A DNA stretch of 64,000 nt from Syntrophaceae bacterium (GTDB lineage Bacteria; Desulfobacterota; Syntrophia; Syntrophales; UBA2185), in assembly GCA_003153775.1 (NCBI GenBank), contig PMBI01000011.1, forward strand, positions 24,303 to 88,302. The letters are read 5' to 3'. The position numbers were made by a program, and so were the translations under genes. Below are positions 1-64,000 of the stretch, piece after piece. Every line of letters starts with the position of its first letter. The stretch's first letter is position 1. The notes under the pieces were generated by a model. That model did no database searches, had not been told where the DNA came from, and saw nothing but the letters and a program-made list of their open reading frames with translations.

Positions 1-2
1 CC

Positions 3-71
3 GCCATTTCGACGGTGCCCGGTTGTCATTTCGACTCCCCCTCTGTCATTTCGACCGAAGGGAGAAATCTT
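3..71. repeat. Three close copies of a GTCATTTCGAC intergenic repeat
   Basis: The word GTCATTTCGAC occurs at 25-35 and 45-55, and as GCCATTTCGAC at 3-13. The last copy continues into GAAGGGAGAAATCTT, so ATTTC and GAAAT form the arms of an imperfect hairpin. Elements of this form are scattered between genes in many bacterial genomes; this is recalled and not searched. No gene is seen in 1-222. Confidence 0.6.
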
Positions 72-222
72 ATTAAGATATCTTATTAGACGACTTCGAA
101 CTTAACTCTTCAAAGCCCGCCATCGCGGCTGCACGCTTATATTAAATTACGTCTTTTTTTACAACAAAAATTATTGGTTATTTTTTATTGAAGTGGCGAC
201 CTGCCACAGTAGATCAGCCCGA

Positions 223-429
223 TCAGGAGGGGCCGCAGGATGTTGCCGCACAGGACGAGCATCCAGCCGACGATGTATTGCCGATCTTTCCGCCGAATTT
301 AGACATCAAACGCTCTGCCTTCTTTGATTTACACGAGGGGCAGGCCACAGCAGGTTTATCGCTTCCGGACAGGAATAGAACCTCAAAGGTATTGTCGCAC
401 TTCTTGCATTTGAATTCGTAAATGGGCAT
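223..429 (-). CDS. FmdB-family zinc ribbon protein
   Basis: This 68-residue protein opens with MPIYEFKCKKC, the hallmark of the FmdB/CxxC_CXXC_SSSS family of putative regulatory proteins. It has two metal-binding pairs, C8/C11 and C30/C33, and a Cys/Ser-rich tail from about residue 53 that has further CxxC pairs. The family is small and soluble; its role is only loosely assigned (putative regulator, first named near formylmethanofuran dehydrogenase genes). An AAAGAGGAA ribosome site precedes the ATG. A clear promoter with a built-in palindrome lies just upstream. The neighbours are orphan antitoxins and give no pathway context. Confidence 0.85.
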   Translation of the reverse strand: MPIYEFKCKKCDNTFEVLFLSGSDKPAVACPSCKSKKAERLMSKFGGKIGNTSSAGCSSCAATSCGPS

Positions 430-465
430 GTGTTCCTCTTTTTGTAATGGCCTTTCACTGTAAAA

Positions 466-494
466 ACCTTAGACGTTGCGCGTCTAAATGTCAA
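466..494 (-). promoter_or_regulatory. Promoter of the FmdB gene with palindromic operator-like spacer
   Basis: Reading the minus strand, a perfect TTGACA (489-494) is followed by exactly 17 bases and TAAGGT (466-471). The spacer carries the inverted repeat AGACG-TTGCG-CGTCT, and the full palindrome TTAGACG/CGTCTAA spans 469-487. A symmetric site between the -35 and -10 boxes is a classic repressor position. The predicted transcript starts near 459, about 30 bases before the ATG at 429. Confidence 0.55.
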
Positions 495-511
495 GTGCAT
501 ACCCGGCACTG

Positions 512-793
512 TTACGTGATCTGAATAGTCAGTCTTTTGCCAAGAGAGGTTGCCGCTTTATCCAACGTCCTCAATGAAACGGATTGATTCTTGGGATCTA
601 ATAATCTGTCAAGTGCAGAACGACTTGTCCCCATCATTCTCGCCATTTCAACTTTAGATATTTTCTTGCTTATCATTAGTTGTGATATTTGTTTTGCCAC
701 GACCTCTTTAATGGCGGCTTTTTCGACTTCTGCTAATATCCCCTCTTCACGAAGAAAATCATCAAGCTTGCTTCCAATATTTTTGTGTTTCAT
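512..793 (-). CDS. XRE/HigA-like antitoxin, orphan
   Basis: This 93-residue protein has a helix-turn-helix around residues 48-70 (ISKVEMARMMGTSRSALDRL). The C-terminal end (SLRTLDKAATSLGKRLTIQI) is typical of small XRE antitoxins paired with RelE/HigB toxins. I place the start at the ATG at 793, because the longer open frame upstream reads through an intergenic repeat. A TATCCTTTT-type site, AAAAGGATAG on the coding strand, lies just upstream. No toxin frame is found in the 115 bases separating it from hicB, so it appears to have lost its partner or to act alone. Confidence 0.7.
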   Translation of the reverse strand: MKHKNIGSKLDDFLREEGILAEVEKAAIKEVVAKQISQLMISKKISKVEMARMMGTSRSALDRLLDPKNQSVSLRTLDKAATSLGKRLTIQIT

Positions 794-838
794 AACACTA
801 TCCTTTTTTAAATAAGGATTTGCGTTTCCTTCGTCGTC

Positions 839-858
839 ATTCCCGCGCAGGCGGGAAT
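839..858. repeat. REP-like palindrome ATTCCCGC/GCGGGAAT
   Basis: The inverted repeat ATTCCCGC (839-846) and GCGGGAAT (851-858) has a 4-base loop and sits in a longer TCGTCATTCCCGC...GGGAATCCAGG context. This is a widespread extragenic palindrome type. It lies directly upstream of the XRE gene, where a toxin gene would be expected. Confidence 0.65.
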
Positions 859-907
859 CCAGGGGAAGAATCAAAACAAAGTTGTCGAAAGCGCACTGCG
901 GGCCAAA

Positions 908-1111
908 TCACTGATTTGAGCCAGTGTAAACTTTTCCTTGTGGAATCGTCTTTCCCAAGTCACGGTATGCGAGGATCATTTCATGCAGTGCGTCACGCAA
1001 CATAGCGCGGCATTCGTCGAGAGTTTTTCCCTCAGTAATTACCTCCGGCCACTCCGGCAATTGGCCCATGTATCCGGAATGTGTTTTAGTATATCGTGCC
1101 ATGTATGCCAT
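908..1111 (-). CDS. HicB-like antitoxin, without a visible HicA
   Basis: The 67-residue protein has the partial RNase-H-like HicB fold signature: an aromatic-rich start, then GQLPEWPEVITEGKTLDECR and a helix DALHEMILAYRDLGK. HicB proteins neutralise the HicA mRNA interferase. The ATG at 1111 is chosen over an upstream ATG at 1159 because AAAAGGTG stands 6-7 bases before it. The minus strand upstream (1112-1340) shows no HicA-like reading frame, so the antitoxin seems solitary. Solitary HicB-like proteins are common and their role is unclear. Confidence 0.7.
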   Translation of the reverse strand: MAYMARYTKTHSGYMGQLPEWPEVITEGKTLDECRAMLRDALHEMILAYRDLGKTIPQGKVYTGSNQ

Positions 1112-1200
1112 GATTTTCACCTTTTCTGTTATGTTATACGAAATTGCATATGGTTGCAAGATACCAAGGCGAAATGGACTATTGTTTTGATAAAGATGTG

Positions 1201-1234
1201 TATATTTAAGAGTCTACGCATTCTCTTAAAAGTG
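1201..1234. repeat. Dispersed 34-base palindromic element, copy 1
   Basis: The arms TTTAAGAG (1205-1212) and CTCTTAAA (1223-1230) pair perfectly around a 10-base loop. The 34-base segment matches 4491-4524 at 26 of 34 positions without gaps, by hand count. It lies about 90 bases upstream of the hicB start. Confidence 0.5.
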
Positions 1235-1635
1235 CCTTTTGGGGGCCTTTAAAATAATGGCTTCTTCCTGTAAGTGAGTATACGGCAATTTTGACTAATA
1301 TACTTTCTTTCTTCCCGTAATCCGCACTTTCAAAATGTTACCCATGCTCATCCATCATCCACACAATTTTAAAAAAAGAGCATAAGTGTTGAGATAAACC
1401 TTTACAATTATCAGCCTTGCCTATAATTTTATAAATAATAAAAGGAGTTATGTCTCCTGTCATAACGTGTGACTCATTGACTTGGGTTAAAAAGATATAT
1501 CTCTCCTCCGCTTGTGGCAAGATTCATTGACTTACAGGACCACCTTTCTTATACTTTCGGTGTCAGGGCTGGCAGGGAGATTCATGGTAAGTGTTGAAAT
1601 TTGAATATTACAGTAAGAATAATAGGAGATAAAAA
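1235..1635. other. Stretch without a recognised gene
   Basis: About 400 AT-rich bases hold no reading frame that I can support. One 60-codon frame on the minus strand (1338-1520) has no ribosome site and no recognisable features. The last 20 bases carry the ribosome site AATAGGAGATAA of the following methyltransferase. Confidence 0.5.
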
Positions 1636-2268
1636 ATGTCCTTTATTCCCAAACATCGTCGTTCCGTTCACGAGATGAAGCGCGCCTATAATAATAGAAT
1701 CTATCGTTTCTATGGCATAGTAGAAAGATACCTTGGATCCAAGCTAGATATTATTATCCACGAAAAACTCGCAAAGATCCCGAGCATCTCATCATATACG
1801 GCGATTGAATATGCCTGTGGTTCAGGCATTCTTACACTAAAATTATCACAACTGTTCAAATCCGTGACAGGCCGCGATTTTTCTATCAAAATGCTCGAAC
1901 GCGCAAAAGTGCGGGCAAGGGATGCAGGCTGCACCGTAAAGTTTCTCGAAGGCAATATCCTTGCAGTTGACGAGCCGGAAAAGTCCTATGATTATGTCTT
2001 TGTTTCGTTTGCACTGCATCTTTTTCCTCCGGACCAGGAAAAGGAGATTCTTAAAAAACTCTGCCGGGTCGCGAGAAAATCTGTTATTATAATCGATCAT
2101 GGAAAAGAATGGAAATTGGGCATTGCAATTATCGAATGGCTAGAGGGAAGCTATTATGACCAGTTCATTAAAATAGATTTTAATTCTATAGCACAGGAAA
2201 TAGGATGTAACTCGTTCGATGAAACGCAGATAGCAGATTGTACAGTTTTATTCTTTTTATGCGATTAA
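1636..2268 (+). CDS. Class I SAM-dependent methyltransferase
   Basis: The 210-residue protein has the Rossmann motif I as EYACGSGILTLKLSQL (about residues 58-73), an acidic motif near GRDFSIKMLERAKVRA, and the post-motif YDYVFVSFALHLFP. It fits small-molecule or lipid/quinone-type methyltransferases of the Methyltransf_11/25 group; the substrate cannot be told from sequence. It stands alone between non-coding stretches with its own strong ribosome site (AGGAGAT). The gene lies in the accessory part of the window, so recent acquisition is possible. Confidence 0.8.
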   Translation: MSFIPKHRRSVHEMKRAYNNRIYRFYGIVERYLGSKLDIIIHEKLAKIPSISSYTAIEYACGSGILTLKLSQLFKSVTGRDFSIKMLERAKVRARDAGCTVKFLEGNILAVDEPEKSYDYVFVSFALHLFPPDQEKEILKKLCRVARKSVIIIDHGKEWKLGIAIIEWLEGSYYDQFIKIDFNSIAQEIGCNSFDETQIADCTVLFFLCD

Positions 2269-2319
2269 ATAGCTATAGGTGAAGAATCTTTAAATAATAG
2301 ACATAGGATACAGGAATTT

Positions 2320-2451
2320 ATGCATATAGTAAACACAATGCAACATATCAATATCAATAAGCCAATCAGATTATGTCACGAATACGTGGGTGGAGACGTT
2401 TTCGGCCACATCCCTGTTTTTCTGAAGAATGATTCGCTGATTACCAAGTGA
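2320..2451 (+). CDS. Possible 43-residue small ORF
   Basis: An ATG at 2320, preceded by ACAGGAATTT, opens a 43-codon frame that ends at TGA 2449-2451. The peptide starts MHIVNTMQHININK and includes GGDVFGHIPVFLKND. I do not recognise it, and its length alone is not proof of coding. It could be a relic of a larger gene. The rest of 2452-2778 holds no gene. Confidence 0.25.
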   Translation: MHIVNTMQHININKPIRLCHEYVGGDVFGHIPVFLKNDSLITK

Positions 2452-2653
2452 AAGGTGGGAATGCTCGCCGACATATTTTCCATTCAGGTAAGATACGGAC
2501 AACTTCCTGAACTGTTGATTTTAGTCTCTGATTAAATTTGTCAAGATTACAAATGGAATTAAACTAAGAAGCAGAAAATTTTATCATCTTGCGGTTGGGA
2601 TGCACATACTTGCAAACTAAAGAGGACTTTCTTTTCATTGCTCAAGTAAAATT

Positions 2654-2702
2654 AGAACAGCACCTAGTTCCTACTTTTCCTGTCAAAAACGGGTGCTGTT
2701 CT
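2654..2702. repeat. Perfect 11-base inverted repeat
   Basis: AGAACAGCACC (2654-2664) pairs with GGTGCTGTTCT (2692-2702) across 27 bases. Another imperfect hairpin, GATGCG/CGCATC, follows at about 2723-2742. Neither is followed by a strong T-run. They may end transcription of the secreted protein gene that converges from the right, or be remnants of an element. Confidence 0.4.
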
Positions 2703-2778
2703 TGTGATGGCTTCAGCTAAGGATGCGTAACGGAAGCGCATCTCCATCCTTTGCTATTTAAAGCTTGGTTGCTGAGCT

Positions 2779-3084
2779 CTATCTGCTTCCACCAGTAGTT
2801 GGTCCATGAGTAGTTGGTCCATGAGTAGTCGTTCCACCCCCTCCCGTGTTTTCGGAAATAATCTTGCCATTATTAACAACTACCGTGTCGCCAACTTTAA
2901 GCTTTGTAATACCACCATCAGTCATGTTGATAGTCCTCATTTTTCCTATGTCGTCTTTTATTGTAACCTTGTCACCGCTGATCTTGGTAATCGTCCCTTT
3001 CCAATCGTCAGAGGCTGCCAAAGAGAAACCCGCCGCGCTCAGAACAAAGGCTACTGCAACAATCAACACAAGAAACTTCTTCAT
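2779..3084 (-). CDS. Small secreted protein with TTHGP repeats
   Basis: The 101-residue precursor has a clear Sec signal peptide (MKKFLVLIVAVAFVLSAAGF, cleavage near SLAA). A compact beta-rich core follows (WKGTITKISGDKVTIKDD...VGDTVVVNNGKI), which reads like a small OB/SH3-like barrel. The tail is low-complexity and contains TTHGPTTHGPTTGG. At DNA level the tail is a 15-base tandem repeat at about 2797-2827. Short periplasmic proteins of this shape occur in deltaproteobacteria without known function. An AGAGGAGGTAAAA-type ribosome site precedes the ATG. Confidence 0.65.
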   Translation of the reverse strand: MKKFLVLIVAVAFVLSAAGFSLAASDDWKGTITKISGDKVTIKDDIGKMRTINMTDGGITKLKVGDTVVVNNGKIISENTGGGGTTTHGPTTHGPTTGGSR

Positions 3085-3237
3085 ATGATTTTACCTCCTC
3101 TCTTAATCTAAGAAATTCACCGAAGAATAACATCCCATCTTATAGTCAGGATAGGTTGAAAAGTATCAATCGAACTCACGACTCCTTGCTTATCTTGCTC
3201 ACTCACAACCTGTATGACCGGATTAAAGTGGCGTCAC

Positions 3238-3936
3238 CTATTTTGATGTACAAACAAGTTTCCCTCCAGCAGTATTAACCATCGTTCCCTGGCGTCCGTT
3301 CGGTGCGAGACAGGGGTCACCCAGCCCCGCGCACGTTACATTCGGCGGTATGCCAACAACTTTCCCCTGGCTGCCGTTCTGGGCGGTACAGGGATCGCCA
3401 GGACCGGCACAGACCATGTTCGACGCTGTGCCATAAACTTTCCCGGGGCCGCTCTGTGCGGGGCAGGGATCACCGAGGCATGCACACACCATATTCGTCG
3501 GTGTACCGAAGACCTTCCCCGGACCGTTCTGTGCAGGGCAGGAATCGCCCAAACCGGCACACACCATGTTCGTCAGCGTGCCGAAAACTTGTCCTGGACC
3601 GTTCTGTGCGGGACATGAATCACCCAGACCGGCACACTTGAGGTTGCCCGCGGTGCCGAACCAGCGTCCCGGCCTCATCGATGCTGTAATGCAGGACGAA
3701 CCAGGCGTTGCATTTGCTTTAACCCCTCCCGCTCCCGCATTGGAAGGCGGTGTCACTTTGGTATCCGTGCCACCAAGATTAAGTCCCGGCGGGATTTTGG
3801 GACCGTCTGTTAGCGGCGAGGTATCCCCGCCGCCGATTGGTGGACCGGCCAAACACGTCGGTGTATTCAAATAAGCGAAAACTCCCAGGGTAATGGATAA
3901 GAAGACGACGATCATCTTAACACTCAGCATCCTCAT
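3238..3936 (-). CDS. Secreted Cys-rich protein with five 25-residue repeats
   Basis: The 232-residue protein begins with a signal peptide (MRMLSVKMIVVFLSITLGVF, likely cut after CLA at residue 30). A Gly/Pro-rich linker to about residue 80 follows, and then five repeats at residues 101-125, 126-150, 151-175, 176-201 and 202-228. The repeat core is CAGLGDSCPAQNGPGKVFGT, so each unit has a C-x6-C pair. Unit 3 has an extra Cys (CACLGD). The Cys spacing suggests disulfide-linked modules in an exported, possibly surface, protein. I recognise no named family. A signal peptidase I site fits better than a lipobox. Confidence 0.65.
   Translation of the reverse strand: MRMLSVKMIVVFLSITLGVFAYLNTPTCLAGPPIGGGDTSPLTDGPKIPPGLNLGGTDTKVTPPSNAGAGGVKANATPGSSCITASMRPGRWFGTAGNLKCAGLGDSCPAQNGPGQVFGTLTNMVCAGLGDSCPAQNGPGKVFGTPTNMVCACLGDPCPAQSGPGKVYGTASNMVCAGPGDPCTAQNGSQGKVVGIPPNVTCAGLGDPCLAPNGRQGTMVNTAGGKLVCTSK
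3253..3636 (-). repeat. 75-base tandem coding repeat
   Basis: The DNA encoding the five Cys-rich units is itself a tandem repeat of about 75-81 bases. The first two units (residues 101-150) differ at only a few codons; the later ones are more diverged. This pattern suggests unit duplication and copy-number change within the gene. Confidence 0.65.
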
Positions 3937-4370
3937 GATATTTCCTCCTCATCTTGCTTCTGCGGGTCTACGGTGTGTTTACTGAATTGATTAGACTCAC
4001 GCTGTTCCGCACGGTATCCATAAGCTTCATAAGGTAGAACATCTCTTATGTCAAGGACATTTCGGCACAAGATTTTTCCTTATGGCCATCGTTGTTTGCC
4101 TGTTTCGTTAAGTCTTACCGTTATGAGGATTATCAAGCTTTACATAATGGTCAATTGTACTAAATATAATTGTATCCCGCCCCTATCATAGGACAAAGAC
4201 TAATAGATCGCAGAAAACTGTCGCATTCTTCCTGCAGTCAACGGACCTACCTTTCTTGCATGAATAGAATATTTCGATGCGTAATGATCACCGCTATCGG
4301 GACTGTGAATATCCCTGTAGTCGTATTCCTCTTGACATCAAAACGCCTTAACTTATAGAAGATGATTGGA
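3937..4370. other. No gene seen; likely lost body of a group II intron
   Basis: This stretch carries the ribosome site of the Cys-rich gene at its left edge and otherwise no supported reading frame. A 62-codon frame at 4170-4358 shows no reverse-transcriptase motif. The right end (TATAGAAGATGATTGG, 4354-4369) resembles the stretch between an intron-encoded ORF and domain V, so the region may be eroded intron sequence. Confidence 0.35.
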
Positions 4371-4460
4371 AAGCCGTATTCGGGAAAACTGAACGTACGG
4401 TTTGACGAGGGGGAGCTGGAGATAGAACTATTCGGCCACTACGCCAGCTCTCTACTCTAC
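4371..4460 (+). mobile_element. Group II intron 3' remnant (domains V and VI)
   Basis: Domain V is readable base by base. AAGCCGTA (4371-4378) pairs with TACGGTTT (4396-4403). TTCGG (4379-4383) pairs with CTGAA (4389-4393) around a GAAAA loop. A CG bulge stands at 4394-4395, and the catalytic AGC is at 4372-4374. Domain VI follows, with GAGCTGG (4413-4419) pairing with CCAGCTC (4444-4450). The end reads TCTACTCTAC, as in bacterial group II introns. No intron-encoded reverse transcriptase or 5' domain I is present, so this is a non-mobile relic. Confidence 0.75.
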
Positions 4461-4490
4461 TGTACTCAATAAACTATGGTCAAAATTCGG

Positions 4491-4524
4491 TATTTTTAAG
4501 AGTATTACCATTGTCTTAAAAATA
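4491..4524. repeat. Dispersed 34-base palindromic element, copy 2
   Basis: ATTTTTAAGA (4492-4501) and TCTTAAAAAT (4514-4523) form a perfect 10-base stem around a 12-base loop. It matches copy 1 (1201-1234) at 26 of 34 positions, with the same spacing between the arms' centres. It lies about 30 bases beyond the group II intron end and about 110 bases before the nuclease gene. Confidence 0.55.
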
Positions 4525-4632
4525 TCCCGGATTTCTTCGACATATTCTGAGAAATTTTGTATATTACCGCAAGTATTTGCTTCAGTTGTTATCACCATAA
4601 ATCACACTCTCTTCAAATTAAGGGAGAAATCC

Positions 4633-5160
4633 ATGAGAAGAATCACCACCGCAGTTTTGTTGTTCCTTGTTTTGAGTTTCGTCACCATCACTGCGTTCGC
4701 CTTCCAAGCTGACATTACGAAGGCCTGCTTTTCTCCCAAGGGCGGATGCACAGAAACCATTGTCGAACAGATCAACGCTGCAAGCTCAGAGATCCTGCTC
4801 CAGGCGTATTCTTTTACATCAGCCTCAATTGCAAAGGCTTTACTGCATGCTTACAAACGTGGCGTTCACGTGGAAGCAATACTTGATAAGAGCCAGCGGA
4901 AAGACAAGTACACATCAGCTACCTTTCTTGCGAATACCGGTATCCTTACCTTCATAGATGATAAACATGCCATAGCTCATAACAAGATCATGATCATTGA
5001 CAAGGAAATGGTAATAACCGGTTCCTTCAACTTCACGAAAGCTGCAGAGGAAAAGAATGCAGAGAATGTGCTGATCATCAAATCCAAGGAACTGGCAAAA
5101 CTTTACATAGACAACTGGTATAAGCATAAGGAACATTCTGAGACGTACGAAGGGAGATAA
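4633..5160 (+). CDS. Exported phospholipase-D-family nuclease (Nuc type)
   Basis: The 175-residue protein has a signal peptide (cleavage near AFA, residue 23) and one HKD motif. The motif reads AIAHNKIMIID followed by GSFNFTKAAEEKNAEN (about residues 115-148), giving H, K, D and the GSxNF block. Single-HKD proteins of this size are Nuc-like endonucleases that dimerise to build one active site; known members are exported and often plasmid-borne. A strong AGGGAGA site precedes the ATG. The next two small genes follow with 2 bases and a 4-base overlap, so the three probably form an operon. Confidence 0.85.
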   Translation: MRRITTAVLLFLVLSFVTITAFAFQADITKACFSPKGGCTETIVEQINAASSEILLQAYSFTSASIAKALLHAYKRGVHVEAILDKSQRKDKYTSATFLANTGILTFIDDKHAIAHNKIMIIDKEMVITGSFNFTKAAEEKNAENVLIIKSKELAKLYIDNWYKHKEHSETYEGR

Positions 5161-5162
5161 GA

Positions 5163-5345
5163 TTGTACATGGCCAAGCCCATTGATTCCAAAGAAACCGT
5201 TGACGTGATGGAACTACTCTTGTCAGAAGTTATTCAGTCAGAGGCCCTTATCAACCTTCTTGATAGTAAAGGTATCATCAGAAAAGAAGAACTTCTTGAA
5301 GAAATAAAACGGGTTCGTGTCACGACGCTGACATCTGTTAAATGA
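5163..5345 (+). CDS. Small acidic helical protein of unknown function
   Basis: The gene starts 2 bases after the nuclease stop. A TTG start at 5163 has an ideal distance from GGGAG (5152-5156); an ATG at 5169 is the alternative. The product is 58-60 residues and predicted all-helical, with the stretch TVDVMELLLSEVIQSEALIN followed by a charged helix (KEELLEEIKRV). It has no signal peptide or Cys. I recognise no family. Its tight coupling to a secreted nuclease raises the idea of a cytoplasmic partner or immunity factor, which is only inference. Confidence 0.6.
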   Translation: MYMAKPIDSKETVDVMELLLSEVIQSEALINLLDSKGIIRKEELLEEIKRVRVTTLTSVK

Positions 5346-5500
5346 AATTGTTAGTGAACATAGCCCTCGGAGCAGTTTTGATAAGTAACGCAATTTATTT
5401 GAATGCCTCGTATGGCAACGGTCTTGTTGGTATTGTTGTATTGATGGGCTTCGCCTTCATGAGCATTCTAATCGTACTTCTTGTGAACCATAGTAAGTAA
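5342..5500 (+). CDS. 52-residue membrane microprotein
   Basis: The ATG at 5342 overlaps the previous stop as AATGA, a translational-coupling arrangement. The 52-residue product (MKLLVNIALGAVLISNAIYL at the start) has two hydrophobic stretches, about residues 2-20 and 29-48 (GLVGIVVLMGFAFMSILIVL), joined by a short polar loop, and ends VNHSK. It is therefore probably a two-helix inner-membrane hairpin. No family is recognised. Coupling to the two genes before it suggests a shared function. Confidence 0.6.
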   Translation: MKLLVNIALGAVLISNAIYLNASYGNGLVGIVVLMGFAFMSILIVLLVNHSK

Positions 5501-5550
5501 ATGCCATCCCATATGACTGTAGTTTCCAATCAGAGCCTGTAGTTCTTAAT

Positions 5551-5580
5551 ACTTAACTTGGTCTGACCCCCAAGGCGCCC
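5551..5580. repeat. Direct repeat flanking the XRE locus, left copy
   Basis: ACTTAACTTGGTCTGACC and the following CCCAAGGCGCCC match 6118-6145 (ACTTAACTTGGCCCGACC...) closely over the first 22 bases. The two copies bracket the truncated toxin and its antitoxin, about 567 bases apart. The element type is not identified. Confidence 0.45.
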
Positions 5581-5609
5581 TTCAATTTGTTATTATTATG
5601 ATAAAGTAA

Positions 5610-5750
5610 ATCTGGACAATATACCTAAAAAGGGTATATCATTTTAAAAATGGCCGACCAACATATGTGGCGGTTTGGGAAGTTATTGATAAGAAGATAA
5701 AAATTGTTGAGGTGATCTATGCGGGAACGCGAGAGAAAGCACCCTACTGA
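5610..5750 (+). pseudogene. 5'-truncated RelE/HigB-like toxin
   Basis: An open frame without a start codon runs from just after TAA (5607-5609) to TGA (5748-5750). It encodes 46 residues that include YLKRVYHFKNGRPTYVAVWE and end KIVEVIYAGTREKAPY. From memory, this C-terminal pattern, with a final G-(T/S)-R-E-x-A-P-Y, is typical of a family of roughly 110-residue RelE/HigB-like toxins. The N-terminal half is missing, and the left direct repeat lies only 30 bases upstream, so a rearrangement probably removed it. The XRE gene follows, as expected for the antitoxin. Confidence 0.55.
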
Positions 5751-6090
5751 TAGTAGGTTTGATGGTATTATTGTAAGCCGAATTTTAAGGGGGCCAAAAG
5801 AAAGAGAAAATGATCTGATTAAGATGGCTAGGAGAATTGGTTTTGAGGATGTTTCCGAACTAGTTCCCTGGAAAGAGGCATTTTCCGATTATTCCGATGA
5901 ACAATTGCCGGGTGCGAGCCTTGCGGGTGCGAGACACAAAGACGGTCTTACACAAAAACAGCTTGCAGATAAACTTGGCATAGCCCAGGGCTATGTTTCT
6001 GATATGGAATGCGGTAAAAGGTCTATCGGAAAAACTATGGCAAAAAGATTGAGTAAGGTTCTCAACATCAATTATAAGGTTTTCTTATAG
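5719..6090 (+). CDS. XRE-family antitoxin
   Basis: The protein has a C-terminal helix-turn-helix domain: GLTQKQLADKLGIAQGYVSD (about residues 77-96), then the helix GKRSIGKTMAKRLSKVL and the end NYKVFL. The preceding GASLAGARHKDGL is typical of XRE antitoxins paired with RelE/HigB-like toxins. The ATG at 5719 gives 123 residues but overlaps the toxin relic by 32 bases; an ATG at 5824 would give 88. The N-terminal 30 residues are therefore doubtful. It survives next to a broken toxin, so any present role would be as a free DNA-binding protein. Confidence 0.75.
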   Translation: MRERERKHPTDSRFDGIIVSRILRGPKERENDLIKMARRIGFEDVSELVPWKEAFSDYSDEQLPGASLAGARHKDGLTQKQLADKLGIAQGYVSDMECGKRSIGKTMAKRLSKVLNINYKVFL

Positions 6091-6117
6091 CACAATTTGA
6101 CTTGGGGGCGCGCAGAA

Positions 6118-6145
6118 ACTTAACTTGGCCCGACCTCCAGAGCCC
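6118..6145. repeat. Direct repeat flanking the XRE locus, right copy
   Basis: ACTTAACTTGGCCCGACC is followed by TCCAGAGCCC. It is in the same orientation as the copy at 5551-5580. It ends about 15 bases before the stop of the convergent methyltransferase gene and marks the right edge of the accessory stretch. Confidence 0.45.
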
Positions 6146-6159
6146 AGCGGCTTGCCGTA

Positions 6160-7341
6160 TTAATACAACTCATACCTGAGGAGACGGCATTCAATCGGTC
6201 CATTGAATAACACAAACCGACGTGACGCCTTGAGGCCGATGTGCTTGGCCAGTTCAAGATTCCCGGTCAAAACAAAACCTGTCCATCCCCGACAACGCTG
6301 CTTCATTACATCACCAATCTGACGATAAAGATCCTTGAGCTTCTCAACATCACCCAGCCTCTTGCCGTAAGGGGGGTTAATTATCAGCACTCCTTTGTCG
6401 CCTGGCGGCTTAAACTCATTGAAGGCCAAATGAAAAAAGTGCATCTGCCCTGAAAAACCTGCTGCATCAGCGTTGCGACGTGCCAGTGCAAGCGCACGCT
6501 TGTCCATGTCATATCCTGTAATAAGCCCTTCAGGCAGCTTTCGGATGCTTCTTTCAGCATCAGCCAAAATCAGACTCCATAATCCGGCGTCAAAATCAAG
6601 CCAGCGCTGGAAACCAAACGACCGGTGACGCCCAGGAGGCACCCGACCTGCAAAAAACGCCGCTTCAATGGGAATGGTACCCGAACCACACATGGGATCA
6701 ACCAGAGGCATGGCGCCGTCCCAGCCGGTCAGAGCAATGACAGCAGATGCCAGGGTTTCGCGCAGGGGAGCCTCAGCACGCTCAAGACGATAGCCGCGAC
6801 GATCAAGCGAATCGCCGGAGCTGTCCAAAGATATGGTACAGATATTTTGTGCCAGATGAATATTTATACGAACGTCCGGTGATGATGTGTTCACGCTGGG
6901 ACGAGTACCACGATGCTCGCGGATACGATCAACAATGGCATCCTTGGTTTTGAGAGCGACAAATCCTGAATGGGTGATAGCCGAATCCCGTAACGAACAG
7001 TCCACTGCAAGCGTCATGGAAGGCGTTATTAAATCATGCCAGCTAATGCCGTGGACACCGGCGTAAAGCTCCTCAGGCGACGCACAGGGAAACGTCGCGA
7101 TATTCACCAATATCCGACTGGCGGTACGCAGCCAGAGATTGGCGCGATACAGTCCGGCATGGTCCGTGACAAATGACACGCCGCCCCGTCCTGCGCTTGC
7201 TCCCTGAATATCCAGGGCCCGTAATTCGGCTGCGGCGATCTCTTCGGCTCCCCTCGGTACTGCGGCAAAGCAGTTCATTGATATCTTCCGTTCAATGGCC
7301 GGCCGCGCGACACGCCTTATTACACGTTTTTTTTCAGTCAT
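6160..7341 (-). CDS. THUMP-domain 23S rRNA guanine-N2 methyltransferase (RlmL/YcbY type)
   Basis: The 393-residue protein has an N-terminal THUMP region (about residues 22-180, starting MNCFAAVPRGAEEIAAAEL) and a SAM-dependent methyltransferase domain. The latter has DPMCGSGTIPIEAA (about 215-228) as SAM motif and IINPPYGKRLG (about 324-334) as the catalytic NPPY motif. These mark the RlmL N-terminal half, which makes m2G2445 in 23S rRNA; the RlmK half found in E. coli is absent, as in many bacteria. The ATG at residue 22 is an alternative start. It is transcribed alone, facing the accessory stretch. Confidence 0.85.
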   Translation of the reverse strand: MTEKKRVIRRVARPAIERKISMNCFAAVPRGAEEIAAAELRALDIQGASAGRGGVSFVTDHAGLYRANLWLRTASRILVNIATFPCASPEELYAGVHGISWHDLITPSMTLAVDCSLRDSAITHSGFVALKTKDAIVDRIREHRGTRPSVNTSSPDVRINIHLAQNICTISLDSSGDSLDRRGYRLERAEAPLRETLASAVIALTGWDGAMPLVDPMCGSGTIPIEAAFFAGRVPPGRHRSFGFQRWLDFDAGLWSLILADAERSIRKLPEGLITGYDMDKRALALARRNADAAGFSGQMHFFHLAFNEFKPPGDKGVLIINPPYGKRLGDVEKLKDLYRQIGDVMKQRCRGWTGFVLTGNLELAKHIGLKASRRFVLFNGPIECRLLRYELY

Positions 7342-7644
7342 CTACTTTTCCTCATCTTTTGTGATCCTGTTGTGGAAGTATAAGTGGGAGTTCGTCACGT
7401 GTCAAAAAGAAAGTGGCCGCACTTCCGCATCATCCTGATTAAATCCCCGATCCTCAGGGAAAATATAGAAGGCTCTCGCCTCTTAATCCAGAATCTCCTA
7501 CCGCTTATAATCCCGATTCTTGAAAGCGGTGATTGACGGATTTCTAAAAGTATGCAACACTACAGTTAATAATTGGCTGTGGTGGTTGCAACGGAAACCA
7601 TACTGCGAGAAGATGTTCCGGACAAGATGAAAAGGAGGGACTTA
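7342..7644. other. Intergenic, no gene recognised
   Basis: About 300 bases between divergent genes hold no supported frame. The right end carries AAAGGAGGGA (7631-7640), the strong ribosome site of the small basic protein gene. A TTGACG word near 7535 lacks a convincing -10 box. Confidence 0.4.
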
Positions 7645-7758
7645 ATGGGAGACAAGGGCGGCAAGAAAGATAAGGAAAAGAGTCAGAAACAGAACGTCGA
7701 AAAACAGAAACAAAAGTCGCAAAGCAAGTTTGATAAGCAGCCCAAGAGAAAGCCTTGA
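7645..7758 (+). CDS. Small Lys/Gln-rich basic protein
   Basis: The 37-residue protein starts MGDKGGKKDKEKSQKQ and is almost entirely Lys, Gln, Glu, Ser and Asp. A textbook ribosome site (AAAGGAGGG) lies 4-5 bases before the ATG, which decides against a longer frame from 7573. Very similar short MGDKGGKKDKEK proteins occur widely in bacteria as unnamed hypotheticals; their role is unknown. The high charge suggests an unstructured RNA- or DNA-associated peptide, which is inference. Confidence 0.7.
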   Translation: MGDKGGKKDKEKSQKQNVEKQKQKSQSKFDKQPKRKP

Positions 7759-7904
7759 TAGAAATCACGGCGCGGAGAACTCCGCAGCAACTTTGCCCGT
7801 ACGAAGTGCAAGGGCAACGGTAACGGGCGTCAAAATCAAAGTATGATATGAGGGCCGCGCTTCTGGCGTTGGCCATCTCAATCTAAAAAGAATGGAGGCA
7901 TAAA

Positions 7905-8231
7905 ATGGCGGAAGAAAAAGGATTGAATAAACCGGTAAAGTTGAAAGCGGAATTGGCGGCGCTCCTCGGCGCAAGCTCACTTCCTCGTACTGAGATAACC
8001 AAGAAGTTGTGGGATTACATCAAGGCAAACAAACTACAAACCAAGACAATCAATGGTAAACCGGAAAATGCCGGCAAGAATATTGTGGCTGATGCTAAAT
8101 TGATTAAAATATTCAACAACACCAAAACTACCAGCAAGACCGGCAAATCAATTGATTTTACAAAATTGAAAGAAGGTCAGACTATCGATATGATGCAGAT
8201 GGCATCTGTTGTTAGCGCCAATATCGAATAG
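7905..8231 (+). CDS. SWIB/MDM2-domain protein
   Basis: The 108-residue protein starts MAEEKGLNKPVKLKAELAAL. It contains the SWIB fold landmarks LPRTEITKKLWDYIKANKLQ (about residues 26-45), then a D/N-rich turn with DAKLIKIF and a helix near the end. SWIB domains are best known from eukaryotic SWI/SNF complexes and chlamydial topoisomerase fusions. Stand-alone bacterial members are thought to be chromatin- or DNA-associated, but without a proven role. GGAGGC precedes the ATG. It is about as long as one SWIB domain with a short basic N-terminal arm, and is followed by its own terminator. Confidence 0.85.
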   Translation: MAEEKGLNKPVKLKAELAALLGASSLPRTEITKKLWDYIKANKLQTKTINGKPENAGKNIVADAKLIKIFNNTKTTSKTGKSIDFTKLKEGQTIDMMQMASVVSANIE

Positions 8232-8262
8232 ACTGAACATATATCATTGTTTTTTCGAAATA

Positions 8263-8291
8263 GGCGGGTGTAACAGCCCGCTTATTTGTTT
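8263..8291 (+). terminator. Terminator after the SWIB gene
   Basis: GGCGGG (8263-8268) pairs with CCCGC (8277-8281) and is followed by the T-rich TTATTTGTTT. It stands about 30 bases after the stop codon. Confidence 0.6.
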
Positions 8292-8410
8292 GCCCCTTGC
8301 ACCGGCGCTTCGTCAAGACCTCACACCACTGCGCCTTTTTAATATTATTCCGTTATGTGGTATAGGTTCTTCAGGCAGATTACTGAAAACAACCTTGGGA
8401 GAAATATCTG

Positions 8411-8740
8411 ATGCTAAGTGTAAATGCTAAGAGCGCTGTTACACTCGTTATACTGGGCGGTGTGATTTTCCTCCTGGTGATTCCTCTTTATCTGGGGAAG
8501 GTAAAGAGGAACCCCATTTACGGCTTCAGGATTCGCAAGGCATTTGAATCGGAAGAGAACTGGTTCAAAATAAATCGCTATGGAGCAGTCGCCATGATGT
8601 GTTGGGCAGTCCTCCTCATATTTATGGGAATCGTCTGCATGTATGTCCCGCCCGAATTTGTTCTCACGACAGCAAAGATCAGTATCGCTTCGATAATCAT
8701 TCCTGTCATACAAGTCCTGCGTTACGCGAAAAGGTTGTAG
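8411..8740 (+). CDS. SdpI-family membrane protein
   Basis: The 109-residue protein has three hydrophobic segments (about residues 9-28, 58-78 and 84-103). Between the first two lies the SdpI signature NPIYGFRIRKAFESEENW followed by FKINRYG. SdpI of Bacillus is an immunity protein for the SdpC toxin; short homologues are spread through bacteria and their role there is unknown. No SdpC-like toxin is nearby. The ribosome site GGGAGAA precedes the ATG. Confidence 0.8.
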   Translation: MLSVNAKSAVTLVILGGVIFLLVIPLYLGKVKRNPIYGFRIRKAFESEENWFKINRYGAVAMMCWAVLLIFMGIVCMYVPPEFVLTTAKISIASIIIPVIQVLRYAKRL

Positions 8741-8879
8741 GCTATAGGCGAGGAGTTTTCGTCGACGTCACTCCCGAAATATAATCAGTTTCGTTTCGCG
8801 ATTCGTCATATTGACGCAAAAGACTTGCTGTGTTAATGACTCATGAAAGCATACATTAATCGGTTTTGAGGAGCAGCGT

Positions 8880-10057
8880 ATGGCGGTTTCTGAAAAAGTT
8901 CGCGGCTTCATCTCCCAGTCTTCCTGGATCAGGAAGATGTTTGAGGAGGGTGACAGGCTGAAGAAGCAGTACGGGGCGGATAAGGTTTTTGATTTCAGCA
9001 TCGGGAACCCGAGTGTCGAACCGCCACTGGAGCTTAGAAGGGCGCTCCGTGAGGTCGCAGCCGAAGAAGTCGCCGGCGCCCACGGCTATATGCCGAATGC
9101 AGGATACGTTGAGACGAGGCGGGTTGTTGCTGAGGCTCTCAGCAAGGATCATGGTGTGCCGCTCACTGCGGATCATATTATCATGACCTGCGGGGCGGCA
9201 GGGGCATTGAATGTTATATGCAAAGTTCTTCTGGAACCAGGTGATGAACTGCTCTCGCCCGTGCCATGTTTTGTGGAGTACAAGATTTATACTGATAACG
9301 CAAACGGCGTCGCCAAGTTCGTGAGGACGAAGGATGATTTTTCCCTCGACCTTGCCGCGATGCGAGATGCCATCACAGAAAAGACGAAAATAGTCCTCAT
9401 CAATTCCCCCAATAATCCGACGGGTAAAGTATATGACGAGGCATCGATTCGGGGACTCGCGGAATTGTTGGAGGACAGGAGCAGGACATACGGCAAGGAG
9501 ATTTACCTCGTGTCCGATGAGCCATACAGGGAGATCGTCTTCGACGGCGTCACCGTGCCGAGCATCCTCGCAGCTTATAGAAACAGCATCATCGCCTCTT
9601 CGTACTCAAAGAGCCTTTCGCTCGCGGGCGAACGCATAGGCTATATGGCCGTCAATCCCGCGATCGCAGATATTAAAGACGTTGTGGGCGGCTTGATCCT
9701 TTTCAACAGGACGCTCGGCTTTGTGAATGCGCCGGCCTTGATGCAGAGGGTGGTTGCAAAAATACACGGGGTGACGGTGGATGTTGCGGAATACAGGAGG
9801 AAGAGAGAGCTCCTCTGTGACGGCCTTTCATCAATAGGCTACGATTTTATAAAGCCGGGAGGGACATTCTACCTCTTCCCCAAGGCGCCCGGTGGCGATG
9901 ACGTTGAATTTGTCAAGGCCCTCACGAAGAGAAAAATCCTGACCGTTCCCGGGATGGGCTTCGGATGGTCCGGCAATTTCCGGATCGCTTTCTGTGTTGA
10001 GGACGCCACGATTGTTAATTCAATGAAGGGCTTTGCAGAAACGTTCAAGGAGTTCGG

Positions 10058-10064
<7 letters not shown>
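8880..10064 (+). CDS. PLP-dependent class I/II aminotransferase
   Basis: The 394-residue protein is a fold-type I aminotransferase. It shows INSPNNPTGKVYDE (about residues 172-185), LVSDEPYREI for the PLP-ring aspartate, and SSYSKSLSLAGERIGY with the Schiff-base lysine near residue 243. The C-terminal GMGFGWSGNFRIAFC carries the substrate-binding arginine. The amino acid substrate cannot be fixed. It has its own GAGGAGC ribosome site and converges with acyP, overlapping it by 7 bases. Two further paralogs lie at 33976-35172 and 50278-51450. Confidence 0.85.
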
Positions 10065-12360
<2,296 letters not shown>

Positions 12361-12630
12361 TTACTTAACCAGTTTCAAGTCGGGCTTCTTCTTCGACGGC
12401 TTCAGCGGCTTGTCTTTTTTCGTGTGGAGCTCGAGTATCTTTTCATTGAAGATGTGGTTCTTCACGCGTACGGCATTGATGATGAAAAAGATGATGACGG
12501 ATTTCTCCCACTCTTTCGTCGTTTCGAAATGCTCCATCCGTGTCTTATATTTTTCCCACAGACTGGTCAGGGATGCCTCATCAAGACTGAGGATGCTTTC
12601 TGCCATCTTGTCCAATGCGGATTCAAGCAT
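12361..12630 (-). CDS. Conserved-looking small protein, unknown
   Basis: The 89-residue protein is predicted to be helical. It runs MLESALDKMAESILSLDEAS, then a region with SLWEKYKTRMEHFETTKEWEK, a hydrophobic segment IIFFIINAVRVKNHIF, and a Lys-rich tail. The final 20 residues are strongly basic (KKDKPLKPSKKKPDLKLVK). I do not recognise a family. An AAAGGAA site lies about 11 bases upstream. Its stop is 6 bases before the ligA start, so it leads the ligA-acyP operon. No transcription or replication role can be inferred beyond this. Confidence 0.6.
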   Translation of the reverse strand: MLESALDKMAESILSLDEASLTSLWEKYKTRMEHFETTKEWEKSVIIFFIINAVRVKNHIFNEKILELHTKKDKPLKPSKKKPDLKLVK

Positions 12631-12898
12631 GGTCGTCTGTTCCTTTCATCGGCCTTTAGATAAATAGCACAGGTAAATAGTATAAAAAGTAGGAACATAA
12701 TGTCAAACTAAAAGCACCGGCAATCTGGATTGATGAATGCCCGCGAAAACGGACAAGTTGCCTCTTGTCTTGTCCCATTTACGGGAATATGCATGATATG
12801 TCTTCTGCATGCGGCTCATCGCAGTATAGAAATAATGCTTGTTTTTTAGGGTCGTATCGATATAATTCTTCGTAAACGTGTTAAGGAAGTTTTGAAGG

Positions 12899-13384
12899 GT
12901 GAAGATAGGCGTAATATCCGATACCCATCTTACCGGTTGCGATGAAAGGCTAACGCGTCTTTTGAAGGATTGCTTTCGCGACGCCGATTTGATCCTACAT
13001 GCAGGAGACCTGGTTGATTTAAGGGTCCTTGACGCATTTGCAGGGAAGGAAGTGAAGGCGGTATGCGGCAATATGGACCTGCCTTCCGTAAGACAAGCCC
13101 TTCCCAGGAAGCTGGTGCTTGAACTAAACAACCTTAAGGTGGGACTCATTCATGGCTGGGGGATGCCCTTCGGCATTGAGGGCAAGCTTCTGAAAGAAAT
13201 AGGACGCGTGGACTGTCTGGTATACGGTCACACGCATCGCGCAACGAATGCTGTCAAGGACGGCATCCTCTTTTTCAATCCGGGGTCGGCGACTGATACG
13301 CGATTTTCATCGCGCAATACCGTGGGCATGCTGGAGATCGGGGACGGGATCAGAGGGCAAATTATAGAGCTGAATTATATTTAG
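12899..13384 (+). CDS. YfcE-type metallophosphoesterase
   Basis: The 161-residue protein has all calcineurin-like motifs of the MJ0936/YfcE family: GVISDTHL near the start, LHAGDLVD, CGNMD, IHGWG and YGHTHRA. These bind two metal ions and cleave phosphodiesters. Translation starts at GTG 12899. It is the first gene of a plus-strand group, with the HIT gene 9 bases downstream. Confidence 0.9.
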   Translation: MKIGVISDTHLTGCDERLTRLLKDCFRDADLILHAGDLVDLRVLDAFAGKEVKAVCGNMDLPSVRQALPRKLVLELNNLKVGLIHGWGMPFGIEGKLLKEIGRVDCLVYGHTHRATNAVKDGILFFNPGSATDTRFSSRNTVGMLEIGDGIRGQIIELNYI

Positions 13385-13393
13385 GTTTCACAA

Positions 13394-13879
13394 ATGGAAA
13401 AAATATACGCGCCCTGGAGAATGGAATTCATTAAAGGTGAAAAGCAGGCAGGCTGTGTTTTCTGCAAGGACTCGGCCAGATGCCATGACCTTGTTCTCTA
13501 TGAGGGGAAGTCGGCATTCGTCATGATGAATCGTTATCCCTATAACAGCGGCCATCTCATGATCGTACCATTCCGACACATCTGTGAGATGGAAGACCTC
13601 CTGCCTGAAGAAAAACGGGAGGTATTCGACCTCCTGGATGAGTCGATCAAAATCCTGAAGGAGGCCATGAGTCCCGAAGGCTTTAACGTCGGCATCAATC
13701 TCGGGAAGGCCGCAGGCGCCGGGATAGTCGATCATATGCACGTACACATAGTGCCGAGATGGTCCGGGGACACGAACTTCATAACTACTGTGGGAGATAT
13801 TCGTGTTGTCCCCGAAGACATACACAAGACGTGCGAGCTCCTTATACCGTATTTTAAAAAATATCGTCCGGAGGTCTGA
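13394..13879 (+). CDS. HIT-family nucleotide hydrolase/phosphorylase
   Basis: The 161-residue protein has the triad HMHVHIVPRW (about residues 118-127) and the N-terminal CVFC zinc-type pair. MNRYPYNSGHLMIVP is the usual beta-hairpin motif. This longer HIT branch resembles AP4A phosphorylase-like proteins rather than Hint. It lies between the phosphoesterase (9 bases before) and the LapA gene (1 base after), which implies an operon. Confidence 0.88.
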   Translation: MEKIYAPWRMEFIKGEKQAGCVFCKDSARCHDLVLYEGKSAFVMMNRYPYNSGHLMIVPFRHICEMEDLLPEEKREVFDLLDESIKILKEAMSPEGFNVGINLGKAAGAGIVDHMHVHIVPRWSGDTNFITTVGDIRVVPEDIHKTCELLIPYFKKYRPEV

Positions 13880-13880
13880 G

Positions 13881-14198
13881 ATGAAGGTTATCTACACTGT
13901 GATTGTGGTCCTGCTTGTACTTTTTGTAATTACCTTTTCGCTGGAGAATACCCTTCTCATTCGATTGAAATACTATGATTTTTTCAATGTGACTGCTCCG
14001 GCCTATATGCTGATCTTCATAGCGTTCCTCTGCGGTGTCATCTTTACGGGGTTTATGGGAATAGTGGAGCGGTTCAGATTGAACAGGATGATAAGCAAGT
14101 TAAACAGGACCATCAGAGAACTGAGGCGAGAGGTCAGGGACAGCAAGAAAGAAGTGATCAGTGAAGAGGAGGTGCAAGGCCCCGCTGATCGTAAATGA
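13881..14198 (+). CDS. LapA-domain membrane protein
   Basis: I start the gene at ATG 13881, directly after the HIT stop and after the site GGAGGTCTGAG; a longer frame from 13803 overlaps HIT. The 105-residue product has two transmembrane helices (about 4-22 and 43-63) with the LapA-type FSLENTLLIRLKYYDF between. A basic coiled-coil tail (RTIRELRREVRDSKKEV) follows. LapA (YciS) proteins work with LapB in controlling lipopolysaccharide synthesis in enterics; LapB is not seen here. Confidence 0.75.
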   Translation: MKVIYTVIVVLLVLFVITFSLENTLLIRLKYYDFFNVTAPAYMLIFIAFLCGVIFTGFMGIVERFRLNRMISKLNRTIRELRREVRDSKKEVISEEEVQGPADRK

Positions 14199-14231
14199 AC
14201 ACAAGAGATAGATTGCGGACAGTCTTGAGAA

Positions 14232-14699
14232 GTGAAGTTCATTACGGATACTAACCTCGGGAAACTGGCGAAGTGGCTCCGTATCTTGGGTTACGATACC
14301 GTATCGTACAAGGGAGAAGCGGATCGAAGTTTCTTGAGGAAGGCCGAGAGGGAGGGGAGAGTAGTTCTGACGAGAAAAAAGGATATGGCGGCAAGACAAT
14401 TCGCAGGCAAGCTCGTCATAGTCGGGAGTGATCATGTCCAGGAACAGCTCGTCGAGGTGATGGAGAAACTGTCTATCGCCGCTGATCCCGGAGGGCTGTT
14501 CAGCATTTGTGTGAGATGCAACGAGACCTTAGTTGCGGTAGAGAAAGAGGAAGTTGCCGGTCTCGTTCCCGCCTTCGTATATGATACTCAAAATGCCTTT
14601 CGCAGATGTCCGGGTTGCAAAGGGATATTCTGGCCCGGCACACACATAGACAACGCTCTTAGTCATCTTAAGACGCACATTCGGCGTCATCACCCATGA
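14232..14699 (+). CDS. Mut7-C RNase-domain protein
   Basis: The 155-residue protein starts at GTG 14232 with MKFITDTNLGKLAKWLRILG, the Mut7-C (DUF82) opening, a PIN-like nuclease fold. VVLTRKKDM follows, and then a zinc ribbon: CVRCNETL and CPGCKGIFWPGTH. Mut7-C domains were named from the worm 3'-5' exonuclease MUT-7; bacterial stand-alone forms are presumed RNases. The 3' end overlaps the convergent mog gene by 32 bases. Confidence 0.88.
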   Translation: MKFITDTNLGKLAKWLRILGYDTVSYKGEADRSFLRKAEREGRVVLTRKKDMAARQFAGKLVIVGSDHVQEQLVEVMEKLSIAADPGGLFSICVRCNETLVAVEKEEVAGLVPAFVYDTQNAFRRCPGCKGIFWPGTHIDNALSHLKTHIRRHHP

Positions 14700-15159
14700 T
14701 TTTTTCCACGGCGTGCGGGAGTGCAGGCAGGAGCATCGCGAGGTTTTCGCGGACTGCCTTGGGGGAGCCGGGCAGATTGACGATCAGAGACCTGCCCCTG
14801 ATTCCGACAACGGCGCGCGAGATCATTGCATGCGGTGTTATGGCAGCGCTTGCCTGCCGCATTGCCTCCGCCATTCCCGGCACTTCCTTGTCGATTACTT
14901 CGAGAGTTGCGTCGGGAGTCACGTCCCTGGGGCTGACGCCGGTGCCGCCAGTCGTTAGGATGAGGGGGATGTTCTTCTTATCTGCGAATGCGATGAGCGT
15001 CTCTTTTATCAGATCCTTTTCATCGGGTATGATTTTGATGCAGACAACATCAATGCCGGCGTCTTTCAACATGGCAATGATTTCCGGACCGCTCCTGTCT
15101 TCCCGCTCACCCCGGGACCCCTTGTCGCTTATGGTTATGACACCCGCGTGAATTTCCAA
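14668..15159 (-). CDS. mog: Molybdopterin adenylyltransferase
   Basis: The 163-residue protein has the MPT-binding motif LTTGGTGVSPRDVTPDAT (about residues 68-85) and the C-terminal LIVNLPGSPKAVRENL. It adenylates molybdopterin before metal insertion. The start MEIHAGVITISDKGSRGERE is typical of MogA more than MoaB, though the two are hard to separate by eye. It ends inside the Mut7-C gene on the other strand, and its start is 1 base after the stop of the EF-G-like gene. Confidence 0.88.
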   Translation of the reverse strand: MEIHAGVITISDKGSRGEREDRSGPEIIAMLKDAGIDVVCIKIIPDEKDLIKETLIAFADKKNIPLILTTGGTGVSPRDVTPDATLEVIDKEVPGMAEAMRQASAAITPHAMISRAVVGIRGRSLIVNLPGSPKAVRENLAMLLPALPHAVEKIMGDDAECAS

Positions 15160-15160
15160 T

Positions 15161-17239
15161 CTATGGCTGTTCCTTTTTCGATTCGGCGATAATCTTTTCT
15201 GCGATGAATGGCGGAACCTCTTCGTAATGTGAGTGCTCGTATGTGAACGTCCCTCTGCCGCTCGTCATGGAGCGCAGATCAGGCGCGTATCTCAGAATCT
15301 CCGCAAGGGGAACCTGTCCCTTTATGATTCTGTTGGGTCCTTTCGATTCCATGCCCAAGACTTTACCGCGGCGGCCGTTTAAATCACCGATGACATCGCC
15401 CATATATTCATCCGGGATCTCGATATCGATGTTGACAATGGGTTCAAGGAGGACCGGCTGGCATGCCAGTACGCCTTTTTTGAAGCCCATTGAGCCGGCT
15501 ATCTTGAAGGCCATTTCCGAGGAATCGACTGTGTGGTAAGATCCGTCCACAAGGGAAACTCTCAGGTCGACAACAGGGTACCCGGCAAGAACGCCTTCCG
15601 CCATGGCCTCGACGATGCCTTTATCAACGGCAGGCCGGTACTGTTGAGGAATAACGCCGCCGACGATCTTGTCCGCGAATTCATAGCCTCCGCTGCGCGG
15701 CAGCGGCTCTATGTCGAGCCAGCAGTCTCCGAATTGCCCGCGCCCGCCGGACTGTTTCTTGTACTTTCCCTGGACGTTGGTCTTGCCTTTGATCGTTTCC
15801 TTATAGGGGACCTTGGGTGTCTTCAAGGTCAGTTCCACGCCGAATTTCCTCTTCATCTTTTCGATAGAGACTTCTATATGCACCTGCCCCATTCCGGAGA
15901 GGATCATTTCTTTGGTCTGCTCTTCGCGCCGGAACGTCAGCGTGGGGTCCTCCTCGATTATGCGGTGGATCGAGGAAACTATCTTGTCTTCATCGCCCCT
16001 GCTCTTGGGCGCCACGGCAAAGGACATGATGGGCGGCGGCGGCACGACTTTTTCAAAGATTATGGCTGCTTTTTCATTGCATATCGTGTCTCCGGTGGTG
16101 GTCTCTTTGAGCTTTGCTACGGCGGCAATATCTCCCGGCACCAGAGACTCAACCGGTTTCTGGCTCTTTCCCTCCAGGAAAAAAATATTTCCAAACCGTT
16201 CCGTGATTTTTCGTGACGAATTGTAAAAAGTTGAATCGGAGCTCACCGTTCCCGAGAAGACGCGGAACAGGGTCAGTCGCCCTGCATAAGGGTCGGCAAT
16301 GGTCTTGAAGACCAAGGCGGAAAAGGGCGCCGATTCTTCAGGTATCCTTGTTTCTGCTTCGTCTTTGCCGGGTTTCTTCCCTGTAACAAGGCCGCGTTCC
16401 ACCGGGGAGGGGAGGGCATTAATTACGAGATCGATAAGGGGTGCTATGCCGATATTCTTCGTTGCGGATCCGCAGGCAATGGGTAAGAGACTCAGGGACG
16501 TTACGCCCTTTTTTAACCCCGCCTTGAGCTCATCTTCACTGAGTTCCCCGGCATCAAGATATTTGTCCATTAGTTTTTCATCGGACTCTGCGATATCTTC
16601 GACCATGTTCTCTCGGTATTTATCCACGATGTCCTTCATGTCGGCGGGAATATCCGCCGATTTATACTTGCCCCCCGCGCCGTCGAAAATGAGGGCCTTT
16701 TTAGCTATGAGGTCGATGACTCCCTTGAAATTATCCTCCTTGCCGATCGGCAGAAATACAGGTGTGGCTTTTTTGCCCAGGCGGCTCTTGATTGTCTCGA
16801 TACTTGCAAAAAAATCGGCCCGCTCACGGTCCATCCTGCTGATATATACGATGCGGGGAAGTTTATACTCGTCGGCGTATTCCCATACCTTCTCGGTCTG
16901 AAATTCGACGCCTCCGACCGCATCAATGACGACAACTGCTCCGTCTGCAACACGGAGACAGTTCCTCGTATCATACGAAAAATTGGAATCTCCCGGCGTA
17001 TCAAGGATTGTTATTTTATGCTTTTCCCATTCGAAGAAATTTGTTGCCGCACTGATAGAAATGCGCCGCTTCTGCTCTTCCGGTTCAAAATCCATTGATG
17101 AAGTTCCATCATCAACCCTCCCCTGCCTGTCGGTCTTGCCGGCGACGAAAAGGAGGGACTCGCAGAGAGAGGTCTTCCCTGTTGCTCCGTGCCCCACAAT
17201 TGCTATATTTCTTAACGAGTTAGATTCATACTTTGACAT
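15161..17239 (-). CDS. EF-G-like translational GTPase with altered G3 and G4 motifs
   Basis: At 692 residues the protein has the full EF-G layout: GTPase domain with G1 GHGATGKTS (residues 16-24), domains II-V, and a C-terminal EF-G_C region. Two motifs differ from standard EF-G. G3 reads DTPGDSNF (80-87) instead of DTPGHVDF, replacing the catalytic His by Asp84. G4 reads SRMD (134-137) instead of NKxD. EF-G-like paralogs (FusA2/EF-G-2 branch) have related changes and are not the main translocase. The normal fusA is not in this window. Its start is divergent from the M23 gene; mog follows downstream. Confidence 0.88.
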   Translation of the reverse strand: MSKYESNSLRNIAIVGHGATGKTSLCESLLFVAGKTDRQGRVDDGTSSMDFEPEEQKRRISISAATNFFEWEKHKITILDTPGDSNFSYDTRNCLRVADGAVVVIDAVGGVEFQTEKVWEYADEYKLPRIVYISRMDRERADFFASIETIKSRLGKKATPVFLPIGKEDNFKGVIDLIAKKALIFDGAGGKYKSADIPADMKDIVDKYRENMVEDIAESDEKLMDKYLDAGELSEDELKAGLKKGVTSLSLLPIACGSATKNIGIAPLIDLVINALPSPVERGLVTGKKPGKDEAETRIPEESAPFSALVFKTIADPYAGRLTLFRVFSGTVSSDSTFYNSSRKITERFGNIFFLEGKSQKPVESLVPGDIAAVAKLKETTTGDTICNEKAAIIFEKVVPPPPIMSFAVAPKSRGDEDKIVSSIHRIIEEDPTLTFRREEQTKEMILSGMGQVHIEVSIEKMKRKFGVELTLKTPKVPYKETIKGKTNVQGKYKKQSGGRGQFGDCWLDIEPLPRSGGYEFADKIVGGVIPQQYRPAVDKGIVEAMAEGVLAGYPVVDLRVSLVDGSYHTVDSSEMAFKIAGSMGFKKGVLACQPVLLEPIVNIDIEIPDEYMGDVIGDLNGRRGKVLGMESKGPNRIIKGQVPLAEILRYAPDLRSMTSGRGTFTYEHSHYEEVPPFIAEKIIAESKKEQP

Positions 17240-17419
17240 GGAAACTCCTTTCTGCAGTTACGGTCGCAATTGGTAAAGATGTTTGCGGTGTGTAGCGTAT
17301 TCCCCCTTGCAAAGTCAAGTCAATTTTCTATAAGAAGGATAAACTTTGCTTGACATTTGGCGTGATTGTGGTAGTTCTACACTCCCGGTTTGTTGTAAGG
17401 ATGCGCGAAAGGAATAAAG

Positions 17420-18325
17420 ATGCCCAGGAATTTTTATACCTTCCTGATAATCCCCAAGAGAAAAAGTTCAGCGAAGAGATTGACCCTTTCAAACAAGGTC
17501 TTGAAGGGCATCGCCTTTTGTGTAATGGCTGTTATCCTGGCATCCATGTACACCTATTACGATTACATCAGAATAAAGAGGGACAAGATTGAGCTGGAAC
17601 GTTTGAGAAGGCAGACAAGGGAACAGAAAGTTCAGATCGAAGACCTCGCGGAGAAGGTGAACAATTTTACATTGAGGATGGAAGAACTCAGTCAGCTCGA
17701 TAAAAATGTCAGGGCTATGGCCAATGTCGAAGAGAAGCGTTACAAGGGGCAGGTCCTCGGCATCGGAGGCTCGATAAACGACGAAACAAGGATAAAAGCG
17801 CACGCCGAGACTGACCAGCGGATAGTCATCGCCAAGATCGATCAAAATGTCGAGCAACTATCCAAAGACGCACTTGAGCAGAAGAACAGCTTCAATGAGT
17901 TGTTCAAATTCCTTAAGAAACAAAAGTCCATACTCGCCGCGACGCCGTCGATTTGGCCTGTTCAGGGCTGGGTTACATCGGAGTTTGGATTCAGATCATC
18001 ACCGATCGGGGAAGGCAGAGAATTCCACAAGGGAATTGATATTGCAACGCGAATGGGCGTGCAGGTGGTGGCGCCCGCCGATGGTTTGGTTTGCGAGATA
18101 GCCTATGATCGGGACGTGGGACACATGGTTAAGATAAATCATGGATACGGGATGACGAGTTGGTACGGTCACCTCCTTCGAACCGCCGTCAAGCAGGGGA
18201 ATATGGTCAAGAGGGGAGACCTCCTCGGTTATGTCGGGAATTCCGGACGAAGTACAGGCTCGCATCTCCATTATTCAGTTATACTAAACGGCATTCCCGT
18301 TAATCCGAGAAAATATTTGAATTAG
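17420..18325 (+). CDS. M23-family peptidase with coiled coil and one membrane helix
   Basis: The 301-residue protein has an N-terminal transmembrane helix (about 28-46). A long coiled coil follows, from about residue 52 to 175. The C-terminal LytM/M23 domain contains FHKGIDIA, YGHL and HLHYSVI, so the zinc ligands are in place. Such proteins act on cell-wall peptides or as activators of amidases during division. GAAAGGA precedes the ATG at 17420. It is followed by a terminator, so it is a single-gene unit. Confidence 0.88.
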   Translation: MPRNFYTFLIIPKRKSSAKRLTLSNKVLKGIAFCVMAVILASMYTYYDYIRIKRDKIELERLRRQTREQKVQIEDLAEKVNNFTLRMEELSQLDKNVRAMANVEEKRYKGQVLGIGGSINDETRIKAHAETDQRIVIAKIDQNVEQLSKDALEQKNSFNELFKFLKKQKSILAATPSIWPVQGWVTSEFGFRSSPIGEGREFHKGIDIATRMGVQVVAPADGLVCEIAYDRDVGHMVKINHGYGMTSWYGHLLRTAVKQGNMVKRGDLLGYVGNSGRSTGSHLHYSVILNGIPVNPRKYLN

Positions 18326-18377
18326 ATTTGCCCGCGTGCACTTCTTCTGCGGGAAGGATCGTTATTAGTTATCTAAC

Positions 18378-18404
18378 AACCGGGTTTGATACCGGTTTTT
18401 TTTT
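18378..18404 (+). terminator. Terminator between the M23 gene and secA
   Basis: AACCGG (18378-18383) pairs with CCGGTT (18392-18397), followed directly by nine T residues. A textbook Rho-independent terminator. Confidence 0.85.
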
Positions 18405-18417
18405 GAGAGGATGATCT

Positions 18418-20937
18418 ATGCTGGGGTCTTTGCTGGGAAAGGTAATCGGCAGTAAAAATGACCGGGAATTAAAGCGGCTGTCTTTTATCCTTGATGAGGT
18501 AAATGATTTTGAGCCCGCGATGATGGGCCTGAGTGACGGAGAACTGAAAGCGAAGACGCCCTATTTTAAGGAGCGCATCGCCGGCGGCGCGGAACCCGAC
18601 GACATCCTGACGGAGGCCTTTGCCGTTGCAAGGGAAGCAGCGAGAAGAACCTTACTGATGAGGCCCTTTGATGTTCAGGTTATTGGCGGCCTCGTCCTCC
18701 ACGAAGGAAGGATTGCGGAGATGAAAACCGGAGAGGGGAAGACACTGGCTGCTACCATGCCCCTCTATCTGAACGCCCTGTCCGGGGAAGGTTGCCACCT
18801 GGTGACTGTAAATGATTATCTTGCAAAAAGGGATGCGCAGTGGATGGGGCCCGTATATAAATTCCTCGGCCTCACTGTCGGAGTCATCGTTCATGGCATG
18901 GATGATCCTGAAAGAAGGATGGCATACAGCGCCGACATCACCTACGGCACGAACAATGAGTTCGGTTTTGATTACCTCCGCGATAATATGAAGTTCAGCC
19001 TTGAGGATTATGTTCAGAGGGAGTTCAATTATGCGATCGTGGACGAGGTGGACAGCATCCTCATCGATGAGGCGAGAACACCTCTGATAATATCAGGCCC
19101 GTCGGAGGAATCCACAGATAAATACTACAAGATCAATCAGGTAATACCCAGATTGAGGAGGGAGAATGACTACACTATCGACGAAAAGAGCCGGACCGTA
19201 GTGCTTACGGAAGAAGGTGTCGCCAGGGTTGAAAGTTATCTGAAGGTACAGAACCTCTTTGAACCCAAAAATATAGAGCTTCTTCACCACGTGAATCAGG
19301 CATTAAAGGCCCATACACTCTTCAAGCGCGATGTTGATTATCTGGTTACGGAGGGCCAAGTCATAATTGTTGATGAGTTCACAGGCAGGGTCATGCCGGG
19401 CAGAAGATACAGTGACGGCTTGCATCAGGCTTTGGAAGCGAAAGAAAAAGTAAAGATAGAGCGTGAAAATCAGACACTTGCATCAATAACATTCCAGAAT
19501 TACTTTAGGATGTATAAGAAGCTTGCGGGAATGACAGGGACGGCAGACACGGAGGCCGCCGAATTCAATAAGATCTATAACCTCGATGTCTGCGTGGTTC
19601 CAACCAATATGCCCATGATCAGGGTGGATAACTCTGATGTGATCTACAAGACTGAGGCGGAAAAATTCAATGCGGTGATCGAAGAAATTAAAGAGCTGCA
19701 CAAGGAAAAGAGGCCCGTTCTGGTAGGCACAATATCCATCGAAAAGTCCGAACTCCTGAGCAAGTATCTTTCGCGGACCGGAATCAAGCACCACGTCCTG
19801 AACGCCAAGCACCACGAAAAAGAAGCGGAGATTATTGCCCAGGCGGGGCAGCCGGGCATGGTAACAATATCAACCAATATGGCTGGCCGCGGGACCGACA
19901 TAAAGCTCGGCGAAGGAGTTGCTGAGGTCGGTGGGCTACACATCCTCGGGACGGAGAGGCATGAGAGCCGCCGCATCGACAATCAGCTCCGGGGCAGGTC
20001 GGGGCGCCAGGGTGATCTCGGGTCTTCGCGCTTTTATCTTTCGCTCGAGGATGATCTTCTGCGCATTTTCGGTGCAGAGAGAATCTCTTCCGTTATGGAC
20101 AGGATCGGCATGGAAGAGAACCAGCCGATTGAACACAAGCTGATATCGAAGGCTATCGAAAATGCGCAAAAAAGGGTCGAGGCTCATAATTTTGATATCC
20201 GCAAGCACCTCTTGGAATTTGACGATGTAATGAACAGGCAGAGACAGGTAATTTACGAACAGCGCAAGAGGGTGCTCAAGGGAGAGGACCTGTGGTCTGA
20301 CGTGGAAGAGATGCTGGAAGAGCTGGCTGGCGAAACAGTCTCACAGTACGTGGACGAGAAGTCCCACCCGGAGGAATGGAACCTGAAGGGATTGGACGAT
20401 ATCGTTTTCAAACAATTCTCATTGCGCCTAAACTTGACTGAGACGGGGAGAGATCTCAGCAGGGATGCGATTGAAGATATGGTCATGGACGCTGCGAAAA
20501 GCCTGCTGAAAAAAAAGGAGGAGGAATACGGTAAAGAGCTCATGGATTATCTTATGAAGGTAATCATGTTGCAGTCTATTGATAGTCACTGGAAAGATCA
20601 TCTCCTGAGCATGGACCACTTAAAGGAGGGCATAGGCCTCAGAGGTTATGGACAGAAGGATCCCGTCCGGGAATACCAGAAAGAGGGCTATGAAATGTTC
20701 ATGGAAATGATCCACCGCATCAAAGAGGATACCATTGAAAAACTCTGCATCGTTAGAATCCAGAAGCAAGAAGAAGTCGAAGAGATGCAGGAAGAGGCGA
20801 GTCAGGATTATATTATGAGCCGGGGAGAACAAGGAGCGGACGTCTCTACGGTGAAGAGGGATGCGAAGAAGGTGGGGCGAAATGATCCCTGTCCGTGCGG
20901 CAGTGGGAGGAAATATAAAAAATGCTGCGGACAGTGA
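18418..20937 (+). CDS. secA: Preprotein translocase ATPase SecA
   Basis: The 839-residue protein has Walker [12 protein letters not shown] (about 102-112), the DEAD-like [19 protein letters not shown] (about 209-227), a preprotein cross-linking domain, NBD2 with GRGTDIKLG and [11 protein letters not shown], the helical scaffold and wing domain. The C-terminal zinc motif is [13 protein letters not shown]. It drives Sec-dependent export. The ribosome site GAGAGGATG overlaps the region just after the preceding terminator. argJ follows 61 bases later, probably in the same transcript. Confidence 0.98.
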
Positions 20938-20998
20938 AAAGAGAGAGAGCGGCCGGAACAAAGATGTTTCCCGCAAGACCTCTTATGTAAGGTGGTTT

Positions 20999-22201
20999 AT
21001 GATCTGTAAAGAGTCGGAGACATACGCCGTTTCGGGTTTTCTGGCAAACGGTATTCATGCGGGCATCAAGGAAAACGGTATTAAGGACCTTGCCCTGATT
21101 TTTTCCGTCGTGCCGGCCGCGGCAGCGGCCGTATTTACGAGAAATTGCTTTAAGGCGGCGCCGGTTCTCCTTGATATGGAAAGGATGAAATCCGGTATGG
21201 CGCAGGCGATTCTGGCAAATAGCGGTAACGCCAATGCGGCAACAGGCGAGGCAGGCTATGCCGACGCCGCGGACATGTCGAGATGCGCTGCCGATAAGCT
21301 TAATATCGCTGATGAGTTGGTTTTGATGGCATCTACTGGAATAATCGGACACAGGCCCCCCGTAAGGAGTATCAAAGAGGGGATGGCAGGCCTCGTTGGC
21401 GGCTTGCATGCCGATGGAATTCCTGCGGCTGCTGAGGCAATCATGACAACGGATAAATTTCCCAAGATTGCTTGCCGCAAAACCATGATCGGTTCAAAAG
21501 AAGTATCGGTTTGCGGGATTGCCAAGGGGGCAGGCATGATAGAGCCCCATATGGCGACCATGCTTGCATTTGCCATGACCGATCTCAACATCGATGTTCA
21601 TACGCTGAATTGGGTCTTTAAACAGGCCATAGACGGGAGCTTTAATGCAATAACGGTCGACGGGTGCATGAGTACGAACGATACGGCGATAATCCTGGCA
21701 AATGGCATGGCCGGAAACAAGCAACTGAAGCGAAATTCGAATGATTTATCTTTATTTAAAGAGGCGCTGTTCGGCGTGATGTCCGATTTGTCCGATGCTA
21801 TCGTTAGGGATGGTGAGGGGGCGACTAAATTTATAGAAATAATCGTTGATGAAGCGGATTCGATAGCAGATGCAAAAAGAGTTGCCTATGCTGTCGCCAA
21901 CTCAAATCTGGTCAAAACCGCATTCTACGGCTGTGACCCCAACTGGGGGAGGATAATAGCGGCTGCAGGTTCATCCGGCGTTAGTCTTCCTGTTGATGCC
22001 GTTAAACTATATTTTGAAGAAGTTCCGGTATTTGCTCATGGCAAGGGCATAGACGGCCATGAAAAGGAGCTTACAGAAATCATGTCCAGGAACAATATAA
22101 AGGTCTTTTTAAAACTCGGAATGGGGAATAAATCCTATAGAATACGGACTTCTGATCTCACCTTGGACTATATCAAGATCAATGCCCACTATCACACCTG
22201 A
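20999..22201 (+). CDS. argJ: Bifunctional glutamate N-acetyltransferase/amino-acid acetyltransferase
   Basis: I start the gene at ATG 20999, after the ribosome site TAAGGTGG; a longer frame from 20861 overlaps secA. The 400-residue product has the ArgJ self-cleavage motif NAITVDGCMSTNDT (about residues 212-225), where the Thr nucleophile begins the beta chain. The conserved KGAGMIEPHMATML is also present. ArgJ recycles the acetyl group from N-acetylornithine to glutamate in arginine synthesis. No other arg genes are in the window. The C-terminal DLTLDYIKINAHYHT is the usual ArgJ end. Confidence 0.93.
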   Translation: MICKESETYAVSGFLANGIHAGIKENGIKDLALIFSVVPAAAAAVFTRNCFKAAPVLLDMERMKSGMAQAILANSGNANAATGEAGYADAADMSRCAADKLNIADELVLMASTGIIGHRPPVRSIKEGMAGLVGGLHADGIPAAAEAIMTTDKFPKIACRKTMIGSKEVSVCGIAKGAGMIEPHMATMLAFAMTDLNIDVHTLNWVFKQAIDGSFNAITVDGCMSTNDTAIILANGMAGNKQLKRNSNDLSLFKEALFGVMSDLSDAIVRDGEGATKFIEIIVDEADSIADAKRVAYAVANSNLVKTAFYGCDPNWGRIIAAAGSSGVSLPVDAVKLYFEEVPVFAHGKGIDGHEKELTEIMSRNNIKVFLKLGMGNKSYRIRTSDLTLDYIKINAHYHT

Positions 22202-22342
22202 TTCTTTGAAAGATCGCAAGCTCTGCTCGTTGTAGAAATCATTATATTTTACCTCAGCTTCTGTTGGGTATTTGCCTTTTTTCGCTTGCTAATTTTGGAT
22301 CTTCATGCTAGTTCTCAACGGATTTCACACATCCTTTGATTG

Positions 22343-22378
22343 ACGGGGCGTTGCTTTTCTTATTGAAAAGTTCCCCGT
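22343..22378 (+). promoter_or_regulatory. Structured leader before rpsB
   Basis: Two nested stems can form: ACGGGG (22343-22348) with CCCCGT (22373-22378), and CTTTTC (22354-22359) with GAAAAG (22365-22370). They are separated by an asymmetric internal loop. No T-run follows, and it ends about 45 bases before the rpsB ATG. Ribosomal protein S2 represses its own operon through leader RNA in other bacteria, so an autoregulatory site is possible; this is inference. Confidence 0.35.
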
Positions 22379-22423
22379 TCAAAGTGACAGGGATGGCGGT
22401 AAAAAAACAAAAGGAGTTGCAAA

Positions 22424-23263
22424 ATGGCAAACATATCAATGAAGTTGTTACTTGAAGCGGGAGTTCACTTCGGTCATCAGACCAACAAGTGGAATCCGAA
22501 GATGAAGCCCTACATATTTGGGGCGAGAAACGGCATTTATATCATCGACCTCCAGCAGACAGTGGGGATGTTCCAGGCCGCATATGACTTTGTCGTGAAT
22601 ATGGTGGCAGCGGGCGGAGAGCTTCTCTTTGTAGGAACAAAGAAGCAATCGCAGGAAGCGGTCAAAGAGGAGTCGGAACGATGCGGGATGCCTTACGTCA
22701 ATCAGAGATGGCTGGGCGGCATGCTGACGAATTTTAATACCATCAATAAGAGGATCGAGAGACTAAACCTCTTGGAGAAGATGTTTTCTGACGACAGCGT
22801 CAAGGCGTTTCCCAAGAAGGAGATAATGAAGCTTCAAAAAGAAATGAACAAGCTTGAGAAAGTCCTCGGTGGGATAAAGATAATTAAACGCGTCCCCGGA
22901 GGCTTGTTTATCGTTGACCCCAAGCGCGAGAGCATTGCCGTCAAAGAGGCGCAAAAATTGAAGATTCCTATCGTAGCTATAGTTGATACAAACTGCGACC
23001 CTGACGACATCGACTATATTATACCCGGTAACGACGATGCCATCAGGGCGATCAAGCTTTTCTCTTCAAGGATTTGCGATGCAGTGATCGAAGGCAAGAG
23101 AAAGTTCGAGGAGCATGTACAAGCCGACACAGATAAAGAAACGGCAGCCCTGGCCTCTGAGAAGGGCGAGGATGTGGAAGCGGATGTCCCGGAGTCTGTT
23201 GAGACAAAGGATGGGATAACTGATTTCGAGGAAGATACTGAAAAGGATAAAGCGCGTCAGTGA
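22424..23263 (+). CDS. rpsB: 30S ribosomal protein S2
   Basis: The 279-residue protein starts [20 protein letters not shown] and has [14 protein letters not shown] and the zinc-free S2 core through about residue 225, including [17 protein letters not shown]. The last 50 residues form an acidic, Glu/Asp-rich tail, longer than in E. coli (241 residues). The ribosome site AAAGGAG is strong. It opens the conserved rpsB-tsf-pyrH-frr operon. Confidence 0.97.
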
Positions 23264-23294
23264 AGGCGAGAAATTTGACGGGAGGTAGAATAAA

Positions 23295-23891
23295 TTGAGC
23301 ATTACATCATCGATGGTTAAAGAGCTGAGAGAAAAAACAGGCGCCGGTATGATGGATTGCAAGGAAGCTCTGACAATGTCCGCAGGAGACTTCGAAAAGG
23401 CAATCGATCATTTGCGCAAGAAAGGCATGTCTGCTGCGACGAAGAGATCATCAAAGGCGGCAAAGGATGGAGCCGTCGCGTCGTACATCCATATGGGTGG
23501 GAAAATAGGGGTTCTGGTAGAGGTTAATTGCGAAACGGACTTCGTTGCCAAGACGGATGATTTTCGACTGCTGGCGAAGGAATTGACGATGCACATAGCT
23601 GCGGCGAACCCCAGGTATCTCAAGTCGGAAGATATACCTCCAGATGTCCTGGAACGGGAGAAAGAGATTTACAGGAGCCAGGCTATGGCGGAAAAGAAAC
23701 CGGAGAAGATATGGGATAAGATAATAGAAGGCAAACTCAAGAAGTATTATGAAGATGTCTGCCTTCTGGATCAGAAATTTATAAAAGATACTGCCATCAC
23801 CATCGGGACGCTGGTCAATAATATGATCGCCAAGACGGGTGAGAATATTGTTATCAGAAGATTTATAAGGTTCCAGCTGGGAGCCGATTGA
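23295..23891 (+). CDS. tsf: Elongation factor Ts
   Basis: The 198-residue protein is the short EF-Ts form. It starts at TTG 23295 after GGGAGGTAG, followed by [19 protein letters not shown]. The core [15 protein letters not shown] gives the EF-Tu-contacting TDFV motif. It exchanges GDP for GTP on EF-Tu. It stands 31 bases after rpsB and 7 bases before pyrH. Confidence 0.96.
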
Positions 23892-23898
23892 AGAAGGG

Positions 23899-24618
23899 AT
23901 GATGGATAAATCTGTCTACAAGAGAGTCCTCCTGAAGCTGAGCGGCGAAGTCCTTATGGGGAAGGGCTCTTATGGGATAGATCTTGATGCCGTATCGAGC
24001 ATTGCGGGAGAAATCAGGGATGTTGCCAGGCTAGGTGTTGAGATAGGAGTAGTGGTCGGCGGCGGCAATATTTTTCGCGGGTTTGAAGCCAATGAAATGG
24101 GTATGGAGCGAACATCCGCGGATTATATGGGCATGCTCGCGACCGTGATAAACAGCCTGGCATTGCAGAGCGCCCTTGAACAACTTGATGTCGTGACGAG
24201 GGTTCAAACTGCAATTGAGATGAAACAGATTGCGGAGCCGTTTATTCAGAGACGGGCTGTTCGTCATCTCGAGAAAGGAAGGGTCGTTATATTCGCAGGC
24301 GGCACAGGAAACCCTTATTTCACCACGGATACTGCCGCTTCGTTAAGGGCAGTAGAGATAAAGGCCGATGTCATTCTGAAAGCAACCAAAGTAGACGGGG
24401 TCTATGATAAAGATCCTGTTAAATGCAGCGATGCGAAGATGTTCACGGAGATATCGTATAACGACATATTGACGAGACATTTGAAGGTCATGGACGCTAC
24501 TGCGATTTCCTTGTGCAGAGAGAACAACCTTCCCATCATCGTTTTTAATCTGCAAAAGAAGGGCAATATCAGGCGCGTCATATGCGGCAGGAAAATGGGG
24601 ACGAGAGTCAGGGGTTGA
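23899..24618 (+). CDS. pyrH: Uridylate kinase
   Basis: The 239-residue protein has the amino-acid-kinase-fold motifs [14 protein letters not shown] near the start, [10 protein letters not shown] (about residues 54-63), [16 protein letters not shown] and the UMP-site [13 protein letters not shown]. It phosphorylates UMP to UDP. Two adjacent ATGs (23899 and 23902) are possible starts after GAAGGG. frr follows 1 base after its stop. Confidence 0.96.
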
Positions 24619-24619
24619 C

Positions 24620-25177
24620 ATGAAGGATCTGGTCTTCGACGAATTGAAAGATAACATGGATAAAGCGATTCACGCTTTTGAAAAGTCCTTGAGCAAAGTG
24701 AGGACGGGGAGGGCGTCGCTGTCGCTTCTCGACGGCATCAAAGTGGACTATTATGGCGTTCCCACGCCGCTCAACCAGGTCGCTACACTTTCCATACCGG
24801 AGAGCCGCCTCATCGTCATCTCCCCATGGGACAACAGCATCATGGGAACCGTGGAAAAGGCTATACAGAAATCCGATCTTGGCTTGATGCCGGTAAATGA
24901 CGGGAAGGTGATGCGCATTTCAATTCCGCCGCTTACGGAAGAACGTAGAAAGGAACTGGCAAAGGTCGTAAAGAAGATCGCCGAGGAATGCAAGATAAAT
25001 CTGAGAAATGTGAGAAGAGACGCAAATGATCAGCTAAAGACCCTTAAGAAGGACAGTGACATCTCTGAAGATGATTTCTATTTGTACCAGGAGGAGGTTC
25101 AGGAAATAACGGATAAATATATTAAGAAAACTGATGGTATTCTTGCCGCTAAAGAAAAAGAAATCATGGAAATATAA
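24620..25177 (+). CDS. frr: Ribosome recycling factor
   Basis: The 185-residue protein has the RRF signatures KVRTGRASLSLLDGIKVDYYG and PLTEERRKELAKVVKKIAEE, together with RRDAND near residue 133. It splits post-termination ribosomes with EF-G. It is the last gene of the rpsB operon and is followed by a clear terminator. The ATG at 24620 lies directly after the pyrH stop, so translation is likely coupled. Confidence 0.97.
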   Translation: MKDLVFDELKDNMDKAIHAFEKSLSKVRTGRASLSLLDGIKVDYYGVPTPLNQVATLSIPESRLIVISPWDNSIMGTVEKAIQKSDLGLMPVNDGKVMRISIPPLTEERRKELAKVVKKIAEECKINLRNVRRDANDQLKTLKKDSDISEDDFYLYQEEVQEITDKYIKKTDGILAAKEKEIMEI

Positions 25178-25203
25178 GATAAATGCCGTGAACAACAGAT
25201 ACT

Positions 25204-25231
25204 GGGAGCCTTCTGGCTCCTTCTTTGTTTT
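25204..25231 (+). terminator. Terminator of the rpsB-tsf-pyrH-frr operon
   Basis: GGAGCC (25205-25210) and GGCTCC (25215-25220) form a stem with a TTCT loop, followed by TTCTTTGTTTT. Confidence 0.85.
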
Positions 25232-25327
25232 AGAAACGATGTAAATTTTACTTGCCCGGCCGTCGTCGCTTATTTTTTTTAAGGTTTTCTGGCTCTCTCA
25301 ATTTTTTGCATGTCTTGAACTTTACCC

Positions 25328-25355
25328 TTGATTGTGTTACTTGAGCAAATATTAA
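25328..25355 (+). promoter_or_regulatory. Possible promoter for the uppS operon
   Basis: TTGATT (25328-25333), a 16-base spacer and TATTAA (25350-25355) lie about 37 bases upstream of uppS. The terminator of the frr operon stands just before, so a new promoter is needed here. The boxes are not perfect. Confidence 0.4.
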
Positions 25356-25391
25356 CTACCCGCAGATATTATAAGAAGAGCATGTCAGCCG

Positions 25392-26144
25392 ATGAAAAAG
25401 ATTGACCTTGGCAAACTGCCCCAACATATCGCCATAATCATGGACGGCAATGGCAGATGGGCCGAAAAACACGCCTTCGGAAGGATAACCGGCCACCGGC
25501 GAGGCGCCAATTCTGTAAAGGCCGTTGTGAAGGCTTGCCGGGAGATCGGTATAGAATATCTCACCTTGTATGCATTCTCCGTTGAAAATTGGCTTCGTCC
25601 CCGGGAGGAGGTCGATGCGCTTATGGGCCTATTGGATAAATTCCTGCGGTCGGAGCTTGACGAAATGCTTCGCAATGGCATCCGATTGGTAGCTATCGGC
25701 GATATCGGATCATTGAGCGGGCCGTTGAGGAATATGCTTGCGGAGGCAATGGAGAAGACGGCTCATAATGACGGGATGGTTCTTAATCTGGCCCTGAGCT
25801 ATGGTGGACGGGACGAAATCGTTGCCGCCGTGAAAGGGATATTAAAAGACTGTCAGATAGGCAAGATCACTCCCCAGGCGCTGACGAAGGAATTGTTTTC
25901 TACGTATCTATATACGGCTGATATTCCCGATCCGGACCTGCTTATAAGGACGAGCGGCGAGTACAGGCTGAGCAATTTCTTATTGTGGCAGTCGGCTTAT
26001 ACGGAATTTTATTTTTGCGACGTCCTCTGGCCTGATTTCCGGAGGAGGCATCTCCTCGAGGCGATCGCCGAGTTTCAGCGGCGGGAGAGGAGATTCGGAT
26101 TGACGAGTAACCAGTTGCGCAGGGATGGTGCATACACAGGATGA
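25392..26144 (+). CDS. uppS: Isoprenyl (undecaprenyl) diphosphate synthase
   Basis: The 250-residue cis-prenyltransferase has the catalytic IAIIMDGNGRWAEKHAFGR (about residues 13-31), TLYAFSVENWLRP (about 57-69) and LLIRTSGEYRLSNFLLWQS. The usual GGE of RTSGE is present. It makes the C55 carrier for peptidoglycan and lipopolysaccharide. It leads an envelope/isoprenoid operon and overlaps cdsA by 4 bases. Confidence 0.96.
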   Translation: MKKIDLGKLPQHIAIIMDGNGRWAEKHAFGRITGHRRGANSVKAVVKACREIGIEYLTLYAFSVENWLRPREEVDALMGLLDKFLRSELDEMLRNGIRLVAIGDIGSLSGPLRNMLAEAMEKTAHNDGMVLNLALSYGGRDEIVAAVKGILKDCQIGKITPQALTKELFSTYLYTADIPDPDLLIRTSGEYRLSNFLLWQSAYTEFYFCDVLWPDFRRRHLLEAIAEFQRRERRFGLTSNQLRRDGAYTG

Positions 26145-26950
26145 CTTCCCACATAAAAAGATGGATAGCCGGGGTTATAGCTGTACCCATACTCTTTGCC
26201 GTCATATTCTATGGGTCGGAAGCCGTGTTCTGTGCATTCATCATGCTTGTTACTCTCGGAGCCGCAATCGAGTATAACAGAATGATGTTCAATGGGGGAT
26301 TTGTCCGGGAGAAAGTGCAGGCGCTGATTATCGCAGTATTAATTCCCCTTGCCGCTTTCTCTGGTGATTTACGTATTGTGCTGGCTGTCATTGCATTTTC
26401 CATGTTAGCCGTCTTTTCCCTGTCCCTTCTCGGCGTGAACGAGCATTCTATCGATACGGTTTCGGTCAGTAAGCTCGTGCTCGGCTTTATCTATATACCT
26501 TTCATGCTGTCTCATTTCATACTGCTGAGGCGTACAGACGACGGCATGATGTGGATATTCTTCATTTTGGTTTTGGCTTTTTCCGGGGATATCGCGGCAT
26601 TTTACGTAGGCAGAAGCATCGGAAAGAGAAAACTGATGCCGCTGGTCAGTCCCGGCAAGACTGTGGAGGGAACGGCGGGATTACTGATAGGAAGCGTCAT
26701 CGGCTGCATATTATTCCAGCAATGTTTTCTTCCCAGGCTTCCGGTTTTCCATGCCGCAGCGCTGGGATTTTCAGGAGGCGTAATGGGACAACTGGGCGAC
26801 CTTTGTGAGTCCGTCATCAAGAGAGCTTCCGGGGTAAAGGATTCCGGTTCTCTTGTCATGGGACATGGGGGCTTGCTTGACCGCTTGGACTGTTTGATTT
26901 TTATTGCGCCTTTTGTATACTACTATAGAATATTCTTGACGGCATCATAG
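26141..26950 (+). CDS. cdsA: Phosphatidate cytidylyltransferase
   Basis: The 269-residue protein has about eight transmembrane segments. Its C-terminal CDS signature is KRASGVKDSGSLVMGHGGLLDRLD (given here as KRASGVKDSGSLV plus MGHGGLLDRLD, near residues 227-250), and SPGKTVEGTAGL lies at about 168. It makes CDP-diacylglycerol, the precursor used by PssA downstream. Its ATG overlaps the uppS stop (ATGA). It lies inside the uppS-cdsA-dxr-rseP operon. Confidence 0.94.
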   Translation: MTSHIKRWIAGVIAVPILFAVIFYGSEAVFCAFIMLVTLGAAIEYNRMMFNGGFVREKVQALIIAVLIPLAAFSGDLRIVLAVIAFSMLAVFSLSLLGVNEHSIDTVSVSKLVLGFIYIPFMLSHFILLRRTDDGMMWIFFILVLAFSGDIAAFYVGRSIGKRKLMPLVSPGKTVEGTAGLLIGSVIGCILFQQCFLPRLPVFHAAALGFSGGVMGQLGDLCESVIKRASGVKDSGSLVMGHGGLLDRLDCLIFIAPFVYYYRIFLTAS

Positions 26951-26992
26951 GCGGGCCTTTCATCTCGGAGGGAAAAGATTGTATTTGCATTC

Positions 26993-28177
26993 ATGGGTTT
27001 TGAAGGCATGAAGAATATATCCATACTGGGTTCAACAGGCTCCATCGGAGTTAATGCCCTGGATGTCATATCGAATAACCCTGATCGATTTAAGGTTGTC
27101 GGTCTTACGGCACACAAGAATGTCAGACTTCTTGCGGAGCAAATTCAGAGATTCAAGCCGAAGGTTGTCTCCGTCATTGACGAGAAGTATGCCGAGGAGC
27201 TGAAAAATATCATTAAGTCTGCGAGGGGAACCGAGATTCTCTGCGGAAAAGGCGGCTACCGCGAGGTCGCACGCGTGAGCGAGGCAGACATGGTAGTATC
27301 CGCCATGGTGGGTTCGGCAGGTCTCATCCCCACTATGGAAGCTATCGAGGCGGGAAAGGACATCGCGCTTGCCAATAAGGAAGTGATGGTCATGGCGGGC
27401 GCACTCGTTGTCGAGAGGGCGCGGAAGAAGGGCGTGAGAATCCTCCCCATAGACAGCGAGCATAGTGCGATCTTTCAATGCATCACGGGCCACGCAGGAT
27501 CTGATATCAGAAGAATTATTCTGACCGCATCGGGTGGTCCGTTTTTCCATCTTTCGAAGGAAGAACTTGCAGATGTGAAACCCCAGGACGCGTTGAAACA
27601 TCCCTCCTGGCGGATGGGGCAAAAGGTGACGGTGGACTCCGCTTCCATGATGAACAAGGGCCTTGAGGTGATCGAGGCGCGGTGGCTTTTTTCCGTTGAC
27701 ATTGACCGTATTGAGGTCCACATTCATCCGCAGAGTATAATCCATTCCATGGTGGAATACTGTGATGGATCCGTAATAGCCCAATTGAGCGTGCCGGATA
27801 TGCGCATTCCCATAGCCTATGCCCTGTCTTTTCCCGAGAGACTTGTACGCCTTGAGCCCTTTCTTGATTTATTGAAGGTTGGGTTCTTCGAATTCCTCAG
27901 TCCCGATATGGAAAAGTTCCCCAACCTGAGACTTGCCTATGCAGCAGGGAAGGCAGGCGGCACGGTGCCCGCCGTCCTGAATGCGGCCAACGAAGTTGCC
28001 GTCGAGGCGTTCCTGGAGAACTCCCTTCGGTTTACAGATATGGCTGATGTAGTGAAAGAGGTGCTTTCCTGTCATCAGCGGAAAGAGCATCCCGGCTTGG
28101 GAGAGATAATGGAAGCGGATCTGTGGGCCAGGGACATTGCAAAAAAAACAATTGAGAGGATAAAAGTTCAATCGTGA
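26993..28177 (+). CDS. dxr: 1-deoxy-D-xylulose 5-phosphate reductoisomerase
   Basis: The 394-residue protein has the NADPH-binding ISILGSTGSIGVNALDV at its start. The metal and substrate motifs ALANKEVMVMAG, PIDSEHSAIFQC and TVDSASMMNKGLEVIEA are all present. It catalyses the second step of the MEP isoprenoid pathway; ispG, a later step, is at 35.5 kb. An ATG at 27008 (MKNISILG) is an alternative start that fits the family better. It overlaps rseP by 4 bases. Confidence 0.96.
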   Translation: MGFEGMKNISILGSTGSIGVNALDVISNNPDRFKVVGLTAHKNVRLLAEQIQRFKPKVVSVIDEKYAEELKNIIKSARGTEILCGKGGYREVARVSEADMVVSAMVGSAGLIPTMEAIEAGKDIALANKEVMVMAGALVVERARKKGVRILPIDSEHSAIFQCITGHAGSDIRRIILTASGGPFFHLSKEELADVKPQDALKHPSWRMGQKVTVDSASMMNKGLEVIEARWLFSVDIDRIEVHIHPQSIIHSMVEYCDGSVIAQLSVPDMRIPIAYALSFPERLVRLEPFLDLLKVGFFEFLSPDMEKFPNLRLAYAAGKAGGTVPAVLNAANEVAVEAFLENSLRFTDMADVVKEVLSCHQRKEHPGLGEIMEADLWARDIAKKTIERIKVQS

Positions 28178-29277
28178 TTGGCATAAGCATTATCTCCGTT
28201 ATTATTCTGCTGGGCATTCTTATCTTCGCCCATGAGTTTGGCCATTTCCTGGTGGCTAAATATTCGGGCGTCGGCGTATTGAAATTTTCTCTCGGCTTCG
28301 GACCCAAGTTGGTGGGGAAAAAGATAGGGGAGACCGAGTACCTGATTTCATGGGTGCCGCTCGGGGGCTACGTGAAACTGCTCGGGGAGACGGATAACGA
28401 GGAACTCGCGGAGGAAGATGAAAAAAGGTCTTTCTTAAAACAGCCGGTTTGGAAAAAAGCGGCAATCGTAGCCGCGGGTCCGATCTTCAATTTTCTTCTT
28501 GCCATAGTTATTTTCACGATTGTTTACATGGCTGGGGTTCCGACCCTCACTACCTATATAAGCGGTGTGCCGGAAGGTACCCCCGCCTTTGAAGCCGGGA
28601 TCAAAGAGGGCGACGTCATTACCGCGATCGACGGAAAGAAAATCACGCGGTGGGAAGAGATTAAAGAAAGCATCAGCAAGAGCGATGGTAGCGAGTTGAA
28701 ACTCACAATAACAAGAGGCGGAGAATCGATTGACGTTCCCCTAAAGCCGAGGTTGTATAAGGACAAAAATATTTTCGGCGAAGAAATCGATTCTTATAAA
28801 ATAGGTGTAAGTCCGTCATTGGACCGTGCTGTCGTCGAGAGGATGAATCCATTTCTCGCCTTTTGGACCAGTCTCAAACAGACCTGGTTTATAAGTAAAT
28901 TGACTGTGCTGAGTGTTGTTAAGATCTTTGAGGGCGTCGTTTCTCCGAAAACCCTTGGCGGCCCCATTATGATTGCGCAAATTGCCGGAGCCCAGGTCAA
29001 GGAGGGCATCGTACCATTTGTGCTGTTCATGGCTTTGTTGAGTATAAACCTTGCTATTCTCAATCTCCTGCCCATTCCCATCCTTGACGGCGGTCATCTG
29101 CTGTTCTTTCTTGTGGAAGCCGTAACGGGCAGGGAGATTAATATTAAGTGGAGAGAGATGGCCCAGCAGGTCGGCCTCGTAATTCTTATCGCCCTCACGA
29201 TTTTCGTTTTCATCATGGACATAGAAAGACTCAACATCAAGTGGTTTGATGACTTTAACAAATTTTTCACACGGTAG
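28174..29277 (+). CDS. rseP: RIP metalloprotease RseP (site-2 protease)
   Basis: The 367-residue protein starts at GTG 28174 overlapping the dxr stop. It has the zinc motif AHEFGHFLVAKY in the first transmembrane helix, one PDZ domain (about residues 125-205), and the second active-site motif NLLPIPILDGGHLLFF. It cleaves membrane anti-sigma factors and signal peptide remnants. E. coli RseP has two PDZ domains; here one is clear. Confidence 0.94.
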   Translation: MIGISIISVIILLGILIFAHEFGHFLVAKYSGVGVLKFSLGFGPKLVGKKIGETEYLISWVPLGGYVKLLGETDNEELAEEDEKRSFLKQPVWKKAAIVAAGPIFNFLLAIVIFTIVYMAGVPTLTTYISGVPEGTPAFEAGIKEGDVITAIDGKKITRWEEIKESISKSDGSELKLTITRGGESIDVPLKPRLYKDKNIFGEEIDSYKIGVSPSLDRAVVERMNPFLAFWTSLKQTWFISKLTVLSVVKIFEGVVSPKTLGGPIMIAQIAGAQVKEGIVPFVLFMALLSINLAILNLLPIPILDGGHLLFFLVEAVTGREINIKWREMAQQVGLVILIALTIFVFIMDIERLNIKWFDDFNKFFTR

Positions 29278-29279
29278 AT

Positions 29280-29969
29280 ATGTTGATCTTAGCGATTGAT
29301 ACCTCTATGAAGAGCGCCGGTATCGCACTTCTCCGGGACGGCGATATCCTGTCCGAAATCCTCGTCAATCTGGATGTGAATCACTCGGTTGTATTGTTGC
29401 CAGCTTTAGACGATTTACTGAAGCTTTCGCGCATAGAACCGGGAGAGATAGACCTCTTTGCATGCACTATGGGACCCGGTTCATTCACGGGGCTGCGCGT
29501 GGGCGCCAGTACCGTAAAAGGGCTCTCCCTCGCGACGGGGAGGCCGATTGCAGGTGTATCCACACTGGAAGCTCTGGCATGCAATATCATGTGTCCGGGA
29601 ATCTCAGTTTGTCCCATGCTCGACGCAAGGAAAAATCAGGTATATACGGCCCTCTACAGGACCGGACAGGATTACACATTGAAGATGATAGAAACGGAGA
29701 GGGTGACTGACGTCGGGGAATTCCTGCGGTGCATTGACGAAGAGGTTATATTCGTGGGTGATGGCGCTGTAAAATACGCAGGTCTCATCAGTGAAGCGCT
29801 ACCGGGGAGATCGTATTTTGCGTCCGGCTGCCATCAGCACGTGAGGGCAGCGGTCGTCGGTGTACTGGGCAGGAAGAAATATCTTGAAGGAGATGTTCTG
29901 GATGCCGTTACTTTTGCTCCCGTATATCTGCGCGCCTCTGAAGCGGAGACGAGGCGGCTCACACGGTAA
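29280..29969 (+). CDS. tsaB: tRNA t6A biosynthesis protein TsaB
   Basis: The 229-residue protein starts MLILAIDTSMKSAGIALL and contains CTMGPGSFTGLRVGASTVKG (about residues 62-81), the TsaB signature. TsaB is the non-catalytic partner of TsaD in threonylcarbamoyl-adenosine synthesis; tsaD is at 60386. It starts 2 bases after rseP, so it ends the uppS operon. Confidence 0.94.
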   Translation: MLILAIDTSMKSAGIALLRDGDILSEILVNLDVNHSVVLLPALDDLLKLSRIEPGEIDLFACTMGPGSFTGLRVGASTVKGLSLATGRPIAGVSTLEALACNIMCPGISVCPMLDARKNQVYTALYRTGQDYTLKMIETERVTDVGEFLRCIDEEVIFVGDGAVKYAGLISEALPGRSYFASGCHQHVRAAVVGVLGRKKYLEGDVLDAVTFAPVYLRASEAETRRLTR

Positions 29970-30019
29970 ATAACTGCAGTCATAGGATAGGATTTTACCT
30001 CAGTGAGGAATATGAAATA

Positions 30020-30046
30020 TTGACAATGGTTGTTGATTAATATAAG
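30020..30046 (+). promoter_or_regulatory. Possible promoter for ydcH-psd-pssA
   Basis: A perfect TTGACA (30020-30025) is followed after 15 bases by TATAAG (30041-30046). The spacing is shorter than optimal. It lies 25 bases before the ydcH-like gene. Confidence 0.4.
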
Positions 30047-30070
30047 AATACCGCGCAGGAGGTTAGATGT

Positions 30071-30307
30071 ATGGAAAAGGCCGATGAGCTCTTGATCAAC
30101 AAATATATTAATCAGGATGAGGAGCTGAAGAGCTATGTTGAGGACCACAAAAAACTCGAAGCGGAGCTCGAAAATTTTAACAAGCGCATCTATCTGACGG
30201 CAGAAGAAGAGATTGAGAAGAAGAACCTGCAGAAGAGGAAGCTTCGCGGAAAGGAGCAGATCTACAGGATCCTTGCCAAATACCGTTGTCAGGCGCAGGA
30301 AGCGTGA
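30071..30307 (+). CDS. YdcH-family (DUF465) small helical protein
   Basis: The 78-residue protein is a helical hairpin with LEAELENFNKRIYLTAEEEI and KKNLQKRKLRGKEQIYRIL. The central L-T-x-E-E-E motif and Lys-rich second helix are typical of DUF465/YdcH. The function of this family is not known. GCAGGAGG precedes the ATG. It sits 45 bases before psd. Confidence 0.8.
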   Translation: MEKADELLINKYINQDEELKSYVEDHKKLEAELENFNKRIYLTAEEEIEKKNLQKRKLRGKEQIYRILAKYRCQAQEA

Positions 30308-30352
30308 GATTGCGGCCATTCATGGGATTATTAATGTTGTGCGATAGAAGAA

Positions 30353-30994
30353 ATGAATCATAACAGTTTTATAATCCGTGAAGGTCTTCCATTCATCATA
30401 CCATTTGGTATTTTCACTTTAATTTTTTCCATTGTCGATATAATCTGGGTCGCGTCGATATTCTTCATCGCCACTTGCTTTGTTGCCTGGTTTTTCAGAA
30501 ATCCGGAGCGTGAGTTTCCTGAGGGCGAGAAAGCCGTGATATCTCCGGCGGACGGCGAGGTTATAAAAATAGAAAATTCCATGGATGGCGATTTTCTCGA
30601 CGGTCCGACGCAGAAGATAAGTGTATTTATGAACGTGTTTGACGTTCATGTTAACCGCATGCCTTATTCCGGGACAGTAGCCCACATACAGTACAACAAA
30701 GGGAAATTTTTTTCGGCTAATCTCGACAAGGCATCGGAACTGAACGAAAGAAATGCGATTCTTATTGAGACTGACGACGGCAATAAGATATTGACAGTGC
30801 AGATAGCGGGATTGATAGCGAGAAGGATAGAGTGTTGGGTTAAGGAAGGAATGCAGGTGCGCAAGGGTGAGAGATTCGGCCTCATACGGTTCGGCTCACG
30901 TCTTGAAGTCTTTCTGCCTTCCGATGCGATAATATCCGTGAGGGTGGGTGACAGAGTGAGGGCGGGAGAGACACTTATAGGATGGCTAAAATGA
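30353..30994 (+). CDS. psd: Phosphatidylserine decarboxylase, archaeal-type
   Basis: The 213-residue protein has two N-terminal membrane helices and the motifs VISPADGEVIKIE (about residues 62-74), FMNVFDVHVNRMPYSG, and the self-cleavage site RFGSRLEVFLP with the pyruvoyl-forming serine (about S183). The short form is the type found in archaea and deltaproteobacteria. It makes phosphatidylethanolamine from the product of PssA, whose gene overlaps its 3' end by 13 bases. Confidence 0.94.
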   Translation: MNHNSFIIREGLPFIIPFGIFTLIFSIVDIIWVASIFFIATCFVAWFFRNPEREFPEGEKAVISPADGEVIKIENSMDGDFLDGPTQKISVFMNVFDVHVNRMPYSGTVAHIQYNKGKFFSANLDKASELNERNAILIETDDGNKILTVQIAGLIARRIECWVKEGMQVRKGERFGLIRFGSRLEVFLPSDAIISVRVGDRVRAGETLIGWLK

Positions 30995-31782
30995 AAAAGA
31001 ATGCCACATTTAAGAGAGAGCGTGTAAGAAAGGGCATATATCTATTGCCTAATCTTTTTACGACGGGAAGCCTTTTTTGCGGATTCTATTCTGTGGTCGC
31101 GTCCATGAAAGGGGATTTCTGGTATGCTGCAGCACCCATCTTAATGGCCTTTGTCTTGGACGGACTGGACGGCAGAATAGCGAGGATGACGAACACGACA
31201 AGCAAATTCGGTTCGGAATACGACTCTCTGTCGGACCTAATAGCCTTCGGTGTTGCTCCGTCCATTCTCGCATACAGCTGGGCGCTTTCGACATACGGGA
31301 AATGGGGATGGCTTGCGTCATTTCTCTTCGTCGTCTGCGGTGCATTGCGGCTGGCAAGATTCAACATTCAGATAGGCCTGGTTGAAAGCAGGGTTTTCAA
31401 TGGATTGCCGATACCGGGAGCTGCGGCAGTCGTCGCAACGGGGGTATTGCTTTATTACTACCTGGGAGGGGAAGGGAGATTCAACGATCTGACTATTTTG
31501 ATAGGCGTGATCGTTCTATCGCTGCTGATGGTGAGCAGTATAAAGTATTACAGCTTTAAGGACCTTAATTTCTTTTCCAGAAAACCTTTCATGTCCTTTG
31601 TCTTGATCGTGTTCATTCTGATTATAGTCATTGCGGAGCCGCAGATCATGCTGTTTACCTTTGCGTTCGGATACAGTCTATCCGGTCCGACATGGGCTCT
31701 CGTCAAGGTCTCTAAGAAGGCATACACGGAATGGAAGGCCAGAGAGGTGCGGACACTTGCGAAGCGTGCAATGAAAAGGTAG
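30982..31782 (+). CDS. pssA: CDP-diacylglycerol-serine O-phosphatidyltransferase
   Basis: The 266-residue membrane protein has the CDP-alcohol phosphotransferase motif: DGLDGRIARMTNTTSKFG followed by SEYDSLSD (about residues 53-78), with all Asp residues in place. It has about eight hydrophobic segments. Together with cdsA and psd it gives the route to phosphatidylethanolamine. A terminator follows. Confidence 0.94.
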   Translation: MAKMKKNATFKRERVRKGIYLLPNLFTTGSLFCGFYSVVASMKGDFWYAAAPILMAFVLDGLDGRIARMTNTTSKFGSEYDSLSDLIAFGVAPSILAYSWALSTYGKWGWLASFLFVVCGALRLARFNIQIGLVESRVFNGLPIPGAAAVVATGVLLYYYLGGEGRFNDLTILIGVIVLSLLMVSSIKYYSFKDLNFFSRKPFMSFVLIVFILIIVIAEPQIMLFTFAFGYSLSGPTWALVKVSKKAYTEWKAREVRTLAKRAMKR

Positions 31783-31805
31783 GGATAAAGGAATGAAGAT
31801 CATAA

Positions 31806-31854
31806 GACGCCCTGCCTCTATTCGGAGTTAATCATTAAGGGGGCGTTTTTTTTT
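31806..31854 (+). terminator. Terminator after pssA
   Basis: ACGCCC (31807-31812) pairs with GGGCGT (31841-31846) across a long loop, followed by TTTTTTTT. The large loop is unusual but the T-run is strong. Confidence 0.7.
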
Positions 31855-31878
31855 ACGTGCAGATGGACGAGAGAAGTT

Positions 31879-32913
31879 ATGAAGAAGGATAAATTCGTGA
31901 AAGCGTATAATGTCGCCGTAGTCGGTGCTACGGGTGTCGTCGGCAACGAGATGGTCAGAATCCTGGAGGAACGCGAATTCCCCGTCCGCAATTTGACACT
32001 GCTGGCTTCAGAACGTTCGTTTGGGAAGAAGCTGAAATTCAGAGGGAAGTCCCTTCCCGTTCATGTGTTGGATGAAAAATCGTTCTCAGGAATTGATATC
32101 GGGCTTTTCTCCGCAGGCGGGAGCATCTCTAAGCGCTTTGCTCCTATAGCCGCCGCATCAGGATGTGTAGTGATTGACAATACAAGTGCATTCAGGATGG
32201 TGCCTGATATTCCGTTGGTGGTGCCGGAAGTAAATCCGAAAGCAATCCGCATGTATAAAAATAGGGGGATAATTGCTAATCCAAATTGTTCGACCATTCA
32301 AATGGTTCTGGTAATGAAGCCGATTCATGATGCTGCAGGGATCAAGAGGGTTGTGGTTTCCACATATCAGGCCGTCTCGGGGACAGGCAAGGAAGCCATA
32401 GAAGAGTTGATCACGCAGACAAAGGCCCTGTTGAGCGGCCGGAAGCCCGCGGTGAAGGTGTATCCGCACAGAATAGCATTTAACTGTCTTCCTCATATCG
32501 ACGTGTTTCTGGCTAACGGCTATTCGAAAGAGGAAATGAAAATGGTGAATGAGACCAAAAAAATTCTTGGCGATCAGAAGATTGCCGTCACCGCTACGAC
32601 AGTAAGAGTTCCGGTCCTTTTCGGACATTCGGAATCCGTCAATATCGAGACGAAAAGAAAAATTAGCGCTAAAGAGGTGAGGAGAATCCTTTCGCATGCG
32701 CCCGGCGTCAAAGTGGTAGATGACCCGAAGAGGAATAGGTATCCTCTCCCGATAGATGCGGCGGGCAAGGATGATACGTTTGTCGGCAGGATCAGGGAAG
32801 ACGAGTCCATAAAGAAAGGGATCAATATGTGGATCGTATCCGACAATCTGAGGAAAGGCGCCGCATTGAATGCCGTACAGGTAGCAGAGCTTCTTGTCAA
32901 AAACTACCTATGA
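31879..32913 (+). CDS. asd: Aspartate-semialdehyde dehydrogenase
   Basis: The 344-residue protein has the NADP-binding VAVVGATGVVGNEMVRILEE, the catalytic cysteine in ANPNCSTIQMV (about residue 136), and the QAVSGTGKEAIEEL and RVPVLFGHSESVNIE motifs. It makes aspartate semialdehyde for lysine, threonine, methionine and diaminopimelate. Its stop overlaps the rsmD start. It begins a new transcript after the pssA terminator; no clear promoter is seen in the 25 bases between. Confidence 0.95.
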   Translation: MKKDKFVKAYNVAVVGATGVVGNEMVRILEEREFPVRNLTLLASERSFGKKLKFRGKSLPVHVLDEKSFSGIDIGLFSAGGSISKRFAPIAAASGCVVIDNTSAFRMVPDIPLVVPEVNPKAIRMYKNRGIIANPNCSTIQMVLVMKPIHDAAGIKRVVVSTYQAVSGTGKEAIEELITQTKALLSGRKPAVKVYPHRIAFNCLPHIDVFLANGYSKEEMKMVNETKKILGDQKIAVTATTVRVPVLFGHSESVNIETKRKISAKEVRRILSHAPGVKVVDDPKRNRYPLPIDAAGKDDTFVGRIREDESIKKGINMWIVSDNLRKGAALNAVQVAELLVKNYL

Positions 32914-33470
32914 GAATAATCGGAGGTGATGCAAAAGGGAGAACCATCTATTCACCAAAGCAAAGTCAAATGAGGCCCACCTCCGACGGTATCAAGGAAT
33001 CGCTGTTCAATATTCTTCATGCACCCTCCGGTAAGTCTTTCATTGATCTTTTTGCAGGCTGTGGAAATGTGGGGCTGGAGGCATTAAGCCGCGGAGCCGC
33101 GCGAGTGTTATTTGTGGAGAAGAATGCCGCGCTGGTTAATGCCATTAAGAGGAACCTCCGTGAATTATCCTTAGGTGGAGAGTATGAAATCCTCGCAATG
33201 GAGGCTGCAAGAGCCATACGGAAACTCCAAAACAGGGGTGAGAATCTTGATGTTATCTTTGCCGATCCACCGTATGAAAGAGATTTTGTCAGAGAGATAT
33301 TCTGCAGTCTCAACGACGGGAATGTCCTTAGTGAAGACGGTGTCCTCATAATCCAGCATTCAGTACGGGAAGATGTGGATGAGCATTATTTATGCGATTT
33401 CATATTGACAGACAGCAGAAGATATGGTGATACACGTCTGTCTTTTTTTAAAATAAAGGAAAAGGAATAG
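32910..33470 (+). CDS. rsmD: 16S rRNA m2G966 methyltransferase
   Basis: I use the ATG at 32910, overlapping the asd stop (ATGA); an upstream frame from 32829 is a read-through of asd. The 186-residue protein starts MRIIGGDAKGRTI and has FIDLFAGCGNVGLEALSRGA for SAM binding and the catalytic FADPPYER (about residues 116-123). rsmD is followed by coaD in very many bacteria, as here. Confidence 0.94.
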   Translation: MRIIGGDAKGRTIYSPKQSQMRPTSDGIKESLFNILHAPSGKSFIDLFAGCGNVGLEALSRGAARVLFVEKNAALVNAIKRNLRELSLGGEYEILAMEAARAIRKLQNRGENLDVIFADPPYERDFVREIFCSLNDGNVLSEDGVLIIQHSVREDVDEHYLCDFILTDSRRYGDTRLSFFKIKEKE

Positions 33471-33480
33471 AGGAGCGCAT

Positions 33481-33966
33481 ATGGGAAGAATAGCTGTCTA
33501 TCCTGGTTCATTTGATCCGATGACGAACGGGCATCTCGACCTCATACAAAGGGGGTTGAAGATTTTTGACGGGATTATTGTTCTCGTGGCTTATAACCCG
33601 AACAAAGCATCGTACCTCTTCTCTGTCGAGGAGAGGGTGGAATTGATCAAAGAGGCGGCAAAAGACTGCAAAGGCGTGGAGGTTGCCAGCTTCCAAGGAC
33701 TGCTGGTGGATTATGTCAAGAAAATCGGCGCAAATGTTATATTGAGGGGACTCCGGGCCCTTTCTGATTTTGAGTACGAATTTCAGCTGACTCTCATAAA
33801 TCGGAGACTGAACAGGGATGTGGAGACTGTTTTCCTTATGACGAGTAACGAGTGGTTCTTTACAAGTTCTCAAATCATTAAAGAGGCGGCGAGTCTCGGA
33901 GCTCCCGTTGAGGGACTGGTGCCGGATATCGTGTGCCGGAAGATAAAAGAGAAATTTGGAAGGTAA
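33481..33966 (+). CDS. coaD: Phosphopantetheine adenylyltransferase
   Basis: The 161-residue protein has the nucleotidyltransferase motif YPGSFDPMTNGHLDLIQRG at its start, LIKEAAKDCKGVEV, ILRGLRALSDFEYE, and the second motif EWFFTSSQIIKEAASLG. It makes dephospho-CoA, the penultimate CoA step; panC and panD for the earlier part are at 62-64 kb. A ribosome site GGAGCG precedes the ATG. Confidence 0.96.
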   Translation: MGRIAVYPGSFDPMTNGHLDLIQRGLKIFDGIIVLVAYNPNKASYLFSVEERVELIKEAAKDCKGVEVASFQGLLVDYVKKIGANVILRGLRALSDFEYEFQLTLINRRLNRDVETVFLMTSNEWFFTSSQIIKEAASLGAPVEGLVPDIVCRKIKEKFGR

Positions 33967-33975
33967 GTTGGAAAA

Positions 33976-35172
33976 ATGGTTAAACTGTCATCTCGGATAT
34001 CCACAATAAAACCGTCACCGACACTGGCAATTACCGCCAAAGCCAATGCACTCAAGGCTGAAGGCAGGGATATAATCGGGTTCGGTGCGGGAGAACCTGA
34101 TTTTGACACCCCGGATCATATCAAGATGGCTGCCGTGAGGGCCATAGAAAAGGGGTTTACCAAGTATACGCCCGTTTGCGGGATAGTCGAATTGAAGGAT
34201 GCGATCATCGGAAAGTTGCTCCGGGACAATCAATTGACTTACAAGAGATCAGAGGTCGTCGTCTCCTGCGGGGCGAAGCACACGCTTTATAATCTGACCC
34301 AGGTCCTCTTTGAAGATGGCGACGAGGTCATTATTCCATCTCCTTACTGGGTTTCATACCTGGATATGGTCTTGCTCTCCGGCGCCAGGCCTGTGATTCT
34401 CAAGACGGTAGAGGCCGCGGGGTTTAAAATACTGCCGGAGCAGTTGAAAGGGGCTATTACCGCGCGTACGAGGGCGATTATCATGAACAGCCCGTCGAAC
34501 CCGACCGGCGCGGTTTATACCGCGACGGAGCTGGCTGCCCTCGGGGAGATATTGGCAGGCAAGGAGATACTCGTAATATCGGATGACATCTACGAGAAGA
34601 TTATATACGACGGCAGGAAGTTTACGAATATAGCGGGGGTTGACGAGGAGGTAAGAAAGAGGACAGTTATCGTCAACGGCGTTTCCAAGACCTATGCGAT
34701 GACCGGCTGGAGAATCGGTTATGCCGCCGGGCCGGAAGAGATCATCGCCGCGGTCACGAAGCTTCAGAGCCAGAATACGTCAAATCCGACTTCCATTGCG
34801 CAGTGGGCTGCCCTCGAGGCCTTAAACGGAAATCAAGATAGTGTCGAGGTGATGGTCGCAGAGTTCAGGCGGAGAAGAAACACGATTGTGGAGATGCTGA
34901 ATGCCATCCCCGGCGTCGCCTGTATGCTCCCGCACGGGGCTTTTTATGTCTTTCCTGATGTTTCATCTCTGTTTGGACGTTCGCACAGTGGTGGGATCAT
35001 ATCGAATTCGTCTGATTTTGCGGCATACCTTCTGGATGCGGCCGACGTTGCCGTGATTCCGGGCGTTGATTTTGGGAACGACAATCATATCCGCCTTTCC
35101 TATGCAACATCTTTGAAGAATATTGAGGAAGGACTGAAACGAATTAGCAGTGCCGTCAAAAGACTTTCATAA
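33976..35172 (+). CDS. Aspartate aminotransferase-type PLP enzyme
   Basis: The 398-residue protein is of aspartate aminotransferase subgroup Ib: FGAGEPDFDTPDHIK, MNSPSNPTGAVY, ISDDIYEKIIYDG, and the PLP lysine in NGVSKTYAMTGWRIGYAAG (about residue 235). The C-terminal VDFGNDNHIRLSYATS has the substrate-binding arginine. It lies 9 bases after coaD in the asd-rsmD-coaD group; asd uses the aspartate pathway, which fits an aspartate aminotransferase. Confidence 0.9.
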   Translation: MVKLSSRISTIKPSPTLAITAKANALKAEGRDIIGFGAGEPDFDTPDHIKMAAVRAIEKGFTKYTPVCGIVELKDAIIGKLLRDNQLTYKRSEVVVSCGAKHTLYNLTQVLFEDGDEVIIPSPYWVSYLDMVLLSGARPVILKTVEAAGFKILPEQLKGAITARTRAIIMNSPSNPTGAVYTATELAALGEILAGKEILVISDDIYEKIIYDGRKFTNIAGVDEEVRKRTVIVNGVSKTYAMTGWRIGYAAGPEEIIAAVTKLQSQNTSNPTSIAQWAALEALNGNQDSVEVMVAEFRRRRNTIVEMLNAIPGVACMLPHGAFYVFPDVSSLFGRSHSGGIISNSSDFAAYLLDAADVAVIPGVDFGNDNHIRLSYATSLKNIEEGLKRISSAVKRLS

Positions 35173-35480
35173 GAGAGTCGCCACACACCCTATGCATTTC
35201 CGCCGACGTTAATCCCGCGATAAAACATGCCGCTGTAGGCATGCCTTGGCTTTCGTTAACAATAATATTATCATGAAAGCGAATCTCATTTGCCTCAGAT
35301 GCGCTGCTAAAAGAGTCAGGTTACAGCGCATGGGGAGATTGCTTACACTAAGGCCTCGAAAATAGAAGGAGTAACCATTGATTGCAGGCGTTCCTTCATG
35401 ATATATTGCTTTAAGCGGTGAAAAGGCTTCAACGCTGACGAATGATTTACCCGGCCCCCATATGCGGAGGTGAACAGGCG
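35173..35480 (+). promoter_or_regulatory. Leader region before ispG with hairpins
   Basis: The 308 bases contain no supported gene but have several stems. ATGCGCTG (35299-35306) pairs perfectly with CAGCGCAT (35324-35331). ATGCC/GGCAT stands near 35228-35243, and GCTTTC/GAAAGC near 35250-35280. None is followed by a T-run. The last bases hold GGAGGTGAA, the ribosome site of ispG. It could be an unrecognised leader RNA. Confidence 0.35.
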
Positions 35481-36569
35481 GTGCATTTCTTGGCAACATC
35501 CATACGAAGAAAAAAAACAAGGCCGGTATTTCTCGGAAGTGTCCAAGTCGGGGGCAATGCGCCGGTTGCCGTCCAGTCAATGACTTCCACGGACACCAGG
35601 AACGTCAGGGCCACGGTACGGCAGATCAGGAAACTTGAGGAAGCGGGTTGTGAGATCGTCCGGGTCGCCGTCCCGGATAAGGAAGCTGCGGCTGCTCTAT
35701 CCGTTATCAAGAGGCGGATCGCCATTCCCCTCATCGCCGATATTCACTTTAATTACCGCCTTGCCATAGAGGCGATAGGCAATGGAGTCGACGCAATCAG
35801 GATCAATCCGGGGAATATTGCCAAAGAGAAAATACTGAAGATCGTTGAAGCCGCGAAATCACGGGGGACAGTGATCCGCATAGGCGTCAACGCAGGTTCA
35901 CTCGAAAAAGATTTACTGAGAAAGTACGGGGGTCCGAGTCCGTCCGCTCTGGTCGAGAGCGCCTTGAGAAGCCTTACTATTCTCACAGACGCTGGTTGTG
36001 ATTCGATAAAATTATCGGTCAAGGCTTCGGACGTAACTACGATGGTCGAAGCGTACCGGGAATTATCCGGCAAGACCGATTATCCCCTTCACCTCGGAGT
36101 TACGGAGGCAGGGAGCATAGTCAATGCCGCCGTCAAGTCAGCCATCGGCATGGGCATTCTCCTTTATGAAGGCATTGGCGATACAATCAGGGTCTCCGTA
36201 ACTGGAGATCCGGTCTCTGAAATCGGAGTTGCTTACTCAATCCTCAGGGCCATGGGCATCAGGAACGTGGGGCCGGACATCATATCGTGTCCCACCTGCG
36301 GCCGCTGCGAAATAGATCTTGTCGGGCTGACACGGGAAGTTGAACGGAGACTGACAGGTATGAAGACACATTTAAAGATTGCCTTGATGGGATGTGTCGT
36401 AAACGGACCGGGAGAGGCGGCGGAAGCGGACGTGGGTATTGCCGGGGGCAGGGGCTACGGGCTTCTTTTCAGGAAAGGCAATGCGATAAGGAAAGTGAAG
36501 GAAAAGGAATTTGTGACAGCGCTTCTTGCTGAAATTGATTCCATGGCGGCTGAAAGAAAGGAGATATGA
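35481..36569 (+). CDS. ispG: 4-hydroxy-3-methylbut-2-enyl diphosphate synthase
   Basis: I start at GTG 35481, 6 bases after GGAGGTGAA; an upstream ATG at 35442 has no ribosome site. The 362-residue product has VQSMTSTDTRNVRATVRQI, INPGNIAKEKIL, and the [4Fe-4S] ligands in SCPTCGRCE and GCVVNGPGEA. It catalyses the sixth MEP-pathway step. The stop overlaps the proS start, and the proS-rel genes follow in the same direction. Confidence 0.95.
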   Translation: MHFLATSIRRKKTRPVFLGSVQVGGNAPVAVQSMTSTDTRNVRATVRQIRKLEEAGCEIVRVAVPDKEAAAALSVIKRRIAIPLIADIHFNYRLAIEAIGNGVDAIRINPGNIAKEKILKIVEAAKSRGTVIRIGVNAGSLEKDLLRKYGGPSPSALVESALRSLTILTDAGCDSIKLSVKASDVTTMVEAYRELSGKTDYPLHLGVTEAGSIVNAAVKSAIGMGILLYEGIGDTIRVSVTGDPVSEIGVAYSILRAMGIRNVGPDIISCPTCGRCEIDLVGLTREVERRLTGMKTHLKIALMGCVVNGPGEAAEADVGIAGGRGYGLLFRKGNAIRKVKEKEFVTALLAEIDSMAAERKEI

Positions 36570-38281
36570 TGCGATATTCGGAGATGTTCTTGCCTACGGT
36601 GAGGGAAGTGCCTTCAGATGCGGAGATCATAAGCCATCAGCTCATGATAAGGGCGGGTATGATACGAAAGTTGACAAGCGGTATTTATACTTACCTTCCC
36701 TTGGGCTACCGGGTCATTCGCAAGCTGGAGCAAATAATACGCGAGGAGATGAACAGAGCGGGTGCGCAGGAGGTCTTCATGCCGACGGTGCAGCCCCGGG
36801 AACTCTGGGAGGAATCCGGCAGGTGGAGCTTTTACGGCAAGGAGCTTCTGCGGTTCAAGGACAGGAATGACAGAGATTGCTGTCTTGGTCCCACGCATGA
36901 GGAAGTTATCACCGATCTTGTCAGGAATGAAATAAAGACGTACAGACATCTTCCGAGAAATCTCTACCAGATCCAGACGAAGTTCCGCGATGAGATACGG
37001 CCGAGGTTCGGAGTCATGAGATGCAGGGAGTTCGGGATGAAGGATGCGTACAGCTTCGATGCCGATGAGGAAGGGGCCGAGTTAAGTTATCGAAAAATGT
37101 TCGAAGCATATACGGAGATATTCAAGCGATGCGGTCTCGAATTCCGGGCCGTGGAGGCGGATACGGGCAGTATCGGTGGAAGCTTTTCCCATGAATTTAT
37201 GGTGATGGCCGCAACCGGCGAGGATTCTCTCGTCTTCTGCAGTAATTGCGAGTATGCAGCGAATCTGGAAAAGGCGGAAATTGCAGCGCCCGAAATTCAG
37301 CCAGTGCGTAAGGAGAATATGCTTCCCCTTGAATCCGTTCATACGCCGAATATGAGAACCATTGAGGAAGTCTCGTCATTCCTCCGTGTGGCACCCAGGG
37401 ATATAGTAAAAACCATGATATACACTGCAGACGGCCGGCCCGTGGCCGTATTGGTTAGCGGTGATGAAGAGGTCAATGAAATTAAAGTCAAAAACTATTT
37501 GAACTGCGATGTCCTGGAGATGGCAGTGGACGATGTGATTCATGAAGTAACAGGGGCGCCGCGGGGATTTGCTGGAGCCGTGGGAATAAAAGTGAAGATC
37601 ATCGCGGACTATTCTCTCTCTAATATGACTAATTTTGTCATGGGGGCGAATAAGGAAGACTATCATGTTAAGAATGTAAATATCGGCAGAGATGTTTCCG
37701 TTACTGCGTTTGCGGATTTGAGAATAGCCAGGGAGACGGATTCATGCGCCCGGTGCGGTGGTGCTCTCAAGTTTGCCCGCGGCATTGAAGTAGGTCACGT
37801 TTTCAAGCTCGGAACAAAATACAGCAAGGCGATGAAAGCCCAATACCTTGATAAAAACGGCAAGGAGCAGTACATGATAATGGGCTGCTACGGCATCGGT
37901 GTGGGAAGGACGGTAGCGGCAGCCATTGAACAGAACCACGATGAGAACGGTATAGTATGGCCGCTTCCGTTGGCGCCCTACCAGGTGATAATCACACCCG
38001 TTAATATGAACGACGATAAGATCAAGCGGATGTCGGTGCAGCTGTATGAAGCGCTTCAGAAAAGGGGCGTTGAAGTCATCCTTGATGACAGGGATGAGAG
38101 GGCGGGTGTGAAATTTAAGGATGCGGATCTGATCGGCATTCCTCTCCGTGTGACTGTCGGGCAGAAGCTGCTGACAGCGGGCGTCCTGGAAGTGAAGATT
38201 AGAAGAACAGGTGAAGTGAAAGCACTTGCCGCAGACACGGTAGAGGATTTTGTGGTCAATTACATAAACAGAGGTATCTGA
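36566..38281 (+). CDS. proS: Prolyl-tRNA synthetase
   Basis: The 571-residue bacterial-type ProRS has class II motif 1 (LPLGYRVIRKLEQIIREEM), motif 2 (TKFRDEIRPRFGVMRCREF) and motif 3 (YGIGVGRTVAAAIEQ). The editing insertion domain lies between motifs 2 and 3 (about residues 230-400), and the anticodon-binding domain is at the end. It overlaps ispG by 4 bases. Confidence 0.97.
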   Translation: MMRYSEMFLPTVREVPSDAEIISHQLMIRAGMIRKLTSGIYTYLPLGYRVIRKLEQIIREEMNRAGAQEVFMPTVQPRELWEESGRWSFYGKELLRFKDRNDRDCCLGPTHEEVITDLVRNEIKTYRHLPRNLYQIQTKFRDEIRPRFGVMRCREFGMKDAYSFDADEEGAELSYRKMFEAYTEIFKRCGLEFRAVEADTGSIGGSFSHEFMVMAATGEDSLVFCSNCEYAANLEKAEIAAPEIQPVRKENMLPLESVHTPNMRTIEEVSSFLRVAPRDIVKTMIYTADGRPVAVLVSGDEEVNEIKVKNYLNCDVLEMAVDDVIHEVTGAPRGFAGAVGIKVKIIADYSLSNMTNFVMGANKEDYHVKNVNIGRDVSVTAFADLRIARETDSCARCGGALKFARGIEVGHVFKLGTKYSKAMKAQYLDKNGKEQYMIMGCYGIGVGRTVAAAIEQNHDENGIVWPLPLAPYQVIITPVNMNDDKIKRMSVQLYEALQKRGVEVILDDRDERAGVKFKDADLIGIPLRVTVGQKLLTAGVLEVKIRRTGEVKALAADTVEDFVVNYINRGI

Positions 38282-38286
38282 AATCC

Positions 38287-40437
38287 GTGCTGCGTATTAC
38301 TGATATACTGGACAAAACTCAGTCCTATCTTTCCGCTCCCGAACAGGAACTGATAGAGAAGGCGTATATCTTCTCCGCCTCCGTCCATCAGGGACAGGTA
38401 CGTCTGTCCGGAGAGCCCTATCTCACACACCCCGTGGAAGTGGCCGGGATACTGGCAGACATGAAGCTTGATGCAGCAACTATCGTCACGGGCCTGCTGC
38501 ATGACACTGTAGAAGACACCGTGGCCACGCTTCCGCAAATAAGGGAGGCCTTTGGCAAGGAGATCGAGTTTCTTGTCGAGGGGTTGTCGAAGATAAGCAG
38601 AATCACCTTCGGAAGCAGGGTTGAACACCAGGCGGAGAACTTCCGGAAGATGATTCTCGCGATGTCTGCAGACATCCGGATCATTCTGGTAAGACTAGCC
38701 GACAGGGTGCATAATATGAGGACGCTGGAGTTTCAACCGCCGGACAGGCAGAAATTCATTGCCGAGGAAACGCTCGAGTTGTACGCTCCCTTAGCTAACC
38801 GTCTCGGCATCAACTGGATGAAGGTTGAATTGGAAGACCTTGCCTTCCGCTATCTCAACTCTGACGCTTATGCCGATCTCGTGAACCGCCTGGCGAAGAA
38901 AGAAGAGGAAAGAGAGCAGTATACTAAAGAAGTGAAGGGCATTATCCAAAAGGAAATAGACAAATTCGGACTGAAAGGTGAAGTCGAGGGGAGAGCAAAG
39001 CATCTGTACAGCATTTACATGAAGATGGAGGAGCAGCATATTGACCTCAATGAGGTGTACGATCTGATCGCCTTTAGAATCATCCTTGATGCGGACAAGG
39101 AGAGTGAATGCTACGAAGCTCTCAGCGTCGTCCATGCGCTCTGGAAACCCGTACCCGGACGTTTTAAGGACTATATAGCGATGCCGAAGGCGAACAGCTA
39201 TCGTGCGTTGCACACAACAGTAATCGGTCCGTATGGCGAAAGAGTGGAGATACAGATAAGGAACAGAACCATGCATGAGTGGGCGGAGGCGGGCATAGCC
39301 GCGCACTGGCGCTACAAGGAAGGACGGGCATACATAAGCGGTGAAGATGATCAGATCAAGAAATTGAGGGATTTACTGGAGGTTCAACAGGAACTTAAGA
39401 ATCCTCGGGAATTCATGTCGAATCTGAAGATGGCTCTTTTTGCGGATGAGGTGTACGTGTTCACACCGACTGGCGATGTCAAGGCCTTTCCGAAAGGGGC
39501 AACACCTATTGATTTTGCTTACAGCATTCACACGGATGTCGGAAACCAGTGCATCGGAGCCAAAGTAAACAGAAATATAGTGCCGCTGAAGTACGAACTC
39601 CAAAACGGAGAGACAGTTGAGGTCATTACACAGGCAGGGCATCACCCGAGCAAGGACTGGTTGAAATATGCGGTAACATCGAGAGCCATATCGAAAATCA
39701 GAAACTGGGTAAAAACTGAGGAAAGAAAGAAGAGCGTCGCCCTCGGCAAAGACCTCCTTGAGAAGGAATTCAAGAAGCACAACCTTAAATTGAGTCAAAT
39801 ACTCAAATCCGATGAAATAAAAAAGATGTACACGGAATACTCAGCAGGTTCGCTTGATGACCTGATGGCTATGGTCGGTTATGGAAAGGTCTCGGCAAAG
39901 AGAATTGTCAATCAATTTGTACCGGAAGAGGAAGCGGGGACTGCCGAGATACCGCTCGTAGCTGAAGAAAAGAAAAGAAAAGCCCCGTCATCCGTAGGCA
40001 TTTCCATAACGGATATCGAGGATATTATGGTCAGATTTGCCAGATGCTGCAATCCCATTCCGGGAGACGAAATTGTGGGCTATATCTCACGGGGAAGGGG
40101 AGTTACTGTTCATACTCTCAACTGTCCGAATGTAGAAGGCATGGATGCGGAGAGGATTGTTGACGTACAATGGAACATCAAGGAAAAACAGACATACCCG
40201 GTGCACATGCGTGTCGTCTGCAGGGACAAGAAGGGTCTGCTTGCTGAAGTAAGCACGGTAATATCCTCCTTAGATATCAATATCAGCCACGCAGAAGTGG
40301 AAACCAGGCCCGCGGATATGCAGGCAATATTAAGTTTTGAAGTGAACGTCAGTGATCTGCAGCAGTTCAACCAGGTGCTTGCGGCGATCAAGAGGCTAAA
40401 AAGCGTAATCTCCGTGGAGCGGTTCAAGACGGCATGA
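38287..40437 (+). CDS. rel: Bifunctional (p)ppGpp synthetase/hydrolase
   Basis: The 716-residue protein starts at GTG 38287. It has an intact HD hydrolase domain (THPVEVAGIL... with GLLHDTVEDT, H72/D73), a synthetase domain with YRALHTTVIGPYGERVEIQI, a TGS domain (VYVFTPTGDVKAFPKGATP), a conserved Cys region (RCCNPIPGDEIVGY) and a C-terminal ACT domain. Both activities therefore look present, as in single Rel enzymes. It stands 5 bases after proS. Confidence 0.95.
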   Translation: MLRITDILDKTQSYLSAPEQELIEKAYIFSASVHQGQVRLSGEPYLTHPVEVAGILADMKLDAATIVTGLLHDTVEDTVATLPQIREAFGKEIEFLVEGLSKISRITFGSRVEHQAENFRKMILAMSADIRIILVRLADRVHNMRTLEFQPPDRQKFIAEETLELYAPLANRLGINWMKVELEDLAFRYLNSDAYADLVNRLAKKEEEREQYTKEVKGIIQKEIDKFGLKGEVEGRAKHLYSIYMKMEEQHIDLNEVYDLIAFRIILDADKESECYEALSVVHALWKPVPGRFKDYIAMPKANSYRALHTTVIGPYGERVEIQIRNRTMHEWAEAGIAAHWRYKEGRAYISGEDDQIKKLRDLLEVQQELKNPREFMSNLKMALFADEVYVFTPTGDVKAFPKGATPIDFAYSIHTDVGNQCIGAKVNRNIVPLKYELQNGETVEVITQAGHHPSKDWLKYAVTSRAISKIRNWVKTEERKKSVALGKDLLEKEFKKHNLKLSQILKSDEIKKMYTEYSAGSLDDLMAMVGYGKVSAKRIVNQFVPEEEAGTAEIPLVAEEKKRKAPSSVGISITDIEDIMVRFARCCNPIPGDEIVGYISRGRGVTVHTLNCPNVEGMDAERIVDVQWNIKEKQTYPVHMRVVCRDKKGLLAEVSTVISSLDINISHAEVETRPADMQAILSFEVNVSDLQQFNQVLAAIKRLKSVISVERFKTA

Positions 40438-40675
40438 GATGATGGCCTGCCGGGAGACGGCGCGTCAAGTTTATACGTTGACAGAAAATACAGATACCTG
40501 TATGAAACGCAGACCTGACGGCCTGAATGAGAAGGACGAGTAGAGAAGGAAAGACTGAGTATTGGCGGCGAGGGAAACTGCTTTGGTTGACGGCGAGTTG
40601 AAACTTGGACAGGCAGTAGACGTCGGGACACAGGAAGGCTCCGGAACACGTGCTTGGAATTGTAGGTGAACTGAG
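40438..40675. other. Intergenic between rel and the amidase-like gene
   Basis: The 238 bases have the composition of coding DNA but no frame is open throughout. Two short pieces in one frame (about 40478-40543 and 40562-40669) are split by two stops and resemble nothing I know. This may be a decayed gene or an untranslated region. Confidence 0.25.
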
Positions 40676-41365
40676 ATGAATAACCGGTCCATGAAAATAT
40701 TCCTCATATTTTTAGTCTTTATTATTTTTCCGCTGTGCGCTGCGATTGCCCAAGCGCCCCGGGGCAAGCATTCGGTAACAATAGACCCGGCGCATGGCGG
40801 AGGGGACCTCGGCGTTAAAATATCCGATAAGGTGTATGAAAAGGATATAACGCTGGCGATCGCGTCATTGATGAAAGAGGAATTCGACAAATCCGGAAAC
40901 GTTCGGGTGCAACTGACAAGAACGGCGGACAGAGAAGTGTCGTTATCTGAAAGAAAGCAGATCATAAAGAAGACGCAATCGGAGCTCTTTATCAGTATCG
41001 ATGTTAATGCCGGTTTTAGTAAGAACTCTACCGGGTTTGAAATATATTTTCCGGGATTCAAGGGAGAGTCGCCGGAGCAGGGCGGTTCCAAAGAGATCCT
41101 CAAGGACATGGCGAGAAACAAATATTTGAACGATTCTGTAAGATTGGCTCAATTGATACAGAAGCACATGGACAAGGTCTTTCCGAGAAAGAGCAGAGGA
41201 CTCAGGGACGCGCACGTACTTGCCCTGGAAGGATTATCGATACCGGCTGTCGTCGTGGAAATAGGGTTTGCCACAAATCCGGAAGACAGGAAAACAATCG
41301 TCGATGCAAAGACGCAGGCGGCAGTAGCGCATGCACTCTGCCAAAGCATAAAAGATTTTTTTTAG
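40676..41365 (+). CDS. Amidase_3-family protein with a His-to-Asp change at a zinc ligand
   Basis: The 229-residue protein has a signal peptide (to about residue 26) and one Amidase_3 domain. TIDPAHGGGDLG supplies H40 and YEKDITLAIA supplies E55. The usual SIHAN is SIDVNA, so the second histidine ligand is Asp109. The catalytic glutamate is present in VVVEIGFATNPED. The protein may bind metal differently, be inactive, or act as a regulator. N-acetylmuramoyl-L-alanine amidases normally split septal peptidoglycan. The following rph gene is close and co-directional. Confidence 0.8.
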   Translation: MNNRSMKIFLIFLVFIIFPLCAAIAQAPRGKHSVTIDPAHGGGDLGVKISDKVYEKDITLAIASLMKEEFDKSGNVRVQLTRTADREVSLSERKQIIKKTQSELFISIDVNAGFSKNSTGFEIYFPGFKGESPEQGGSKEILKDMARNKYLNDSVRLAQLIQKHMDKVFPRKSRGLRDAHVLALEGLSIPAVVVEIGFATNPEDRKTIVDAKTQAAVAHALCQSIKDFF

Positions 41366-41374
41366 AAATCAGGG

Positions 41375-42139
41375 ATGCGCGGATTGGAGAATATGGATGC
41401 GGGAGCAGGGCTGATCATGAGGGCTAACGGGCGCGGGCCGGATAAGATCCGAGAATTGAAGATTACCAGAGACTTCCTCGAGCATCCGGAAGGCTCTGTC
41501 CTTATTGAGATGGGAAAGACAAAGGTCATCTGCACGGCCACGATTGAGGATGGCATACCGGCATTCCTGAAAAATTCCGGTAGAGGATGGCTGACTGCCG
41601 AATACTCCATGCTTCCTACGTCTACGCATAACCGTAGCCCCCGGGAATCAACTCGGGGCAGGGTAGGAGGGAGGACCCATGAAATCCAGCGGCTGATAGG
41701 CAGATCTCTCCGGTCAGTAACCGCCCTGGACGCATTCGGTGAAAGAACAATTTACATAGATTGCGACGTGATCCAGGCGGATGGGGGCACGAGGAGCGCT
41801 TCCATCACAGGTGGCTTTGTCGCCTTGGTTGATCTTTTCAGAAAAATGCAGCAAAGGGGGATTGCGGAGGCGATTGCTGTGGATGATTATGTCGCCGCCG
41901 TCAGTGTTGGCGTGGTGGACAATCACGTATATCTCGATCTGGACTATGAGGAAGATTCCCGGGCGGAGGTCGATATGAATTTCGTGATGACGGGGAAGGG
42001 CCGTTTCATAGAGATTCAGGGCACCGCGGAAGAGGTGCCTTTTGGCCGTGACCTGCTCAATAAGATGACTGACATTGCGGTGCGGGGCATCGCGGAGATC
42101 ACAAAAAAGCAGGTGGAGGTGTTGGGCAAATTAACCTGA
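41375..42139 (+). CDS. rph: Ribonuclease PH
   Basis: The 254-residue protein has [20 protein letters not shown] (about residues 15-34), [17 protein letters not shown], the [20 protein letters not shown] block and [17 protein letters not shown]. These are the RNase PH signatures for phosphate-dependent trimming of tRNA 3' ends. The ATG at 41417 (MRANGR) fits the family start better than 41375. rdgB follows, overlapping or abutting the stop codon, a widespread rph-rdgB pairing. Confidence 0.95.
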
Positions 42140-42753
42140 GGCGAATTGTCCTGGCGACTAAGAACCAGGGGAAAATAAGAGAAATTATGGCTATGCTTGG
42201 CGATCTGGGCGTGGATATTCTTTCTCTTAATGACTTTCCAAACGTTCCTGAGGTCATAGAAGACGGCGCAACATTTCTTGAGAACGCCCTGAAGAAAGCA
42301 AAGACGATTTCGGAATATACGGGAGAGATTGTTCTTGCCGACGATTCCGGGCTGGAGGTAGAGTATCTTAACGGAGAGCCGGGCGTCTATTCATCTCGGT
42401 ATTCCGGAGAAGGGGCAACGGACGACACGAACATAAAAAAGCTCCTTCTTGTCATGGAAGGAGTCCCGCGTGAGAAGAGAGAGGCGGCCTTCCGATGTGT
42501 GTTGGTCCTATACTTTCCGGACGGTAGTTATGAATCGTTTGAAGGACGCCTTACCGGAATAATACATTACAGGCCCGTGGGCGGTGGAGGGTTTGGCTAC
42601 GACCCTGTCTTGTTTGTCCCTGATTGGGGATCGACGGTCGCGCAACTCCCAATGAAGGTTAAGAACCGCATCAGCCACAGGGCCCAGGCAATTAGCAAAT
42701 TCAAGGAAGCTTACAGGCGGAAGATTCTCTCTGCCGAGAAGGACATTTCATGA
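42136..42753 (+). CDS. rdgB: XTP/dITP pyrophosphatase with a non-standard start codon
   Basis: The family's essential opening motif, here [19 protein letters not shown], begins at 42139, upstream of the first ATG (42187). No ATG, GTG or TTG is available in frame. The best start is CTG 42136, which overlaps the rph stop as CTGA; ATT 42130 is the alternative. The 205-residue product has [26 protein letters not shown] (motif pieces [10 protein letters not shown] and GVYSSRYSG) and [11 protein letters not shown], plus [11 protein letters not shown]. It removes non-canonical purine triphosphates. Confidence 0.85.
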
Positions 42754-42756
42754 AGA

Positions 42757-42833
42757 CGGGGAGTAGCGCAGCTTGGTAGCGCATCTGCTTTGGGAGCAGA
42801 GGGTCGCTGGTTCAAATCCAGTCTCCCCGACCA
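42757..42833 (+). tRNA. tRNA-Pro (UGG)
   Basis: The acceptor CGGGGAG (42757-42763) pairs with CTCCCCG, followed by A and an encoded CCA. The anticodon stem TCTGC/GCAGA holds the loop TTTGGGA with anticodon TGG. The T-arm GCTGG-TTCAAAT-CCAGT is intact. It is 77 bases long. Confidence 0.95.
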
Positions 42834-42841
42834 GCAGACTC

Positions 42842-42880
42842 AAGGGGTTATGAGCGCGAACCATAACCCCTTCTCGTTTT
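42842..42880 (+). terminator. Terminator after tRNA-Pro
   Basis: AAGGGGTTAT (42842-42851) pairs perfectly with ATAACCCCTT (42863-42872), followed by CTCGTTTTT. A strong 10-base stem. Confidence 0.85.
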
Positions 42881-43093
42881 TGCCTGCATATTACATGGCG
42901 GGGCTGGGATCGGCTTTAGCGTGCTCCAGATCCTGCGAAGACATTTTCTTGGCGCGTGATTGATTGGGCGGTTATCTATTTGCGGCTGTGGGAGGGGCGA
43001 AACCTGCGGCAAACGGAGGCGTCCATTTACGAGCGACGGATAGTCGATTGGCTCAGCCGTAAGGTCTGCTGAGCTCAGTATGATTGCAATAAC

Positions 43094-43318
43094 TCAATAC
43101 GAAAATAATTCGTCTCTGTCCATATACCCGAGCGAATACGGCTCCAGAGTATAGTCGCGTTCTGCAATCTGCTCACAGGATGGACAGAACTTTCTCGCTG
43201 GAATACTTCCCGTCCAGAAGATCATCTTCTTGTGTTTGGCAGTGCACCTGGGGCATACACAGGGCGTTAATTTCTGTTTATTCGGTATCCAATTATTATT
43301 CTTTCTGCTTGTACCCAT
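43094..43318 (-). CDS. Small zinc-ribbon protein, unknown
   Basis: The 74-residue protein has two Cys pairs, CPRC (about residues 22-25, preceded by another Cys) and CPSC (about 45-48), spaced like a zinc ribbon. Basic residues lie between them. AGAGGG lies close before the ATG. The sequence is otherwise unknown to me. It stands in the low-density patch after tRNA-Pro and could be an accessory gene. Confidence 0.45.
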   Translation of the reverse strand: MGTSRKNNNWIPNKQKLTPCVCPRCTAKHKKMIFWTGSIPARKFCPSCEQIAERDYTLEPYSLGYMDRDELFSY

Positions 43319-43421
43319 TTCCCTCTATTCCTTTCTAATGTAGGTTGGTCTCTTGCGGTCTCCGTTTCATGGTCTGTCGAATGATGCGGCAGTAGAACTG
43401 CCCTCGCCTACGCAGTAATCC

Positions 43422-43640
43422 TTAAGAACTGAAATGGAATTGCCTTCTTCGTATCAGTTCGGGAAAGATCATGTCAAAGTTCTCGGTATATAATTTTTGG
43501 TAGGTATATCCATAGGTAAAAACATACATTGCTGATTCCCTCATTTTCAGAGTCCGTTGGAGATGTTTGATGCTTTTATCCGAGAAAAAAACGTGAGGCC
43601 GGCGCGCGTTAATCACGATTTGCATTTCGTCGATCTGCAT
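43422..43640 (-). CDS. Uncertain 72-residue ORF
   Basis: The frame starts MQIDEMQIVINARRPHVFFS and ends RRRQFHFSS. It has no ribosome site on its own strand, and the purine-rich AAAAGGAG at its edge points the other way. I do not recognise it. It may be spurious; it is listed because the surrounding 840 bases (42881-43721) otherwise contain only the zinc-ribbon frame. Confidence 0.25.
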   Translation of the reverse strand: MQIDEMQIVINARRPHVFFSDKSIKHLQRTLKMRESAMYVFTYGYTYQKLYTENFDMIFPELIRRRQFHFSS

Positions 43641-43724
43641 GTTAGAGATATAAAAGGAGATATGATGCGTGTCTGCCCGGTTATAGGCTTTTGAAATGAT
43701 AAGATAACAATTTTTTTTGCCTTG

Positions 43725-44963
43725 ATGAACTCTTCGTACCCCTGCAAATATAGCTACTACGCCCTGTCACTGCTCCTGGCCATCAACTTATTGAATTATG
43801 TCGACAGGCAGATCATATACGCCGTATTTCCACTTATCAAAGACGCCTTCGCACTGACCGATACGTCGCTCGGCTTTCTCGGCAGCTCCTTCATGATTTG
43901 TTACATGTTGTCTGCTCCGGCCCTCGGCTGGCTGGGTGACCGCGCGAGCCGCGTGAAGCTTGCGTCTGCCGGCTTGGCCGTCTGGAGCGTGGCTACATCG
44001 CTTTCCGGTTTTGCTGCCCGCTACCATTCTCTTCTCTTGGCCAGAGTATCCGTGGGGATCGGAGAAGCGAGCTTTGGGACCGTGTCTCCGGGACTCCTCT
44101 CCGACTATTTTCCGAAAGAGATGCGGGGGCGCATACTTTCATATTTTTATCTTGCTATCCCGGTTGGTAGCGCCTTTGGCTATCTCTTGGGCGGAATTCT
44201 GGGGGAGAAGTTCGGCTGGCAGGCGGCATTCCTGATTGTGGGGCTGCCCGGTGCGCTTTTAGCTGTTCCCTTGTGGCTGCTTCATGAACCCGAGCGCGGC
44301 GCGACTGAGATAATCCCCGCAGCAGCAACCCCGACACGGACGGACTACGCTTCTCTATTCTCCAATCGTCCCTATATCATCAATACCATGGCCATGACTG
44401 CCATGACCTTTGCGATGGGAGGTCTGGCGCAGTGGGTTCCCACTTTTCTTTACCGGATTCATGAACTCGATTTGAGAGTGGCAAACACATATTTTGGCGG
44501 CATAACGGTAGTTGCGGGCGTCTCAGGCACGCTTGTCGGCGGTTGGTTGGGAGACTTTCTGCAGGGAAAGATGCGCAGGGGCTACCTTCTCGTATCCGGC
44601 TGGGGCTTTGTGATCGGAGCGCCCCTGGCGGTCTATGCCCTGGTCACTCCTTCTGCAATTACGTGTCTCGCGGCGATGTTTTTCGCGGAATTCTTCTTGT
44701 TTCTAAACACAGGCCCCCTCAATACCGTGATTGTCAATGTGACAGCTCCCGCTCTTCGTGCGCGGGCTTTTGCAGTCAACATCTTTATCATACATGCACT
44801 GGGGGATGCGATCTCGCCCGCCATGCTCGGGTGGTTGTCAGACATCTGGGGACTCAGGAACGCCCTGCTCATAACCCCCGCAGCGTTCGTTGCAGCATCT
44901 TTTTTCTGTTTTCTTTCCGGCCGCTTTATCGAGGAAGGCGATGGTGGGGTGCAGGGCAGGTGA
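43725..44963 (+). CDS. Spinster-like MFS transporter
   Basis: The 412-residue protein has 12 predicted transmembrane helices. It opens with LLLAINLLNYVDRQIIYAVF, a pattern of the Spinster/Spns branch of the major facilitator superfamily. The MFS loop motif GWLGDRASRVKL (about residues 69-80) and RVSVGIGEASFGTVSPGLL also fit. Spinster homologues export lipids such as lysophospholipids or sphingosine-1-phosphate; bacterial substrates are little known. No good ribosome site is seen. It converges with the phosphohexomutase gene and follows a low-density patch. Confidence 0.85.
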   Translation: MNSSYPCKYSYYALSLLLAINLLNYVDRQIIYAVFPLIKDAFALTDTSLGFLGSSFMICYMLSAPALGWLGDRASRVKLASAGLAVWSVATSLSGFAARYHSLLLARVSVGIGEASFGTVSPGLLSDYFPKEMRGRILSYFYLAIPVGSAFGYLLGGILGEKFGWQAAFLIVGLPGALLAVPLWLLHEPERGATEIIPAAATPTRTDYASLFSNRPYIINTMAMTAMTFAMGGLAQWVPTFLYRIHELDLRVANTYFGGITVVAGVSGTLVGGWLGDFLQGKMRRGYLLVSGWGFVIGAPLAVYALVTPSAITCLAAMFFAEFFLFLNTGPLNTVIVNVTAPALRARAFAVNIFIIHALGDAISPAMLGWLSDIWGLRNALLITPAAFVAASFFCFLSGRFIEEGDGGVQGR

Positions 44964-46325
44964 TTACTGCAGGTGTTTTTGCATTACACTGTAAAGGACG
45001 TTCTCGACGGTGTCCCTTATCAGATGCAAGCCTGCCTCAGTTGCGGCCTCAAATCTGAGGACTAAAACAGGCTGGGTATTTGATGAACGAACAAGGCCCC
45101 ATCCATCTCCAAAAGGGATACGCACGCCGTCAACGTCGATGATCTTGTGCGTTTTTCGGAAGTGCTCTTTGACGTCATCAACCACCCTAAATTTGATGCG
45201 GTCAGGGCAGTCTACGCGGATCTCGGGGGTAGTGAAAGTCCGGGGCACATCGGCAAGCATTTCGCTGATCTTTTCTCCCGATTGAGATATGATTTCCAAC
45301 AGCCTGAGAGAGGCATAGATAGCGTCGTCATATCCGAAATATCTATCGGCAAAGAAGAGATGGCCGCTCATTTCACCGGCGAGGGGGGCTTTTTCTTCCT
45401 TCATTTTGCTCTTGATCAAGGAGTGACCGGCCTTCCACATTATCGGTCTGCCGCCATGCTTTGCAATGTCGTCATAAAGTGTTTGCGAGCACTTAACCTC
45501 GCCTATGATGGATGCGCCGGGTGAATTCTTGAGGATAAATCTGGAAAAAAGGAGGAGAAGCTCATCTCCCCAGAGCACTCTGCCCTTGTCCGTCACGACG
45601 CCTATCCTATCGGCATCGCCGTCGTAGGCTATGCCGATGTCTGCGCCTTTTTCTTTTACCAGTGAGATCAGCTCCGTCAGATTTTCAGGAACCGTTGGGT
45701 CGGGAAAGTGGTTGGGGAAGCGACCGTCCGGATCACAATAGATGTCCGTTACATTACAACCGAAGCGTTTAAAAAGGGGGAGGGCAAATAGTCCGCCGAC
45801 GCCGTTTCCGCCGTCTACGACAATATTCAAGCCTTCCTTTATTGTAACATTGGCAAACAGGTAATCTTCATAGTATCCCGAAATATCTGCAAAGCGGCAG
45901 GTTCCATTGCCTGATACGTATTTTCCGCTTTCCATTATCTTTCTTAGTTCCTGGATATCACGGCCGTAGATGGTGTCCGGTCCCACGCATATCTTGAAAC
46001 CGTTAAACTCGGGGGGATTATGGCTTCCGGTAATCATCACGCCTCCATCGGCATTAAAATGCCGTATGGCAAAATAAAGCACCGGGGTTGCGCAAAGCCC
46101 GACATCGATGATATCGATTCCCGTTGAATTGATCCCTTTTCTTATCGCTTCATGGTAAGCGGGAGAGCTGAGACGGCAGTCCATGCCGAGAGCCATCGTC
46201 TTCACGCCGCGGGGAATGGAGTATGTTCCGATAGACCTTCCCAGGCCGTAGACGAAGTCAAAATTCAAGTCCTTGTCAACAACGCCCCGGACGTCATACT
46301 CTCTGAAAACCTCAGGGTTGATCAT
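44964..46325 (-). CDS. Phosphomannomutase/phosphoglucomutase (AlgC type)
   Basis: The 453-residue protein starts MINPEVFREYDVRGVVDKDL. It has the phosphoserine loop MITGSHNPPEFNGFK (Ser101), the metal-binding DGDADRIGVV (about 245), the sugar loop GEMSGHLFFADRY and the phosphate-binding RSSNTQPVLVLRFEA. It interconverts hexose 1- and 6-phosphates for envelope polysaccharides. It starts 11 bases after the DRTGG gene, so they share a transcript. Confidence 0.92.
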   Translation of the reverse strand: MINPEVFREYDVRGVVDKDLNFDFVYGLGRSIGTYSIPRGVKTMALGMDCRLSSPAYHEAIRKGINSTGIDIIDVGLCATPVLYFAIRHFNADGGVMITGSHNPPEFNGFKICVGPDTIYGRDIQELRKIMESGKYVSGNGTCRFADISGYYEDYLFANVTIKEGLNIVVDGGNGVGGLFALPLFKRFGCNVTDIYCDPDGRFPNHFPDPTVPENLTELISLVKEKGADIGIAYDGDADRIGVVTDKGRVLWGDELLLLFSRFILKNSPGASIIGEVKCSQTLYDDIAKHGGRPIMWKAGHSLIKSKMKEEKAPLAGEMSGHLFFADRYFGYDDAIYASLRLLEIISQSGEKISEMLADVPRTFTTPEIRVDCPDRIKFRVVDDVKEHFRKTHKIIDVDGVRIPFGDGWGLVRSSNTQPVLVLRFEAATEAGLHLIRDTVENVLYSVMQKHLQ

Positions 46326-46336
46326 AGTGCTGTTCC

Positions 46337-47377
46337 CTATGACCCTTGGAACTCCTGCAGATGCACATGCTTCTTGATCAGTTGTTCGAGGAGAAGTATC
46401 TTGTCTGTGTCATCCTTCTGAAGGAGCGGTTCCATGGAATCCACCTGCTTGGCGATCTGATACGTATCAGGTGATACAAGCAGGAGAGGAATTTTCCGTT
46501 CCGCCGCCTTCGAGATGAGCTCGGCAGTGGGCTCGATGTTGCAGGTGAGTATGACAGCGGCCGTATCGCCTTCCAGTGCGGCGGCAATCATGTCATGGCG
46601 GTCGCCGCTCGTTATGACGACTTTCTTCTCTTCATGAAATACGGGAAGATTTACAACAGCGCTGGCCGACATGGAGCCTATGATGATGTTCTTCACCGGG
46701 CGATTCAGAAATGATTCGCCTGTAATAATCTTTGCGAACAGACGATCGGCCAGAAAATTCACCGTCAACCGGGGCAATTCTTCATTATACGGAATTAAGC
46801 CGAGGACGTTGACATTTAATGATTTTATCTTGGGAAGATGGATGTTTACGAAATCCTCGAGGTGGGACACCTTGTTGATGATGACTCCTTTGAGGCTGAC
46901 TGAGCCAAGATTGACATGGTTTTTCAAGAAGACGATATCGTCGATAATAGTATCGTCCTTTCCACTGATCACGACTACAAGTCCGGCATTCAATGCCTTC
47001 GCGATAAATAAGGCATCGAGATAGACGGAGACCCCGTATGAGAGGTCTTTCCCGCCTTCGACAAACAGTATTTCATTATCTTTACCGCCGCTTTCCTGCA
47101 GATTACGGATTTTTTGAGTGATCGTATCCTTATCGAATATGTATAACAGCCTGGAATGATCAAACCCGATACTCATTTCGGCGGGGTCTTCTCCGAGAGA
47201 AAAGATGCCGTTCATGAGCGCTGCATCGTAATCCCACAGTCTCTTCTTACGATACAAGAGACGGTCTCCGAAGGGTTTAATATAGCCGATCTTCTTGTTC
47301 AGTGCTTTTGCCAAACCGATTATAATACTCGTCTTGCCCGCATTGGGATGCATGGATGTTACCACCAGACTGTACAT
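46337..47377 (-). CDS. P-loop (BioD-like) plus DRTGG-domain protein
   Basis: The 346-residue protein has an N-terminal P-loop, TSMHPNAGKTSIIIGLAKAL (K15, T16), and a dethiobiotin-synthetase-like NTPase fold to about residue 200. A DRTGG domain follows (about 215-320, with IIGSMSASA and VVITSGDRHDMIAAAL). This pair is the regulatory N-terminal part of long phosphotransacetylases, but the Pta catalytic domain is missing. It may sense nucleotide or acetyl-phosphate state. It lies between a phosphohexomutase and an acetyl-CoA hydrolase/GNAT protein on the same strand. Confidence 0.82.
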   Translation of the reverse strand: MYSLVVTSMHPNAGKTSIIIGLAKALNKKIGYIKPFGDRLLYRKKRLWDYDAALMNGIFSLGEDPAEMSIGFDHSRLLYIFDKDTITQKIRNLQESGGKDNEILFVEGGKDLSYGVSVYLDALFIAKALNAGLVVVISGKDDTIIDDIVFLKNHVNLGSVSLKGVIINKVSHLEDFVNIHLPKIKSLNVNVLGLIPYNEELPRLTVNFLADRLFAKIITGESFLNRPVKNIIIGSMSASAVVNLPVFHEEKKVVITSGDRHDMIAAALEGDTAAVILTCNIEPTAELISKAAERKIPLLLVSPDTYQIAKQVDSMEPLLQKDDTDKILLLEQLIKKHVHLQEFQGS

Positions 47378-47501
47378 TTGTCACACCTCTTAAAAATCTA
47401 ATTACGGAAGATTTGAACTAATGCCGTTGCGGCAGGTCCTGTGATTTTGCGCTTCCCGGCAGGCCGCGCATTTGCCGCCACAAGGTCATCAGGCACCCTT
47501 A

Positions 47502-49427
47502 TCATATATCTCGTACTGTCTCAGGAATCTTGAAGGCCATCTTCAAGTGATACACGCCGGCTTCAACCTGTCTTGTGATGTCAAATCCGCCCTGCGCAAA
47601 GACCTGCAGCATGGCAGTATTTTCAACAAGCACTTCCGCCGTAAAGCCGAGCAGACCTTCCCTCTTGGCAAGATACGTCAGATAGGATAAGAGCTCGGTG
47701 CCGATGCCCTTTTTCTGATAGTCATCCCTTACGGCGACGGCGACTTCGGCTGCGTGCGTCGCTTCGTCAATCCCGTACTGGCCCAATCCCACGATTATTT
47801 CATTTTCCTGCGATCCGATGACCGCCAGGATGGAAATCTCTTTTGTGTAGTCGATGATGACAAAGTCCTGCAGCCGCTCATGCGGTATATCCATACGCCA
47901 TGACATAAACCTGCGGTGCAGACTTCTGTCGGAAAGGGAATAAAAAAAGTCTTTGAGAAGAGGCTCGTCGGTAATTTTCATGGGTCTCAAAAAGAGCTGT
48001 AGACCCGTCTTGGTGGTTCTGTATGTTTCCAGGGCTTCCGGATATCTGCCTCTCTCGCCGGGTATGTACGCCTGATCCGGGTAGATCAATCCTCGCTTTT
48101 TCGCCTCTTCAATGAGCCAGGGTCGGAATTTTGGGTGGGCAATTGAAATCAGCGCCATGGCTCGCTCTCGGATATTTTTCCCATGGAGGTAGGCGATGCC
48201 ATGCTCAGTTACAACGTAGCGGACATCGGCCCGACTGAGGGTGACGCCCGCCTGAGGACTGAGGGTCGGCACTATTCTGGATATGGACTCATCGACCGCC
48301 GTTGATTTCATCGCCAGGATCGTTTTTCCATTCTTTGCAAGCAGGGCTCCTCTCATGAAATCATGAAAACCACCTATACCACTGTAAAACATGCTGCCTA
48401 TGGATTCTGATGTAGCCTGTCCCGTGAGATCGATCTCCAGGGCGCTGTTGATGGCGACCATGTTGTCGTTCCGGGCTATAACCATGGGATTGTTCGTGTA
48501 GTCAACAGTTCTGAAGACAATGGAGGGGTTGTCATGAATATAATCGTATGTTTCCTTCTTCGCCATGCAGAATGTGGCTACTGTTTTCCCCCTGTTCAAA
48601 GTTTTTCTTGAGTTGTCGATTACGCCTGCCTGGCTTAAGCTTACGATACCTTCCGTCAGGAGCTCCGTATGGATACCTAAATTCTTCTTACTGTAGAGAT
48701 GTGCCATGATGGCGTTGGGAATGCTTCCATATCCCACCTGCAGCGTGTCGCCATCCTGAATAAGGCGTGAAACATAGAAGCCTATCCGCTGCAGAGACTG
48801 GGTCTTCTCTTCGGAAAATGATCTCTGAAGCTCGAGGACCGGCGCGTCATACGGTATGACAAAATTCACATCTTTGATGTTTATAAAACCGTCCCCATGG
48901 ACGCGCGGCATGTGGGAATTGAGCTGGGCAATCACGAGCGATGCTCTTTCTGCGGCCGACTTTACCACATCCACGCTTACTCCGAGACTGAGAAATCCAT
49001 GCTCGTCGGGGAGGGATGTCTGAATGAGGGCGATGTCTATCTGCACCATGCCTGCCGACATCAAAGCCGGAATATCGGAAAGAGATATGGGAGTATAATC
49101 TGCCACCCCCTTGTTGACGGGATCTCTTGTGTTGTTGCCTATAAAAAAGGAATTGTGGCGAAAATTGCTCTTGAACTTTTCGTCCGTGTAGGGAGCTATG
49201 CCGAGGGAATAGATTTGTATGATCTCTGCATCGAAGAATGCCTTGGGGTGCGATTCCACATACTTTGTCATTGCTGCTATGAGATACTGCGGTTCGCCGC
49301 ACCCCGATGTGACAAATATGTGATGTCCGCGCCGGATGCGGCTGAATATCTCATCCTCGCTGGCAAACTTCTCCGGATATGCCTTTTTCCATGCTTCAAG
49401 AAATTTTTGACTATCTGCAAGAGTCAT
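47502..49427 (-). CDS. Acetyl-CoA hydrolase/transferase fused to a GNAT acetyltransferase
   Basis: The 641-residue protein has an acetyl-CoA hydrolase/CoA-transferase region (about residues 1-460). A landmark is GYGSIPNAIMAHLYSKKNLG, followed by the glutamate-bearing TELLTEGIVSLSQAGVI; the C-terminal AcetylCoA_hyd_C part carries RYVVTEHGIAYLHGKNIRER. A GNAT domain follows (about 480-630) with VAVRDDYQKKGIGTELL for CoA binding. Such fusions occur in deltaproteobacteria and related anaerobes. A role in acyl-CoA handling or lysine acetylation is inferred from domains only. The DRTGG gene lies 124 bases downstream. Confidence 0.88.
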   Translation of the reverse strand: MTLADSQKFLEAWKKAYPEKFASEDEIFSRIRRGHHIFVTSGCGEPQYLIAAMTKYVESHPKAFFDAEIIQIYSLGIAPYTDEKFKSNFRHNSFFIGNNTRDPVNKGVADYTPISLSDIPALMSAGMVQIDIALIQTSLPDEHGFLSLGVSVDVVKSAAERASLVIAQLNSHMPRVHGDGFINIKDVNFVIPYDAPVLELQRSFSEEKTQSLQRIGFYVSRLIQDGDTLQVGYGSIPNAIMAHLYSKKNLGIHTELLTEGIVSLSQAGVIDNSRKTLNRGKTVATFCMAKKETYDYIHDNPSIVFRTVDYTNNPMVIARNDNMVAINSALEIDLTGQATSESIGSMFYSGIGGFHDFMRGALLAKNGKTILAMKSTAVDESISRIVPTLSPQAGVTLSRADVRYVVTEHGIAYLHGKNIRERAMALISIAHPKFRPWLIEEAKKRGLIYPDQAYIPGERGRYPEALETYRTTKTGLQLFLRPMKITDEPLLKDFFYSLSDRSLHRRFMSWRMDIPHERLQDFVIIDYTKEISILAVIGSQENEIIVGLGQYGIDEATHAAEVAVAVRDDYQKKGIGTELLSYLTYLAKREGLLGFTAEVLVENTAMLQVFAQGGFDITRQVEAGVYHLKMAFKIPETVRDI

Positions 49428-49618
49428 AAAGGCCGAACCTTGTCATCTAAAACTAAAGACTGATTACCGTGAGAAATTCTCTCTCTGATTGTTTGAAATT
49501 AATCGATAAGTCATGATTATGTCAAGAAAAGAATGCCGGAAAGTATAAATACATGAATTTTTGGCGCGACTTGCAACGGCGCGCGAGACTAAACGGGTCT
49601 CCTGGCAGGCAAAAATGC

Positions 49619-50281
49619 TTAAGGCAATAAGCGGATGATATCTGCTGCTTTGCTGAGAATGAAATCCGCACCCGCTTTTGTGAGCGCTTCGGATGTCGAA
49701 TACCCGGTGAGGACGCCCACTGTTAAGGTGCCTGCATCCTTGCCGATTCTAATATCCATGGGATGATCACCGACCATGGATGATGATTCCGGCAGAGCGC
49801 CGAGCGAGTGGAGCGCGACCAAAAGATGGTCGGGATGGGGCTTGACATTAGGGGTCATTTCTCTGGTAATAACGGCGCCGCAATAATTGAAGATATCCGG
49901 AAACACTATGGTAACTGCCGCCCGGCAGTTTCTGGTTACAACCCCGGCCTTGATATTGCGTCTCATGAGCTCGGCAAGCAGATCTCGCGTTCCGCCTATG
50001 AGCTCACCGTTCTTTGCTGCTTCAATTTCGATTTTCGTGATGAGGGCGAGGGCCTCCTTGCCAAAGGCTTCTTCTTTTTGGGGATGTATTTCAGAAATAA
50101 GTTCCTGCGCGGCCTTGATGATTTCGAGTACGTAGAGATTACCCATACCCTTAAGAGGCACGTCGTATGCCACTGCAAGGTCGAGAACAGCCTCCCTCAT
50201 CATCGGGAAATCAATATTCAGCTTCGCCAGGGTGCCGTCGAAATCAAAAAAGACGGCACGGATTGAACGCGTCGCCTTCAA
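49619..50281 (-). CDS. HAD-family phosphatase (phosphoglycolate phosphatase-like)
   Basis: The 220-residue protein has HAD motif I FFDFDGTLAKLNID (about 11-24), motif II VVTRN, motif III lysine in NVKPHPDHL and motif IV MVGDHPMDIRIGKDAG. The helical cap places it near phosphoglycolate or pyrophosphate phosphatases; substrate unknown. It overlaps the aminotransferase by 4 bases on the minus strand and is translated after it. Confidence 0.88.
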   Translation of the reverse strand: MKATRSIRAVFFDFDGTLAKLNIDFPMMREAVLDLAVAYDVPLKGMGNLYVLEIIKAAQELISEIHPQKEEAFGKEALALITKIEIEAAKNGELIGGTRDLLAELMRRNIKAGVVTRNCRAAVTIVFPDIFNYCGAVITREMTPNVKPHPDHLLVALHSLGALPESSSMVGDHPMDIRIGKDAGTLTVGVLTGYSTSEALTKAGADFILSKAADIIRLLP

Positions 50282-51450
50282 TGACCGAACGTTTCCTTCA
50301 GATATTTTTCGAGACGCCGCATGCCCTCTGCGATGTTCTCGAGAGAGTTTGCATAAGAAAAGCGCAAGTAGCCCTCGCAGTTCTTGCCGAAGTCAATGCC
50401 AGGGGTGACACCTACGCGGGCCTTTTCGAGAATGTCGAAAGCCATACTGTATGAGTCCTGTGAGAGAGCCTTTATATTTCCGAGGATGTAGAAAGCGCCG
50501 GTAGGTTCCACTTTGACACCGAGCCCCAATTCCCGCAGACGCTTTATTATGAACTTTCTTCTTTCATTGTAAATCTTTCTCATGCGGTCAACTTCTCCGC
50601 CTGCCTCCCGCAAGGCGGTTACACCCGCCCATTGGACGAAGGAATTTGCTGATATGAAAAGGTTCTGCAGCAGCTTCTGCATGGGCCTGATATAGGACTT
50701 GGGGGCGATCAAGTAGCCAAGACGCCATCCGGTCATAGCGTACGCCTTGGAAAAGCCGTTGAATACGAAGGCATTGTCCGTAAATTCAAGGATGCTGTGC
50801 TCTTTTTCTTCATAAACGAGGCCATGGTAAATTTCATCGGAGATTACCGGAACGCCAAGCGCTGCAATTTCCGCCATTCTCGTAGGGCTGAGGAGGTTTC
50901 CCGTTGGGTTGGAAGGCGAGTTTATCATGATTCCCTTGGTGGACCGGTTTATTTTTTCCTTTATCGCCTCGGAGGTGTATTGAAAACCCTCCTCTTCATA
51001 AACGTTGACAGTTACTGGAATGCCCTCGAAGAATCTGATGAAGTTTGGATAACAGGCATAATGGGGGTCTGAAATGATGATCTCGTCGCGGGCGTTCAAT
51101 ATCGTAGCGAAGAGTACGAGCATGGCGGGCGACGTCCCGGAAGTTACTACAACCTGATCAGGCGAGATTACGACGTTATATTTGTCGAAATAGTGCTCGC
51201 AGATCGCCTCTCGCAGCTCCAGCAGCCCGAGACTATGGGTGTAATGCGTTTTCCCGCAGAGCATAGCCCGGCAGCCTGCCTCTCTGATGCACTCCGGCGT
51301 GTCAAAGTCGGGCTCACCGACTTCGAGATGAATAATATCTTCTCCCCTTCTCTGCATCTCCTGGGCCTTTTCAAGGACGTCCATGACGATAAAGGGAAGG
51401 ATTTCTGATGCTCTTGTTGTTATCATATAATCAAGGTTGCGGAGTTTCAC
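50278..51450 (-). CDS. PLP-dependent aminotransferase, class I/II
   Basis: The 390-residue protein has LEVGEPDFDTPECIREAG, INSPSNPTGNLL, ISDEIYHGLVYE and the PLP lysine in NGFSKAYAMTGWRLGYLIA (about residue 233). The C-terminal GIDFGKNCEGYLRFSYANS carries the substrate arginine. It looks like a broad-specificity aspartate/aromatic-type enzyme. It is the first gene of a two-gene unit with the HAD phosphatase. Confidence 0.9.
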   Translation of the reverse strand: MKLRNLDYMITTRASEILPFIVMDVLEKAQEMQRRGEDIIHLEVGEPDFDTPECIREAGCRAMLCGKTHYTHSLGLLELREAICEHYFDKYNVVISPDQVVVTSGTSPAMLVLFATILNARDEIIISDPHYACYPNFIRFFEGIPVTVNVYEEEGFQYTSEAIKEKINRSTKGIMINSPSNPTGNLLSPTRMAEIAALGVPVISDEIYHGLVYEEKEHSILEFTDNAFVFNGFSKAYAMTGWRLGYLIAPKSYIRPMQKLLQNLFISANSFVQWAGVTALREAGGEVDRMRKIYNERRKFIIKRLRELGLGVKVEPTGAFYILGNIKALSQDSYSMAFDILEKARVGVTPGIDFGKNCEGYLRFSYANSLENIAEGMRRLEKYLKETFGH

Positions 51451-51493
51451 TGCGTCCGTAAGTAATCGCTTGATTTAATCTTGTCAACACAAA

Positions 51494-52369
51494 TTAATAC
51501 CTGTCCGGATGACCCGTCAAGTAGTCGGGACCGAGGGTTCTATTTATCACTCTCTTCGAACCCGTGTCCGGGGTGTCAAGGTTGAAGACGATCTTCATGA
51601 AATTCATGATAATGTAGAATGTGGCGCCCCACAATACCTCCTCCTTGCCTGCTCTGTCGCGCGCGACAAGACACGGGAATCCGCTTGGCCTTTGTCTTGC
51701 AGTTCTGACTTCGCTCGCGGTATCAACATTGTAAAGGGCGTAGTTCCTCTCATCGAGAAAGGCTGTAAGTGGAATCTCCACTATGCTCTCGACCTCCAGG
51801 TTGGGACAGAACTCCCATCGCTTCTTTGCGAAACCGACGAGCGGGAAGATGGTCCGTCTGAAGAGGAACAGCGAATAGGAGGGAAGGGGACCGAGGAATG
51901 ATATGTTCCACGGACTGAGTCCCGTCTCCTCCCATGATTCTCGTGCAGCATTAGCAAGAAAGAGCTTGATGATCCTGAAGGTCTCTCTGTCCCTTAACCT
52001 TGCAAGAGAGAGCGGCTCTCCTCCAAGAACAGGGATTATTCCCGTCGAGATAAGCGGCATCAAGGCAGGGTCCAGAATACCGTGCAGCAGGCCGCCTGGA
52101 CAGCTCAAGTCGCCCGGCTGCGCCACCCTAGCGGAACGCTTGATGAGCTGGAAGATGAATTCACCTTCTTTGCACGGTTGCCTGTCGCTTCCGGTATGGT
52201 GAAGGAGGACCAGAACGCCTGCCGCAGAATGAGGCTCCGGCCCATTCTTGCTTCTCTTGATGAAATCCAGTTTCTCTTTAAAGTCGATCGGCGCTCTGCC
52301 CAGCTTCTCGGCGACTAAAGACAGAAACTGTTTCGTGTTAGACAGGGCTTCGATATTTACAGTGCTCAT
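51494..52369 (-). CDS. NUDIX-type hydrolase with a split Nudix box
   Basis: The 291-residue protein resembles CoA-pyrophosphatase-type NUDIX enzymes: GDLSCPGGLLHG (about 87-97) and then ANAARESWEETGLSP (139-153). The normal Nudix box joins these with a gap of about 20 residues. Here GG (92-93) and RE (143-144) are 50 residues apart, with an inserted stretch including PALMPLISTGIIPVLGGEP. The glutamate of GX5E is not at its place (Asp100). The REXXEE glutamates are intact. It precedes the YheT gene on the opposite side of an 11-base gap, same strand. Confidence 0.75.
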   Translation of the reverse strand: MSTVNIEALSNTKQFLSLVAEKLGRAPIDFKEKLDFIKRSKNGPEPHSAAGVLVLLHHTGSDRQPCKEGEFIFQLIKRSARVAQPGDLSCPGGLLHGILDPALMPLISTGIIPVLGGEPLSLARLRDRETFRIIKLFLANAARESWEETGLSPWNISFLGPLPSYSLFLFRRTIFPLVGFAKKRWEFCPNLEVESIVEIPLTAFLDERNYALYNVDTASEVRTARQRPSGFPCLVARDRAGKEEVLWGATFYIIMNFMKIVFNLDTPDTGSKRVINRTLGPDYLTGHPDRY

Positions 52370-52380
52370 CGCTCTTCTTC

Positions 52381-53412
52381 CTAACCTCTCAGGATGCGCT
52401 CTATTTCCCCTTCATACCAGCATCTGAAGGGGAAGAAATCGATGAAGCCGCAGTGTCCTCCGTACGGTTGAAGGGAAATCGCCAGATGGTTGTTCATCTT
52501 CAATCCGCGAATGTCGTCTACAGTGATTATGGGATCATCGAGAGAAGCTATGATTGTTACCGGCACGGAGAGGTCGTCGAAACAATTGCCCTTCAAGGTA
52601 TACTGATTGAAATACTCGGTGTAGTTCCTGAAGTCCGGGAAATAGGGCATTATGGCCTCCGTGAGAGCCATGCAGGTCTTATGATGTATGATGGCGCGGA
52701 AATCATATTTATCGGGAAAGTGACATTGCTTCTTTTGCAGGGACTTCTTCCATTTGTCAAGAAAGTAGAGCCGGTAGAGGGAGAGGCTCTCGTCTATACC
52801 GACGGTTGCTTTGTAGGGATCAAGCGCCGGGCTCACGGCTATCACCTGTTTGAGATTCGGGATTGCCGATGACGAATGTCTCACCGCGATACGCAGGGCA
52901 AAATTTCCGCCCAGGGAAAAGCCCACCAGGTAAAACGGCTTATTATCGGATAAGCCGGCGATGTTCCGTACCGCCTCGAATGTTTCTCTGATCAGGGCGC
53001 CGTGAAAGAGCCCCTCGTTCAGGTGGTGGCTCTCTCCGTGGTCTCGGAGATTCAGCCGGAATACGTCATAGCCTCTGTCATATAAATAATTCCCCATGGA
53101 AAGTACATACGCGGAATCCGAACTTCCTTCCCAGCCGTGGATCAACGTGACAAGACCGCGGCTTGCGCCGACGGATTGCTGCGAGTGGTAGCCGAGGAGG
53201 TGGACGCCATCCCCCCCGTCAACGATTGTTTCCTTCGCCGATTCGATCATCGGATGCCGGCCACGGGCCCTCACTTTGAGCGAGCCCAGAATCGTCTGCA
53301 TGTGCGGGTTTCTAGCCCAGGGTTTGGGCGCAAATTTATCCGGCATGGGAGATTCACCTAAGGGTACCGTTATCCGCATAGGAAACTCGCGACTCACGGC
53401 CGCGCTTTCCAT
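52381..53412 (-). CDS. YheT-family alpha/beta hydrolase
   Basis: The 343-residue protein has FAPKPWARNPHMQTILGSL near its start, the YheT/EMB8 opening. LIHGWEGSSDSAYVLSMGNY, the nucleophile elbow VGFSLGGNFALRIA (Ser near 168), a DDPI acid and GGHCGFIDFF with the histidine complete the triad. Family members are esterases of unclear substrate. Starts at Met12 or Met23 are possible. It is followed by the NUDIX gene 11 bases later. Confidence 0.9.
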   Translation of the reverse strand: MESAAVSREFPMRITVPLGESPMPDKFAPKPWARNPHMQTILGSLKVRARGRHPMIESAKETIVDGGDGVHLLGYHSQQSVGASRGLVTLIHGWEGSSDSAYVLSMGNYLYDRGYDVFRLNLRDHGESHHLNEGLFHGALIRETFEAVRNIAGLSDNKPFYLVGFSLGGNFALRIAVRHSSSAIPNLKQVIAVSPALDPYKATVGIDESLSLYRLYFLDKWKKSLQKKQCHFPDKYDFRAIIHHKTCMALTEAIMPYFPDFRNYTEYFNQYTLKGNCFDDLSVPVTIIASLDDPIITVDDIRGLKMNNHLAISLQPYGGHCGFIDFFPFRCWYEGEIERILRG

Positions 53413-53427
53413 GCGGATAAAGAAAAG

Positions 53428-53444
53428 CCTGGTCTAATACCAGG
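53428..53444 (-). terminator. Terminator after tRNA-Met
   Basis: On the minus strand CCTGGT and ACCAGG (53428-53433 and 53439-53444) form a stem with loop ATTAG, followed by CTTTTCTTT. Confidence 0.7.
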
Positions 53445-53461
53445 CCTTCAAATAATTTAAA

Positions 53462-53538
53462 TGGTGGCGGTGCAGGGAATCGAACCCCGGACACTACGGA
53501 TATGAGCCGTATGCTCTAACCGTCTGAGCTACACCGCC
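53462..53538 (-). tRNA. tRNA-Met (CAU), elongator type
   Basis: Reading the minus strand, GGCGGTGT opens the acceptor stem and GCACCGCC closes it, followed by A and an encoded CCA. The anticodon stem TACGG/CCGTA holds the loop CTCATAT with anticodon CAT. The first pair is G-C, so it is not an initiator. A modified tRNA-Ile (lysidine) cannot be fully excluded. Confidence 0.9.
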
Positions 53539-53632
53539 GGAATATGATCAGTCCGCGCCGGTGGAGAGCTATGAATCTCTCCACCGTACATGGAATTTAA
53601 TATAAGAAAACAACGGGTATTGTCAATCCCCG

Positions 53633-55348
53633 TTATTGATTTTGCTTAGGTTGTTCCGGCTGCTGCGCTGCCATCTTATACGAAACAATAACGCTTCTAT
53701 CCGAAAGAGAACCGCCCGTGGACAAGACGAGGGCAAGCACGATCTCTTTCTGCCCGTCATTGTCTATGTCCTTCAATTGATAGTCCGCTACGTAGCCGCT
53801 GATCTTTCTCGTTCTCCAATTCTCCACAAGACCGAGACCATCCCATTCAAGATCGTATATTTCACTTGATGTGAAGACCTTTACATTCTTAAGCACTCTT
53901 CCCACGGATGACAGGTTCTTCACGATAAGAATTTCCTTCTTGCCTTCTTTGCCGGTATCAAGAGTCAGGATTCTCGAATTGATGAAAGTCATCCTATTTT
54001 CATCATCCGGCGAAAGATCATCATTTACGATAGCGGTGTTGCTTCCCCCGTAGTTTTCATCGCTCTTATAGATTCGTTCCGGGCTTCCTCCCAGTCTCTT
54101 CAGACTCATGAGAGGTTTGTCCGTTGGTTCGTATATGGAAAGATAGTCGTAATCATCAAGGGCTATTATCTTTTCACCTCCGCCGGTTCCGAGATTATCT
54201 ATCGTGAGGCCATAGACGGAAAGTCCCACGGGGATTTTCATCTTCTTTCCCTCTTTGTATTTTCCCTCTTCCCATATTATCTCATGGATGGGGTTGCTGA
54301 AGGGCTTGTCCATCCCTCTGGTCTGACCGAGAAGGATAGAACCCGCCGGAGTATCAATGACCCTCATATACCAGGGGAGCTTTGAGGCGATCTCGACGAA
54401 CTTTCCATCCCTGTATTCAAGGACGAAGGAGTCAACCATATTTCGCGTCATGCTGGTGACAATGATTTCTTTAACACCGTTTCTGTTGATGTCAGCAACG
54501 TCGACAGCAAGAAAATTTTGTGATGACTTTCCAGGGATCTTTTGCACCAGGGCAAAATCGTTGCCTTTCTTTTCGTATATCATGACGCTGTGTGTATCGA
54601 TAATGACGACTTTATTCTTGCCGTCGCCCGTGACATCGCCAATATCCATGCCCCGGAATTCGTTCGGAAATTTCTGACTCATCCAGAAACCCTTTCTGTC
54701 GAGCGGCCTGGCGGAGGTTATGAAGTCAGGGTTAATGACAGCGGTGTAAGTGCCTTTCTTGCTCTTCTTCATCCCTCCGATGATCTCCGATTCACGGGAA
54801 TCCTGCGGCGTCTGCTGCTGCGCCGCTGCGGGTGCCGGAGCTGACGCCTGCGGCGCGGCAAAGGACGGCGGGACGGTGCCGAGGATATTGTTGTCTATGT
54901 TACGGGCAAAGTCATTGATCTTCGCTATGACCTCGTCCATGCCCTGGCTCTGAGTAAAGAGGCTTACCGTCGACTTGTTCGCAGCTACGTCGACAAGCTT
55001 CCCATCTATGCTTATGCTGTTGCCAAACTTTGTGATGCTTCCATAAACGACAAAATCGGCATTCATTTTTTTCCCAAGGCCGTAAATATCTTGGAGGGCA
55101 AGATCCTTCCCTTCCTTTCCTCTCATTGCCTGAAGGACGGAATCCTTGCCTATTACCGTTATCTTGTCGGTGACGGCGATCCGGGAAGAGAGCATGTCCC
55201 AGATACCCTGTTTGACATAGTCAATGCTTTCTGCGCTGTGTACGGAAAATGGCAGCACAGCCACTGTCTTCTCACCTTTTGCTGCAAGCGCGCCGTATGC
55301 CGTAAGCAAAAGCAGAAGGCATAGCGACAACTTTAGACTGTATTTCAT
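53633..55348 (-). CDS. Secreted FG-GAP/VCBS-repeat protein with a TolB-like N-terminal domain
   Basis: The 571-residue precursor has a signal peptide (to about residue 22). An N-terminal domain VAVLPFSVHSAESIDYVKQG with a short GKKMNADFVVYGSI segment resembles the TolB-N/FlgO type used in outer-membrane-associated proteins. A Pro/Ala/Gln linker (about 160-190) follows. The rest is a beta-propeller with Ca-binding-like loops DVTGDGKNKVVI, DINRNGVKEIIV and DIDNDGQKEIVL. It is probably periplasmic or surface-bound; partners unknown. It sits between tRNA-Met and the YdcF gene. Confidence 0.75.
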   Translation of the reverse strand: MKYSLKLSLCLLLLLTAYGALAAKGEKTVAVLPFSVHSAESIDYVKQGIWDMLSSRIAVTDKITVIGKDSVLQAMRGKEGKDLALQDIYGLGKKMNADFVVYGSITKFGNSISIDGKLVDVAANKSTVSLFTQSQGMDEVIAKINDFARNIDNNILGTVPPSFAAPQASAPAPAAAQQQTPQDSRESEIIGGMKKSKKGTYTAVINPDFITSARPLDRKGFWMSQKFPNEFRGMDIGDVTGDGKNKVVIIDTHSVMIYEKKGNDFALVQKIPGKSSQNFLAVDVADINRNGVKEIIVTSMTRNMVDSFVLEYRDGKFVEIASKLPWYMRVIDTPAGSILLGQTRGMDKPFSNPIHEIIWEEGKYKEGKKMKIPVGLSVYGLTIDNLGTGGGEKIIALDDYDYLSIYEPTDKPLMSLKRLGGSPERIYKSDENYGGSNTAIVNDDLSPDDENRMTFINSRILTLDTGKEGKKEILIVKNLSSVGRVLKNVKVFTSSEIYDLEWDGLGLVENWRTRKISGYVADYQLKDIDNDGQKEIVLALVLSTGGSLSDRSVIVSYKMAAQQPEQPKQNQ

Positions 55349-55457
55349 ATTTTGATCTCCTGTTCTATGAGCCCCGATTTTCCGCGAAGAGCCCGATGAC
55401 TTGCGCTTTCTAACATTTAAGTGTCATAAATTCAACAATCGTTTTTTGCCGGGAGGA

Positions 55458-56249
55458 TTACAGCATGTTTCTCATCCTGAACCATAAAAGACCGAGATAT
55501 TCGTGCACGGCATGCTCCGCCTTCATCAGTCCCATAGAGGAGGGATAAAAATCTTCCGGAGCCCGCGCTTGTCTCTCTTTGATGAAGTGGTTGGTCGGGG
55601 CAGGGATTGGCTTGAGCCCCGCCTTATTGAAGATGGCCATGGCTCTGGGCATGTGATACGCGGAGGTCACGAGGATGAAGCGGTCTTGACCCACGATAGG
55701 GCGTATATTTTCTGCTTCCTCCTCCGTATCTCTCGAGAGCTCCTCGAGAATAATGTCCCTCGCATTGACATGGAGGATTGCGGCAGCTTTTGCAAAGGTT
55801 GCCGCTTCGGATACTGCATCATAGACCGCCCCTCCGGAAAGGATAATCTTACTGCCCGCAATCAGTCGGTGGATACGGACACATTCGACAAGGCGAGCAA
55901 GGGATTCCTCCGAAATCTGGCTTGTGACGGGAATGTTTGGATCTGCAGCATGGCCGCCGCCGAGAAGGACGATCCACTTTACTGAGTCCAGGGAACGAGA
56001 AGAAGAGGGTCCGCCGCCGGTGCTCTCCATCATGAGCGGCGGATATTGCCGTTCAAGGGGTGCGAGAAGAAGGTCGGAGAAAGACCCATAGCCAAGCAGG
56101 GCAAACGTGATTACACCCAACGTTATGAGCGCTTTTCCCGTCCGTTGTCTTCTGGTAAACCAAAGGAGAGCGAGACCGCCCACGAGAAGCGCAAGGATCA
56201 CCGTCATGGGGGAGAACAGGGGGGCAACGATTTTCTTAAAAAGAAACAT
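55458..56249 (-). CDS. YdcF/ElyC-family (DUF218) membrane protein
   Basis: I use the ATG at 56249, preceded by AGGGAAAA; a longer frame from 56363 adds an unlikely N-terminus. The 263-residue protein has two transmembrane helices and a DUF218 domain: WIVLLGGGHAADPNIP, IILSGGAVYDAVSEA, and VTSAYHMPRAMAIFNKAG. ElyC and SanA relatives affect envelope integrity under stress. The start is about 0.2 kb from the divergent or co-directional nitroreductase gene; no operon is evident. Confidence 0.85.
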   Translation of the reverse strand: MFLFKKIVAPLFSPMTVILALLVGGLALLWFTRRQRTGKALITLGVITFALLGYGSFSDLLLAPLERQYPPLMMESTGGGPSSSRSLDSVKWIVLLGGGHAADPNIPVTSQISEESLARLVECVRIHRLIAGSKIILSGGAVYDAVSEAATFAKAAAILHVNARDIILEELSRDTEEEAENIRPIVGQDRFILVTSAYHMPRAMAIFNKAGLKPIPAPTNHFIKERQARAPEDFYPSSMGLMKAEHAVHEYLGLLWFRMRNML

Positions 56250-56436
56250 ATTTTTTCCCTCTGTATTATAGTCTATTGCCAGCGTCGTCCGATGATTTTC
56301 ATCTGTTCCGGAGCAAAGGTGAAATTCCAGTCCCGGAATTGCTGATAAGACGAGAACAGCCATCCCTCGGACACAAAAGACGGTGGCGGCAAATAAATAA
56401 TAAAATAATTAGATGAATGTTTAAGGTTATGCAATA

Positions 56437-57045
56437 TTATTTTTCAGGCGTGAATTTTCCTTCCATCACGATTTCCGAAAGTGTTTTTCTTGGTGAGGGC
56501 ATTTCCCTGTCCCGGAGGCTCTCCGGGAGCTCCTCTTTCTTCCCGGGTTTTCCTATGGCTATCATGGCCTCGACCTGAAAGACATCGGGAATATTGAGCG
56601 TGCTCTTTGCTTTGTCATAATCAAAGCCCTGCATTCCATGGACCACCAATGCCTTCAAAGACCCTTGAAGCGCGAGATTCTCCCAGGCCGCACCGGTATC
56701 GTATGCATGAGTGCGCGCCGGCTTTTCATTGTAATCGAAGGTCTTCTTGGAGATTACGACGACCAAGACGGCGGCATTCTTCGCCCAAATTTTATTTTGT
56801 TCCGTGAGGAGATCGAAAAATATGGGCCAGAAATCCGTATTTCTCTGCGCATAAAGAAACCGCCAAGGTTGGTTGTTGTTTGATGAGGGGGCCCACCGGG
56901 CCGCCTCGAAAAGAGAGAATAATGAGTCGCGGCTGATCTCATCACCTGACATGCTTCGCGGCGACCACCTGCTGACAAAAATTGGATCTATATCGAAGTC
57001 CGGTCTTCTAAAATCAGAGATATTCATTTTCTTACTCCTTGCCAA
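56437..57045 (-). CDS. Nitroreductase-family protein
   Basis: The 202-residue protein has RWSPRSMSGDEISRDSLFSL and AARWAPSSNNNQPWRFLYA (about residues 50-68), the FMN-binding nitroreductase hallmarks. Motifs AAWENLALQGSLKALVVHGM and MIAIGKPGKKEELPE complete the fold. It probably reduces nitro or quinone compounds with NAD(P)H. A start at Met7 (57027) is possible. It is divergent from purB. Confidence 0.88.
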   Translation of the reverse strand: MARSKKMNISDFRRPDFDIDPIFVSRWSPRSMSGDEISRDSLFSLFEAARWAPSSNNNQPWRFLYAQRNTDFWPIFFDLLTEQNKIWAKNAAVLVVVISKKTFDYNEKPARTHAYDTGAAWENLALQGSLKALVVHGMQGFDYDKAKSTLNIPDVFQVEAMIAIGKPGKKEELPESLRDREMPSPRKTLSEIVMEGKFTPEK

Positions 57046-57307
57046 AGGACAGGCATGAATTCAGGCAATGTATTGTCAAGCTCTACCCAATCTTTCCCCT
57101 GCGGAGGCAAGACTGGCGCGAGAGTCCACCGGGGATGAAGCTCTATAGAACGGTGCCCCTAATGGCTGATTGTCCTGTGATTCATTATACGTTATATGGC
57201 GTAACATATACAGCTTTTTTGATTTCTTTTTCAGGCGATTTGTTTTATATTCCGAAAGAACTTGCCCTTGCTCGGAAAGAACAATCCAGACATCCAGGAG
57301 GAGACGA

Positions 57308-58600
57308 TTGATCCCCAGATACTCAAGAAAAGAGATGAGCGCAATATGGAGCCCTGAGAACAGATTTCAGACGTGGCTCGACATAGAAATATTGGCCTGC
57401 GAGGCCATGGCCAAGAAGGGCCATATTCCTGCAAGGTCTCTTAAGCGCATCAAAGAAAAAGCAGGCTTCGACATAGCAAGAATCGAAGAGATAGAAAAGA
57501 CGACGAAGCATGATGTAATCGCTTTCCTTACTTCGCTTACAGAAAAAGTGGGAGAAGACGGCAGGTTTATTCATATGGGTCTAACCTCGTCGGACATTCT
57601 GGATACGTCGCTTGCCGTTCTTTTAAGGCAGGCGTCAGGCATCCTCATCGACGACGTTCAGGCGCTATTGCGTGTTCTCAAGGCCAAGGCGCAGAAGCAC
57701 AGAAAGACATTGATGATCGGGAGGTCTCACGGCATTCACGCCGAGCCGATTACATTCGGCCTGAAGATGGCCCTTTGGCACCAGGAAATGCAGAGGAATC
57801 TGGCGCGTCTCATCCGGGCGCGGGATACGATAAGCTACGGGAAGATATCAGGCGCAGTCGGGACGTTCTCCTTCGTTCATCCATCTGTCGAGGAGTACGT
57901 GTGCCGGAAACTTGAACTCAAGCCTGCGCCGGTATCGTCTCAAATCGTCCAGAGAGACAGGCATGCGGAATTTTTCACGACCCTCGCCATAGTTGCGTCT
58001 TCCGTTGATAAATTTTCGCAGGAGATCAGATTGCTGCAGAGAACTGAAGTGAGAGAGGTGGAAGAATATTTTGCGGCCGGACAGAAAGGCTCGTCGGCTA
58101 TGCCCCACAAGCGCAATCCCGTCTTGTCGGAAAACCTCTCCGGTCTGGCCCGCCTGATGAGATCATATGCGCAGGCTTCATTGGAAAACGTCGCCCTTTG
58201 GCACGAGCGGGACATCAGCCACTCATCAGTGGAGAGGGTCATTGCACCGGACGCCACAATCCTCCTCGACTTCATGCTCCACAGGTTCACGGGGTTGGTG
58301 CGGAATCTGGTCGTGTATCCGGAGAGGATGCTCGCGAATGTGGGCATGACTAAGGGCGTCATTTTTTCCCAGACGGTGCTCTTGAAGCTCATTGACAAAG
58401 GGATGTCGAGAGAGGACGCCTATAGAGTCGTGCAGAAAAATGCCATGAAGTCATGGAATGAGGGAGTTGATTTTCAGCGGTTGCTTTTGGAAGATGGCGA
58501 GGTGATGTCGCATATGAAGGCAAAAGATATAGAAGAAGCGTGCAGAATCGAGAATTTTCTTTCGCATGTTGATTTTATATTTAAAAGGGTATTTTGCTGA
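57308..58600 (+). CDS. purB: Adenylosuccinate lyase
   Basis: I start at TTG 57308, just after GGAGGAG (57297-57303); a frame from 57170 has no ribosome site. The 430-residue product has PRYSRKEMSAIWSPENRFQ, HMGLTSSDILDTSL, IGRSHGIHAEP and the lyase signature GSSAMPHKRNPVLSENL. It acts twice in purine synthesis. It converges with nadB, 39 bases apart. An imperfect palindrome TATATG/CATATA near 57193-57210 lies in its leader. Confidence 0.95.
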   Translation: MIPRYSRKEMSAIWSPENRFQTWLDIEILACEAMAKKGHIPARSLKRIKEKAGFDIARIEEIEKTTKHDVIAFLTSLTEKVGEDGRFIHMGLTSSDILDTSLAVLLRQASGILIDDVQALLRVLKAKAQKHRKTLMIGRSHGIHAEPITFGLKMALWHQEMQRNLARLIRARDTISYGKISGAVGTFSFVHPSVEEYVCRKLELKPAPVSSQIVQRDRHAEFFTTLAIVASSVDKFSQEIRLLQRTEVREVEEYFAAGQKGSSAMPHKRNPVLSENLSGLARLMRSYAQASLENVALWHERDISHSSVERVIAPDATILLDFMLHRFTGLVRNLVVYPERMLANVGMTKGVIFSQTVLLKLIDKGMSREDAYRVVQKNAMKSWNEGVDFQRLLLEDGEVMSHMKAKDIEEACRIENFLSHVDFIFKRVFC

Positions 58601-58639
58601 TATCGCATCGATTTCATGAACGGGATGCAACGTTGGTGC

Positions 58640-60280
58640 TCAAACCATCTTACCGCCTGTCTGCTGGTTTTTGGAAATGACTGTATCCTTCAACCATAAT
58701 TTATCGTCCTTTTCCGGATAATCTATGTTGTAGTGGAGCCCCCTGCTTTCTTTTCTCATCCGGGCGCATTGAATAATTATTTTCGCAACCGTTGCAATAT
58801 TCCGGAGCTCGATCAGGTCGCTCGTGACGATGAAATTTCTGTAGTATTCATCTATTTCGCGGCTGATGAGGTCAATTCGACGCTGAGCGCGTTCAAGTCT
58901 CTTGTTTGATCGAACGATACCCACGTAATTTCCCATCGATCTTCTGACTTCATCCCAATTATGGGCTACGACGATAGACTCATCGCTTTCCGTGGCTCCC
59001 CTCGGATCCCAAGGCGGGACAGGTATTGGCTCATCTTTCGCGGCAGGAAACATCTTTGCTATTTTGACAAATGACCGTTGGGCGAATACCACTGCTTCCA
59101 AAAGCGAGTTGCTTGCGAGACGGTTTGCGCCATGAAGCCCTGTGCATGCGACTTCACCGCAAGCAAAGAGCCGCTCGATATTAGTTTCTCCGTAATGGTC
59201 GACTTGTACGCCTCCGCACTGGTAGTGAGCGGCAGGAGCGACGGGGATCGGATCTCTTGTGATATCTATGCCGAAGGCAAGACACTTGTTGTAGATATTG
59301 GGGAATCTGCGAATTATGAAATCTCCGTCCATGTGTGTCATATCGAGCAAGACGTATTCGTCACCGGATTTCTTCAGCTCGGTATCGATGGCCTTGGCAA
59401 CAACATCCCTCGGTGCAAGGCTCTTCATGGGGTGGTATTTCTCCATGAAAGTGGACCCGTCTTTTAATTTCAGGAGACCGCCTTCCCCTCTCAAGGCTTC
59501 GCTGATGAGATAGGATTTCGCTTCCGGGTGGTATAGACAAGTGGGATGAAACTGGATGAACTCCATATTGGCGATGAAGGCGCCCGCTCTGTAGGCCATG
59601 GCAATGCCGTCTCCCGTTGCAATATCGGGATTTGTTGTAATGAGGTAAACCTTGCCGGAACCGCCCGTGGCCAGAATGACAAATTTCGCCTTGAAGGTAT
59701 GAATCTGATCGCGGTCCGTATCGAGAATATAGGCGCCGAGACACTTCTGCCGGGAGCTGTGCTCTCTGCCCGTAATAGCTGATTCCAATATGAGATCAAT
59801 GCCGATATGGTTTTCGAAAATCACTATATTCCGCTTCAGGCTGGCCTTTTCATGGAGTGCGCGCTCTATTTCCTGACCCGTGAGATCCCGCGCATGCAAT
59901 ACGCGCCTCATGGAGTGTCCGCCTTCACGTCCCAGGTCATAATGACCTGCATTGTCATCTCCCGCCTTCGTGAATTCCACCCCCCACTCGAGAAGCTCGT
60001 TGATCCTTTCAGGGCCGTCCATTACGACAAATTTGACAACATCCTCTTTACAAAGACCGGCGCCGGCGGCAATCGTGTCATTGATGTGATATTCAAAGCG
60101 GTCCGCCTTGTCATAAACTGCCGCTATCCCGCCTTGAGCCAGATTCGTGTTTGATTCGGATTTTTCTTTTTTTGTCACTATGGCGACAGTGCCGAGATCT
60201 GCTGCCTTGATGGCAAAACTTAATCCTGCAATGCCGCTGCCTAAGACCAAAAAGTCGGTAGTGATTTCCATGGCGCTCAA
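58640..60280 (-). CDS. nadB: L-aspartate oxidase
   Basis: The 546-residue flavoprotein has the FAD-binding LVLGSGIAGLSFAIKAADLG, the SESNTNLAQGGIAAVYD motif and EFIQFHPTCLYHPEAKSYLISE. The substrate motif AHYQCGGVQVD and the capping region up to about residue 440 fit NadB better than SdhA. It makes iminoaspartate for NAD. nadA and nadC are not in the window. It is divergent from tsaD. Confidence 0.93.
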   Translation of the reverse strand: MSAMEITTDFLVLGSGIAGLSFAIKAADLGTVAIVTKKEKSESNTNLAQGGIAAVYDKADRFEYHINDTIAAGAGLCKEDVVKFVVMDGPERINELLEWGVEFTKAGDDNAGHYDLGREGGHSMRRVLHARDLTGQEIERALHEKASLKRNIVIFENHIGIDLILESAITGREHSSRQKCLGAYILDTDRDQIHTFKAKFVILATGGSGKVYLITTNPDIATGDGIAMAYRAGAFIANMEFIQFHPTCLYHPEAKSYLISEALRGEGGLLKLKDGSTFMEKYHPMKSLAPRDVVAKAIDTELKKSGDEYVLLDMTHMDGDFIIRRFPNIYNKCLAFGIDITRDPIPVAPAAHYQCGGVQVDHYGETNIERLFACGEVACTGLHGANRLASNSLLEAVVFAQRSFVKIAKMFPAAKDEPIPVPPWDPRGATESDESIVVAHNWDEVRRSMGNYVGIVRSNKRLERAQRRIDLISREIDEYYRNFIVTSDLIELRNIATVAKIIIQCARMRKESRGLHYNIDYPEKDDKLWLKDTVISKNQQTGGKMV

Positions 60281-60312
60281 TTCCTCAGACTTTCCGAAAG
60301 CCGCAAAAGTTA

Positions 60313-60343
60313 TTTACAAAGGTTATTCACTTCTATATATAAT
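60313..60343 (+). promoter_or_regulatory. Promoter of tsaD
   Basis: TTTACA (60313-60318) is followed after 17 bases by TATATA (60336-60341), overlapping TATAAT (60338-60343). The start would be near 60350, about 36 bases before the ATG. The gene lies divergent to nadB, and only about 105 bases are shared. Confidence 0.5.
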
Positions 60344-60385
60344 TCGAAGCTATTTGTACAAAGGAAATTCACGTGGGAGGAAAAG

Positions 60386-61405
60386 ATGTATATTTTGGGA
60401 ATTGAGACATCCTGCGACGAGACAGCCGCCGCCGTCCTCCAGGATGGGAAATTACTTCGTTCCAGTATTATTGCCTCTCAGGTGGACCTGCACAAGATAT
60501 ATGGGGGTATCGTACCGGAGATCGCATCGCGTAAGCACATGGAGATGATCATACCGGTCATATGCGAAGCGCTCCATGGCGCCTCCGTAACATTAGACGA
60601 TATCGACGGGATAGCGGTAACCAGGGGACCTGGACTGGTCGGTTCCCTGCTTGTGGGTTTGTCGGTCGCCAAGGCTATTGCATTCGCCCTGAAGATACCG
60701 TTTGTGGGAGTGAACCACCTGGCGGGTCATGTAGCGTCCATATTTCTCAGTCCCGACCGTCCCGAGTTTCCGCTTGTGGCACTCATAGTATCGGGCGGGC
60801 ATACGAACATATACCTGATGAGAGACTTTCAGGATTTTACCGTTCTGGGCCAGACGCGGGACGACGCTGCGGGTGAGGCGTTTGATAAAGCCGCCAAGCT
60901 ATTGGATATCGGCTATCCGGGCGGCGTTGTTATCGACAGGCTGGCAAAAAAGGGAAACCGAAAGTGGATTGAATTCCCGAGGGCCATGAAAGACAGTCTG
61001 GATTTCAGTTTCAGCGGCCTGAAGACATCGCTCTTGGTCCACACGAAGAAGAGGGAATGTCCCTTTAGTGAGGATGAGTTGCCGGACGTTGCAGCCAGTT
61101 ACCAGGAAGCTATCATTGACGTACTTGTGGAAAAAACTCTTAAGGCCGCGGAGATTCACTCTATACCGAGAATTGTTGTATGCGGCGGGGTTGCCTCAAA
61201 CAGCCGACTCAGAGAAAGATTTGCCGAGGAATCGAGCACCAGGGGAATTAATGTGTACATCCCTCCCCCGATTCTTTGCACGGATAATGCGGCTATGATT
61301 GCCGTCATAGGTTGGCATCTGTTGACAAGGGGCCTTAGGGATTCATTGGATCTGAATGCAGTTTCGAGATGGCCGCTCGATTCCTTATTAAAACATGAGT
61401 TATAG
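60386..61405 (+). CDS. tsaD: tRNA N6-adenosine threonylcarbamoyltransferase
   Basis: The 339-residue protein has ILGIETSCDETAAAVLQDG, the metal-binding histidines in NHLAGHVASIFL (about residues 110-121), SGGHTNIYLM, and DKAAKLLDIGYPGG. The C-terminal VCGGVASNSRLRERF is also standard. It completes t6A37 formation, with TsaB at 29280. Ribosome site GGGAGGAAAAG. rsmA follows 33 bases later on the same strand. Confidence 0.96.
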   Translation: MYILGIETSCDETAAAVLQDGKLLRSSIIASQVDLHKIYGGIVPEIASRKHMEMIIPVICEALHGASVTLDDIDGIAVTRGPGLVGSLLVGLSVAKAIAFALKIPFVGVNHLAGHVASIFLSPDRPEFPLVALIVSGGHTNIYLMRDFQDFTVLGQTRDDAAGEAFDKAAKLLDIGYPGGVVIDRLAKKGNRKWIEFPRAMKDSLDFSFSGLKTSLLVHTKKRECPFSEDELPDVAASYQEAIIDVLVEKTLKAAEIHSIPRIVVCGGVASNSRLRERFAEESSTRGINVYIPPPILCTDNAAMIAVIGWHLLTRGLRDSLDLNAVSRWPLDSLLKHEL

Positions 61406-61438
61406 AGCTGATTCGCGGGAGTATCGGAAGAAGGAAAT

Positions 61439-62290
61439 ATGGCGACGGTAAGAGAAATCCTCGCAGAACATGGTATCCGTCCGCGCAAGCGCCTGGGCCA
61501 GTCTTTTCTCGAAGATAGAAATGCCATAAATAAGATCATCAGGATATCAAATATCCAGGAAGATGAGATCGTAGTTGAGATAGGTGCGGGCGTGGGGCTC
61601 ATGACGGAGTCAATAGCGAAACTGGCAAAGAAGGTGATTGCGCTCGAGATAGATCCGAGACTGGTCGGTATCCTGAAAGACAGGATGGCGAGATACCCTC
61701 ATGTACAGATTATCCAGGCCGATGTCCTTGAATATGATTTTTCGGCAGCCATCAGCGAATTGCCGTCGCAGAAGATCAAGGTCATCGGAAATATTCCCTA
61801 TAACATTTCCTCACAGATACTCTTCCGATTACTGGCTTACCGGGATCGCATATCAGCCATGATCCTCATGTTTCAAAAGGAACTTGCCGACAGGCTTACT
61901 GCAGAGCCTGGAACAAAGGCCTACGGGGTGCCGACAGTTCTGATTTCGATGTATCTGCTATGCTCCCATGAAATGGGAATCCCCGGCAGCTGCTTCTATC
62001 CGAAGCCTGCGGTAATGTCCTCCGTGCTGAAAATGGTGGTTAGGGAAAGGCCTCAGCTGGACTTGGCAGACCATGATCTTTTCTTCAAGATTGTGAAAAC
62101 AGCTTTTGCCAAGAGACGAAAAACGTTGTTGAATAACCTCAGGAGCCTCGGTTTGTCGGGTTATTCAGAAATGGATATCGCAGGTGCACTCAAGAATTCA
62201 GGGATCGATTGCGCAAGAAGGGGTGAGACACTGACGGCGCACGAAATCGGAACATTATCGAATGCCCTGCATTCAATAAAAATGCCTTGA
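61439..62290 (+). CDS. rsmA: 16S rRNA A1518/A1519 dimethyltransferase
   Basis: The 283-residue protein starts with ILAEHGIRPRKRLGQSFLED (about residues 7-26). The SAM motif VVEIGAGVGLMTESIAKLA and the catalytic NIPYNISSQI (about 121-130) follow. The C-terminal helical part has KTAFAKRRKTLLNNLRSLG. It dimethylates two adenines in helix 45. The gene ends about 100 bases before a terminator. Confidence 0.95.
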   Translation: MATVREILAEHGIRPRKRLGQSFLEDRNAINKIIRISNIQEDEIVVEIGAGVGLMTESIAKLAKKVIALEIDPRLVGILKDRMARYPHVQIIQADVLEYDFSAAISELPSQKIKVIGNIPYNISSQILFRLLAYRDRISAMILMFQKELADRLTAEPGTKAYGVPTVLISMYLLCSHEMGIPGSCFYPKPAVMSSVLKMVVRERPQLDLADHDLFFKIVKTAFAKRRKTLLNNLRSLGLSGYSEMDIAGALKNSGIDCARRGETLTAHEIGTLSNALHSIKMP

Positions 62291-62389
62291 CACGATTCTG
62301 TTATTCTGTTAGGCACTATCGGCCGCTTGGATCCGGTTGCGGACTGAGACGGGAGGCAAAACGAAGGCAAACTGCACGGTGTATATGTA

Positions 62390-62422
62390 AAGCCTCGCGT
62401 CTATGACGTTGAGGCTTTTTTT
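62390..62422 (+). terminator. Terminator between rsmA and panC
   Basis: AAGCCTC (62390-62396) and GAGGCTT (62411-62417) form a long stem that can be extended by CGTC/GACG, followed by T residues to 62422. It sits just 12 bases before the panC start. Confidence 0.85.
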
Positions 62423-62433
62423 GTGGATGCGGG

Positions 62434-63297
62434 ATGGAGATGAAGACCATTAGTTCCATCAGAGAAATGCAGTTGTTCTCGGAAGCAGCGAGGAACGCGG
62501 GACAGAAGATATCCTTTGTTCCCACTATGGGCTATTTTCACGACGGACATTTGAGTTTGATGAGAGAAGGAAGGCAGCGGGCGGACTGCCTGGCTATCAG
62601 CATCTATGTAAACCCGACGCAATTCGGTCCGACGGAAGATTTTGAGAACTACCCGAGAAATTTGGAGAGAGATAAGGCCCTGGCGGGAGATGTAGGCGTA
62701 GACGTGATCTTCTATCCTGATAATAAAGAGATGTACCCTGAACATTATCAGACTTATGTCGATGTTGAGGGCGTTACGGAGAACCTCTGTGGAATGTCCC
62801 GGCCGGGGCACTTCCGCGGCGTTACAACAGTATGCGCCAAACTTTTCAATATTGTGAAGCCGCACTGTGCGATCTTCGGCAAAAAGGACTTCCAGCAGCT
62901 TGCGGCCATTAAAAGAATGGTTCTGGACCTCGATATGGACCTCGATATCATCGGGATGCCGATAGTCAGGGAACCTGACGGGCTCGCCATGAGCTCGCGG
63001 AACGTCTACCTGAAAACAGACGAAAGGGAGGCCGCCCTGAGTCTGAGCCGTTCCTTGAAAATAGCCAAGGAGATGTATGACAAGGGAGAGAGGGATGTCG
63101 CTGCTATCCTCTCTGTCGTGAGGAAGTATATAGAACGCCATCCCCATACAAATATCGATTATGCTAAAATATGCGATACGACAACCCTTAAGGATATCGG
63201 ACATATTGCGGGGGAGTCCGTTTTGGCCCTTGCTGTCAAAATAAATCGGACGAGACTAATAGACAATTATGTATTCGGGAATCGGCTTGAGGTTTGA
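62434..63297 (+). CDS. panC: Pantothenate synthetase
   Basis: The 287-residue protein has FVPTMGYFHDGHLSLMREGR (ATP-site HIGH-like HDGH), SIYVNPTQFGPTEDF, GHFRGVTTVC, GKKDFQQLAAIKRM and REPDGLAMSSRNVYL. It joins pantoate and beta-alanine; panD next door supplies beta-alanine. The terminator just upstream leaves almost no room for a promoter, so readthrough or a promoter inside the hairpin may feed it. Confidence 0.96.
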   Translation: MEMKTISSIREMQLFSEAARNAGQKISFVPTMGYFHDGHLSLMREGRQRADCLAISIYVNPTQFGPTEDFENYPRNLERDKALAGDVGVDVIFYPDNKEMYPEHYQTYVDVEGVTENLCGMSRPGHFRGVTTVCAKLFNIVKPHCAIFGKKDFQQLAAIKRMVLDLDMDLDIIGMPIVREPDGLAMSSRNVYLKTDEREAALSLSRSLKIAKEMYDKGERDVAAILSVVRKYIERHPHTNIDYAKICDTTTLKDIGHIAGESVLALAVKINRTRLIDNYVFGNRLEV

Positions 63298-63349
63298 TGA
63301 TAACTTAGAATGTTGAGGCTTGGCTTTTCTGGAGGTGGGAAGACACAAC

Positions 63350-63706
63350 ATGCAAAGGTTTATGCTCAAATCAAAATTGCACAGGGCGACAGTGACAGAT
63401 GCCAACCTCCACTATGAAGGGAGCATCACAATCGATAAGAGGTTGCTGAATGCTGCGAATATAGTGCCCTATGAGAGGGTTGACATATACAACGTCTCCA
63501 ATGGGGAGAGATTTTCCACTTACGTGATAGAGGGAGAACAGGATTCCGGCGTCATATGTCTCAACGGCGCTGCAGCGTGGAAAGCATCCAAGGGAGACAT
63601 TGTTATTGTCGCGAGTTATGCCATGCTTGATGAGCCTACTCCCAAGAAGTGGCGTCCTAAATGCATTTTCCTGGACGATAAGAACAGGGTCAAGAAGAAT
63701 AAGTAG
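63350..63706 (+). CDS. panD: Aspartate 1-decarboxylase
   Basis: From ATG 63350 the 118-residue product has [20 protein letters not shown] and then HYEGSITID, so the self-cleavage site is G24-S25 exactly as in E. coli PanD, which supports this start. GGAGGTGG lies about 11 bases before; ATG 63362 is the other option. [20 protein letters not shown] is also conserved. It makes beta-alanine for panC 52 bases upstream. Confidence 0.95.
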
Positions 63707-63756
63707 CATTCGCAGGAGCTGTCTCCATAAGCAATAATTCGGGGTCGGAATTCTTG

Positions 63757-63792
63757 AAGGGGTTTTGGTGTAGCTGCACCTGGCCCCTTTTT
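63757..63792 (+). terminator. Terminator after panD
   Basis: AAGGGG (63757-63762) pairs with CCCCTT (63784-63789), with an inner stem GGTG/CACC, followed by TTTTT. Confidence 0.8.
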
Positions 63793-63866
63793 AAATAGCA
63801 GTTGAAAATACCTGAGCTTTTTGTTAAACATGTTTTTTTTGCAAATGGCATGAAGGTCGTCTATCA

Positions 63867-64000
63867 TTGAAGAAGAAACTGAAGCAGATTTTTTTGACGG
63901 GTCTTGCTGTTACCGTCCCGATAGGATTAACGCTTTATATCCTTTTCTTTCTCATAGATATAATGGATAGTCTGCTCAGGATTATCCCCTTGAGGTATCA
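63867..64000 (+). CDS. DUF502-family membrane protein, partial
   Basis: A TTG at 63867 opens a frame that runs to the window edge, giving 44 residues. It starts MKKKLKQIFLTGLAVTVPIG, then has LTLYILFFLIDIMDSLLRII. This is the N-terminal half of DUF502 proteins, whose first transmembrane helix has the LPIGLTLYVL pattern. The function of the family is not established. No ATG is available close by; the true start may differ. Confidence 0.6.
   Translation, partial: MKKKLKQIFLTGLAVTVPIGLTLYILFFLIDIMDSLLRIIPLRY

Follow-up and report, generated by a model that had tools for sequence, protein, structure and literature searches.

A predicted secreted nuclease and two conserved microproteins in a compact, leader-headed Syntrophales operon

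RESULTS AND DISCUSSION

Organization of the locus

The window, a stretch of 64,000 nucleotides from a Syntrophaceae bacterium, carries three tightly packed genes on its forward strand, referred to here as P1, P2, and P3. The first encodes a nuclease with a predicted export signal and the other two encode microproteins; a conserved leader with a putative promoter precedes them. The features of the locus are as follows.

4480..4632, + strand: conserved operon leader, DNA identity of 85-91% to full copies and 95% to a partial copy in the same genus
4493..4522, no strand: 30-bp inverted repeat, TTTTTAAGA-N12-TCTTAAAAA, in the leader; also intergenic elsewhere in the genus
4537..4565, + strand: putative sigma-70-type promoter, TCGACA-17-TATATT, inside the conserved leader, named from a 10/12 consensus match only
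4633..5160, + strand: P1, predicted exported single-HKD nuclease of the Nuc/NucT type (Pfam, motif, hydropathy)
5169..5345, + strand: P2, acidic microprotein of 58 amino acids predicted to form a two-helix hairpin (homologues, selection, model); 60 amino acids if translation begins instead at the TTG at 5163
5342..5500, + strand: P3, protein of 52 amino acids with two hydrophobic segments (homologues, hydropathy, selection), in ATGA overlap with P2

The inverted repeat, with its fixed 12-base spacer, has 12 exact copies in five genomes of the family (including those at L228-L239) and none in the reversed control. It was considered as the operator of a regulon, a role that was rejected: the other copies are intergenic and have no consistent downstream gene, which makes the element look like a dispersed repeat.

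The nuclease

P1 encodes a protein of 175 amino acids with a single, complete HxK(x)4D(x)6GSxxF motif, beginning at residue 116 (HNKIMIIDKEMVITGSFNF), and it matches the Pfam family PLDc_2 (PF13091) with 90.3 bits, compared to a gathering score of 27; no other domain was found with Pfam. A hydrophobic stretch begins at residue 3 and ends in ..ITAFA|FQ, with AFA as a cleavage-like site, and this N terminus is signal-like as judged by hydropathy and inspection only. The N terminus, the complete motif, and the PLDc_2 match bear out the initial description of the gene product, made by a sequence-only reading of the window, as a nuclease with a signal peptide and a single HKD motif. A short single-domain protein with one HxK(x)4D(x)6GS motif is what characterizes the Nuc/NucT-type phospholipase D (PLD) nucleases.

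The solved relatives nearest to P1 are Nuc of plasmid pKM101, mitochondrial cardiolipin hydrolases of the MitoPLD/Zucchini type, and NucT. The best of them is the Nuc endonuclease (PDB 1BYR/1BYS), likewise a single-HKD protein of the PLD fold, with which residues 31-168 of P1 align at an E value of 1.4e-26 (1BYR) and with the active-site motif conserved. Similarity is weaker (E value of 1.6e-7) to NucT (HP0323) of Helicobacter pylori (PDB 6EHI), which likewise is a PLD-family nuclease addressed to the periplasm and has been proposed to function in purine salvage and in natural transformation (PMC5714352). P1 scores 38-60 bits against the NCBIfam NucT equivalogs (NF010490-NF010493), whose cutoffs are 211-351, and 51.7 bits against DrmC of DISARM, whose curated cutoff is 133; because these scores lie below the cutoffs, the name given here goes no further than Nuc/NucT type, and the protein is NucT-like rather than NucT. 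Reading of the neighbouring genes brought no DISARM gene to notice. The gene is under purifying selection, judging from dN/dS values of 0.12-0.21 (pairs with the window copy and dS below 1), and on its sequence P1 adds a member to an already well-known kind of secreted nuclease.

Two conserved microproteins

The P2 frame opens either at TTG 5163, 2 bases past the P1 stop, or at ATG 5169, 8 bases past it. The P2 homologues begin at the ATG position, whereas the spacing from a ribosome-binding-like site, AAGGGAG (5150-5156), is better for the TTG. The helical, acidic protein of 60 residues that had been described 2 bases after the nuclease is recovered with the TTG start; the pI of P2 is 5.0, and an AlphaFold model (25 aligned sequences; mean pLDDT of 88) predicts a two-helix hairpin comprising residues 7-33 and 39-57. 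The start of P3 sits inside the P2 stop (AAATGA). Here too the frame, the length of 52 residues, and the overlap with the preceding gene, originally given as AATGA, were confirmed, as was the membrane-protein character insofar as P3 has two hydrophobic segments.

Four further genomes of this family have homologues of P3, at 38-71% identity: G002, G003 (two copies), G005, and, weakly, G008, where no P2 adjoins it. P3 is confined to close relatives, the Syntrophaceae; an additional match, in G052, is marginal (E value of 0.004). Every one of the five P2-P3 pairs retains the 4-base overlap. Both genes are under purifying selection according to dN/dS values of ~0.1-0.46 for P2 and 0.1-0.41 for P3 (pairs with unsaturated dS; small proteins, hence rough values). 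Conservation at the protein level, which had been set beforehand as the point on which the two frames would stand or fall, was therefore found, and because they have homologues, a kept overlap, and dN/dS well below 1, P2 and P3 are not chance open reading frames.

P2 is more widely distributed. It was matched in 24 of 100 relatives by a single-sequence search and, within the order Syntrophales, in 36 of 155 genomes by a profile search. Of 395 genomes sampled across the phylum, 28 had a match (E value of 1e-4), the weakest of these 28 being short or marginal. The relatives in the contig scan were Syntrophaceae and other Syntrophales or Deltaproteobacteria metagenome-assembled genomes (MAGs), and several loci sit in MAGs labelled Bacteroidota or Bacillota, which are possibly misbinned. 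In the 155-genome profile survey P2 was broken in several genomes and is thus dispensable. A single plasmid, pSD of Geobacter anodireducens, carries P2, and no viral contig was confirmed when compared with the P2 alignment.

Neither microprotein has a family match in Pfam, NCBIfam, PHROGs, or PADLOC (for P2, no significant one), and a comparison of the P2 profile with PDB sequences and a Foldseek search with the P2 model returned nothing meaningful. The second half of P2, LLxxKGIIxxxEL, has a flavour similar to that of the SHOCT domain (PF09851), but P2 differs in that it stands alone and its first helix is long. A weak SHOCT match (E value of 0.004 or weaker) was seen in 2 of 25 P2 members; the window P2 has none in Pfam up to an E value of 1 and so is not assigned to SHOCT. 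P2 represents a microprotein family that is conserved, under selection, and as yet unnamed, scattered in the phylum beyond the Syntrophales, and P3 is a lineage-specific, coupled membrane partner.

A modular operon

Compared with its relatives, the trio is one arrangement, and the most compact one observed, of a modular Syntrophales operon that begins with a leader. The head module consists of the leader and the nuclease gene and the tail module of the overlapping P2-P3 genes; in the four cases that can be resolved, 0, 3, 3, or 6 unrelated genes lie between them. Four P2-P3 pairs have a left flank that can be read, those of the window and of the following three arrays, and each of these operons is headed by the nuclease.

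G003:C155: nuclease, HU, small lipoprotein-like gene, abhydrolase, P2, P3
G005:C205: nuclease, HU, small CBM-like gene (named by eye), unnamed gene, P2, P3
G002: nuclease, DUF169, HpaB, nitroreductase, cupin, DUF6933, HD, P2, P3

The HU, abhydrolase, DUF169, HpaB, nitroreductase, cupin, DUF6933, and HD genes were named by Pfam. The G002 order rests on an exact 141-bp assembly overlap that joins contigs C310 and C184, and the fifth P2-P3 pair (G003:C222) has lost its left flank at the contig start. Nearly all of the genomes are fragmented MAGs, in which loci end at contig ends and neighbours are hidden.

The middle genes of this operon of a nuclease and small neighbours thus vary among close relatives, and DNA similarity between arrays starts and stops near the borders of single genes, such as a DUF169 gene (91%), a Ppnp gene (90%), and a DUF3467 gene (88%). 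Between the window and G003:C155, similarity covers the leader and nuclease (4479-5163) and then P2 and P3 (5182-5490), with none reported beyond. Another contig of that genome (G003:C232) also carries this leader (95% identity over 88 bp), but next to it stand a DUF6933 gene and, after that, a 3' remnant of the nuclease gene (L076, 2056-3088), which looks as though the 5' part of the latter gene had been exchanged for another. Integron cassettes were considered as the source of these differences in single genes and are disfavoured by several of the neighbouring genes, which overlap or abut (ATGA, 2-10 bp) and so leave no space there for attC sites. A literature search on this gene set returned nothing relevant.

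P2 loci beyond the trio

Neighbours of P2 on the same strand and within 3.5 kb were surveyed at 66 loci, which are phylogenetically non-independent and include truncated ones; the survey used home-made profiles with one to few seeds each, with Pfam checks for some. An HKD nuclease was present at 11 of the 66 loci and a staphylococcal-type nuclease (SNase) at 8, along with HU (11), SLOG/YpsA-like (5), DUF6794 (5), nitroreductase (5), SRAP (4), and Y-family polymerase (3) genes. LexA was counted at 2 loci, a weak count in that one LexA profile seed had been misread and contained a stop. The genomes hold ~0.75 HKD and 0.37 SNase genes each, i.e., roughly one per 2.7-Mb genome, a density so low that the chance expectation is well under 1%, or well under one locus. 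By these counts, P2 adjoins secreted nucleases of two unrelated folds and HU far above chance and in distinct families, and its link to nucleases is real as a tendency but not exclusive; some SOS genes are enriched next to it as well. Most P2 loci have no recognized nuclease in reach, and P2 also follows hemerythrin-like, response-regulator, FMN-reductase, and other genes, several of them named by reading the sequence rather than by a search. In G018 (L177, 5422-5916) it is fused to the C terminus of a DUF6794-type protein. Distances between P1 and P2 proteins correlate weakly and nonsignificantly (Mantel r of 0.26, p of 0.086; 10 loci, low power).

On the G. anodireducens plasmid pSD (L252, 2283-5162), genes for SRAP, LexA, a small open reading frame, Y-family polymerase pieces, and a P2 relative stand in a row; the P2 open reading frame is missing from the distributed gene table. 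Palindromes of the Gram-positive-like form GAACNNNNGTTC lie ahead of lexA/SRAP genes at L085 512-523, L117 101-112, and L082 13106-13117, and this element, TAGAAC-N4-GTTCTA, is likely the LexA operator of these Syntrophales.

Proposed role of the operon

The explanation that best accommodates these observations, to which we assign a probability of roughly 55%, is that of an operon for DNA degradation or salvage whose tail pair, P2-P3, is accessory. On this reading, the nuclease would leave by the general secretion route, dimerize, and degrade DNA or RNA outside the cytoplasm, feeding nucleotide salvage and/or limiting incoming DNA by analogy to H. pylori NucT. A Sec-exported nuclease would act outside the cytoplasm, so there is no evident need for a cytosolic antidote, and none dedicated to P1 would be required if the enzyme were active only after export. 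P2 would be a cytosolic helical hairpin that acts with the membrane protein P3 in Syntrophaceae, and the pair would be an accessory factor of such operons rather than one specific to the nuclease; from the gene overlap and the topology it may be guessed that P2 is perhaps tethered to the inner membrane via P3. The functions of both microproteins are only guessed. Against the salvage operon, the association may be a matter of position, brought about by shuffling, rather than of function, P2 follows many unrelated genes and is dispensable, and the codivergence of P1 and P2 is nonsignificant, with many loci ending at contig ends. A DNA-scavenging unit had been one of two roles offered in the sequence-only reading, and it survives as the better half of that guess.

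The strongest competitor, though an unlikely one, is that P2 and P3 are hitchhikers in a recombining operon, in which single genes are swapped between leader and tail and the pair has no functional tie to the nuclease. The single-gene borders of similarity between arrays, the many unrelated genes that precede P2, its sporadic and sometimes broken occurrence in the Syntrophales, and the nonsignificant codivergence would all be expected from such swapping, but it does not readily account for the recurrence of P2 beside HU and secreted nucleases of two folds in distinct families, the nuclease-headed setting of all four resolvable P2-P3 pairs, or the purifying selection on both microproteins. A bolder proposal, more tentative still, is that P2 is a new family of helical adaptors shared by operons that handle nucleic acids and that P3 anchors it in Syntrophaceae, linking nuclease export or product uptake to the cell interior; P2 keeps company with HU, SOS mutagenesis genes, and exported nucleases that belong to two unrelated folds, which would fit this idea.

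Two more specific roles are improbable. In a DNA uptake (competence) unit, the nuclease would process incoming DNA and P3 would pass it on at the inner membrane. In H. pylori, inactivating NucT affects transformation modestly (PMC5714352), and HU genes recur in these operons, but no ComEA, ComEC, DprA, or pilus gene was recognized among the operons read (by reading rather than by a targeted search), and the intervening genes are mostly of metabolic or stress types. Similarly poor prospects attach to the idea that the operon is part of a DNA damage (SOS) response. The gene row on pSD and the SRAP or Y-polymerase genes near P2 at further loci suggest such a link, but the likely LexA operator is absent from the window leader, and the nearest match in the window (at 4035, with 3 mismatches) is not above chance level. 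LexA control of the window operon was accordingly rejected for the leader, which has no TAGAACN4GTTCTA-like site.

Least probable, compared with the salvage operon and all of the above, is the other role initially suggested, that of an antibacterial effector (the nuclease) with P2 or P3 as the immunity protein and P3 as an export or membrane part. The order of nuclease, small acidic protein, and small membrane protein, their tight coupling, and the dispersed repeats immediately downstream make this layout tempting, but it dissolves once relatives are read. Nucleases without these frames, named at the outset as a finding that would refute the initial reading, do occur: a genome of the same genus (G001) and a single-contig genome (G042) have the nuclease, intact at 71% identity in the former and at 61% in the latter, with neither P2 nor P3. 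A dozen or more genomes encode an intact nuclease of >=57% identity but lack any detectable P2, so the nuclease is not always accompanied by a would-be immunity gene. These unaccompanied close relatives and the lack of significant codivergence make an effector-immunity system unlikely. Further evidence against it is that one P2 family stands beside two unrelated nuclease folds and mostly beside no recognized nuclease, that P2 and P3 have no match in PADLOC or the other family sets, and that the signal-like sequence of the nuclease is an ordinary one, with no additional domain in the protein.

Flanking sequences

The trio had also been placed among mobile-element debris, which holds in part. 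Downstream, 22-bp direct repeats (ACTTAACTTGGYCYGACC..) at 5551-5572 and 6118-6139 flank a single HTH_3 gene (5719-6090), and their 17-base core occurs nine times in the genome and not in the reversed control; these dispersed repeats agree with the description, whereas no transposase was identified beside the trio. On the other side, at 3238-3936 on the minus strand, a gene with no Pfam or NCBIfam match encodes a secreted-looking protein that contains several similar cysteine-containing repeats (CAGLGDxCPAQNGPGKVFGT).
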